Below are positions 1 to 38,511 of a stretch of DNA of 38,511 bases, one piece after another. Location of the stretch: NCBI GenBank assembly GCA_005116965.1, contig SWDG01000027.1, positions 247,271-285,781 of the forward strand, written 5' to 3'. The stretch is from Nitrospira sp. (lineage in GTDB: Bacteria; Nitrospirota; Nitrospiria; Nitrospirales; Nitrospiraceae). The position numbers were made by a program, and so were the translations under genes. Positions within the stretch are counted from its first letter, which is position 1, and the number at the start of each line of letters is the position of its first letter. The notes under the pieces were generated by a model. It made no database searches. It was not told the DNA's origin and was given only the letters and a program-made list of their open reading frames with translations.

Positions 1-2
1 GC

Positions 3-173
3 CCCTTCGCCATTGCCGCTCCATCTGGCACTGACTACCGGTTTTTCACCGACCATAAAGGAGCAGACTGTGTGCTGACCCTCTTTGGACGCCGGAAGGG
101 TTTTATTTCCTATACTAACAACCTGACCTACATTGCCACCGAAATCCTCCCAGGCTGCACCTGCGCCGAATAA
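3..173 (+). CDS. C-terminal end of an unknown protein (partial)
   Basis: An open frame enters from the left edge and stops at TAA 171-173, giving 56 visible residues that end in GCTCAE. It contains aromatic and polar residues (DYRFFTDHKG, ISYTNN) and three cysteines, two of them in the last five residues. I do not recognise the family. The composition would fit a small exported protein, but the N-terminus is outside the window, so export cannot be judged. No strong terminator follows. Confidence 0.5.
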   Translation, partial: PFAIAAPSGTDYRFFTDHKGADCVLTLFGRRKGFISYTNNLTYIATEILPGCTCAE

Positions 174-399
174 CTAACCCCGTCGTCTTGCCTGTTCCCT
201 CCTCTCACACCGTGCAGGATTGTGGGGGAGGCAAAACTTCTCGCCATTTATGAAGAAGTTTTCATCTTCTCCTAATGCTCTCTTCATGTTTCGGGATTAT
301 AACGTAATTTAAGGATGAGCCGAGGCTGTGGGCGCGCAAGGCGCTTGAGTGCGATGCTCAAGACAATGGTTCAGGCACATAGCACAAGGAGGACGCGCT

Positions 400-720
400 A
401 TGAAGAATGTGACAAAAGGACTTACTCTCTCCACATCTGTTATCCCTGCTCCCATGAGACGGGGATCCACGCGGTTGTCACCGAACCACCTTTTAGAATT
501 GATTACCCGGGTGTGCATCTTCAAAGCCGAGCGTTGGGGACGCCGAGCGCTCTTTTATGAGCGGCACCGCGACTATTTCCCTCGAATGTCGGCCGATCTA
601 TTCGTGAATCGTTGCCGTGAATTGGAAGCGAATTACCGAGCCCTCGCACAGATGATGTTCCTGATCCCGACAGAGGATCGGCTGGTTCCAGTGCGTGCGT
701 TGGCTTTACCGAAGCTATAA
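400..720 (+). CDS. small hypothetical protein, 106 aa
   Basis: The ATG at 400 is chosen because a strong Shine-Dalgarno sequence (AAGGAGG, about 387-393) lies seven bases upstream; longer in-frame starts have none. The product is basic (many Arg). It has a hydrophilic N-terminus and a C-terminal half, around residues 50-95, that looks helical (SADLFVNRCRELEANYRAL). There is no signal peptide or membrane segment. I do not recognise the family. It stands alone: the preceding gene ends at 173 and the next gene starts at 1072. A TATAAC box at 298-303 could be a -10 element, but no convincing -35 pairs with it. Confidence 0.5.
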   Translation: MKNVTKGLTLSTSVIPAPMRRGSTRLSPNHLLELITRVCIFKAERWGRRALFYERHRDYFPRMSADLFVNRCRELEANYRALAQMMFLIPTEDRLVPVRALALPKL

Positions 721-1071
721 GGCGGCAGGCTTCTCCCCGGGGATTGCTTTGCCGGACAAAGGATGCCTCATATCAGCTGGTGACCCTGTGTGGGCGGACA
801 GGTACTGAACGTCCTGTCCGCCCAGCTTGTGAGAGCCATCCCCCTCGAGCAACAGAATGCGAACCCGACGCACTGTGGATCGATCCTGTTCCGATGCTCG
901 GCGCGAGCCTTTGGTGCTTCGCGACCTGCCTGATGACGATTTTTTGAAAACAGGCTGATCCTGGTCTTGCGCTATCGTCCCATTCCAACGTAACATCACA
1001 CTTGCTGTGAGTCGTCGTTCCTTACTCTCCACGATTCCACGACCATCATCGGCAGAAAGGTAACGGTTTCC
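721..1071. other. long gap before the helicase gene
   Basis: No convincing gene lies here. The short open frames on both strands have odd compositions and no ribosome binding site. The notable content is a perfect 12-bp inverted repeat at 791-824 (listed separately). The rest may be a long 5' untranslated leader of the helicase gene. Long leaders are known for cold-shock DEAD-box genes such as deaD, but that role here is inference. Confidence 0.5.
791..824. repeat. perfect 12-bp hairpin
   Basis: TGGGCGGACAGG at 791-802 is followed by a 10-base loop and the exact reverse complement CCTGTCCGCCCA at 813-824. The stem is GC-rich and would be very stable in RNA. No T-run follows on either strand, so it is not a standard intrinsic terminator. 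It could be a Rho-independent-like barrier, an RNA element in the helicase leader, or a protein-binding palindrome. Confidence 0.6.
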
Positions 1072-2817
1072 GTGACGAAACAGAGTCACCCTTCGGTGCC
1101 CGCCGGCCCGACCGCAACAGGATTTTCACCAGGATTCGTTTCCTTGGGACTTGAAGCGCCACTTCTCACGACATTGGAAACGTTGGGCTACGAAGAACCC
1201 ACCCCCATCCAACGCGAAGCGATTCCGCCGCTTCTTGCAGGCCGAGATTTGCTTGGTCAGGCGGCGACCGGAACCGGCAAAACCGCCGCTTTTGCATTGC
1301 CGATGCTGCAGTTGATCGGTCATGCCGCAAAGGCCCGCCCATCAGCCCTTGTGCTCGTGCCGACCCGCGAGTTGGCGATTCAAGTCGGGGAGGCGATGCA
1401 ACGGTACGGCAAGGAATTACGCATGACTGTGTTAGCGGTCTATGGTGGGCAGGCCATCGGTCCGCAGTTGCATGCGCTCAAGCGGGGAGTCGACGTGATC
1501 GTCGCCACACCCGGTCGGGCCTTGGATCATATCCGCCGTGGCACGCTCAAGCTACAAGACGTGAAGATCGTCGTATTAGACGAAGCCGATGAAATGCTCG
1601 ACATGGGGTTTGCGGATGACCTCGACGCGATCCTGACCGGAACGCCCAAGGATAAGCAAACCGCCTTGTTCTCCGCGACCATGCCTCCACGGATTCGCTC
1701 GATCGCCCACCGGCATCTTCATAATCCCGTCGAGATTACGATTGCAAAAGAACCGGTCAAAGCCGGCACGGCCCCCCGCGTCCAGCAAGTGGCCTATATT
1801 GTCACGAGACCGCATCGAGGGGCGGCGCTTGCCCGTGTGATCGACGTGTCTGGTGCGAAGTCCGCACTAGTCTTCTGTCGAACTAGACTAGAAGTCGATG
1901 AAGTGACGGCGATGCTGACGGGTCGCGGCCATCGAGCCGAAGCGATTCATGGAGGTATGAATCAGGGGCAGCGTGATCGTGTGATGCAGGCATTCAAAGG
2001 CGGGCAAACCGAGTTGCTGGTGGCGACCGATGTGGCTGCGCGTGGCTTGGATATACCCCAAGTATCACACGTGATCAACTATGATCTCCCGTCCTCCGCT
2101 GAGGTGTATGTACATCGGATCGGCCGGACTGGCCGAGCTGGTCGCGAAGGCGTGGCTATCACGATCCTTGATCCTCGAGAACAGCGTCTGCTGCGAACGA
2201 TTGAGCAGCACACGAAAGCTCAGGTCACCGTCTTGCCAGTGCCCAGCGTCGCCGATCTTCGCGCCAAACAGTTGGAGCGGATCCACGCGGCCATGGAAGA
2301 GGTCTTGCGCGATGGGAAGCTGGATGGATTTACACCCCTTGTTGATCGGCTAGCCACCTCCCACTCAGCGACCGATGTGGCTGCAGCCGCGATCAAACTG
2401 CTGGTTCGGGCGCAGGGTGGGGAACGTCCGGAACAGGAGATTCCTGGGATGCCTGCCAGGCAGCCGGAATTCGGCAGGCCGGTCCGACAGGCCGGTCGCT
2501 ATGACGAACGATCCCGCAGCATATCCTCCCGACCTGAACGTCGACCAACAGGGCCGCCCCGGCATGGTGGACAGCGGGATATCGGCATGGCACGGGTGTA
2601 CATCGGCGCTGGACACGAGGCAGGTATCAGGCCGGGTGACCTTGTGGGCGCAATCGCCAACGAGGTGAAGGTCAACTCCAACGTCATCGGCGCGATCGAA
2701 ATCGAAGATCGGTTTTCCATCGTCGATGTCCCGGAATCTCTGGCTGCCCGTATTATCGACCTGCTCGGCCGCGCTCGGATCAAAGGCCGGAAAGTTCCTG
2801 TCCGACTGTTTCGTTAA
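1072..2817 (+). CDS. deaD: DEAD-box ATP-dependent RNA helicase, DeaD/DbpA type
   Basis: This 581-residue helicase would unwind RNA duplexes in ribosome assembly or mRNA turnover. Visible motifs in order are: Q motif (TPIQREAIP, about 44-52), Walker A AATGTGKT (64-71), PTREL (97-101), TPGR (146-149), DEAD (170-173), SAT (201-203), then the second RecA domain with LVFCRT, ATDVAARGLDI and HRIGRTGRAG. The last ~75 residues match the DbpA-type RNA-binding domain found in DeaD/CsdA and DbpA proteins. A low-complexity Arg/Gly/Pro linker precedes it. The start is GTG at 1072, with AAAGG about ten bases upstream. The domain order fits DeaD/CsdA. DbpA is the alternative, as it shares the C-terminal domain and differs in rRNA specificity. 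Confidence 0.93.
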   Translation: MTKQSHPSVPAGPTATGFSPGFVSLGLEAPLLTTLETLGYEEPTPIQREAIPPLLAGRDLLGQAATGTGKTAAFALPMLQLIGHAAKARPSALVLVPTRELAIQVGEAMQRYGKELRMTVLAVYGGQAIGPQLHALKRGVDVIVATPGRALDHIRRGTLKLQDVKIVVLDEADEMLDMGFADDLDAILTGTPKDKQTALFSATMPPRIRSIAHRHLHNPVEITIAKEPVKAGTAPRVQQVAYIVTRPHRGAALARVIDVSGAKSALVFCRTRLEVDEVTAMLTGRGHRAEAIHGGMNQGQRDRVMQAFKGGQTELLVATDVAARGLDIPQVSHVINYDLPSSAEVYVHRIGRTGRAGREGVAITILDPREQRLLRTIEQHTKAQVTVLPVPSVADLRAKQLERIHAAMEEVLRDGKLDGFTPLVDRLATSHSATDVAAAAIKLLVRAQGGERPEQEIPGMPARQPEFGRPVRQAGRYDERSRSISSRPERRPTGPPRHGGQRDIGMARVYIGAGHEAGIRPGDLVGAIANEVKVNSNVIGAIEIEDRFSIVDVPESLAARIIDLLGRARIKGRKVPVRLFR

Positions 2818-2918
2818 TAGCGTAGGTGCCACACTCATGTAGCTCGTTATCAGCTGCCCACTTTCAAGCAGTCTTGTTTGAGTGATGGCCGAAGGTTGAT
2901 TATCATGACCAGCTACCA

Positions 2919-3161
2919 TTGAAGGATGCCCAACTTCTGACCCCTGCCTCAGTCAGACTCCCTGAGATTCCTGTCAAGGCGGTCGTGTTGGCAGCAGCCA
3001 TGATCTACCTCGGTTTGTTCGCCGGCATCACCGTGTCTGTGTCTATTCCTGCGGCCGTCGCTTCCATGGCAATTCTGCGGTTCTTCCGTGAGTCGAACAT
3101 CCTCGAAAACAACGTCGTTCAAACCACGGCTTCGTTGGATGAGGCGCTGCTGCCGGACTGA
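2919..3161 (+). CDS. putative small membrane protein, 80 aa
   Basis: The frame opens with TTG at 2919. It encodes a polar start, then a long hydrophobic stretch (about residues 20-52, including a VVLAAAMIYLGLFAG segment) consistent with one or two membrane helices, then RFFRES and an acidic tail. No good Shine-Dalgarno sequence precedes the TTG, and an internal ATG at 3000 would remove half of the hydrophobic segment. I do not recognise the family. The coherent hydrophobic profile is the main reason to list it. It could also be a decayed gene, since the next kilobase is degraded. Confidence 0.38.
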   Translation: MKDAQLLTPASVRLPEIPVKAVVLAAAMIYLGLFAGITVSVSIPAAVASMAILRFFRESNILENNVVQTTASLDEALLPD

Positions 3162-3178
3162 TCACCGGTGAAGCCTGG

Positions 3179-3340
3179 ATGGGGATAATACTTGCGATGC
3201 CGATTGCCCTTGCTGCGATGTGGCCGGGTGTGGGTGCCGATCCATTTGTGATCTTTGTCTCTCCGCCCTTCTCTCCTGTTTGTCCTGCGAATCGTAAGGC
3301 CGTTTCTATGTCTAGTCACACGCACGCCGCTCCTTGTTGA
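3179..3340 (+). CDS. possible tiny exported peptide, 53 aa
   Basis: ATG at 3179 opens a frame starting MGIILAMPIALAAM, which reads like a short signal or anchor, followed by a Pro/Ser/Val-rich stretch and stop at 3338-3340. It begins 17 bases after the preceding membrane-protein frame. The upstream GGTGAAG is a weak ribosome binding site. I cannot assign a family, and chance remains a real possibility. Confidence 0.2.
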   Translation: MGIILAMPIALAAMWPGVGADPFVIFVSPPFSPVCPANRKAVSMSSHTHAAPC

Positions 3341-3664
3341 CTGAGGAGTGAGGCGTCCTAATCCCAGATCAAGCTGCTTCCGGTTGAGTGTCTCAACATG
3401 GAACACCACCGCATAGCCTGAGGCGGTTGTGCGGTGATAGAGCCATTCTGCCACAAGCAATACGTCTATTTTGTGGTGGTATCCGATTCTTCCCCCACAA
3501 AATATAGGTCTTGTCCCTCATCATCAGTTGAGGAATCGAGCGAACGTGTTGATGATTAAGCTTGACTACTTACATTAAAGTTCGATTAGATGGCTCGGCC
3601 TCAGTTTTGCTGAACCGACTCTTGAACAGACGACAGCAAGAATGCCATTCGTGCTGGTGCAGAA
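3341..3664. other. gene-poor degraded stretch
   Basis: I see no credible gene on either strand. The frames are short, lack ribosome binding sites and have unlikely compositions. The stretch holds one inverted repeat (3467-3504, listed separately) and borders the toxin fossil at 3665. It looks like decayed sequence. Confidence 0.4.
3467..3504. repeat. 10-bp perfect inverted repeat
   Basis: TATTTTGTGG at 3467-3476 is mirrored exactly by CCACAAAATA at 3495-3504, with an 18-base C-rich loop. T- and A-runs at the two feet make it resemble a weak bidirectional terminator. It could also be the remains of mobile-element ends. Confidence 0.4.
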
Positions 3665-3766
3665 TCAGATCAATCGCGGACGAATCATCTCGCCGATGCG
3701 TGAGAGAGGAGGCGAATTATTCGGCCAAGTGGTATCGAGGAGAAAGCGGGCCGGCGTTACGTCCAT
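3665..3766 (-). pseudogene. N-terminal stub of a VapC-like PIN toxin
   Basis: On the minus strand an ATG at 3766-3764 overlaps the last codons of the antitoxin gene (antitoxin stop at 3759-3757), the usual overlap in vapBC pairs. The frame begins MDVTPARFLLDTT, which matches the first beta-strand and catalytic Asp of PIN-domain toxins (typically xxLLDTN). After about 13 residues the resemblance ends and the frame stops after 33 codons. The rest of a ~130-residue toxin is absent. The call rests on the short motif plus the diagnostic overlap, so it is an inference. Confidence 0.4.
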
Positions 3767-3978
3767 TCGTCTCGCAGCTGGCGTTGATAGACGACCGGAT
3801 CACTGCTCAAGAGTATCGCGCCGGCATAGGGCCGTAGTGTGCTGCTGTCGGTGCCATGCGCTTGACTCAACACGGCCCGTTCCAGTTCGAGCCATTCGTG
3901 ATAGGGGATCACGACGCTCACGGGTTGGCCCTTGTCGTCAGTCATGATCTGTTTGTGAATCGATCCCAGCGGCATCAT
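3757..3978 (-). CDS. antitoxin-like protein, Phd/VapB type, 73 aa
   Basis: The 73-residue protein contains QIMTDDKGQPVSVVIPYHEW followed by LELERAV. This is the pattern of short Phd/YefM/VapB-type antitoxins, in which a 'tdd.g.pvaVvipy.eW' strand-helix unit makes the dimer and the C-terminus wraps the toxin. The start is the first of two adjacent ATG codons (3978 or 3975). A TTTACA-17-TAGAGT promoter lies directly upstream, so transcription would start at about the first ATG and the mRNA may be leaderless. Downstream is only a toxin stub, so the antitoxin appears orphaned. The exact family could not be fixed by reading alone. Confidence 0.6.
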   Translation of the reverse strand: MMPLGSIHKQIMTDDKGQPVSVVIPYHEWLELERAVLSQAHGTDSSTLRPYAGAILLSSDPVVYQRQLRDEWT

Positions 3979-3984
3979 ATCGAC

Positions 3985-4013
3985 ACTCTATCTGAATCGG
4001 GGTCCAGTGTAAA
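3985..4013 (-). promoter_or_regulatory. sigma70-type promoter for the antitoxin gene
   Basis: On the minus strand TTTACA (4013-4008) and TAGAGT (3990-3985) are separated by exactly 17 bases. The start point would fall around 3978, at the ATG itself. That would explain why no Shine-Dalgarno sequence is present. Confidence 0.45.
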
Positions 4014-4062
4014 CGAGAAGGCCTGTTCAAGACAATCGACGAACACGAAAGGAGACTGCACA

Positions 4063-4383
4063 ATGAAGACATTGGTCATAACCGTACTGGCGTTGATGGT
4101 AGCAACCACAAGCTTTGCCGAGGACAAGAAGGATTACAGGCAGGACTTGGAATTTACCTGTGATGTGACCGGGAGTGATCGAGACGGGTTTGATGTGAAG
4201 GTCGAGAACAGGGGAAGCCACGACTGGCATTGTGATGTGGAGGTCGAAACGAGTCCCTCGGGCCGAGAGTATGCGTATCGCAACCGGCCTGTGGCTGGGC
4301 GTAGTGGAAGACAGAACATCGGTGGCGAGGCGGGCCTAACAAAGAACCTCCAGTGCCGAGTGAAAAGCGTGTCTTGCCGCTAG
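4063..4383 (+). CDS. small secreted Cys-containing protein, 106 aa
   Basis: The ATG at 4063 follows AAAGGAG at a good distance. Residues 1-19 form a clear Sec signal peptide (MKTLVITVLALMVATTSFA), with probable cleavage before EDKK. The ~87-residue mature part has four cysteines (FTCDV, WHCDV, LQCRV, VSCR), enough for two disulfides, and alternating polar/hydrophobic segments that suggest beta-structure. I do not recognise the family. It opens a run of exported proteins reaching to 9630. Its signal peptide resembles that of the protein at 8392 (MKALIMTVISLLLATAATA), but the mature parts are not evidently related. Confidence 0.7.
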   Translation: MKTLVITVLALMVATTSFAEDKKDYRQDLEFTCDVTGSDRDGFDVKVENRGSHDWHCDVEVETSPSGREYAYRNRPVAGRSGRQNIGGEAGLTKNLQCRVKSVSCR

Positions 4384-4521
4384 GCCCTGCACAGGCTTGG
4401 GTTGAAGCGAAATGCCAATTGGTCGTCAGTGGGCTTTCCCATCACGTCCGTTGACGGCCAGGCCCGGCCCCTGCGGTGCGTGAAAGACGAAGAGGCAGGA
4501 GTTCTGAGAGGAGGCTTGAGT

Positions 4522-5451
4522 ATGACGATTCGATCATTGGTTCTGGCCATCATTGCCGTAAGCGGAATGGTTGTTTCTGGAGTGGTGCGATCGGATGCCG
4601 CCGAGAGTCCGAAAGAATTGAACGCTGCCTGTGAAAAGGGCAAAGCGACCGCCTGCCAATCTCTTGGGCATTTATATCTTAACGGGGAAGGTGTGAAACA
4701 AGATGCCTCCCACGCGGTAGCCCTGTGGCGACGCGCCTGTGACGGCGGTGCTTTAGGCGGCTGTAACAATCTCGGTTTCATGTATGCGAATGGGCGTGGG
4801 GTTGCACAAGACTATGCGCAAGCTGTGGCTCTCTACCAGAAATCCTGTGAGGGTGGAGAGCCTAACGGTTGCAGTAATCTCGGTGACATGTATGCGAATG
4901 GGCGTTGGGTTGCACAAGACTATGCGCAAGCTGTGGCTCTTTACCAGAAAGCCTGTGATGGAGGAGTGCCCCTGGGCTGTTATGGTCTCGGCTTGATGTA
5001 TGAGAATGGGAACGAGGTCCCACGAGATCGTATTCAAGCTGCAACACTCTACCGGAAAGCCTGTGATGGGGGAGTACTAGGGAGCTGTGCTGATCTTGGC
5101 ACGCTGTACGAGGTGGGGTTCGGAGCCCTACAAGATTATACACAAGCTGCGACACTCTACCGGAAAGCCTGTGACGGGGGAGTATTCTCCGGCTGCTCCA
5201 ATCTTGGCACATTGTACGACCGTGGGCTTGGGGTCAAACGAGATACCTTTCAAGCCGCCGACCTCTTTGAGAAAGCGTGCGCGGGTGGGTTTCCTAAGGG
5301 CTGTCACAATCTCGCCATTGCCTACCTGAGAGGAAACGGGAGACCACAGGACGAAGGTGATGCCCTCAGGTATTTCAGGAAGGGGTGCGAACTCAAATTC
5401 CCCAGCAGCTGTAATGATTACGCAAAGCTCAAGAAGGGCACACTCTATTGA
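4522..5451 (+). CDS. secreted Cys-rich Sel1-repeat protein (Hcp-like), 309 aa
   Basis: The ATG at 4522 is preceded by GAGAGGAGG; upstream in-frame starts lack this. A signal peptide covers about residues 1-30, ending near SDAAES. The mature part is about seven Sel1 repeats of 36 residues, each with the core GxxxLGxxY. Eight CX7C pairs (e.g. CEKGKATAC, CDGGALGGC) recur at 36-residue spacing. In Helicobacter Hcp proteins such pairs form a disulfide inside each helical hairpin, so this is a periplasmic or secreted alpha/alpha solenoid for protein-protein contact. It ends with a capping CELKFPSSC motif. The gene is a close duplicate of the one at 8803. Two of its repeats are nearly identical in DNA (see repeat at 4780). 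Confidence 0.88.
   Translation: MTIRSLVLAIIAVSGMVVSGVVRSDAAESPKELNAACEKGKATACQSLGHLYLNGEGVKQDASHAVALWRRACDGGALGGCNNLGFMYANGRGVAQDYAQAVALYQKSCEGGEPNGCSNLGDMYANGRWVAQDYAQAVALYQKACDGGVPLGCYGLGLMYENGNEVPRDRIQAATLYRKACDGGVLGSCADLGTLYEVGFGALQDYTQAATLYRKACDGGVFSGCSNLGTLYDRGLGVKRDTFQAADLFEKACAGGFPKGCHNLAIAYLRGNGRPQDEGDALRYFRKGCELKFPSSCNDYAKLKKGTLY
4780..4951 (+). repeat. near-identical 108-bp-offset internal repeat
   Basis: The 64 bases from 4780 recur from 4888 with only two differences that I can count, at an offset of 108 bases (36 codons, one Sel1 unit). A similar 108-base echo links 5041 and 5149. The low divergence points to recent unit duplication or gene conversion. Confidence 0.75.
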
Positions 5452-5594
5452 AGTCGTCTGCGGGAAGCGGAGCCACCTACATCACCAACCACGCGCGCGT
5501 TCAGCGAGAGCGCCAGATGAGTGCCGCGCAGATCCAGAAGGCGCAGGCCCTGGCGCAGCGCTGTCAGGATACGAAGTATCAGGAGTGCGAGTAG
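5452..5594 (+). pseudogene. fossil C-terminus of a Sel1-repeat protein
   Basis: Directly after the stop of the 309-residue Sel1 gene, a frame without a start codon reads ...SGATYITNHARVQRERQMSA, then AQIQKAQALAQRCQDTKYQE, then CE and stop at 5592-5594. Its end is nearly the same as the end of the 652-residue Sel1 lipoprotein (QKAQELAQRCQDTKYQVCE). At DNA level the last 33 bases match 8302-8334 at 30 positions. The 'ATYITNHARVQRERQMSAAQ' part matches the usual Sel1-protein tail in which the last helices precede an 'M(T/S)xxQIxxAQxLA' segment. This is the remnant of a lost paralogue or of a recombination event. Confidence 0.7.
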
Positions 5595-5665
5595 GGTGTG
5601 CTGAAGAATCAGCCCAACTTCATACAATCTGGACGTGAACCGTCACATAAGAGAGGAGCGCAGCC

Positions 5666-6337
5666 ATGAGTTCGATCATCCGATGCTTCATGGGGGTTTT
5701 CGTTTTGTTAGGCTCAACTGTGAACGGGATGACCCCGGCGCGTGCCGGCACCCTAGACGATTACAACAATACGATCGGTGAGACTGGCTGCAGGTCAATT
5801 CCCTATCCTGGTTTACAGAGAAGCTGCCAAAACCTGGACGTTGACAAGTATTGCAAGAATGAGCCGAGAGCGTGCCAAGGGACCAGAGCCTTGCGACAGA
5901 AAATAGAGACGGATCTTCCGAATGACATTAAGAAACTGGAGTCCGGAATACGAACATTGCAAGAAGCGCTGGCGAAAGCGACGAATGACGCGGAGAAGCG
6001 GAGCATCAGCGACAACATTCGCAATATGGAGAACGAGCTCAACGACAGACACAAGACTCTCTCAAGGATGAACAGTGATCTCCAGGCCGACATCGCGGTC
6101 ATCGACAAACGAATCCAGAATGGAGAACGATGTTCGCGGGAACGCTATGAGATGTTTCAGGTGTTTAAAGAAGTCATCTCCAAGGCAGAAAGTGAGACAG
6201 ACCCTGCGGTCGTCAAACTGGCGAGCCCGCGAATCGTCTATTGGAAGAACGAACAACAAAATCACTACCGGGTAAGGATTGAGGATGTGCAAGTGGCGAT
6301 CGACAAATGTAAAGACTGTCGCGATGGCAAGCAATAG
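5666..6337 (+). CDS. secreted coiled-coil protein, 223 aa
   Basis: The ATG at 5666 has GAGAGGAG about ten bases upstream. Residues 1-27 look like a signal peptide ending in PARA. The mature N-terminal part holds four cysteines (GCRS, RSCQN, KYCKN, RACQG). Residues about 75-160 are charged with heptad-like spacing (IKKLESGIRTLQEAL, NIRNMENELNDRHKTLSRM) and should form a coiled coil or helical hairpin. The C-terminus carries three more cysteines (ERCSR, DKCKDC). I do not recognise the family. It lies between two Sel1 genes and ends 38 bases before the large Sel1 lipoprotein gene, so co-transcription and a shared periplasmic role are plausible. Confidence 0.75.
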   Translation: MSSIIRCFMGVFVLLGSTVNGMTPARAGTLDDYNNTIGETGCRSIPYPGLQRSCQNLDVDKYCKNEPRACQGTRALRQKIETDLPNDIKKLESGIRTLQEALAKATNDAEKRSISDNIRNMENELNDRHKTLSRMNSDLQADIAVIDKRIQNGERCSRERYEMFQVFKEVISKAESETDPAVVKLASPRIVYWKNEQQNHYRVRIEDVQVAIDKCKDCRDGKQ

Positions 6338-6375
6338 CCGGAACTATCTCTCTAGCCCAACGAAAGGGCACGATC

Positions 6376-8334
6376 ATGCAGCTATTTCTTGTTGCTGTCC
6401 TTGGGCTGATGCTCGGAGCCTGTGCAGGCGCGAATCCCCGTGCAGACCACGCCAACACTGTCTCTGAGCGTGGTGACCGAAGCGCGAAGCCGAATTCAGA
6501 GCCGACGAAGCAGGTCGGAGATGGTGTGCCTGAGTCCACAAATGCGGGTGCCCGTTCCCGTGAAGACGACGCGAGATCTGCCTATGTGAGTGGGGACTAC
6601 GCTCGGGCGGCGCCTCTCATGCGCCCCTTTGCAGAGCAGGGTCAAGCCTGGGCGCAGTTCGGTCTGGGGGCGATGTATGAGGATGGGAAAGGCGTCCCGA
6701 AGGACGAGAAACAAGCGGAGGGCTGGTATCGCAAAGCGGCGGCGCAGGGTGACCAACGAGCGCAGGCGAAGCTGGCCCCGATGGATAAAGCTAAGGATCA
6801 GGCTAGGGAGGATGAAGCCAAAGCCGCCTACGCGAAAGGTGACTACGTTCAGGCGGCGGTCCTCACGCGCCCCTTTGCCGAGCAAGGCCACGCTTGGGCA
6901 CAGGACAATCTCGGGTGGATGTATGAGCATGGACAAGGTGTTCCGAAGAACGATCAGGAAGCGGTAGGCTGGGTTTACAAGGCGGCGAAGCAGCGCTACG
7001 CCCATGCACAGAACCATCTCGGGGTGATGATACGCGATGGGAAAGGTGTGCCGCCGGATAAAGAGAAAGCGAAAGGCTGGTTTCGCGTGGCGGCGGAACA
7101 GGGCCACGCCGATGCCCAGAACAATTTGGGAGTGATGGAACGTGATTTGGGGTATGACGTGAAGGTGGCGGTGGACTGGTTTCTCAAGGCGGCGGAACAG
7201 AGGCATGTCGAGGCGCAGTACAATCTGGGTGCAATGTATTACAAAGGTTGTGTTACTGGAAGTTCCAGCGAACGGGATGCATCTGGCAGGTGCTATTTCC
7301 CAAATTACAAGGTCGCCATCAGCTGGTTTCGCAAGGCGGCGGAGCAGGGGTATGCCTTGGGGCAATTCCATCTTGGTTCGATGTATCGGTATGGAATTGG
7401 TGTTGCGAAAGACGAGAAAGAAGCTGTGACCTGGTATCGCAGAGCTGCCGAGCAGGGAAATGCCTTGGGGCAGAACTATTTAGGAACGATGTATCAGCAT
7501 GGAACTGGTGTAACGAAAGACGAAAAAGAAGCCGTTGGGTGGTATCGCAAGGCTGCCGAACAGGACCAGGCCGACGCCCAGGACAATTTGGGGCTCATGT
7601 ATGACTTAGGAAGTGGCGTGCTGCAAGATAAGAAAGAAGCCGTGACTTGGTATCGCAAAGCCGCCAAGCAGGGCAATGCCTGGGGGCAGTACCATCTGGG
7701 GTTTATGTATAGACAAGGGCAAGGTGTGTCGCAAGACTACGATGAAGCAGTGGTGTGGTATCGCGTGGCAGCTGAGCAAGGGAATGCACTCGCACAGAGC
7801 GATCTTGGGTACATGTATCTCAATGGGTTGGGCGTGCCGAAGAATGCCCAGAAAGCCATGGCTTGGTTTCGCAAGGCAGCGGATCAGGGGCATGCGTTGG
7901 GTCAGTTCAATGTGGGTGTGATGTATGACGAGGGATATGGGGTACTCCAGAATTTCAAGGAAGCGCTGGGGTGGTACCACAAGGCGGCGGAGCAGGGTGA
8001 GGTCAATGCGCAGAAGAAACTAGGCGCGATGTATCAGCAGGGTAAGGGTACGGAGCAGGACGTGAAAAAGGCCAGAAAATGGTTTCGTAAGGCGGCGGGG
8101 CAGGGGGATGTTGATGGGATGTTCCAGCTCGCTGAGTCGTATCGAGATGGAAAGGGTGGAGGAAAGGATCACATGCACGCCTATCTGTGGTACAGCCTGG
8201 CAGCCTTAGCGGGAAATCATAGCGCAAAAGAGCAGCGCGATGCGATTGAGAAAAAACTGAGTTCGAAGGAACTTCAAAAGGCTCAAGAGTTGGCACAACG
8301 CTGTCAGGACACAAAGTATCAGGTGTGCGAGTAG
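6376..8334 (+). CDS. Sel1-repeat lipoprotein, 652 aa
   Basis: The N-terminus MQLFLVAVLGLMLGAC has a lipobox (LGAC), so the protein is predicted to be lipidated at Cys16 and membrane-anchored in the periplasm. A Ser/Arg-rich linker follows, then two copies of an 'AY..GDY..A..L.RPFAEQG' entry module and about 13 Sel1 repeats of 36 residues (core AQ..LG.MY..G.GV). One repeat, near residues 290-312, carries an insertion with two cysteines (GCVTGSSSERDASGRC). The C-terminal helices end QRCQDTKYQVCE. Sel1 solenoids are scaffolds for protein complexes, and secreted ones often take part in envelope or host-contact functions. The partner here is unknown. Unlike the 309- and 275-residue Sel1 proteins it lacks CX7C pairs, so it belongs to a different Sel1 subgroup. 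Confidence 0.88.
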   Translation: MQLFLVAVLGLMLGACAGANPRADHANTVSERGDRSAKPNSEPTKQVGDGVPESTNAGARSREDDARSAYVSGDYARAAPLMRPFAEQGQAWAQFGLGAMYEDGKGVPKDEKQAEGWYRKAAAQGDQRAQAKLAPMDKAKDQAREDEAKAAYAKGDYVQAAVLTRPFAEQGHAWAQDNLGWMYEHGQGVPKNDQEAVGWVYKAAKQRYAHAQNHLGVMIRDGKGVPPDKEKAKGWFRVAAEQGHADAQNNLGVMERDLGYDVKVAVDWFLKAAEQRHVEAQYNLGAMYYKGCVTGSSSERDASGRCYFPNYKVAISWFRKAAEQGYALGQFHLGSMYRYGIGVAKDEKEAVTWYRRAAEQGNALGQNYLGTMYQHGTGVTKDEKEAVGWYRKAAEQDQADAQDNLGLMYDLGSGVLQDKKEAVTWYRKAAKQGNAWGQYHLGFMYRQGQGVSQDYDEAVVWYRVAAEQGNALAQSDLGYMYLNGLGVPKNAQKAMAWFRKAADQGHALGQFNVGVMYDEGYGVLQNFKEALGWYHKAAEQGEVNAQKKLGAMYQQGKGTEQDVKKARKWFRKAAGQGDVDGMFQLAESYRDGKGGGKDHMHAYLWYSLAALAGNHSAKEQRDAIEKKLSSKELQKAQELAQRCQDTKYQVCE

Positions 8335-8391
8335 AAGGGCCGTTACCGGACGGCTGTGTGTTCAACCCATCATCACAGGAAGGAGAATCCA

Positions 8392-8712
8392 ATGAAGGCA
8401 CTAATCATGACCGTGATCTCGTTGTTGCTGGCGACGGCGGCTACGGCCGCGCCCATTCAGGACAATGTCGGGGTTGGGGAAGGGCAATGCGAGGTGGTGA
8501 GTGCGGGACAGTATTTTTGCAAGGTCAACGGAAAATGTTACTACTGCACCAAGAACAAAGACATCAATCCGAGCACCGATTGTTACAAAGAAACACAATG
8601 TGCCTCGGCCACTGGAGTCACGAGCACGATGACCCCGCCGATGCGCGCGACCAGGATACCCCGTGAAGTGGAGCGTCTCCAATTGGTGTGGTCAGAAGGC
8701 AAAGGGAAGTAA
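8392..8712 (+). CDS. small secreted Cys-rich protein, 106 aa
   Basis: The ATG at 8392 follows AGGAAGGAG. Residues 1-19 form a Sec signal peptide (MKALIMTVISLLLATAATA). The mature N-terminal half has six cysteines (QCEV, FCKV, KCYYC, DCYK, QCAS), probably three disulfides. The C-terminal third is Cys-free, with Thr/Met/Arg (STMTPPMRATRIPREVERLQ). I do not recognise the family. It sits between the Sel1 lipoprotein gene (ends 8334) and the second Cys-rich Sel1 gene (8803). This repeats the order 'small secreted protein, then Cys-rich Sel1 protein' seen at 4063/4522. Confidence 0.7.
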   Translation: MKALIMTVISLLLATAATAAPIQDNVGVGEGQCEVVSAGQYFCKVNGKCYYCTKNKDINPSTDCYKETQCASATGVTSTMTPPMRATRIPREVERLQLVWSEGKGK

Positions 8713-8718
8713 GTGGGA

Positions 8719-8777
8719 GCCTGCCGCTCATAGACACGCCTGCTTGGTCATGACAACCATAATTGTGGGCGGCAGGC
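8719..8777. repeat. 9-bp inverted repeat in the spacer
   Basis: GCCTGCCGC at 8719-8727 pairs perfectly with GCGGCAGGC at 8769-8777, leaving a 41-base loop just upstream of the Sel1 gene at 8803. It may act in the RNA or be a protein site, and chance is possible. Confidence 0.3.
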
Positions 8778-8802
8778 ACCGGTTGTCGAAAAGGAGTCCT
8801 CC

Positions 8803-9630
8803 ATGACCATTCGCTCGCGGTTTCTCGTGCTCATGGTTCTGAGTGTGCTCGTCTGTGCCAGCGTGAATCTTGCTGACGCCGCCGAGAGTCCGAAACAGCT
8901 GAAAGCTGCCTGTGAGAAAGGCAAGGCAAAAGCCTGTGAATCTCTTGGACATTTATATGTTAACGGGGAAGGCGTGACACAAGATGACTCCCACGCCGTG
9001 GCCCTGTACCGACGCGCTTGTGACGGCGGCGCTTTAGGCGGTTGCTACTCTCTCGGCTGGATGTATGATGAGGGGCGTGGGGTAGCCCAGGACTATGAGC
9101 AAGCCCTGTTACTCTACGGGAAAGCCTGTGACGGGGGAGTGCTCACCGGCTGCCACAATCTCGGCTTGATGTATGCACATGGGCAGGGAGTCCCACAAGA
9201 CTATACGAAAGCCCTAGCACTGTATCGGAAAGCCTGTGAGGGTGGACAGTCTGAAGGCTGCTACAATCTCGGCAATATGTATAGGAATGGGCACGAGGTC
9301 AAACAAGACTACGAACAAGCTGTGGGCCTCTATCGGAAGGCCTGTGCCGGAGGAAATTTCTGGGCCTGCTCTAATCTCGGCATGATGTATGAGGATGGGC
9401 TCGGAATTCCCCGAGACTCTTTCCAAGCTGGAGCATTCTATCGGAAAGCCTGTGAAGGTGGGCAGTCAGCGGGTTGTTACAATCTCGGGCGGATGTATGA
9501 ATACGGAAAAGGAGTGAAACAGGACAATGCTGACGCGCTCACGTATTACGGCAAGGCGTGTGATCTAAAGGATCAAGATGGGTGTGGCGCCTACGCCGAG
9601 GTGAAGACAGGCAGGAAGCCAGGCAGATGA
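8803..9630 (+). CDS. secreted Cys-rich Sel1-repeat protein (Hcp-like), 275 aa
   Basis: The ATG at 8803 has AAAGGAG upstream. A signal peptide (about residues 1-26) ends at NLADAAES. Six Sel1 repeats plus a cap follow, with seven CX7C pairs (CEKGKAKAC, CDGGALGGC, CDGGVLTGC and so on) at 36-residue spacing. It closely resembles the protein at 4522: both mature parts start AAESPK(E/Q)L, and the first two repeats are nearly the same in protein and DNA. This is a duplicated gene with one repeat fewer. The likely role is a disulfide-stabilised periplasmic or secreted scaffold. No enzyme activity should be inferred. Confidence 0.88.
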   Translation: MTIRSRFLVLMVLSVLVCASVNLADAAESPKQLKAACEKGKAKACESLGHLYVNGEGVTQDDSHAVALYRRACDGGALGGCYSLGWMYDEGRGVAQDYEQALLLYGKACDGGVLTGCHNLGLMYAHGQGVPQDYTKALALYRKACEGGQSEGCYNLGNMYRNGHEVKQDYEQAVGLYRKACAGGNFWACSNLGMMYEDGLGIPRDSFQAGAFYRKACEGGQSAGCYNLGRMYEYGKGVKQDNADALTYYGKACDLKDQDGCGAYAEVKTGRKPGR

Positions 9631-9701
9631 GAGTGTGGGCGTCTGCGCGGCGCATGTACTACCTCGTCAATCAGATGCTCGCACAGTAGAGGGAGGGCTT
9701 G

Positions 9702-10847
9702 TTGGAGGGACCGTTGAGCGCTTCTGCAGAGTCGTCTGATTTTTTGACTGCGGTCTATGAAATCGATGGACCAGAACCCACCGCGCGAGCTACCGCTGAG
9801 CGCATTTGTTTCGATCAGACCATTGAAGCCGAGAGCAATCTCCTTCCACCTTCGCTCCAATCCACGATTCTAGGACAACTGGAAGATCTGCGGGCAATTG
9901 CCGGAGGTCGATATCACGCCACTATCCGTTTCCGTGGCGACCTGCTCAGCGGCGAGTGCAGTGATTTGCTCAACGTCTTGTTTGGGACCAGCAGTCTTCG
10001 TGGAGACGTCACGTTGCTGTCGTTCACGATGACGAACGGGCTGCTCTCTTCGTGGCCGGGGCCACGATTTGGGATCGATGGACTCAGGCAGGCAGTCGGT
10101 GTGTCCCATCGCCCACTCCTCTGTGCGGTCCTGAAGCCGTTAGGCCGCACTCCTCAGGAACTCGCCGAATTGGCTGTTCAATTTGTCGAGGGCGGCGTCG
10201 ATATGATCAAGGACGACCAGAGCCTGGTCGATCAACCATGGTGTCCCTTTGAAGAACGAGTGGCCCGCTGTGCCGAAGCCGTTGTGCGAGCAAGCACCCA
10301 TCGAGGAAGGCCCTGCCTGTATTTTGCACATATCAGTGGTTCGGTAGATACGATGCGTCGGCGAGCAACCCAGGCGAAAACCCTGGGTGCATCAGGCCTC
10401 TTGGTCGCGCCCGGCTTGACCGGCTTTGACGCCGTGAGAACGCTTCGGTCAGACGATGAAATTGCTCTGCCGATTGCAAGCCATCCGTCCATGCTTGGTG
10501 CCTTGATCGATCGGGGCGGGAGTGGACTTGCTGCTCCTGTTGTATACGGGCTCCTGCCTCGACTAGTCGGCTCAGACTTCAGCATCTATCCAGCGTTCGG
10601 TTCTGGTTATTCGATGTCGCAACAGGAGTGCGTTTCGGTGGCGGACCAGTGTCGGCAGACTTGGGGGGCTATCAAACCGATAATGCCGGCAATCGGTGGG
10701 CGCATCGGGATTGAGCGCATAGTGGAGCTGGGTTCGGTCTTAGGTCGAGATGCCATCTTTGTCTTAGGAAGCCGCATGCAGCAGAACCCGGAAAATATTG
10801 TCGCGGCGATGAATGCTTTGCATCGAGCGCTGACCGAGTCGTTCTAA
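9702..10847 (+). CDS. RuBisCO-like protein (form IV), 381 aa
   Basis: The start is set at the second of two TTG codons (9699/9702), five bases after GGGAGGG. The frame carries the RuBisCO large-chain fold: LKP (about 145, equivalent of catalytic Lys175), GGVDMIKDDQSLVDQ (about 164-178, the carbamylated-lysine loop), an ISGS segment, SHPSMLGAL with the His294-type residue, and a final IGGRIG phosphate loop. Key carboxylase features are missing. The second lysine of KPKLG is absent, the KDDE/KNDE glutamate is Gln, and loop 6 lacks the GKLEG lysine. It is therefore not a CO2-fixing enzyme. The KDDQ-L-DQ-PF pattern recalls the Rhodospirillum rubrum-type RLPs, which isomerise 5-methylthioribulose-1-phosphate in sulfur salvage; that subgroup call is from memory. 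No methionine-salvage partner lies nearby. Confidence 0.88.
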   Translation: MEGPLSASAESSDFLTAVYEIDGPEPTARATAERICFDQTIEAESNLLPPSLQSTILGQLEDLRAIAGGRYHATIRFRGDLLSGECSDLLNVLFGTSSLRGDVTLLSFTMTNGLLSSWPGPRFGIDGLRQAVGVSHRPLLCAVLKPLGRTPQELAELAVQFVEGGVDMIKDDQSLVDQPWCPFEERVARCAEAVVRASTHRGRPCLYFAHISGSVDTMRRRATQAKTLGASGLLVAPGLTGFDAVRTLRSDDEIALPIASHPSMLGALIDRGGSGLAAPVVYGLLPRLVGSDFSIYPAFGSGYSMSQQECVSVADQCRQTWGAIKPIMPAIGGRIGIERIVELGSVLGRDAIFVLGSRMQQNPENIVAAMNALHRALTESF

Positions 10848-10867
10848 TACCGTTGTTCTTGTATGGC

Positions 10868-10896
10868 TTCAAAACATTCTCTGTCTTTGGTATGCT
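10868..10896 (+). promoter_or_regulatory. possible promoter for the DUF1232 gene
   Basis: TTCAAA (10868-10873) and TATGCT (10891-10896) are 17 bases apart in the gap between the RuBisCO-like gene and the DUF1232 gene. Each matches the sigma70 consensus at four of six positions. Confidence 0.28.
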
Positions 10897-10962
10897 TTAC
10901 GACAATGGGTGCAATGTGTTCTCCCATGAAGAACAAGAAAACCGGTCGTCCTGGAGGTGCAG

Positions 10963-11268
10963 ATGAAAATGTCCACGAGGTTCTTTGAGATGCTCCGCAT
11001 GATCGGGCGTCTCCGGTCTGACCTTCCCCTGTTGGGTCGTCTTCTCAAAGCTTGGAAGGATGGTAGCTATCGGGGGCTCTCCGTGCGCACACTTGCCTCG
11101 CTTGCAGGAGCCCTGCTCTACGTTGTGAGCCCGGTGGACTTGATACCGGACTTTATCCCTGGGGTTGGATTCATCGATGATGCGGCGGTATTGGCGCTGC
11201 TTCTCCATAGCCTGGCACAGGATCTTGCGGCGTTTCGAATCTGGGAGGAGCGACGTGGGAATGGGTGA
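10963..11268 (+). CDS. DUF1232 (YkvA-type) small membrane protein, 101 aa
   Basis: The DUF1232 signature is clear: LLYVVSPVDLIPDFIPGVGF followed by IDDAAVLALLLHSL (about residues 50-85). Family members are small membrane-associated proteins of unknown function. The ATG at 10963 follows GGAGGT by four bases; an ATG two codons later (10969) would have better spacing and is an equal candidate. A basic amphipathic N-terminus (MRMIGRLRSDLPLLGRLLKAW-like) precedes the hydrophobic core. It converges with hrpB, which ends at 11364. Confidence 0.85.
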   Translation: MKMSTRFFEMLRMIGRLRSDLPLLGRLLKAWKDGSYRGLSVRTLASLAGALLYVVSPVDLIPDFIPGVGFIDDAAVLALLLHSLAQDLAAFRIWEERRGNG

Positions 11269-11363
11269 ACACACTGACGGAAATATCAGTCGATGGAATG
11301 CCTGACTTGTTAGCTCTCTTGCAGTGATACCTCAAGTGATTACTGAATAATGATGTGCTTAAA

Positions 11364-13883
11364 TTAGCTGCGCCGATTTGCCTTGGCCGTCGGCACGGCA
11401 TTCAGCGGATCTTCAGGCCAGTGGTGCTTTGGATACCGACCACGTAGTTCCTTCCGGACATCGTGATACGATCGCTTCCAGAAGCCGCCTAAGTCTTGCG
11501 TGACCTGCACAGGGCGCTTGGCAGGCGAAAGGAGGTGCAGCATCAACGGAATTTTCCCGCCCGCGATACACGGCGTGTCCTTGCACCCGAACATCTCTTG
11601 CAAGCGCACCTCTAACACTGGAGACTCGGCTTGCTCGTAGTCGACAGGGAGGCGAGAGCCACTCGGAACAGTGATGTGGGTTGGGGCCAGGCGGTCAAGG
11701 CGACGCAGCTGTTCGTAGGTCAATAAGGCATGGAGAGGGGCTGTCAGATCCAATCGTTTGACCCGATCGAGGGTGGTGATATTGACTACGTACGGACCAA
11801 GCCACTGGTCCAATGTCCGAAGCAACGCTTCATCGGAAAGATTGGGCCATTCCGTCTGAGGATCATCAATACGTCGCAGCCACATCACCCGCGCGCGCCA
11901 CTGTTTGAGCAGATGGCCGAACGACAAAACATCAAGTCCAGCTTTAGAAATCGCTTGTAAGAGCACGGATGTTATTTTGTTGGTGTCTGGCGATGAAACT
12001 GCCTCCTCTAATAGAGTTATGGCTCCAAGTCGTCGGCGGCAGGAGGCTCGAACAGCACCAATACGCTCATCCCAGACAACCAATTCTTCTTCGATTACCT
12101 GCTCCCGGTACAACGATTCGATGGCCTCGCACGTGATCGGAGCTGCGAGGTTAATATCGGCCCACTGGCCCCCTCCATCCAAGTCCGCAATGACAAGGAA
12201 GGGTTCCGTCGCGATGGGATCAGGTCTTCTGAACCGCGCACCGCGCCCATTCACCAGTCGGTAGCTGGCAGTCTCAGCGGGTTGTCGCTGCGCGATCCGA
12301 TCAGGGTAGGCCAGCGCGAGCAAAAGACCAGCCACATGCGGGTGGTCGTGTCCGTCGCTGTTGGGCTTCCCTGACAGCCTCTTGAGCTGTCGTCGCCAGA
12401 GTTGTGCCGTTCGCCTCACGCGTTCGAGTGCGGTTCGATTGACTGCCTGGCTGCCGGAATCATACTCACCCTGAAGCACATCCAGTCTGACGCGCACATC
12501 CGCATTCTGGTCTGCCGACAATCCGTGCAGGACGTCACGCTCACTCAACAGCGCCGCCACTTCGCACGCTTGATCGGCAAGCCTCAGTGAAATGGCGCTA
12601 ATCAGCATATGCGCCAAGCGAGGATGCAGCGGAAGCTCGGCCATTTGCCGTCCATGATCTGTCAGGCGCTCGTCCGTTGAGAAGGCGCCGAGCTTGATGA
12701 GTAAGTCTTTGGCTTGGGCGACCGCACCAGGCGGCGGCGGAGTAAGCCAGGACAATTCGTTCGGACTTTGCGCACCCCACTGGGCAAGATCCAACATCAG
12801 CGGGGCTAGATCTGCCTCGAGAATTTCCGGTGGGCGATGGACTGTAAGTGAGGCCTGCTCCTTTTCGGTCCACAGTCGGTAACAGATGCCTGGTTCAAGG
12901 CGGCCCGCTCTGCCACGACGTTGCTCAGCAGAATCTCTCGTAACGCGAATGGTCTCCAACCGAGTCAGACCGGAGCGAGGATCGAACCGAGGAATGCGGA
13001 GCCAGCCTCCGTCGATGACTACGCGCACCCCCTCGATAGTCAAGCTGGTTTCAGCAATCGACGTGGCAAGCACGATTTTTCGCGATCCAGGGGCGGCTGG
13101 TCGAATCGCCGCGTCTTGCATGTCTTGCGGAAGCTCACCGTGCAATGGTGCGATCTGGATCGATGGTCCCAGTTTGGACTCCAACAGCATCCGCTCGACC
13201 CGACGAATATCAGCCATGCCGGGAAGAAAAACCAACACGCTGCCGTCATCGTGCGCCAGTGATCGTCGTATATGTTGCACTACGGCAAGATCAAGTCGTC
13301 CAGAAACTGGTTGATCGAGGTATCGGGTTTCGACGGGAAACAGCCGACCTTCGCAGGTAATGAGCGGTGCATGACCCATCAGTTCGCTGACTGGACCGCA
13401 GTTGAGAGTCGCTGACATCACCAAGAGGCGAAGCTCGGGGCGAAAGAGACGTTGAGTTTCAAGACAGAGGGCAAGTCCCACGTCGGCTTGCAGACTTCGT
13501 TCATGAAACTCGTCGAACAGGACCAGGCCGTAGGCAGCCAACGACGGATCCTCTTGGAGCAGCCGCGTCAGTACTCCCTCGGTGACGATCTCGAGCCTCG
13601 TCCTCGGCCCAATCTTCGTGTCGAAGCGCATCCGATAGCCGACTGTTTCCCCGACAGCCTCATGCAGCTGGTCGGCCATCCGGTGAGCGGCCGCTCGTGC
13701 CGCGAGTCGCCGTGGCTCTAGCAACAGGATTTTTCGGCCCGCTAACCAAGGTGACTCGAGAAGCGCCAGTGGAACCTGAGTGGTTTTCCCAGCACCGGGC
13801 GGGGCCATAAGCAGCACATTGGGACTGTCGTTTAACGCTCGACGGATTAATGGCAGGACATCTTCTATTGGAAGTATGGACAT
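11364..13883 (-). CDS. hrpB: ATP-dependent RNA helicase HrpB
   Basis: This 839-residue DEAH/RHA-type helicase has GAGKTT (30-35), LLLEPRRLAA, DEFHERS (124-130, the DExH box), SATLN, HGELP, ATSIAETSLTIEG and QRRGRAGR, followed by the HA2-like and HrpB C-terminal domains. Its length and the opening MSILPIEDVLP fit HrpB. A TTG 14 codons upstream would extend it, but HrpB proteins normally begin just before the LPI segment, so ATG 13883 is preferred. No strong ribosome binding site is visible for either. HrpB's physiological role is poorly defined; relatives act in mRNA processing or turnover. It is transcribed divergently from the small gene at 13945, with only about 60 bases between. Confidence 0.93.
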   Translation of the reverse strand: MSILPIEDVLPLIRRALNDSPNVLLMAPPGAGKTTQVPLALLESPWLAGRKILLLEPRRLAARAAAHRMADQLHEAVGETVGYRMRFDTKIGPRTRLEIVTEGVLTRLLQEDPSLAAYGLVLFDEFHERSLQADVGLALCLETQRLFRPELRLLVMSATLNCGPVSELMGHAPLITCEGRLFPVETRYLDQPVSGRLDLAVVQHIRRSLAHDDGSVLVFLPGMADIRRVERMLLESKLGPSIQIAPLHGELPQDMQDAAIRPAAPGSRKIVLATSIAETSLTIEGVRVVIDGGWLRIPRFDPRSGLTRLETIRVTRDSAEQRRGRAGRLEPGICYRLWTEKEQASLTVHRPPEILEADLAPLMLDLAQWGAQSPNELSWLTPPPPGAVAQAKDLLIKLGAFSTDERLTDHGRQMAELPLHPRLAHMLISAISLRLADQACEVAALLSERDVLHGLSADQNADVRVRLDVLQGEYDSGSQAVNRTALERVRRTAQLWRRQLKRLSGKPNSDGHDHPHVAGLLLALAYPDRIAQRQPAETASYRLVNGRGARFRRPDPIATEPFLVIADLDGGGQWADINLAAPITCEAIESLYREQVIEEELVVWDERIGAVRASCRRRLGAITLLEEAVSSPDTNKITSVLLQAISKAGLDVLSFGHLLKQWRARVMWLRRIDDPQTEWPNLSDEALLRTLDQWLGPYVVNITTLDRVKRLDLTAPLHALLTYEQLRRLDRLAPTHITVPSGSRLPVDYEQAESPVLEVRLQEMFGCKDTPCIAGGKIPLMLHLLSPAKRPVQVTQDLGGFWKRSYHDVRKELRGRYPKHHWPEDPLNAVPTAKANRRS

Positions 13884-13944
13884 GACGTGATAGGTTCGTG
13901 AACGTGATGGAGCAGACTGTATCAAAAAGTGATGAGGAGAAGGA

Positions 13945-14175
13945 ATGCCTCAATCACAGAGTGTTCGGGGGACACTGATGCCGACCTATCGTTGGAGCAC
14001 GAACGGGCCGACCCAGCCTGGCTGGTACTGGTTCCGGGGACAAGCGCATGAGATCGATCCCTTTATCGTGCTTGTCGATGAGGCAGGACAGTTCCAATGG
14101 CCGGACGGCGGGTTTCAGGAAGTCACGCTGGCCAAAGGTGAATGGGCTGGCCCGATCGAGGAGCCAGACGAGTAA
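13945..14175 (+). CDS. small hypothetical protein, 76 aa
   Basis: The ATG at 13945 is chosen because GAGGAGAAGG lies immediately upstream; a second ATG at 13978 has none. The acidic, Trp-rich product contains PGWYWFRGQAHEIDPFIVLV and ends EWAGPIEEP. This layout is seen in small proteins of unknown role in which 'GWYW(Y/F)R ... WAGPI..P' forms a compact beta-fold. No signal peptide or membrane segment is present. It is followed 25 bases later by zwf and may share its transcript. Confidence 0.65.
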   Translation: MPQSQSVRGTLMPTYRWSTNGPTQPGWYWFRGQAHEIDPFIVLVDEAGQFQWPDGGFQEVTLAKGEWAGPIEEPDE

Positions 14176-14200
14176 CGCGACCAGGTCTCACCAGGCGAAC

Positions 14201-15667
14201 ATGAAAGAACGAAGCGTCGAGCCGCATCTCTTCATTATTCTCGGAGCAACCGGTGATCTGACCCGTCGAAAACTGCTGCCCGCACTCTTTCACTTGCGCA
14301 CCTACGGCGAGCTGGAGAAGCAAAACACGCTCATTGTCGGCGCTGCGTTGCCGGAGCTCAGTCAAGAAGCCTTCCGGTTATGGGCGTATGAGGGCCTGGG
14401 CAGTTCCGGGTCGAGGCATGCGACCGACCTTCGCCAATGGTGTGACGATCATGTGTATTATCAACCTCTACGCGAAGGCAAGTTGGCGGACTACGAAGCG
14501 CTCGCCAAATATATCGCTCAGTTTGAAGTGGCAAGGAATCTGCCTCAAAACCGAATTTTCTATCTGGCGCTTCCGCCGACGATTGTCCCTGAAACCCTGG
14601 AGCTGCTCGATCAAACTGGATTACTCAAGAGCCATGGGTGGGTGCGAGTGGTCTTTGAAAAGCCGTTCGGTCATGACTTTCACTCGGCACGCGCCCTCAA
14701 TACCCGCTTACATCGCTATCTTGAGGAGTCTCAGATCTATCGCATCGATCATTATCTGGGCAAAGAGACCGTGCAAAACCTGTTGGCCTTTCGCTTTGCG
14801 AACCCCATTTTTGAATCGCTCTGGAATCGCAATACGGTCGAGAGCGTCGAAATCACGGTTGCGGAAGACCTCGGTGTCGAACACCGAGGGGCCTATTACC
14901 AGGGGGCCGGCGCCTTACGCGACATGGTCCAGAACCACTTGACGCAATTGTTGACCGTCGTTGGCATGGAAGTGCCGACTTCCTTTGAATCGTCCGAGAT
15001 TCAAGCGGAAAAAATAAAAGTATTGCGTTCGATTTCACCCATTCGCCCTCAGGACGTGATCTTCGGTCAATATGCGGCATGGGACGTCGCCGGCCAGCGA
15101 ATTCCCGGCTATCTGGAAGAACGAGGTGTACCGCCAGACTCCAAGACTGAAACCTACGTGGCGTTGAAGTTGGAGATTCACAACTGGCGCTGGAGAGGCG
15201 TGCCGTTTTACCTGAGAACAGGGAGACGGCTTCCGCGCAAGATCACCCAGGTGGCCGTTACCTTCCGCTCGGCACCCATTCAAGTCTTTCGATCATTAGA
15301 ACCAGGCAGCCTCAATCCCAATAAGTTGCTGATCATGCTGCAGCCGAGTGAAGGATTCTCTCTCTGCTTCTCCGTAAAAACACCCGGGCGGCCCTTCAAA
15401 TTTGCCGATCGCGCATTGAGGTTCGACTATGGTCAAGCCTTCGGCGGAGAACTTCCGGAAGCCTATGAAACACTGCTGCGCGACGTCATGATCGGCGACC
15501 AAACGTTGTTCGTGACCGCAGACTTTACGGAAACCGCCTGGCGACTCTACGACCCGCTCTTGCTCAGCCCCCGACCGGTGCATGTCTATACGGCTGGATC
15601 GTGGGGTCCACAGGAAGCCGACGCGCTTGTGGAACAGAACGGTCTGAGCTGGCAATTGGGATGGTAG
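14201..15667 (+). CDS. zwf: glucose-6-phosphate 1-dehydrogenase
   Basis: This 488-residue enzyme oxidises glucose-6-phosphate to 6-phosphogluconolactone and yields NADPH, as the entry to the oxidative pentose phosphate pathway. Visible features are the dinucleotide-binding GATGDLTRRKL (15-25), the VFEKPFG segment, and the active-site signature RIDHYLGKE, with Lys and His in the expected places, followed by TVQNLLAFRFAN. Length is normal. The ATG at 14201 gives the standard start (HLFIILGATGDL). An in-frame start further upstream would overlap the preceding gene. Neither pgl nor gnd is adjacent. A transporter gene follows 47 bases later. Confidence 0.95.
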   Translation: MKERSVEPHLFIILGATGDLTRRKLLPALFHLRTYGELEKQNTLIVGAALPELSQEAFRLWAYEGLGSSGSRHATDLRQWCDDHVYYQPLREGKLADYEALAKYIAQFEVARNLPQNRIFYLALPPTIVPETLELLDQTGLLKSHGWVRVVFEKPFGHDFHSARALNTRLHRYLEESQIYRIDHYLGKETVQNLLAFRFANPIFESLWNRNTVESVEITVAEDLGVEHRGAYYQGAGALRDMVQNHLTQLLTVVGMEVPTSFESSEIQAEKIKVLRSISPIRPQDVIFGQYAAWDVAGQRIPGYLEERGVPPDSKTETYVALKLEIHNWRWRGVPFYLRTGRRLPRKITQVAVTFRSAPIQVFRSLEPGSLNPNKLLIMLQPSEGFSLCFSVKTPGRPFKFADRALRFDYGQAFGGELPEAYETLLRDVMIGDQTLFVTADFTETAWRLYDPLLLSPRPVHVYTAGSWGPQEADALVEQNGLSWQLGW

Positions 15668-15714
15668 GGATTCCCGCACGAGTCTTCTGCCACATCGTTA
15701 TACTACGAGGGTGA

Positions 15715-17175
15715 ATGCCTGCCGAGTCCGGCATCTCGATCACCACCAATATTCCACAACGTATGGATCGATTACCCTGGGCCCGCTGGCACTGGCGGGT
15801 CGTCGGGGCGCTGGGAATCACCTGGTTGCTCGATGGGCTTGAAGTCTCCATCGTGGCCTCACTCGGCCCGACACTGACCCACCCAGACGCATTACACCTC
15901 ACGCAATCAGAGGTAGGACTCACCGCCTCTGCCTACTTGGCTGGCTCAGTCCTTGGTGCCTTGGTCTTTTCATATCTCACCGACCGCCAAGGGCGAAAAA
16001 AATGGTTCATGATCACCTTGGCGCTGTATCTTGCAGCAACGGTGCTGACAGCATTTTCGTGGGACCTGATGAGCTTCATGTTCTTCCGGTTCTTGACCGG
16101 AGCCGGTATCGGGGGCGAATACGCCGCGATTAATTCTGCCATCGATGAATTAATTCCCGCTCGAAGCCGTGGGCATACCGATCTCGCCATCAACGGGACG
16201 TGGTGGCTCGGCTCGGCGGCTGGCGCTCTGTTGACGTTGCTGTTACTGAATCCGGCCATCTTTCCTGAATCGATCGGCTGGCGACTGTGCTTTGTGTTCG
16301 GTGCAGTGCTGGGAGTGGCGATCATCATCGTTCGGCGTGTGATTCCAGAAAGCCCACGTTGGCTGATGACCCATGGTCGGGTTTCTGATGCTGAAGCGAT
16401 TGTGTCAGAGATTGAACGACAGGTGGCGCACGATCAAGGCACATCACTCGCGGCCCCTCACGGCACGATCACCGTCCATGCCCGTCCCCACGCGACGATC
16501 GCGACCGTAGCCCGAGAACTCTTTCAATCCTATCCACGGCGGACGGTGTTGGGCATCGGACTCATGGTCACACAATCGTTCATGTATAACGCCGTGTCGT
16601 TCACCTATCCCTTGCTGCTGACGACATACTATGCCGTACCAGGTGCCACCATCGGTCTCTATATTCTTCCGTTTGCACTGGGTAACTTCTTAGGACCACT
16701 TCTGCTAGGGCGATTATTCGACACGGTCGGCCGCAAACCCATGATCAGCCTCACCTACGGCCTAGCTGGTCTCCTCTTGTGCCTTGCGGGCTATCTGTTT
16801 TGGACAGGTGCCTTGACGCTCACTCAGCATATGATGCTCTGGTCGCTGATCTTCTTTTTTGCATCGGCCGGGGCCAGTGCCGCGTATTTGACGGTGAGCG
16901 AAATATTTCCGATGGAGATCCGTGCCATGGCGATCGCCTTTTTCTTCATCGTGGCACAAGGAGCGGGCGTGGCAGCACCCTGGCTCTATGGAAGGCTCAT
17001 CGAAACGTCGATCACCAGTGTCTTCTACGGGTATCTCTTGGGCGGAGGCATGATGCTGCTCGGGGCGGCAATTGAGTTATGGTTGGGAATCAATGCGGAA
17101 GGGCAGTCGCTCGAACAATTGGCAGCACCCTTGTCAGCGCGACCTTCTCCCAGAGATCCAACCCAGTCTACCTGA
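15715..17175 (+). CDS. MFS transporter, sugar/metabolite type, 486 aa
   Basis: The ATG at 15715 has CGAGGGTG just upstream. The sequence shows about 12 hydrophobic segments and the MFS signatures: DRQGRKKW after TM2, GGEYAAINSAIDELIPARSRG in the TM4 region, a PESPRWL motif near mid-protein, and DTVGRKP in the second half. These mark the 'sugar and other transporter' branch, whose members move sugars, aromatic acids or other small organic molecules with protons. The substrate cannot be read from the sequence. The position after zwf could hint at a carbon compound, but that is weak. It converges on the TerC-family gene. Confidence 0.88.
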   Translation: MPAESGISITTNIPQRMDRLPWARWHWRVVGALGITWLLDGLEVSIVASLGPTLTHPDALHLTQSEVGLTASAYLAGSVLGALVFSYLTDRQGRKKWFMITLALYLAATVLTAFSWDLMSFMFFRFLTGAGIGGEYAAINSAIDELIPARSRGHTDLAINGTWWLGSAAGALLTLLLLNPAIFPESIGWRLCFVFGAVLGVAIIIVRRVIPESPRWLMTHGRVSDAEAIVSEIERQVAHDQGTSLAAPHGTITVHARPHATIATVARELFQSYPRRTVLGIGLMVTQSFMYNAVSFTYPLLLTTYYAVPGATIGLYILPFALGNFLGPLLLGRLFDTVGRKPMISLTYGLAGLLLCLAGYLFWTGALTLTQHMMLWSLIFFFASAGASAAYLTVSEIFPMEIRAMAIAFFFIVAQGAGVAAPWLYGRLIETSITSVFYGYLLGGGMMLLGAAIELWLGINAEGQSLEQLAAPLSARPSPRDPTQST

Positions 17176-17242
17176 CCAGCTGTGTGTGCATCGACTCCAC
17201 GCACCGGGATGGTCGGTTCGGATAGCTGCCGTGAGATCACTG

Positions 17243-18016
17243 TCAGTGGTCTTGGGCTGAACCTTCTGTCTTGCCGCCCGCATAACGGTTGTGCAATTTA
17301 CGGGGTGGGTTGGTGCGTGCGCGGATTCGTAGGTTGATCATCTCGACGGCAACTGAGAAGGCCATCGCGAAGTAAATATACCCCTTCGGAACGTGGACAT
17401 CGAACCCTTCCACCATCAGAGTCACTCCGACAAGGATCAGGAACGATAGCGCGAGTATCTTGATCGTTGGATGGGCATCGACGAATTCACCGATCGAACG
17501 GGCTGCAACCAACATGACGAGCACGGCTATGATAATCGCCGTCGCCATGACAGAGACGTCATCAACGAGACCAACGGCCGTGATGACAGAATCTAACGAG
17601 AAGACGACATCGAGCACAGTGATCTGCAACAACATCATCCCGAAATTGGCTGGAACCGACGAGGCTGCTTGGTCATCTTCGCCCTCTACGCTTTCATGAA
17701 TTTCGTGAGTGGCTTTCGCGAGGAGAAAGAGTCCACCAATAATGAGAATCAGATCTCGCCCCGAGATCGCTTGACTCAGTATCGTGAATAAGGGAGCCGT
17801 CAGCTCCATCACAAGCGAAATCGAGAATAACAATCCCAGTCGTGCGATCATCGCCAGGCCTAGCCCAACACGGCGTGCTAGGTTTCGCTGGTGCTGAGGG
17901 AGCCGGCTCACGAGGACGGAGATAAAGATGATATTGTCGATCCCGAGGACAATTTCGAGGGCCGTCAGCGTGCCCAGCGCGATCCACATCTCTGATTGAG
18001 TCAACCAATCGAACAT
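17243..18016 (-). CDS. TerC-family integral membrane protein, 257 aa
   Basis: Seven or so hydrophobic segments and the TerC signatures are present: EIVLGIDNIIF near residue 20 and VLDVVFSLDSVITAV near residue 140. Their acidic residues lie within membrane helices and are thought to handle metal ions (Mn2+ export or protein metalation in known relatives). ATG 18016 is chosen over a GTG four codons upstream (18028), because AGAGAGGTGG sits eight bases before the ATG and overlaps the GTG. The hydrophilic tail is basic. Tellurite resistance should not be assumed from the name. Confidence 0.88.
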   Translation of the reverse strand: MFDWLTQSEMWIALGTLTALEIVLGIDNIIFISVLVSRLPQHQRNLARRVGLGLAMIARLGLLFSISLVMELTAPLFTILSQAISGRDLILIIGGLFLLAKATHEIHESVEGEDDQAASSVPANFGMMLLQITVLDVVFSLDSVITAVGLVDDVSVMATAIIIAVLVMLVAARSIGEFVDAHPTIKILALSFLILVGVTLMVEGFDVHVPKGYIYFAMAFSVAVEMINLRIRARTNPPRKLHNRYAGGKTEGSAQDH

Positions 18017-18374
18017 GCGAATGTCCACCTCTCTAGCAACCAGCCAGACGCCGGATCGAATGCAGCCTCCCCACGCTCGCTCCCGTCGATGGCAGAAGCC
18101 TCATAGCTGTCCGCCAGCCTAACGCGTGCAAGCATCTGTTCGACTCATCATCACTGACTAATCGCTCCGAAATCAACAGCCCGATACTCGATGAATGGCA
18201 CAGAACCCGCTGTACCACGATCGCAGACCTCGGAATTTTTGGCAGCATGATCAGTGGGAGCCTAGCTGCACCCACTCCACTGAGAGATGGCATACTAGAG
18301 GAGCAGGGCGATGACGAGAACGATGCGCAATCACAGAGCCACATTGTTCCGTTGGTCAATGCCGCCGATCTCGC
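18017..18374. other. gap between rsmE and the TerC gene
   Basis: I see no supported gene. The minus-strand frame at 18033-18359 is Ser/Leu/Arg-rich without a family resemblance or ribosome binding site. A short + strand frame starting at 18311 after GGAGCAGGG runs into rsmE in antisense and looks accidental. No hairpin with a T-run marks the end of rsmE. Confidence 0.4.
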
Positions 18375-19115
18375 TTAGCTCAGTGCACCGAGGCGTGATT
18401 GAAGAATGCTGATGGCAGCAATGGCGGCTGTTTCTGCTCGGAGGATATGCTGACCAAGAGTAATTTGTTCGATTCCCGCCTGCTCGGCGAGCAGCACTTC
18501 ATCTTTACTCCAGCCACCCTCCGGTCCGATCAAAATCAGTATGGAGCCAGTCGCATCTTGCGGTAAATTGACCGTTTGCAAGCTCTTCCCATCCCGCCGC
18601 TCAACAAGCATGAGTGTGAGCATGCCGGTCGCCACGCTGGTCAGAAGAACTGAGAGAGATTGTGGCTTAGCGATGGTAGGGATACGCCACTGTTCGGATT
18701 GCTGGGCGGCTTCTAAGGCGATTCGTTGCCAACGGGCGAGCTGGTGATCCACCCGGTCGGCTTTCAGTTGTACCACACTGTGCTGGCTTTCAATCGGCAC
18801 GATCTCGCTCACGCCGAGTTCAGTCGCCTTCTGAATCACCCAGTCCATCTTTTCACCCTTGAGCAGTGATTGCCCGAGAATCAGACAAGGTGTCTTGCGC
18901 GGTGGTTCCTGGATCGTTTCGAGAATGCGTGCCGTGACCGCTTGTTTGGACACACCGGTAATTTCAACGCGAAACTTTGAGCCCTGTCCACTGTTGAGCC
19001 ACAGAGTCTCGCCGACTGTGATGCGCAAACTGTCTCGGAGATGGACGAGCACATCGCCGGTGATCGATATCCTTTGATGATCGATGCGCTCAGGGGAAAC
19101 AAACAACACAGGCAT
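18375..19115 (-). CDS. rsmE: 16S rRNA (uracil1498-N3)-methyltransferase
   Basis: This 246-residue SPOUT-class enzyme methylates N3 of U1498 in 16S rRNA within the 30S subunit. An N-terminal PUA-like part (VLFVSPERI...) is followed by LILGQSLLKGEKMDWVIQKA, then TELGVSEIVP, ER(R), and the SAM-knot motif LILIGPEGGWSKDE...ITLGQHILRAETA near the C-terminus. All are standard for RsmE. It lies 39 bases after dnaJ on the same strand, a frequent gene order, and is probably part of the chaperone transcript. Confidence 0.95.
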   Translation of the reverse strand: MPVLFVSPERIDHQRISITGDVLVHLRDSLRITVGETLWLNSGQGSKFRVEITGVSKQAVTARILETIQEPPRKTPCLILGQSLLKGEKMDWVIQKATELGVSEIVPIESQHSVVQLKADRVDHQLARWQRIALEAAQQSEQWRIPTIAKPQSLSVLLTSVATGMLTLMLVERRDGKSLQTVNLPQDATGSILILIGPEGGWSKDEVLLAEQAGIEQITLGQHILRAETAAIAAISILQSRLGALS

Positions 19116-19154
19116 GAGGGACTCAGAGGGATGAACCCGGATGGGTAGGGGAGA

Positions 19155-20288
19155 CTACTCGAAGAAGGTTTTCATCTTATCGAAGAAGCCGTCGCCGTTG
19201 GCTTCCATCGTCATGCCACTTTCTTTCGCGTACTCCATCAGGAGTTCTTTCTGTCGGGCCGACAATTTCGTGGGGATTTGGACCTTGATCGTATAGACCT
19301 GATCGCCTGTCGATCCACCCTTCAGGCTGGGAACCCCTAACCCTTTAATCCGAAGCACCTTGTCATGTTGTGTGCCGGCTGGCACCTTGATGATGGTTGC
19401 CCCCGTGAGTGTCGGGACTTCCACTTTTCCGCCGAGTGCGGCTGTGACGAGATTGACCGGCACATCACAGGCGATATCGAGCCCCTTGCGATGAAAAATT
19501 TTATGGGGTCTGACGGTAACCGCCACGTAGAGGTCGCCAGGATGGCCGCCATTGGGACCATGCTCTCCTTCATTGGAGAGACGAAGTCGCATGCCGGTCT
19601 CAATACCCGCTGGAATGTGGACGGCGATGGTGCGTTCTTTGTAAACCCGTTGACGTCCTTGGCAGGTCGAGCAGGGTTCCGTGACAAAGTGACCGGTGCC
19701 TTCACACTGACCGCATGGACGACTGACGCTGAAGAATCCCTGCTGAAATCGAATTTGCCCAGCACCTTTGCAGCTGGCGCATGTCTTGATAGACGCCGCT
19801 GACTTGGCCCCTGTTCCTTTACAGTCGACGCAGATTTCCCAACGTGGAATTTTGAGCTTGGCCTCTTTTCCGTACACAGCCTCTTCGAACTCAACCTCGA
19901 GGTTGTACTGAAGATCGTTGCCACGCTCGGCCCGAGTCGGCCCACCTCCTCGCGCTTGGCCGAAGAAATCTTCGAAGATATCGTTAAAGACCTCCCCGAA
20001 TCCGCCACGGTTGAAATCGAACCCGTCAAAGCCTGGCCCACCTTGTTGTGCCCCGGCATGGCCGAACATGTCGTAGCGTTTCCGCTTTTCTTGATCGCTC
20101 AGCGTTTCGTAGGCTTCGTTGATCTCTTTAAATTTTTCTTCGGCTGTTTTTTTCTGCTGATCGCCGGTATGGAGGTCTGGATGGTGCTGGCGCGCGAGCT
20201 TGCGATAGGCTTTTTTGAGATCGTCGTCGGATACACTTCTATCGACGCCGAGAGTTTCGTAGTAATCGCGTTTTGACACAGCTGCCAT
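19155..20288 (-). CDS. dnaJ: molecular chaperone DnaJ (Hsp40)
   Basis: This 377-residue type I Hsp40 stimulates the ATPase of DnaK and delivers substrates. The J-domain carries HPD (36-38), and a Gly/Phe-rich linker (GGPGFDGFDFNRGGFGEVF) follows. The zinc domain has CVDCKGTG, CASCKGAG, CGQCEGTG and CSTCQGRQ; the fourth repeat is slightly degenerate (GRQ for GxG) but keeps its cysteines. The C-terminal substrate domains are complete. No good Shine-Dalgarno sequence precedes ATG 20288. A stable hairpin separates it from dnaK (20311-20339) and may tune the DnaK:DnaJ ratio. Confidence 0.96.
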   Translation of the reverse strand: MAAVSKRDYYETLGVDRSVSDDDLKKAYRKLARQHHPDLHTGDQQKKTAEEKFKEINEAYETLSDQEKRKRYDMFGHAGAQQGGPGFDGFDFNRGGFGEVFNDIFEDFFGQARGGGPTRAERGNDLQYNLEVEFEEAVYGKEAKLKIPRWEICVDCKGTGAKSAASIKTCASCKGAGQIRFQQGFFSVSRPCGQCEGTGHFVTEPCSTCQGRQRVYKERTIAVHIPAGIETGMRLRLSNEGEHGPNGGHPGDLYVAVTVRPHKIFHRKGLDIACDVPVNLVTAALGGKVEVPTLTGATIIKVPAGTQHDKVLRIKGLGVPSLKGGSTGDQVYTIKVQIPTKLSARQKELLMEYAKESGMTMEANGDGFFDKMKTFFE

Positions 20289-20310
20289 TGCGAATTGAAG
20301 TAGGAAATAG

Positions 20311-20339
20311 CTGAGTTCCCGACGGTGTCGGGAACTCAG
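20311..20339. repeat. 13-bp perfect hairpin between dnaK and dnaJ
   Basis: CTGAGTTCCCGAC (20311-20323), a 3-base loop, and GTCGGGAACTCAG (20327-20339) form a perfect stem. On the minus strand it lies downstream of dnaK and about 20 bases before dnaJ. No long T-run follows (CTATTTCC), so it may be a leaky terminator, an RNA-stability element protecting dnaK mRNA, or a processing site. Confidence 0.65.
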
Positions 20340-20362
20340 GTTGTCTGAGGCGTTATTCTAGG

Positions 20363-22282
20363 CTATTTTTTGTCTTTGTCCACTTCTTCAAATTCTGCGT
20401 CCACGACTTTCTCGTCGGTCTTGGTCTCACCGGTGCTGCCGGAGGACGAGGCGTCTGGTTGCGGGCCAGGAGATGCGGCGGCTTTCTTGTACATCTCTTC
20501 GGCTAACTTGTGCGAGGCCGTCATGAGTGATTGCGTCGCCGATTCAATCGCCTCGGCATCGGTGCCTTCGAGTGTTTTTTTGACGGCTGCAACAGCATCC
20601 TGGATTTTTGTTTTTTCCTCGTCGGAGACTTTGTCACCGTATTCCGTAATGTTTTTCTCCGTTTGATAGACGAGATTATCGGCCTGGTTCTTGGCTTCCG
20701 CTAGTTTGCGGCGTTTCTTATCGTCTTCCGTATGCGACTGCGCGTCCCGAACAAATTTCTCGACTTCATCCTTACTCAGCCCGCTGGACGCTGTGATCTT
20801 GATGGATTGCTCTTTCTGTGTGGCCAGATCCTTTGCCGACACATGCACGATGCCGTTGGCATCGATATCGAACGTCACTTCAATCTGCGGCATGCCGCGT
20901 GGCGCTGGTGGAATACCGACCAAGTCGAACTGCCCAAGCAGTTTGTTGTCATTGGCCATGTCCCGTTCACCTTGAAACACGCGGATCGTGACGGCTGTTT
21001 GACTATCAGCGGCCGTCGAGAACACTTGGCTTTTTTTGGTTGGAACAGTCGTGTTGCGCTCAATGAGCTTGGTGAATACGCCACCCAGCGTCTCAATGCC
21101 CAGCGATAATGGAGTGACATCGAGCAACAGCACGTCTTTGACTTCGCCCTTGAGAACTCCGCCTTGAACGCCGGCTCCGATGGCGACGACTTCGTCTGGA
21201 TTCACCCCACGGTGCGGTTCTTTTCCAAAGAAGTCCTTCACGACCTGAATCACTTTTGGCATGCGAGTCATACCGCCGACCAAGACGATTTCTTGAATAT
21301 CCTTGGCCGTGACGCTCGCATCGGACAAGGCCTTGCGGCAGGGTTCAATCGTACGTTGAATGAGATCATCGACCAACTGCTCCAGCTTGGCCCGTGTGAG
21401 CTTGGTGACCATATGCTTGGGGCCGCTGGCATCGGCGGTGATGAACGGCAGATTGATCTCCGTTTCTTGAGACGAAGAAAGCTCGATCTTGGCCCGTTCC
21501 GCCGATTCCTTCAGGCGTTGGAGCGCCATCCGGTCTTTCCGCAAATCGATGCCCTGGTCTTTCTTGAACTCGTCGACCAACCAATCCATCACGCGGAGAT
21601 CGAAGTCATCACCCCCGAGGTACGTATCGCCATTAGTGGATTTCACCTCGAAGACGCCTTCACCGATTTCAAGGACAGAGACGTCAAAGGTGCCGCCGCC
21701 CAAGTCGTACACGGCGATTCGCTCGTCTTTCTTCTTGTCCAGACCGTAGGCAAGGGAGGCCGCTGTCGGCTCATTGATGATACGCAGGACGTTGAGCCCG
21801 GCAATCTGGCCGGCATCTTTGGTCGCCTGGCGCTGGCTGTCGTCAAAATACGCGGGAACGGTCACCACGGCCTCAGTGACCTTTTCCCCGAGATAGTCTT
21901 CAGCCGTCTGCCGCATTTTCTGCAAAATCATGGCAGAGACTTCCGGTGGGCTATAGCGTTTACCACGCAATTCCACGTGCGCATCACCGTTATCGGCCTC
22001 AACCACCTTGTACGGAAGCCGCTTCATGGCTTCTTGCACCTCGCGGCTCTTGAACTTGCGGCCCATCAGGCGCTTCACGGAGTAAATGGTGTTCTCGGGG
22101 TTGGTGATCGCTTGCCGTTTGGCAATTTGTCCCACTAACCGTTCGGTTTTATCAGTGATGCCGACAACGGAAGGAGTGGTCCGGCTCCCTTCGGCGTTGG
22201 CGATCACGACGGGATCTCCGCCGCTCATAATCGCCACACAAGAATTGGTGGTCCCGAGATCGATACCGATGACTTTACCCAT
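20363..22282 (-). CDS. dnaK: molecular chaperone DnaK (Hsp70)
   Basis: This 639-residue Hsp70 binds and releases unfolded polypeptides in an ATP cycle. Visible signatures are [13 protein letters not shown] at the N-terminus, [12 protein letters not shown], and [14 protein letters not shown], followed by the substrate-binding domain ([18 protein letters not shown]) and a helical lid. The low-complexity tail ends [18 protein letters not shown], close to the usual EEVxxxK ending that contacts DnaJ and GrpE. The start ATG has AAGGAG upstream. It follows grpE by about 40 bases. The large open frame on the opposite strand (21164-22138) is a codon-usage shadow. Confidence 0.97.
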
Positions 22283-22323
22283 TGGTGAACTCCTTCCTTC
22301 TCGACCACGACGACCGAATCAGG

Positions 22324-22908
22324 TCAATGCGTCGTTGAGTCATGTTCGCTTGGATTGGCCGGCCCTGACGACACACTGACCATGGCCGCTCGGAGAATCC
22401 GGTCGTGCAACCGATACCCCTTTTGAAACTCGTCCAATACTTTATTAGCCGGCACGTCGTTCGACGGTCCGTACGAGACGGCTTGATGGGCGCTTGGATC
22501 GAACTCCTGGCCGGTCGCTTCGATCGCCTGCACGCCGAACTTAGTCAGGGTCCCAGAGAGTTGCTTGAGCGTCAGTTCCACACCCTGCACGAGCGATGAA
22601 TCACCACCGCTTGTTCGAGCCGCTTTGATCGCCCGCTCCATGTTATCGACCACCGGCAGCAGCTCTTTGAGAATCTGTTCATTCCCGAATCGAATCTGCT
22701 CACGCTGGTCGCGCTGTATCAGCCGTTTGTAGTTTTCAAATTCCGCAGCCAGCCGGAGGTACTTGTCATTGAGCGCTGTACACTCTTCAGTCTTACTGGC
22801 CAATTCATCCCGACCTGAGGAGCCTGTTGCATCCATCACCGGAGAAGCTTCCTCTAAGTTCTCGATTGTATTGGCGTTTGGTTTTTTCTGTTCTTGATCG
22901 TGACTCAT
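22324..22908 (-). CDS. grpE: nucleotide exchange factor GrpE
   Basis: This 194-residue protein releases ADP from DnaK. After a charged, disordered N-terminus come the long helix (KYLRLAAEFENYKRLIQRDQ, about residues 50-70), LLPVVDNMERAI, and the beta-domain with GVQAIEATGQEFDPSAHQAV and GYRLHDRILRAAMV. All are GrpE hallmarks. ATG 22908 has GAGG nearby upstream. It heads the grpE-dnaK-dnaJ-rsmE set. No hrcA repressor gene precedes it, and I see no CIRCE-type inverted repeat. Confidence 0.95.
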   Translation of the reverse strand: MSHDQEQKKPNANTIENLEEASPVMDATGSSGRDELASKTEECTALNDKYLRLAAEFENYKRLIQRDQREQIRFGNEQILKELLPVVDNMERAIKAARTSGGDSSLVQGVELTLKQLSGTLTKFGVQAIEATGQEFDPSAHQAVSYGPSNDVPANKVLDEFQKGYRLHDRILRAAMVSVSSGPANPSEHDSTTH

Positions 22909-22929
22909 CCTGATACCTCTACAAGCGTG

Positions 22930-22957
22930 GAGATATCCATAGGGGGAGAGAAGTCAA
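22930..22957 (-). promoter_or_regulatory. possible promoter upstream of grpE
   Basis: On the minus strand TTGACT (22957-22952) is followed after 16 bases by TATCTC (22935-22930), about 21 bases before the grpE start. The -35 is strong and the -10 weak. I do not see a good heat-shock sigma32 pair (CTTGAA/CCCCAT) at the right spacing. Confidence 0.35.
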
Positions 22958-22997
22958 CGGGTAAGGGAAAAATAAAATGACGTGGGCACGAAGAAGA

Positions 22998-23795
22998 CTA
23001 GACCCACTGCGTCAGACTCGCGCCGCGGGCACGGCGATAGAGGAGTTCAAGCCCATGAAGGGTCAAAAACGGTTCCAGATGTTGAATCGATCGCGCCTCT
23101 GGCGCAATCACTGAGGCCAATCCACCCGTGGCAATCACATATGACGTGCGCCCCATTTCCCTTTCCATCCGCTGAACAAGCGTGTCCACGAGACCCGCAT
23201 AGCCGAAGATGAGCCCAGACTGAATACTGCTGGCGGTATCGGTTCCAATGACGGTCTTAGGCCGGGCGAGCTCGACTTTGCTCAACTTCGCAGCCCGTGT
23301 AAACAGTGCTTCCGCGGAAATGGTCAGACCAGGTGCGATCACTCCTCCGAGATACTCTCCCTCTCGGTTGACGGCACAAAATGTCGTCGCGGTGCCGAAA
23401 TCGACGATGATGAGATCACGGTGAAACTTCTCATAGGCCGCCGCCGCATTCACAATGCGATCGCTTCCGATCTCTTTCGGATTCGAGTATTTCAGCGTGA
23501 GACCGGTATCCATGTCGGGAGAAACGGTGATTGGGGTGGAGCCAAAGGACGTTTCAATCATCGACTCAAAGGTCTCCGTGAGGGCGGGAACGACACTAGA
23601 GATGATCGCGCCGGTGATGTGCGCTGGGAGGCGTCCATCTCGGGCCATGAGGCTGAGGCACAGGACGCCATACTCATCGGCCGTGGTCTTGGGATCGGTC
23701 GCCAACCGCCAATGGGTCAGCAGAGTCAATCCGTCGAAGATCCCGGCGACTACGTTGGTGTTCCCGATGTCGACCGCTAAGAGCATCGCGCTCAT
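22998..23795 (-). CDS. coaX: type III pantothenate kinase CoaX
   Basis: This 265-residue enzyme phosphorylates pantothenate, the first step of coenzyme A synthesis. Type III signatures are visible: MLLAVDIGNTNVVAGIFDG at the start, DPKTTADEYG, IVDFGTATTFCAVNREGEYL and GGVIAPGL, and a GLIFGYAGLVDTLV segment. It belongs to the ASKHA fold and, unlike type I CoaA, is not expected to be feedback-inhibited by CoA. ATG 23795 is used; an ATG three codons in is also possible. It lies 24 bases after birA and closes the valS-nadC-birA-coaX run. Confidence 0.94.
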   Translation of the reverse strand: MSAMLLAVDIGNTNVVAGIFDGLTLLTHWRLATDPKTTADEYGVLCLSLMARDGRLPAHITGAIISSVVPALTETFESMIETSFGSTPITVSPDMDTGLTLKYSNPKEIGSDRIVNAAAAYEKFHRDLIIVDFGTATTFCAVNREGEYLGGVIAPGLTISAEALFTRAAKLSKVELARPKTVIGTDTASSIQSGLIFGYAGLVDTLVQRMEREMGRTSYVIATGGLASVIAPEARSIQHLEPFLTLHGLELLYRRARGASLTQWV

Positions 23796-23819
23796 TCTAC
23801 CCGGCCTACTGCGTTTTCG

Positions 23820-24659
23820 CTACTCTCTCAGATGGATGACATCGGCTGCACGGACATCGACGAGGGGCATCGGTTGTGATCGAGGGTGAGGCGGCACGGT
23901 TCTCACTTGTAGCGCGCCATCGGCAGAAAGCGCCTCTGCGATGCCGACGATCGGATGATCATTCGTGAATAGGACACGAACGTGGCGCCCCAATGTGGCG
24001 CAGCGAGCCGTATAGGCCTGTCGCAGGCGAATAGATCCAGAAGATCGAAGCTCCCCAAGACACTGCTCAAGCTCCAGGAGCAGTTGAGCTATGAGCCGAT
24101 TGCGGTCGATCGGCTGTCGCGAGGCTTCCACTAATGAGGTCGCAATGGGCTGCAATTCTTCGGGGAAAGATAGCGGAGGGACATTCACGTTGAGCCCAAT
24201 TCCAATTACCACGACCGGATCATTGGTGATGGCCACGCTGCTCTCGCAAAGAATCCCGCCGACTTTGCGTTCATGGAGAAGCAGGTCGTTCGGCCACTTC
24301 AGCGAAAGGGACACCGCCGCAGTCTGTTGAATTGCCTCGGTGACGGCAAGTGCGCTGAGAAGCGGCACCCAGGATAACCATTGTGAAAGCGATAGGGTTC
24401 CACCCATCCCACGTACAATGATGGAGCAATAGATGTTCAATCCCGGCGGAGAGAACCAGACGCGCCCATGTCGGCCGTAACCGCTTGACTGGCTTTCCGC
24501 AATCACGACGGTGCCATGCGGCGCACCCGCTCGCGCCAGAGCAGCCGCCTCCGTGTTGGTCGAGGGGAGATCTTGATGCAGATACAAGGTCTGCCCAAGT
24601 GACTCGGTCGCCAGGGTGCTGCGAATACGATCGAGGCTGAGTGGGGCAGAGGACGACAT
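23820..24659 (-). CDS. birA: biotin--[acetyl-CoA-carboxylase] ligase BirA
   Basis: This 279-residue enzyme activates biotin with ATP and attaches it to the carboxyl carrier protein of acetyl-CoA carboxylase. Visible features are HQDLPSTNTEAAALA, the biotinyl-AMP loop SGYGRHGRVWFSPPG, KWPNDLLLHERKVGGILCE and GIGLNVN. The N-terminal winged-helix domain of E. coli BirA is missing, so it should be ligase only and not the biotin operon repressor. The GRGRxGR loop has Tyr in place of Arg at one position (GYGRHGR), a tolerated variation as far as I can judge. The nadC stop, a TTG and this ATG follow each other directly (TAG TTG ATG), indicating coupled translation. Confidence 0.92.
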   Translation of the reverse strand: MSSSAPLSLDRIRSTLATESLGQTLYLHQDLPSTNTEAAALARAGAPHGTVVIAESQSSGYGRHGRVWFSPPGLNIYCSIIVRGMGGTLSLSQWLSWVPLLSALAVTEAIQQTAAVSLSLKWPNDLLLHERKVGGILCESSVAITNDPVVVIGIGLNVNVPPLSFPEELQPIATSLVEASRQPIDRNRLIAQLLLELEQCLGELRSSGSIRLRQAYTARCATLGRHVRVLFTNDHPIVGIAEALSADGALQVRTVPPHPRSQPMPLVDVRAADVIHLRE

Positions 24660-24662
24660 CAA

Positions 24663-25544
24663 CTACGAACGCCGGCGTCGTGAAGGCTGAGTCAGCGTCA
24701 TGACAAGGCTGACTGTTGCTGCTGGGGCAGAATGGGTGAGCGCTCCAATGGAGATGCGATCGGCGCCGGCTGCAGCCATGGCTCGGACGTTTTTCAGGGT
24801 GATGCCGCCCGACACTTCCACCAGAGCCTGCTTCTTAATCAATGCTACGGCGCGTCGGACCAGGTCCGGAGCCATGTTATCCAGCAGAATAATATCAGGC
24901 TTTCCTGCGAGCGCCTGCCGGACCTCAGCGAGAGATTCCACCTCGACAATAATCGGGAGCGCGCTTGAGCGACGGGCGTGCGCGAGTCGACAGGCCCGTT
25001 CAACCGGTCGTCGAGTGCGGTGGAGGAGGGCCAGATGGTTGTCTTTGATCAGAATGCCGTCACTCAGTGAGTATCGGTGGTTGATCCCTCCACCAAGCAA
25101 TACGGCCCACTTCTGAAGCGCACGCCAGCCGGGAAGCGTTTTCCTGGTATCCAGAATACTGGCTGGATAGCCACGCACGGCGTGGCAGAATCGTTGCGTC
25201 AGGGTGGCAATCCCGGACAGGTGTTGAAGAAAGTTCAAGGCCACCCGCTCGGTCCGTAAGATAGACCGCCCGTCGCCCTCGATAAGGAGGAGCGGGTCTC
25301 CATTCTTCGCGCGCTGGCCGTCGCGCTTGAGAACTGACAGTCGTAGGGAAGGATCGACCATGAGAAAGGTTTGCACCGCTGCGGCCATGCCTGCCACAAC
25401 CAACGGCTGTTGCGCGATGATCTCGGCACGAGCCGGCACCGGAGACGAGAAGATTGCAGCGGTCGTGGCATCTCCCTGAGCCAGATCTTCTTCAAGCCCT
25501 TGACGCACGGCGCGGCGGATCTCTGCAGCGGGGAGAGTGGACAT
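24663..25544 (-). CDS. nadC: nicotinate-nucleotide pyrophosphorylase (carboxylating)
   Basis: Quinolinate phosphoribosyltransferase, 293 residues, joins quinolinate with PRPP to form nicotinate mononucleotide in de novo NAD synthesis. The signatures are EEDLAQGDATT, LNFLQHLSGIAT, ILDTRKTLPGWRALQKWAV, GGINHRYSLSDGILIKDNHL, VEVESLAEV, ILLDNM, EVSGGIT and ISIGALTHS. Length is normal. It begins 3 bases after the valS stop and ends 3 bases before the birA ATG, so these genes are clearly one operon. nadA and nadB are not in the window. Confidence 0.95.
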   Translation of the reverse strand: MSTLPAAEIRRAVRQGLEEDLAQGDATTAAIFSSPVPARAEIIAQQPLVVAGMAAAVQTFLMVDPSLRLSVLKRDGQRAKNGDPLLLIEGDGRSILRTERVALNFLQHLSGIATLTQRFCHAVRGYPASILDTRKTLPGWRALQKWAVLLGGGINHRYSLSDGILIKDNHLALLHRTRRPVERACRLAHARRSSALPIIVEVESLAEVRQALAGKPDIILLDNMAPDLVRRAVALIKKQALVEVSGGITLKNVRAMAAAGADRISIGALTHSAPAATVSLVMTLTQPSRRRRS

Positions 25545-25547
25545 CTC

Positions 25548-28292
25548 TCAGGATCCCAGCATCGCTCGGAGCTGTTGGTCGCTGTGGGCCAGCAATGCAC
25601 GATCACGGGACAGAGTGCGCACCCGCTCGTGATGTTCGGCAATCACGTCCTGCGGAGCTTTCGACACAAACTCAGCGTTCTTCAGTTTCCCATCGATGCG
25701 CTGCAATTCCTTGTCGGTCTCCATGATTTGTTTGGCGAGGCGCTCAATCGCCTTCTTGAGGTCGACATCATCGGCGACTGCGATGCCCACTGAGAGCCCT
25801 TCCATGACCAGCCGCAGTAATCTTGCCACCGGCCAATCTTGCGGCGGGCTCACATCGGCAGTACCGCGACTGAGGTGGGCCAGGTGTCGTTGTAACTGAT
25901 GGAGCTGGTTCTGTTTGTCCAGGTCGTCGTGCCCGACATGAAACAGAATCTGCTGCCCCGGCGAGTAATTCAACAGGACTCGGCTGGTTCGAACAAGTCC
26001 CACCGTTCGTTCCAACAATGCGAACTGTTGTTCCGCATCTGGCGCGGCCCATGCCTGGTCCGAGGCTGGATAGTTCTGTACAACGATGCTGTCTCCCTGA
26101 TGGGGAATGGTCTGCCAAATTTCTTCTGTGATAAACGGCATGAAGGGATGCAGCAGCCGCATGGTCGTTTCGAGTGTCTCCAGAAGCGTGTGCCTTGTGC
26201 TGGCTCCATCCGGGTGTTCTGGCGTTTGCAGGACCGGTTTAATCAACTCCAGATACCAGTCGCAGTACTCATGCCAGATAAACTGATAGAGAGCTGTCGC
26301 TGCGCGATCGAAGCGGTAGGACTCCAACTCCGCTGTAACGGTGCGGATCGTGTGGGCGAGACGGCTCAAGATCCACCGATCAGGCAACGTCCGTTGTGCC
26401 GGTGGAAGAGTGGTGCTTGGTCCGTCGAGATACATCAACGCAAATCGCGCGGCATTCCAAATCTTATTGGCGAAATTGCGGTAGCCTTCGATCCGTTCTT
26501 CTGCGAGCTTGATATCGCGTCCCGGCGAGGCCATCGAAGCCAGAGTGAAGCGAAGAGCGTCGGTGCCGAATTGATCCATGACGTGCAGCGGGTCGATCAC
26601 GTTGCCCTTGGACTTGCTCATCTTCTGGCCTTCTGCGTCACGGACCAAGGCATGGATATAGACGTCTTTGAAGGGCACATCTCCCATGAACTTGAGCCCC
26701 ATCATGATCATGCGGGCCACCCAGAAGAACAGAATGTCGAGGCCTGTGACCAACGTGGCGGTTGGGTAATAGGTCTTGAGTTCAGGCGTCTGTTCCGGCC
26801 ACCCCAGTGTTGTGAACGGCCAGAGGGCAGAAGAGAACCAGGTATCGAGCACGTCAGGATCGCGGAGCAATTGCTGGCCATGACAGGTCGGACATCCAGA
26901 GGGAGTCAATCTGGAGATAATCGGTACGGCGCCTTGTAGGATTGTGGTCCGACCATCTGCGGTGACGATCTGACGACTGTTGCATGCCAGACAGTACCAG
27001 GCGGGGATTTGATGCCCCCACCAAATTTGCCGTGAGATGCACCAATCCTTGATGTCCCGCATCCAGCCGAGATAATTATTCACCCACCCTTCGGGGATAA
27101 TCCGGATTCGTCCCTCTTCAACTGCCTTCATCGCGGGATCGGCAAGAGGTTGAATCTTGACGAACCACTGGGGAGACAGATACGGCTCGACAACCGTCTT
27201 GCAGCGATAGCATTTCCCGACGGCCATCTTGTGGTCTTCGGTTTTTTCAAGGAGTCCCTGTTCACGCAAGAGTGCTTCAACTTTGGGGCGCGCCTTGGGA
27301 ACTGGAAGGCCACGGAGTATCTCGACGACCGATGATTCGACTGCTGCCTGTTGCATCCCGGCGGCATCAAGCAATGAGGCATGATCGAGCACGGCAAGAC
27401 GAGGGAGTCCGTGCCGCTCTCCTGCTTCGTAGTCGTTGAAGTCGTGCGCCGGCGTGATCTTGACGGCACCAGTGCCGAATTCCAGATCGACCAGGATCCG
27501 GTCTCCTACAATAGGAATCTCTCGCGTCGTCAGCGGCAGACGGACCTTCTTGCCAATCAGATGGCGATAGCGAGGATCGTCTGGATGCACGGCAACGGCC
27601 GTGTCTCCCAACATCGTTTCAGGCCGCGTCGTGGCCACGATCAAACCGGTGTTCGGATCATCAACGAGCGGATAGCGGAGGTGATACAGTTTACCTTTCA
27701 CCTCCTCATGCTCTACTTCGATGTCAGAGAGGGCGGTCAGGCAGCGTGGACACCAATTGATGAGCCGCTCGCCACGGTAGATCAACCCGTCTTCATACAG
27801 ACGCACGAAGACCTCGATGACGGCCTTTGACAAGCCTTCGTCCATCGTAAATCGCAAGCGGTCCCAGTCGCAGGATTCTCCCAGCTGCTTTTGTTGATTG
27901 ACGATCGTGTTTCCCGACGTCGCTTTCCATTGCCACACCCGTTCGACGAAGCGCTCCCGCCCCAGCGACTCCCGTGACAGGCCTTCGGCCATGAGCTGCT
28001 TTTCCACCACGTTTTGCGTGGCAATGCCGGCATGGTCGGTTCCGGGGAGCCAGAGTGTGTTACGCCCCTGCATGCGCCGCCACCGGATCAGAATGTCTTG
28101 GAGTGAATGGTTGAGCGCATGGCCGACATGGAGCGAGCCGGTGACATTCGGGGGAGGAATGACGATGCAGTAGGGTTGGCCGGGATGGTTCTTCGCGTCA
28201 GCACGGAAATACCCCCGGGCGATCCACTCGCGGGACCAACGGTCTTCAACGGCTTTGGGGTCATATGTTTTATCGAGTTGACGTGTGGTCAT
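25548..28292 (-). CDS. valS: valyl-tRNA synthetase
   Basis: This 914-residue class Ia synthetase charges tRNA-Val and edits misactivated threonine. ATG 28292 follows GAGGACC on the minus strand and gives the typical start (LDKTYDPKAVEDRWSREW); the open frame extends further upstream without support. Visible features are PPPNVTGSLHVGHALNHS (HIGH variant), the editing domain (ATTRPETMLGDTAVAVHPDD), DVLDTWFSSALWPF, KMSKSKGNV, the anticodon-binding domain, and a C-terminal coiled-coil arm (LKKAIERLAKQIMETDKELQ). A Cys4 cluster is visible in the middle (CLAC...CPTC). It heads the valS-nadC-birA-coaX operon. Confidence 0.97.
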   Translation of the reverse strand: MTTRQLDKTYDPKAVEDRWSREWIARGYFRADAKNHPGQPYCIVIPPPNVTGSLHVGHALNHSLQDILIRWRRMQGRNTLWLPGTDHAGIATQNVVEKQLMAEGLSRESLGRERFVERVWQWKATSGNTIVNQQKQLGESCDWDRLRFTMDEGLSKAVIEVFVRLYEDGLIYRGERLINWCPRCLTALSDIEVEHEEVKGKLYHLRYPLVDDPNTGLIVATTRPETMLGDTAVAVHPDDPRYRHLIGKKVRLPLTTREIPIVGDRILVDLEFGTGAVKITPAHDFNDYEAGERHGLPRLAVLDHASLLDAAGMQQAAVESSVVEILRGLPVPKARPKVEALLREQGLLEKTEDHKMAVGKCYRCKTVVEPYLSPQWFVKIQPLADPAMKAVEEGRIRIIPEGWVNNYLGWMRDIKDWCISRQIWWGHQIPAWYCLACNSRQIVTADGRTTILQGAVPIISRLTPSGCPTCHGQQLLRDPDVLDTWFSSALWPFTTLGWPEQTPELKTYYPTATLVTGLDILFFWVARMIMMGLKFMGDVPFKDVYIHALVRDAEGQKMSKSKGNVIDPLHVMDQFGTDALRFTLASMASPGRDIKLAEERIEGYRNFANKIWNAARFALMYLDGPSTTLPPAQRTLPDRWILSRLAHTIRTVTAELESYRFDRAATALYQFIWHEYCDWYLELIKPVLQTPEHPDGASTRHTLLETLETTMRLLHPFMPFITEEIWQTIPHQGDSIVVQNYPASDQAWAAPDAEQQFALLERTVGLVRTSRVLLNYSPGQQILFHVGHDDLDKQNQLHQLQRHLAHLSRGTADVSPPQDWPVARLLRLVMEGLSVGIAVADDVDLKKAIERLAKQIMETDKELQRIDGKLKNAEFVSKAPQDVIAEHHERVRTLSRDRALLAHSDQQLRAMLGS

Positions 28293-28370
28293 TGCTGTAA
28301 GGTCCTCTAAGAACAGGGTGTGCATCTTAGCATGCCTATAGCGGTGCAGAAAATGGAGGTGGCTCTCAGC

Positions 28371-28399
28371 TTGTGACCTTGCGAGCCATGTGCTATACA
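28371..28399 (+). promoter_or_regulatory. sigma70-type promoter for the small basic protein
   Basis: TTGTGA (28371-28376) and TATACA (28394-28399) are exactly 17 bases apart, and the start codon lies about 45 bases beyond. It lies in the divergent gap next to valS. Confidence 0.5.
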
Positions 28400-28444
28400 A
28401 TCGGCCACAAAAGAGCGGATCACACACTTTCCAGTAGGAGGATC

Positions 28445-28564
28445 ATGGCACGAGGTCGTGAGAAGGATCGGAAGACACGAAAGAAACATCAGAAGAATGT
28501 CAAACGGGTGAAGGCCCTAGTCAAGGCTGGACGAGGGAAGCGAAACAAGAAGGTTAAGTCTTAG
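28445..28564 (+). CDS. very basic 39-residue protein
   Basis: The ATG at 28445 follows TAGGAGG at ideal spacing, so this short start is preferred to the longer in-frame ATG at 28373. The product begins MARGREKDRKTRKKHQKNVK, is over 45% Lys/Arg, and has no hydrophobic core beyond a short helix (VKALVKAG). It should bind nucleic acid and resembles small ribosome- or RNA-associated proteins in composition. I cannot name the family. It has its own well-formed promoter. Its 3' end overlaps the convergent response-regulator gene by 11 bases. Confidence 0.65.
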   Translation: MARGREKDRKTRKKHQKNVKRVKALVKAGRGKRNKKVKS

Positions 28565-29702
28565 AGGGGTGTGAGGCTTCTTCAGTCTCGATCAGACGTT
28601 TGAGTTCTGCCTTGATATGCTGCTCAGCGATATCAGGCACGATTCTCTGAACGGCCTGTTCGACGGTTTGTCCAACTGCGGCTCTCACCATGTCGTCTGC
28701 TAGGAGCGGGGCCTGCTTCTGCACCGCACGTTGAATCTCATCTTTAACCAGCTGATCAACGGTTCCCACCTGTTCCCGCACGGCTGCGGGTAAGTATTGC
28801 TGGACTCCGGATTCGACCTGATCCTTGACCAGCCGATCGACGCTCTCTCCGAGAGAAGCTCTGGCCACATCGGACGCGGTTTGTCGGACAATGGGCTCGC
28901 TGGCCTCGATCTCCTTTTTGATGAGAGCGGGCAATGCCTGAGAGACCAGAGGGTGAATGATCGTAGTGAGATATTCCTGAGAGAGGATGTTCCCTAGCTG
29001 TGCGTTCAACTCCTTCTGAACGATTGGTCGGACATGGGTTCCCAGCTTCTCCTCAATCATGCGAGGGAGCAGCTCGGCAAGGCTTAGCTCGCTTCGTTTC
29101 GTCATCGATTGCAAGAGTTGCTCAAAGAGCCCCCTCATGGCATCTTCGGGAGCCGCAGGCGCGACGGATGGTGCCGGTGATGCACTGGATGGGCTGCTAG
29201 ACTGGATCATGGGCTCCTCCTGGCTATCGCCACCTGACAGATGGTCGATCGTCTCATCGTCATCGGAGTCGGTTGAAGTTGAGGTTGGCGGCCAGACGCG
29301 CCGTTTCAGACCCTTGCCGTTCGAGGTAGCAGCCGTTTTCTGTTGCAGCGACTTCAGCACATCAAGCAAATCCTCAGATTGAAACGGTTTCTTCAGGAAG
29401 GCCTTGACGCCCAACGTGCGAAGGAGAGTTTCGTCCGGCCGATCAGCCGGATTCACCAACGAAATGAGATACGTTTCCGTCAGATTGTCCAGCTTGTTGA
29501 TCTCTTTGCAAAACCCTGAGAAGGTCATGTTGTCGAGATGATAGTCTGCTATGATCAGCGAGGGCGAGTTTCGCCGAGCGGCCTCAAGCGCAGTCGGTCC
29601 ATCTTGAAACCCAACGACCTCAAACCCTTCCGGGGTTGAGATCTGTTCCACCATCCGTCTCACCGCCGGGCTGCTATCCACCACAAAGATCGGCAAAGCC
29701 AT
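28554..29702 (-). CDS. response regulator with helical-repeat C-terminus, 382 aa
   Basis: A receiver domain (about residues 1-122) has Asp9 in the acidic pocket, phospho-acceptor Asp53 (LIIADYHLD), and the conserved Lys in FLKKPF. A Ser/Asp-rich linker follows. The last ~190 residues are helical with a recurring unit: ELLPRMIEEKLG, ALPALIKKEIEA, YLPAAVREQVGT, IVPDIAEQHIKAEL, interleaved with VDRLVKDQV and VDQLVKDEI. This resembles the 'LP.iV...V.eEI' oligomerisation helix of PopZ/DUF2497 proteins, repeated. No DNA-binding or enzyme domain is visible, so the output is probably assembly or localisation. ATG 29702 is used because the longer frame would include the TTGACA promoter element. No histidine kinase is adjacent. 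Confidence 0.75.
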   Translation of the reverse strand: MALPIFVVDSSPAVRRMVEQISTPEGFEVVGFQDGPTALEAARRNSPSLIIADYHLDNMTFSGFCKEINKLDNLTETYLISLVNPADRPDETLLRTLGVKAFLKKPFQSEDLLDVLKSLQQKTAATSNGKGLKRRVWPPTSTSTDSDDDETIDHLSGGDSQEEPMIQSSSPSSASPAPSVAPAAPEDAMRGLFEQLLQSMTKRSELSLAELLPRMIEEKLGTHVRPIVQKELNAQLGNILSQEYLTTIIHPLVSQALPALIKKEIEASEPIVRQTASDVARASLGESVDRLVKDQVESGVQQYLPAAVREQVGTVDQLVKDEIQRAVQKQAPLLADDMVRAAVGQTVEQAVQRIVPDIAEQHIKAELKRLIETEEASHPSKT

Positions 29703-29733
29703 GAACAACGCTCCCCACTTTTTAGTTTCTTCG

Positions 29734-29762
29734 AAGCTAGCAAGGGGGGTATGCTTTGTCAA
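29734..29762 (-). promoter_or_regulatory. possible promoter for the response-regulator gene
   Basis: A perfect TTGACA -35 (29762-29757) is followed after 17 bases by the weak -10 TAGCTT (29739-29734) on the minus strand, 32 bases before the ATG at 29702. This supports the shorter start of the protein. Confidence 0.4.
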
Positions 29763-29844
29763 GAAAACCATCGATAGGTGATTGGATTCACAATGTATTT
29801 CGGCACGCGGCCAGATGACCGAATGCGATCACGGTAAACCCATC

Positions 29845-30570
29845 ATGAGTTCGTCGATACGAGTTGTGTTTTTCGATGCGGCCGATACCCTCTTTCACGT
29901 GCACGGGTCGGTTGCTGAGATCTACCTTCATCATGCGGTTGCTTTCGGCTTTCCTCAGAAGCCGGACTCGTTAGTCGCGATCAAACACGCGTTCAGCCGA
30001 GCCTTCCGCGAAGCCCCACCGCCGGTTTTTGCGGCAGCTGAACCTACACGACTCAAACACAGTGAACGGCTCTGGTGGTTCGATATCGTGCATCACGTCT
30101 TTTATCGCGTGGGCATGTTCGAGCGATTTGACGAGTTCTTCGATCACGTCTTTCGTGTGTTTGAGGACCATCGATCGTGGCGCCTCTTTCCTGAAACGGC
30201 GTCCACTTTGACTCGGCTCAAGGAACGAGATCTGGAGCTCGGCATCATCTCGAATTTCGATTCCCGCCTCTTTAGCGTGCTGCGCGGACTCGGGATCGCC
30301 GAGGCATTCGACACGGTGACTATTTCGAGTTTGGCCCAAGCCGCAAAACCGGCTCCCCAGATCTTTCACCTCGCGTTGGAGAAGCATGCCGTTGATCCGG
30401 AGGAGGCCCTGCATATCGGTGATAGCCTGCGAGAGGATGCGGAAGGCGCGAAGAAAGCCGGGCTTCACACCGTGCTGTTGGACCGTGACGGAAAACAACA
30501 GGGAGTAGGCATTCGGACCATCAAAAATCTGGAGGAGTTATTCCAGCTTCTAGAGCGGTTCGAGGAGTAG
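29845..30570 (+). CDS. HAD-superfamily hydrolase (HDHD3-like), 241 aa
   Basis: Motif I is FFDAADTLFH, motif II the Ser of GIISNFDSRL, motif III the Lys of AAKPAPQIF, and motif IV LHIGDSLREDAEGAKKAGL. The spacing and helical cap fit a subfamily I phosphatase of the HDHD3/haloacid dehalogenase type acting on a small phosphorylated metabolite; the substrate is unknown. In motif I the second Asp position is Ala-Asp (DAAD), as in relatives that read DAxGT. ATG 29845 is preferred on homology, although its ribosome binding site is weak. The 3' end overlaps the convergent sirtuin gene by 21 bases. Confidence 0.85.
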   Translation: MSSSIRVVFFDAADTLFHVHGSVAEIYLHHAVAFGFPQKPDSLVAIKHAFSRAFREAPPPVFAAAEPTRLKHSERLWWFDIVHHVFYRVGMFERFDEFFDHVFRVFEDHRSWRLFPETASTLTRLKERDLELGIISNFDSRLFSVLRGLGIAEAFDTVTISSLAQAAKPAPQIFHLALEKHAVDPEEALHIGDSLREDAEGAKKAGLHTVLLDRDGKQQGVGIRTIKNLEELFQLLERFEE

Positions 30571-31284
30571 CGGCACAAGCTCTTTTGCACGACCCTGAAG
30601 TGAGATGTCCACCAGCGACGACTGTGGAGTGGGATCGAGGTTGATCTCGGCAACGAAGGCGCCGGCCTCTTTAGCAACGGATGCGAACCCTGCAGCCGGA
30701 TAAACAACGCCGGATGTGCCGATGATGAGCAAGATGTCACAGTGCTTAAGTGCCCTGGAGCAAGCGTCGAGATCGTCAGGAGACAAGGATTCTCCGAACC
30801 AGACAATATGGGGCCTGAGCAACGATCCACAGCGAGGACAAGACGGAAGAATGGCAATCGGCACATCGCGGTTGTTTTCCACCACGCCACAGCCGGTACA
30901 GCGAACCTTCCAGATATTGCCATGAATCTCCGAGAGTTTCTGTGAGCCGGCGTCTCGATGCAGCCCATCCACATTTTGAGTCATCAGCCAAAAGTTCAGA
31001 CAGCGGCGTTCCAGTTCGACCATAGCTTTGTGTGCATTGTTTGGCTGTTTCGTGGCGATCAGTTCGCGCCGCCAGTTGTACCATTCCCACACGAGGCGAG
31101 GATCCCGCTCGAAGGCTTCGGGTGTCGCCAGGTCCTCGGCGCGAAAATTCTTCCACAAACCGTCCGCGCCGCGAAAGGTCGGTACACCGCTGTCGGCTGA
31201 GATCCCAGCACCGGTGAGAACGGTGATAGCCTCAGCAGCAGCCAGCTTTTCTTTCAAGAGTCCGAGATTGGATCCATGAGTCAT
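30550..31284 (-). CDS. NAD-dependent protein deacylase, Sir2 family
   Basis: This 244-residue sirtuin removes acyl groups from lysines using NAD. Visible motifs are TGAGISADSGVPTFRG, TQNVDGLHRDAGS with the catalytic His, the zinc ligands CTGC...CPRC, HIVWFGESL, and GTSGVVYPAA. The segment EWYNWRREL has the Tyr and Arg, three residues apart, that in SIRT5/CobB-type sirtuins bind acidic acyl chains, so desuccinylase activity as well as deacetylase activity is plausible. Two in-frame ATGs (31290, 31284) are possible. It is divergent from the PanE-like gene and converges on the HAD gene. Confidence 0.92.
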   Translation of the reverse strand: MTHGSNLGLLKEKLAAAEAITVLTGAGISADSGVPTFRGADGLWKNFRAEDLATPEAFERDPRLVWEWYNWRRELIATKQPNNAHKAMVELERRCLNFWLMTQNVDGLHRDAGSQKLSEIHGNIWKVRCTGCGVVENNRDVPIAILPSCPRCGSLLRPHIVWFGESLSPDDLDACSRALKHCDILLIIGTSGVVYPAAGFASVAKEAGAFVAEINLDPTPQSSLVDISLQGRAKELVPLLLEPL

Positions 31285-31332
31285 TGGCATTGGTGAGCGA
31301 GTATGCTGCTGTGTCTCTGTGGAGGTGCATGC

Positions 31333-31338
31333 TATAGT
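31333..31338 (+). promoter_or_regulatory. extended -10 promoter element before the PanE-like gene
   Basis: TGCTATAGT (TATAGT at 31333-31338) fits the extended -10 pattern TGnTATAAT. No clear -35 lies 17 bases upstream, which is acceptable for extended -10 promoters. The start codon is 36 bases downstream. Confidence 0.42.
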
Positions 31339-31374
31339 ACAGCCGCTTCGCAAGCAACTGAATGAGGATGAGCG

Positions 31375-32721
31375 ATGAAACAGATCTTATTCGTGGGTGC
31401 CGGGTCGGTCGGCGGATTCTTTGGGGCACACCTGGCGAAGAACAACCCCAATGTCTCCTTTCTTCTCAGACCAAGGACACTTGAAGCAGTCAAGCGGAAT
31501 GGGCTGACCATTCGTAGTGCCGGTGGTTCGTTCACCGTTCGGCCACCGGTTGCATCCGATGCTCGAGAGCTACCGAAGCCAGACCTCATTGTTCTGGGAG
31601 TGAAAGTCTACGACCTCGATGAGGTGATGGACCAGATCGAACCCATACTCACGGATAAGACAGTGCTGCTGACATTGCAGAACGGGATCGATACCGAAGA
31701 CCGACTCATCGCACGAATCCAGAGGGATTGCGTCGTGGGCGGAGTCGCGTACATCTATTCCAAAATCACCGAGCCGGGCGTGATCGACCATTATAAGAAG
31801 GGAGCTGTCGCCATCGGTGAACTGATGGGCCATGAGAGCGAACGACTTCTCGCCATCCATGACCTGTTTGCCTCAGCAGGCATTCCTTGCCACCTTTCTA
31901 AAGACCTTCGCCGCAGTAAATGGGAGAAGATGTGTTGGAACTGCGTCTTCAATCCGATCACGGTGCTCATTGATGATCGTGTGGCAAAAGCGTTAGATCA
32001 TCCGGAGATGACGGGTGTGATTCGGCAGATTGTCGGAGAATGCGCGGCAATCTCGGCTGCGCTGAAGGTACCGTTGCCGCTCGATATGCCGGAACGAGTG
32101 GTCAAGGCCTCGCAAGAGATTCGCGACATCCATACGTCTATGTACGATGATTGGAAGGCGGGGCGGCGGACGGAGATCGACTCTTTAAACGGGTTCATTG
32201 TGGAGCAGGGTCGCAAATTAGGCATACCCACTCCTGTCAACGAAGCCCTGACGGCGATGATCAAGACGATCACCGAGAAAGAACAGACCGGCTCAGGGCG
32301 GGTCCGAATCGAAGGCGCCGTCGTTCAACCCATCTCATTTGACCATGCCGCCATCGCGGCCTTGCCTGTCGAACATCAGCTCGATATTGCCACCGTGATG
32401 CCTGGCATGAAAGGACGGGGGATTCGGTTGAAGGGGCTCCTCGATGTTCCGGCTTTGGCGATTGAGGCGGATCACATCGCATTTCATGCAGCAGACGGAA
32501 CGTACTCAGCCTGTCTCACGCTCCAGCAAGCCAGAGACCATGGAGTGCTTGTGTACGAGCTTGATGGAGCACCGCTGCCTGATACCAAAGGTGGTCCGTT
32601 CCGCCTGGTCACGCCGGGACTCGGGGATCTCTGTGCCAATGTGAAAGGGGTCACACGAATTGAAATCACCAAGGGGCCTGGCCGGGATACGAGGCAAACC
32701 ACCTGTCCTCCGGTCTCGTGA
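31375..32721 (+). CDS. ketopantoate reductase-like protein fused to a Moco-fold domain
   Basis: The 448-residue product has two parts. Residues 1 to ~310 are a PanE/ApbA enzyme: GAGSVGG nucleotide site (8-14), LQNGID, catalytic-type Lys in RRSKWEKMCWNCVFNP, and GRRTEIDSLNGFIVEQG, GIPTPVN. PanE reduces 2-dehydropantoate with NADPH for CoA synthesis. Residues ~315-435 match the sulfite-oxidase-type molybdopterin-binding fold: ISFDHAAIAALP, GRGIRLKGLLD, HIAFHAADGTYSACLTL, VLVYELDGAPLPDTKGGPFR, LVTPG, and VKGVTRIEI. The cysteine that binds Mo in true oxidases is absent from the expected segment (HQLDIATVMPGMKG). The ATG has GAGG seven bases upstream. No stop or frameshift separates the parts, so this is a real in-frame fusion. 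The enzyme's true substrate may differ from ketopantoate. Confidence 0.85.
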   Translation: MKQILFVGAGSVGGFFGAHLAKNNPNVSFLLRPRTLEAVKRNGLTIRSAGGSFTVRPPVASDARELPKPDLIVLGVKVYDLDEVMDQIEPILTDKTVLLTLQNGIDTEDRLIARIQRDCVVGGVAYIYSKITEPGVIDHYKKGAVAIGELMGHESERLLAIHDLFASAGIPCHLSKDLRRSKWEKMCWNCVFNPITVLIDDRVAKALDHPEMTGVIRQIVGECAAISAALKVPLPLDMPERVVKASQEIRDIHTSMYDDWKAGRRTEIDSLNGFIVEQGRKLGIPTPVNEALTAMIKTITEKEQTGSGRVRIEGAVVQPISFDHAAIAALPVEHQLDIATVMPGMKGRGIRLKGLLDVPALAIEADHIAFHAADGTYSACLTLQQARDHGVLVYELDGAPLPDTKGGPFRLVTPGLGDLCANVKGVTRIEITKGPGRDTRQTTCPPVS

Positions 32722-32749
32722 CCGTTCCGAGGACAATACCCGTTGATGT

Positions 32750-33130
32750 ATGAAAAAGATCGGGGCAAGTCTATTGGTAGTGGTGGCAGTTCTTGTCGGC
32801 GCGATCTGGCTCGTTGATAGCATCGGGACGTTTGAGTCTCACTACGAGACCTATCAGGCATTGATAGAGTCTGAGAGCATGACCCACGGCTGGGTCTCAC
32901 ACGTCATTCCAAAATCCTCCTATGACATCTTTGAAACACATCGAGTCAGTGGAGGGATCGTCACGGTGCGATTCAGGTTTCAGCCTGGAGACACGAAGGA
33001 CATCGAATCACGCTGTGCTGGTCTGACAACCAACGATCCAATGATCACGCCATATCGCTGTCTCCACGATGGAGTGCCCGTTGTCGTCAGGTTGGAAGCC
33101 ACCGGGCAGGGCCAGGTTCATATTGACTAG
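32750..33130 (+). CDS. membrane-anchored hypothetical protein, 126 aa
   Basis: ATG at 32750, 28 bases after the PanE-fusion gene. Residues 1-22 form a single N-terminal membrane anchor or uncleaved signal (IGASLLVVVAVLVGAIWLV). The rest, about 100 residues, is periplasmic with GWVSHVIPKSSYDIFETHRV and GIVTVRFRFQPGD. This pattern occurs in small envelope proteins of unknown function, where 'P.S..DI...H......v...F.f.p.D' recurs. Two cysteines (SRC, YRC) could pair. The weak upstream sequence does not show a strong ribosome binding site. Confidence 0.65.
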   Translation: MKKIGASLLVVVAVLVGAIWLVDSIGTFESHYETYQALIESESMTHGWVSHVIPKSSYDIFETHRVSGGIVTVRFRFQPGDTKDIESRCAGLTTNDPMITPYRCLHDGVPVVVRLEATGQGQVHID

Positions 33131-33174
33131 AGAGCGTGCCTTCAGCTCACGATCACACACTCTGATGGCTGGGT

Positions 33175-33939
33175 ATGCCTGCTGAGGTCGGTCGCGTTGT
33201 TGCGCTTGGCGCCAGCAATCTGACACGTGGTTTCCAGACCATCGTCTCGACGTCTCGATCAGTGTGGGGACCGGACGTCGAAGTACTGGCGGCGCTTGGG
33301 CATGGGCGATCATATGGAGCTCCGAGCAGAATCGTTTTTCGCACCTTGCCCGGCATTCTCAAGTCAGGTCTGTGGGATGAGTTGGAGCGGCGACCGAAAG
33401 TTGTAACGAGGGCGCTTGTAACTGATGTCGGTAATGACATCTTGTACGGTTTCTCTGTAGCGCGAGCGCTTGGATGGGTTGAGGAGGCGCTCGTTCGCCT
33501 GAGCCGTGTGACGAATGACATCGTGCTTACAGACTTGCCTCTTGCCAGTATTCACCGTTTGTCAAACCGGAAGTTTTTGGCGTTTCGTTCAGTGTTGGTG
33601 CCGTCCTGCCGGCTGTCTCTTTCTCAAGTCATCGACAGATCGGAGCGAGTCACCGAAGGGCTGGCGAAGTTGTCTGCTAGGTACGGCGCTAAGTTCTTTG
33701 AACTTCATCCTGCGTGGTACGGGTTTGATCCCATCCACGTGCGCCCTTCCCAATGGCGTCAGGCCTGGCAGCAGATTCTCGGGGCTCAGCCTGAGGCGAA
33801 GCCGGGTAGTGGATCAACGATTGAGAGCGTGAAGCTCTACTTCATGCGCCCCGAACGCCGATGGCTGTTCGGCGTGGAGCAGGTCACGCCGCAGTCCGGT
33901 ACCGTACTCCGATCAGGTGGGCAGGTATGGCTGTATTGA
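33175..33939 (+). CDS. SGNH/GDSL-type hydrolase-like protein, 254 aa
   Basis: The catalytic blocks of the SGNH fold are visible: LGASNLTRGF with the nucleophile Ser14, TDVGNDILYG (block III Gly-Asn-Asp), and GFDPIHVRPSQW with the Asp-x-x-His pair. The family includes esterases, lipases and carbohydrate acetyl-esterases; the substrate here is unknown. No signal peptide is present, so it is probably cytoplasmic. ATG 33175 has only a weak GCTGGG upstream. It lies 44 bases after the membrane-anchored protein on the same strand. Confidence 0.8.
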   Translation: MPAEVGRVVALGASNLTRGFQTIVSTSRSVWGPDVEVLAALGHGRSYGAPSRIVFRTLPGILKSGLWDELERRPKVVTRALVTDVGNDILYGFSVARALGWVEEALVRLSRVTNDIVLTDLPLASIHRLSNRKFLAFRSVLVPSCRLSLSQVIDRSERVTEGLAKLSARYGAKFFELHPAWYGFDPIHVRPSQWRQAWQQILGAQPEAKPGSGSTIESVKLYFMRPERRWLFGVEQVTPQSGTVLRSGGQVWLY

Positions 33940-34016
33940 TTGGCGATCGAAGGATGCATTGAGTTGCGGCTTGTCTGGCCAGTACTATGCCGATGCTTAG
34001 GAGTAAGGTCTATTCA

Positions 34017-34091
34017 ATGCACGTCAAGACACAACTGATTCATATCTATGATATTGAAGCCAGGCTGGCTGCGTGGAGGTCACTTGACTGA
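34017..34091 (+). CDS. 24-residue leader-like ORF
   Basis: ATG 34017 follows AGGAGTAAGG at a good distance and encodes MHVKTQLIHIYDIEARLAAW then RSLD and stop. The stop (34089-34091) overlaps the likely TTG start (34084) of the next gene, suggesting translational coupling. The sequence is not recognised. It may be a leader peptide or a chance ORF. Confidence 0.3.
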   Translation: MHVKTQLIHIYDIEARLAAWRSLD

Positions 34092-34434
34092 ACCAACGGT
34101 TCACTATTCCATGTTGATAAAACGAGCGATCACGGGCTTTATTCTAGGCGCAATCGCGGGGGCGATCCAAGTTTGGTTTTTTAATCACGACCTGATGCAT
34201 CTCTGGGCGTCGATTGCTTCCGGAATCGTCTATATGACCGCCTGGGTGTCGTGCACTGATTGGCTGAAGCTGGCAGGTGGGAAGATTTTCCTCGGAGCCG
34301 TTGCCGGTGTGTTCGCTGCCATCGTGTGGTGGGCCATTGCCAGTCCTGTTGAGGACGCATTTGTTCAATCGGTCGTGGCTGGGCTCTGTTTTGGAGCAGC
34401 CTTTGCGTGGTCCGAATCACGGAAAGCGCTCTGA
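34084..34434 (+). CDS. small integral membrane protein, 116 aa
   Basis: Hydrophobic segments at about residues 13-33 (GFILGAIAGAIQVWFF), 38-58, 64-84 and 90-108 predict four membrane helices. I do not recognise the family; the glycine-rich helices with polar breaks resemble small YeeE/DUF-type inner-membrane proteins only superficially. The start is uncertain. TTG 34084 sits four bases after GGAGG, ATG 34111 gives a 107-residue product, and ATG 34048 has no ribosome binding site. The next gene also encodes a membrane-anchored protein. Confidence 0.65.
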   Translation: MTEPTVHYSMLIKRAITGFILGAIAGAIQVWFFNHDLMHLWASIASGIVYMTAWVSCTDWLKLAGGKIFLGAVAGVFAAIVWWAIASPVEDAFVQSVVAGLCFGAAFAWSESRKAL

Positions 34435-34563
34435 GTCTATGAAATCGATCAAGCATTCACCCTGTACACGAATACCGTTGCATCACATCGCAGACACAAC
34501 ATGCGTCATGCGACTGCTGCCGAGTTGCATCTTGGCGCAGATGCGTGAAGCTGGATCGCCATC

Positions 34564-34962
34564 ATGAAAGGATGGATCGGTCTCATCGGCGGATTCATCC
34601 TGGGCTTTCTGTCTGCCGTGATCGTGAACGGTGTGGCGCCCGAGCTGCTGACCCCGTATACCCGTGGGCTTATTCCAGCAGAACGGATGGTGACCGTCAC
34701 AGGAACTGTTGAGAAAAAACAACGTGAGGCAACTCGACTGCTGCTCACGCTGTCTACGCCCAACGGAGTGCTCTTGGCGACATTTTCGAAGCAGATCGAA
34801 GAACTCGATCTGCTGATTGCTGAGGGCTATGCCGTCACGATTCGGCTAGCAGGCTATTCTCCGTTTGTGGAGAATCCGAAGGTGGAACGTGTCGAAGCCA
34901 ATGCGGATCGCACGCATGCTGAACCTCCAGCACCATCGATGCCAGCGGGAGCGAAGCCGTAA
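34564..34962 (+). CDS. membrane-anchored hypothetical protein, 132 aa
   Basis: An N-terminal hydrophobic helix (WIGLIGGFILGFLSAVIVNG) is followed by a ~75-residue soluble part with beta-strand character (MVTVTGTVEKKQRE, LLLTLSTPNGVLLATF, YAVTIRLAG). This could be an OB-fold-like domain on the outer face of the membrane. The tail is Ala/Pro-rich. ATG 34564 starts the anchor correctly, but the ribosome binding site is weak. I do not recognise the family. It converges on the MATE transporter gene. Confidence 0.65.
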   Translation: MKGWIGLIGGFILGFLSAVIVNGVAPELLTPYTRGLIPAERMVTVTGTVEKKQREATRLLLTLSTPNGVLLATFSKQIEELDLLIAEGYAVTIRLAGYSPFVENPKVERVEANADRTHAEPPAPSMPAGAKP

Positions 34963-35054
34963 TGTCGCCCTTGGTGATGTGGACGATGGTGTCACTGAGG
35001 AGAGCATGGCTCTGGTAGGAAGTTGGCATCTGACAACCGTCGCTCCGTTGATTC

Positions 35055-36380
35055 TTAACGAATCACCTGAATCTGCCGCCACCGTTCGGACTGATATCGC
35101 CAGAGCAACAACCCCATCCGAACAGTCCAGTCCGCGATCATCGCAGCCCAGATGAATGAGACGGACTGGCGTAGCCAGAGGGCCGCGACCAGTGCCAAGG
35201 GCACGCGGACACCCCACATGCCGATCATCGTGGCGCCCATAATAAAGCGGGTGTCGCCGGCACCCCGCAGCGACCCGGCCAGAACCATGGTGAGGGCGAG
35301 CGGCACTTGCAGTAAAGCGACAATCTTTAAAAACGTCGTTCCGAGCTCGATCACCGCGTCATCCGTTGTGAACGCACGAAGCAACGTGTACGGAAAGAAG
35401 AAAAAGAGGATTCCCATACCGGTCATGATCATAATGGCCAGCCGATTGGCTTCCCAGTTTTCGAGTTTCGCCCTCGTATACTTGCCGGCTCCGATGCTTT
35501 GCCCCACCATGGTAGCTGCTGCAATGGCGAGTCCATATCCGGGCAGGAACGAAAAGGATTCGATCGACAACCCGACTTGATGCGCGGCATAGGCCACGGT
35601 GCCGTACAGAAGGACAAGTTTGGTGTAGATAAAGATACCGGCTTGTTGCACGATGCGTTCACCGGACACCGACGCTCCCACATCCCAGATCGATCGAATC
35701 AAGTCCAGGCGCAGTGTGGACGACTGCTTCAAGATGGGACGACAACGCAGCAGCAGATAGAACATGCCTGTCGCTTCAGCGAGGCCGACGGCAATCGCCG
35801 CACCTTTGAGTCCCATTGCAGGAGCTCCCCACTGTCCGTAGATGAGGGGGTATGCCAGGAACACATGGAGGAGATTGACACCGATCAGGCCGTACATGGG
35901 GGTCTTTGTGTCGCCAGTGCCTTGGAGGATGGACGACAAGACCTGGATGAGGACCGTACAGGGAATCACGAGGAAAATGAGTGTCGAATAGGGGAGGGCG
36001 AGCTCAATGACAGCGGATTCCGCACCGAGTTGCTGCATGACGAGCAGATTGCCGGCGATCCCAAGGCCAGCCAACAGGATCGAGACGCCGATCGAAAGCC
36101 ATAAGAAGTGACGAGCTGCTTCTCCGGCGTCTTGTCGCCGCCGCGCTCCCCATAACTGGGCAACGATCACGTTTGTCCCGACTGAAATTCCAGAGACCAG
36201 AGTCGTGGCCACGAAGGCCAGTAGTTGACCCAGACCGACTGCGGCGATTGATGTGGCACCCAGCCCCCCAACCAAGAAGACGGCGACAATGCCTTCTGCT
36301 CGTTGGAGCAGCGTGGTCAGCGTGACGGGAAGTGCCAACGTCATCACGGACCGTCTGATCTGGGTGACACCGTTGCCCAT
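35055..36380 (-). CDS. MATE-family multidrug/metabolite exporter
   Basis: The 441-residue protein has about 12 membrane helices in two related halves and the MATE family features: LALPVTLTTLLQ at the start, VSGISVGTNVIVAQLWGA in the TM2 region with the following RR loop, and in the second half GYGLAIAAATMVGQSIGAG, the matching motif. MATE proteins export drugs or metabolites in exchange for Na+ or H+. The ligand is not predictable. ATG 36380 opens a standard N-terminus. It is divergent from the nuclease-like gene at 36439. Confidence 0.93.
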   Translation of the reverse strand: MGNGVTQIRRSVMTLALPVTLTTLLQRAEGIVAVFLVGGLGATSIAAVGLGQLLAFVATTLVSGISVGTNVIVAQLWGARRRQDAGEAARHFLWLSIGVSILLAGLGIAGNLLVMQQLGAESAVIELALPYSTLIFLVIPCTVLIQVLSSILQGTGDTKTPMYGLIGVNLLHVFLAYPLIYGQWGAPAMGLKGAAIAVGLAEATGMFYLLLRCRPILKQSSTLRLDLIRSIWDVGASVSGERIVQQAGIFIYTKLVLLYGTVAYAAHQVGLSIESFSFLPGYGLAIAAATMVGQSIGAGKYTRAKLENWEANRLAIMIMTGMGILFFFFPYTLLRAFTTDDAVIELGTTFLKIVALLQVPLALTMVLAGSLRGAGDTRFIMGATMIGMWGVRVPLALVAALWLRQSVSFIWAAMIADWTVRMGLLLWRYQSERWRQIQVIR

Positions 36381-36438
36381 GGGGCGCTATCCTAGCAGAG
36401 TTCCTTCTGACGCCATGTGAGAAAGTGTTGATGGTTTG

Positions 36439-37821
36439 ATGGACTCTATGACAATGGCAGACGCTCATAACAGATCCTCCACGACATTCGCACCACGTCG
36501 CTTATCAAAATCGAAATACCTCTCGGGCTTGCAATGTCACAAGCGGCTCTATCTGGAGATGCATCAGCCTGCGCTGGCCACCCCGCCTGACGCATCGACC
36601 CAGGCGATCTTAGACATGGGAACCGAGATCGGGGTGCTCGCGCAGCAGCACTTTCGCGGTGGCGTGCTGGTCAAGTCGGGATTCCGTCAGCGAGAAGCAG
36701 CAATCGCAGAGACCGCCGCATTGCTTCAAGATTCCAAGATTCCGGCCATCTTCGAAGGGGCGTTTGAATATGACGGAGTGCTTGTGCGCGTCGATATTTT
36801 AGAGCGCGTGCAGAATGGTGACGGGAGATCGTCGTCCTGGCGATTGATCGAGGTGAAGTCCTCAACCAGGGTAAAAGATGTCCACCTTGATGACCTCTCC
36901 ATACAAAGCCACGTGGTACAAGGGGCCGGATTACGGCTTGATGCGACCTGTCTGATGCATATCGATACGGGGTATCTCTACCGAGGTGGGGAGGTTGATC
37001 TGCAGGCGCTCTTCTCGATTGAAGACGTTTCGGAATCGGTGACAGACCGTCGCGGGTCGGTGCCAGAACGATTGGCCACCATGAAAGTCCTTTTGCTGGA
37101 GTCGAAGGCCCCAAGGATCGAGCCTGATCAGCATTGTCATACACCCTACGAATGTCCCTTCTGGGCACATTGCACAAAGGACAAACCGCAGCGCTGGATC
37201 TACCACCTGCCGGGCAAGAAGGAGATCGTGAGTCAACTTGTCCGAAGGGGCATCGTGACGATCGACGACATTCCAGATGACACAAGGCTGTCGGATGTAC
37301 AACGAAAGGTCAAGGACAACGTCGAGTGGGTTTCATCCGAATTGGGTCGTACTCTTCGTTCCCTCAGCTATCCCATACACCATCTCGATGCTGAAACCGT
37401 CATGTTGGCATTGCCGCGGTTTCCCTCTATGAGGCCCTATCAGTCTCTTCCGGTTCAGTGGTCCAATCACATTGAACTTGAATCCGGTGAGGTGGCGCAC
37501 CAGGAGTTTCTTCATGGTGAGGCGTCGGACCCTCGCAGACGTTGGGTCGAATCGCTCATCGAATCACTCGGTGAGACCGGGAGCATTGTGGTCTACTCAG
37601 CCTATGAGGAATCGCTCATTCGTCAATTAGCAGAGACATTTCCTGAATTTAAATCAGCGTTCAAAGCGATTATGAAGCGGTTATGGGATCTGCTCTCCGT
37701 TATCAAGAGTCACTATTATCATCCCGCCTTCAACGGATCATACTGTTCAGTCCAGATGTGGTGGAACAGGCCGGAATCGGCATCAAGGTTGATGATTATC
37801 CAAGTTTTAAGCTCTCGATGA
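36439..37821 (+). pseudogene. Cas4-like nuclease/DUF2779 protein, 3'-truncated
   Basis: The product has a PD-(D/E)XK nuclease of the Cas4/RecB type: QC (Cys33), VRVDIL (Asp119), RLIEVKSS (Glu138, Lys140), an SIQ segment, and CHTPYECPFWAHC (Cys233/239/245). The four cysteines probably hold an Fe-S cluster. A DUF2779 domain follows, with a DEDD-exonuclease-like DAET (317-320), LPRFPSMRPYQSLPVQWS and VVYSAYEE. Family resemblance stops at HYYHPAFNGSY (about residue 435). The last ~25 residues are an out-of-frame tail, because the DNA switches to an IalB-like gene near 37743. The final exonuclease motif is therefore missing, and the gene is probably non-functional unless the nuclease domain works alone. 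ATG 36439 is one of several close starts. Confidence 0.75.
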
Positions 37822-38018
37822 GTAAATGTGACGTCAGAGTCTGCTTAGCAAGTGGATTTCTTGATGAACCGCTGCTGACCCAGCTGAAGTCAGGCAAATT
37901 GGCGACAATTGCTCTTGTTCGAAAAAACTCAAAATTAATGCACATTCCGCTCTCGCTTAGTGGTTTTCAGACGGCTTTTTCTGAACTGCAACGAGAGCAT
38001 ATCCGGAAGGCAAAATAA
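37743..38018 (+). pseudogene. C-terminal fragment of an IalB-family protein
   Basis: In a different frame from the preceding gene the sequence reads LFSPDVVEQAGIGIKVDDYP, then KCDVRVCLASG, then LKSGKLATIALV and IPLSLSGFQTAF. This matches the C-terminal half of 'invasion associated locus B' periplasmic proteins (P.gv....Gi.i.vDd.p....C....C.a......LksGk......v......i.lsl.GF..a). The two conserved cysteines (KCDVRVC) are kept. The start codon, signal peptide and N-terminal half are missing. The fragment begins exactly where the DUF2779 similarity ends. Confidence 0.65.
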
Positions 38019-38290
38019 TTGCCGTAGCGACGGTGAGACATTTCCAATAGCCTACAACCCAAGCAAGCCACTTCACTTTCTCTTCTGCGCATTTGGATGC
38101 CTCGGTTATGGCGTCCATCCCTGATCGGGGTGCTGCTCTCCGCTCACTGAGCCACGTAGACAATCTACAATTCCCATAATTTCGACTACTCCATCGATTT
38201 ATTCCTTTCGTCGAATCCGACTGTCAGCTTCACTTTCAAGATGTGATCTTTCTTGGGGGAAACGTCATGTGTGAATTTGGTATAGCGGAG

Positions 38291-38403
38291 TGTAGTGCTC
38301 CCCTGAAATCAAGCCACCTGAGTTGCTTGTTGCGCGCGATATTGGACCGGGCTCCGATACTTATGGCGCTATGGGGCCGTTCCTCGTTGTATCAGTGGAC
38401 CCA
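38291..38403 (-). mobile_element. IS3-family transposase C-terminal relic
   Basis: On the minus strand the sequence reads WVH-stop-YNEERPHSAI, then after a one-base deletion YRSPVQYRAQQATQVA and stop (38311-38309). WVHWYNEERPHSAxxYRSPxxYR is the hallmark end of IS3 OrfB integrases. The Trp codon is TGA (38394-38392) and the frame shifts near 38360, so it is dead. TGTAGTGCTCCCCTG at 38291 starts with TG and lies 18 bases past the stop, as expected for an IS3 terminal inverted repeat. Confidence 0.75.
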
Positions 38404-38463
38404 GCCCACGCTCAACGTCTCACGGTCGTCCGCACTCATGTATCGATAGGATCTTGTTGACAT
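38404..38463 (-). mobile_element. IS30-family transposase N-terminal relic
   Basis: On the minus strand ATG 38463-38461, preceded by AAGGTG, encodes MSTRSYRYMSADDRETLSVG. This fits the start of IS30-type transposases (Y..LS.eDRe.lslgla.G.s...iA). The similarity stops after 20 residues, where the IS3-type ending takes over in the same frame. The 5' end may extend past the window edge. Confidence 0.55.
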
Positions 38464-38511
38464 GGCAACACCTTAGCCCATCCAGGCCGGTCGTGTTACA
38501 CCCAACAGCGT

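Follow-up and report, generated by a model that had tools for sequence, protein, structure and literature searches.

The window analyzed here, a 38,511-nucleotide stretch of a Nitrospira sp. genome, carries a gene that joins a complete ketopantoate reductase (KPR, PanE/ApbA) to a domain with the sulfite oxidase (SUOX) fold from which the molybdenum-binding cysteine has been lost. The fusion is conserved, the active site of its PanE half is intact, and the fold of the extra domain is shared with the SUOX Moco enzymes and with the pterin-binding protein PruR. We see close to an even chance that it is a working KPR with a PruR-like pterin-sensing module which tunes or partners the enzyme. A sequence-only reading of the window had described one uninterrupted 448-residue frame of this composition and knew of no standard enzyme with such a layout. 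Pfam, NCBIfam, and a structure model bear out the description, and the PanE-SUOX fusion is likewise undescribed in the literature that we searched. Our searches found nothing that joins ketopantoate reductase with Nitrospira or with Oxidored_molyb; the terms 2-dehydropantoate 2-reductase, Nitrospira, and molybdopterin were never joined, and ketopantoate reductase with pterin led to unrelated papers only. The features of the locus are listed in Table 1.

Table 1. Features of the fused gene and its neighbors (positions in the window)
Feature	Position	Strand	Basis or remark
HAD hydrolase (REG-2-like, TIGR02252)	29845..30570	+	
Divergent CobB-type sirtuin	30550..31284	-	Conserved neighbor of the fusion in the genus
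Fused gene: ketopantoate reductase + cysteine-less SUOX-fold (PruR-like) domain	31375..32721	+	One open frame, 448 aa
PanE/ApbA reductase half, residues 1-300	31375..32274	+	Pfam, TIGR00745, E. coli PanE alignment
Interdomain linker, residues 301-308	32275..32298	+	pLDDT down to 66
SUOX-fold / PruR-like domain, residues 309-433	32299..32673	+	Pfam, profile comparison, structure model
Residues 340-343 (TVMP), position of SUOX Mo-ligating cysteine / PruR Trp	32392..32403	+	
D374-Y377, aligned with PruR pterin-associated N102 and Y104	32494..32505	+	
Signature GGPFRLVTPGLGDLCANVK, including G406, G407, R410, C420, K424	32590..32646	+	89 distinct sequences

All three Pfam families which the sequence-only reading had proposed to look for matched the fusion protein above the cutoff, namely ApbA (residues 4 to 150, 5e-37), ApbA_C (residues 177 to 299, 3.8e-33), and Oxidored_molyb (PF00174; residues 348 to 435, 2e-14, or 8e-16 with the C-terminal part alone). 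The NCBIfam model TIGR00745 (apbA_panE) scored 262.8 bits over residues 4 to 301 of the reductase half, against a cutoff of 141.35. The same fusion with the same neighbors is present in L107 (Nitrospira sp.). In the alignment with E. coli PanE, residues R32, K77, N103, K185, N189, N193, S255, and E267 are all identical to R31, K72, N98, K176, N180, N184, S244, and E256, respectively, which we take to be catalytic and NADPH-site positions. The fusion is the sole ApbA_C protein in the genome and panB, panC, and ilvC are present, so it is probably the cell's ketopantoate reductase. Judged by its sequence, the reductase half would act on ketopantoate, and we are largely confident that the fusion is a functional KPR. 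The earlier suggestion that the second domain may mark a non-CoA substrate was left without support, given the conservation of the checked PanE active-site residues and the presence of panB and panC. The idea of an essential, sole ketopantoate reductase was weakened by relatives in which no PanE was detected (G048, G042, G036, G039, G246, G266, and G204); these keep panB, panC, and ilvC, and members of the order can therefore make pantothenate without the reductase. It has been reported that IlvC stands in for PanE in Salmonella (PMC5965847).

The extra domain starts at about residue 309 and spans about 125 residues in the structure model. AlphaFold2, supplied with 21 aligned sequences from the window and the loci, predicted a SUOX fold for the domain with a pLDDT of 91.3 and a pTM of 0.86. 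The comparison of residues 310 to 440 with sulfite oxidase, which the sequence-only reading had put forward as a check, thus came out in its favor: the highest structural scores went to SoxC (2xts, Z of 17.5), SorA (2blf, Z of 17.2), and plant sulfite oxidase (Z of 17.0). PruR (7kos/7kou) is matched with a Z of 14.3 and 2.2 Å over 120 residues. By sequence, the domain profile finds PruR at 1e-8 (7kom) and 0.005 (7kos), and profile-profile comparison of the two gives a probability of 96 and an E value of 5e-9. In the full-length model (pTM of 0.69), confidence dips at the linker and the orientation of the domains is unsettled, so that a pocket shared with the reductase cannot be claimed.

At the site of the Mo cysteine, the domain reads DIATVMPG, while the phylum's own SUOX enzymes have the cysteine there, as LMCIDT, LECAGN, or LTCIDN (L118 to L123). 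The loss of this residue, which had been noticed from the sequence, is thereby confirmed, and it rules out a standard Moco enzyme. The cysteine is also present in other short PF00174 proteins of the phylum (FHCVT or MKCVE). One such family, of about 225 to 250 aa (L127, L128, L131, and L132), has the intact motif FHCVT, and its members are probably true Moco proteins. Among 89 distinct domain sequences, position 340, with which the PruR Trp aligns, is Thr in 58, with Ala or Val next. None of the 89 varies at G406, G407, R410, or K424, and 88 of them have C420. This cysteine is specific to the domain family of the fusion and is equally invariant in standalone homologues and in those fused to a CbiX-like segment. 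In the alignment, R410 and K424 fall on two SUOX enzyme residues, the conserved Arg and the VK-Lys, which are presumably pterin phosphate contacts; the PruR sequences that we saw have no Arg equivalent to R410. HMMER/hhalign alignment to N102 and Y104 of PruR places D374 (82/89) and Y/F377 (89/89) at these positions. Pterin binding by PruR, which is without the Mo cysteine, has been linked to N102 and Y104, and Asp occurs naturally at the N102 position in PruR groups C and D (PMC13259868).

About 30 genomes of the genus share the whole fused frame at 75 to 97% identity, and other families of the order have it at 52 to 62% identity, so that it is neither chance nor a local error. A phylum-wide search found a strong domain match in 121 genomes of the order, 114 of which have it in frames of at least 447 aa. 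The remaining seven are G302, G331, G033, G370, G076, G048, and G042, with contig ends in G331, G033, and G370. The same architecture, which the sequence-only reading had wished to see in other genomes, is thus widespread in the order. That reading had also considered homologues ending near residue 310 with a frameshift here, and a frameshift or assembly artifact is ruled out by the frame conserved across the genus, the other families, and these 114 genomes. The pattern scan of contigs was insensitive, missing most Nitrospira fusions, and fusions in other phyla are possible. In G302 (L089), an in-frame TAA stands at linker codon 303, which is either real or a base-calling error, and both halves are about 97% identical.

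Two genomes inside the order, G048 and G042, have the domain without the reductase half. The G048 domain is nested in the fused sequences of its own genus (tree support of 99/98 and 97/78) and is still near the sirtuin gene; since it branches within the fused clade, PanE was lost there. Between the G048 and G058 domains, dN is 0.22 with dS saturated, and this modest amino acid change points to continued selection. G042 is domain-only like G048, with a weak tree position. In G040, PanE (L042, 4650 to 5609) has lost the domain in frame and preserves the fusion's C-terminal tail, GPGQDTK. The halves are thus separable, and their union is retained in nearly all members of the order. The module cannot be solely an allosteric tail of PanE, since G048 and G042 have kept it in the absence of the enzyme. 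Outside the order, in Candidatus Manganitrophus-related genomes, the domain has a gene of its own, of about 170 to 195 codons. In L081, L086, and L101, this gene is separated from panE by 2 to 4 kb, an interval that contains the HAD gene. Read by eye, standalone homologues begin right at the fold with no apparent signal. The standalone domains outside the order (L081 to L088, L100, and L104) have His-rich C-terminal tails (GHSHEGHDHDH...) not found in the fused form, which suggest metal binding.

We further looked at the gene neighborhoods. In several families, and in genomes of the Manganitrophales type as well, the HAD hydrolase gene neighbors PanE or the fusion, and the sirtuin gene is also near the fusion in two other families (G058, G037, and others). 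The adjacent sirtuin pointed out by the sequence-only reading has therefore held up as a conserved neighbor, found also near the G048 standalone domain, but not as a functional link. The proximity of coaX, which had been offered as another link, is genus-level synteny only: the gene is about 8 to 10 kb from the fusion in the genus (L137 and L139; G023 and G021) and was not found within about 14 kb of it in G055, G058, and G037, on which grounds a coaX operon link was rejected outside the genus. The sirtuin link is older than this synteny. Downstream of the fusion in many Nitrospira genomes is a 254-aa open reading frame (33175 to 33939 in the window) that looks SGNH-hydrolase-like by eye and has no Pfam or NCBIfam match. 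Elsewhere, the window encodes a RuBisCO-like protein of 382 aa (9699 to 10847; PF00016, 4e-24) and a cluster of Sel1-repeat proteins (4402 to 9630), with 11 repeats in 6376 to 8334 and neighbors that are alike by eye.

The gene neighbors of the homologues include folate and Moco genes. In six Latescibacterota/Gemmatimonadota loci, the domain gene is downstream of DHFR and/or ThyA, as identified by Pfam in L110, L113, L116, and L117 and by eye in L111 and L115; these contexts are related to each other and may count as one event. In L109 to L117, the domain is preceded by a segment that is CbiX-like or degenerate, and the run of genes that follows DHFR/ThyA is conserved. We do not claim a CbiX chelatase function for this N terminus, as it is only weakly matched (1e-4 to 3e-6) and the usual His motif was not seen. 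In L088, a standalone domain gene lies on the same strand as MoaD-MoaE and MoaC genes and in one run with them. Folate and molybdopterin synthesis are both pterin pathways, and these neighbors, together with the fold, are the main reason for proposing a pterin-type ligand.

The sequence-only reading had allowed that the second domain could bind a ligand. This prediction is now better founded, with PruR as the nearest non-enzymatic relative whose function is known and with folate or molybdopterin genes next to domain homologues. We propose that a cytosolic, NADPH-dependent PanE is connected by a short linker to a ligand-binding, cysteine-less SUOX-fold module, which would most likely bind a reduced pterin or folate-type metabolite and would perform no molybdenum chemistry. 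The ligand is probably phosphorylated, because the Arg and Lys aligned with the Moco-enzyme Arg and VK-Lys are invariant; R410 and K424, with D374/Y377 and with T340 in place of Trp, suggest a phosphorylated pterin rather than free monapterin. The bound ligand would tune the reductase or gather partners according to pterin/one-carbon supply, and pantothenate synthesis would thereby be linked to the one-carbon pool used by PanB. The latter enzyme, acting in the step before PanE, consumes 5,10-methylene-tetrahydrofolate (PMC7770189). We find it likely that the module binds a small ligand, somewhat likely that this ligand is a pterin, and rather less than evenly probable that it acts on the reductase. 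The identity of the ligand and the regulatory coupling are inferred. Several observations stand against this reading: the PruR Trp is not conserved (T340), neither the periplasmic location of PruR nor its action with DcpA-type regulators applies here, and Moco enzymes give higher structural Z scores than PruR does. The survival of the module without PanE, the PanE-less relatives that keep panB, panC, and ilvC, and the possible single origin of the Latescibacterota contexts also weigh against it.

The main rival explanation gives each half a job of its own and sees in the fusion no more than co-expression or tethering. The module would then bind, carry, or sense a pterin or molybdopterin independently, without allostery. 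The module gene would have lain near panE and then fused with it, which is in keeping with L081, L086, and L101, where a standalone domain gene has panE and the HAD gene within 2 to 4 kb. The domain's outliving PanE in G048 and G042 and PanE's outliving the domain in G040 also favor this explanation. However, the fusion kept in 114 of the 121 genomes suggests selection for the physical link, and we consider separate jobs unlikely, if still a serious contender.

In another explanation, the module senses CoA, or a different product of the pathway, for feedback, and C420 would form a disulfide or thioester reversibly. Type III pantothenate kinases are, to our knowledge, not CoA-inhibited, and because the genome has coaX (type III), such a sensor would replace the feedback on pantothenate kinase. 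The inhibition of an archaeal KPR by CoA (PMC6650551), the near-invariance of C420, and the presence of coaX in the window speak for this idea. It is nevertheless improbable, since C420 is no less invariant in homologues that are not joined to PanE, the known ligands of the fold are pterins, and PanE-less genomes keep the module.

We give still less credence to the module binding Moco or molybdopterin without the usual cysteine, either as a Moco carrier or as an enzyme with C420 as a relocated ligand. The top structural scores to Moco enzymes, the retained Arg and VK-Lys, and the moa gene run of L088 agree with such binding, but both the Mo cysteine and the motif histidine (HGFP) are lost, no other SUOX domains are present, and the other PF00174 proteins of the phylum keep their cysteine. 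Moreover, C420 is in the CANVK loop, which we take to be near the pterin phosphate rather than Mo in sulfite oxidase structures. A ligand-free structural or dimerization domain, with which the unsettled domain orientation of the model would be compatible, has the least to recommend it and is very improbable, as the polar pocket-type signature (GGPxRL...CANVK, D374, and Y/F377) is near-invariant over several phyla, beyond the needs of a scaffold.

The permanent joining of PanE to such a module suggests, short of proof, that vitamin B5/CoA synthesis is wired to pterin (folate-type) supply in nitrite-oxidizing Nitrospira and its relatives. We can speculate further, with considerable doubt, that cytosolic enzyme-fused SUOX-like sensors couple CoA synthesis directly to pterin/folate supply in at least Nitrospirota and Latescibacterota/Gemmatimonadota, where a pterin would control the attached or neighboring enzyme, possibly with C420 as a redox switch. 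SUOX-fold pterin signaling is already known from the periplasmic PruR systems of Proteobacteria. If our proposal is true, such signaling would extend to intracellular metabolism in widespread nitrite oxidizers, would hint at how the folate and CoA pathways are balanced in slow-growing Nitrospira, and would explain a class of proteins to which family models give the name of molybdopterin oxidoreductases despite the missing Mo-holding residue.

Compared with known systems, the fusion shares with E. coli PanE (EC 1.1.1.169; PF02558 and PF08546; PDB 1ks9 and 2ofp) the full length, both domains, and all checked residues. It differs from known KPRs in its extra C-terminal module of 146 residues; the solved KPR chains that we found have 291 to 335 residues without the module. 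With the CoA-regulated KPR of the archaeon Thermococcus kodakarensis, there is a precedent for control of CoA synthesis at this step (PMC6650551); its matched PDB relatives, unlike the fusion, each consist of a KPR chain alone, with no further domain. With the SUOX Moco enzymes of PF00174 (SoxC, SorA, SorT, MsrP/YedY, and sulfite oxidase), the module shares the fold, with Z up to 17.5, and the GxPxRLxxPG...xNVK motif with its Arg and Lys, but it has lost the Mo cysteine and the motif histidine and has gained the invariant C420. The C-terminal Mo-co dimerization domain, which is not universal in the SUOX family, gave no Pfam match, and the protein ends about 15 residues past the fold. PruR is a periplasmic pterin-binding protein of Proteobacteria, with structures from Agrobacterium (Atu3496; 7kos/7kou), Vibrio (7kom and 7kp2), and Klebsiella (7rkb). 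Both have a cysteine-less SUOX fold of about 125 to 150 aa (Z of 13 to 14, profile E value of 5e-9), and D374 and Y/F377 take the places of N102 and Y104. The differences are that Trp70 of PruR is T340 here, and that R410, K424, and C420 are missing in PruR. PruR is periplasmic with a secretion signal, whereas the fusion is cytosolic, has no signal peptide, and is joined to an enzyme. PruR works with DcpA-type regulators; no DcpA- or DTB-type regulator gene was found at the fusion, where the neighbors are the sirtuin, the HAD hydrolase, and the 254-aa open reading frame. The Trp, location, and partner features of PruR and the cysteine of the Moco enzymes are thus not shared by the fusion, and its likeness to PruR lies in the fold and probably in the ligand.
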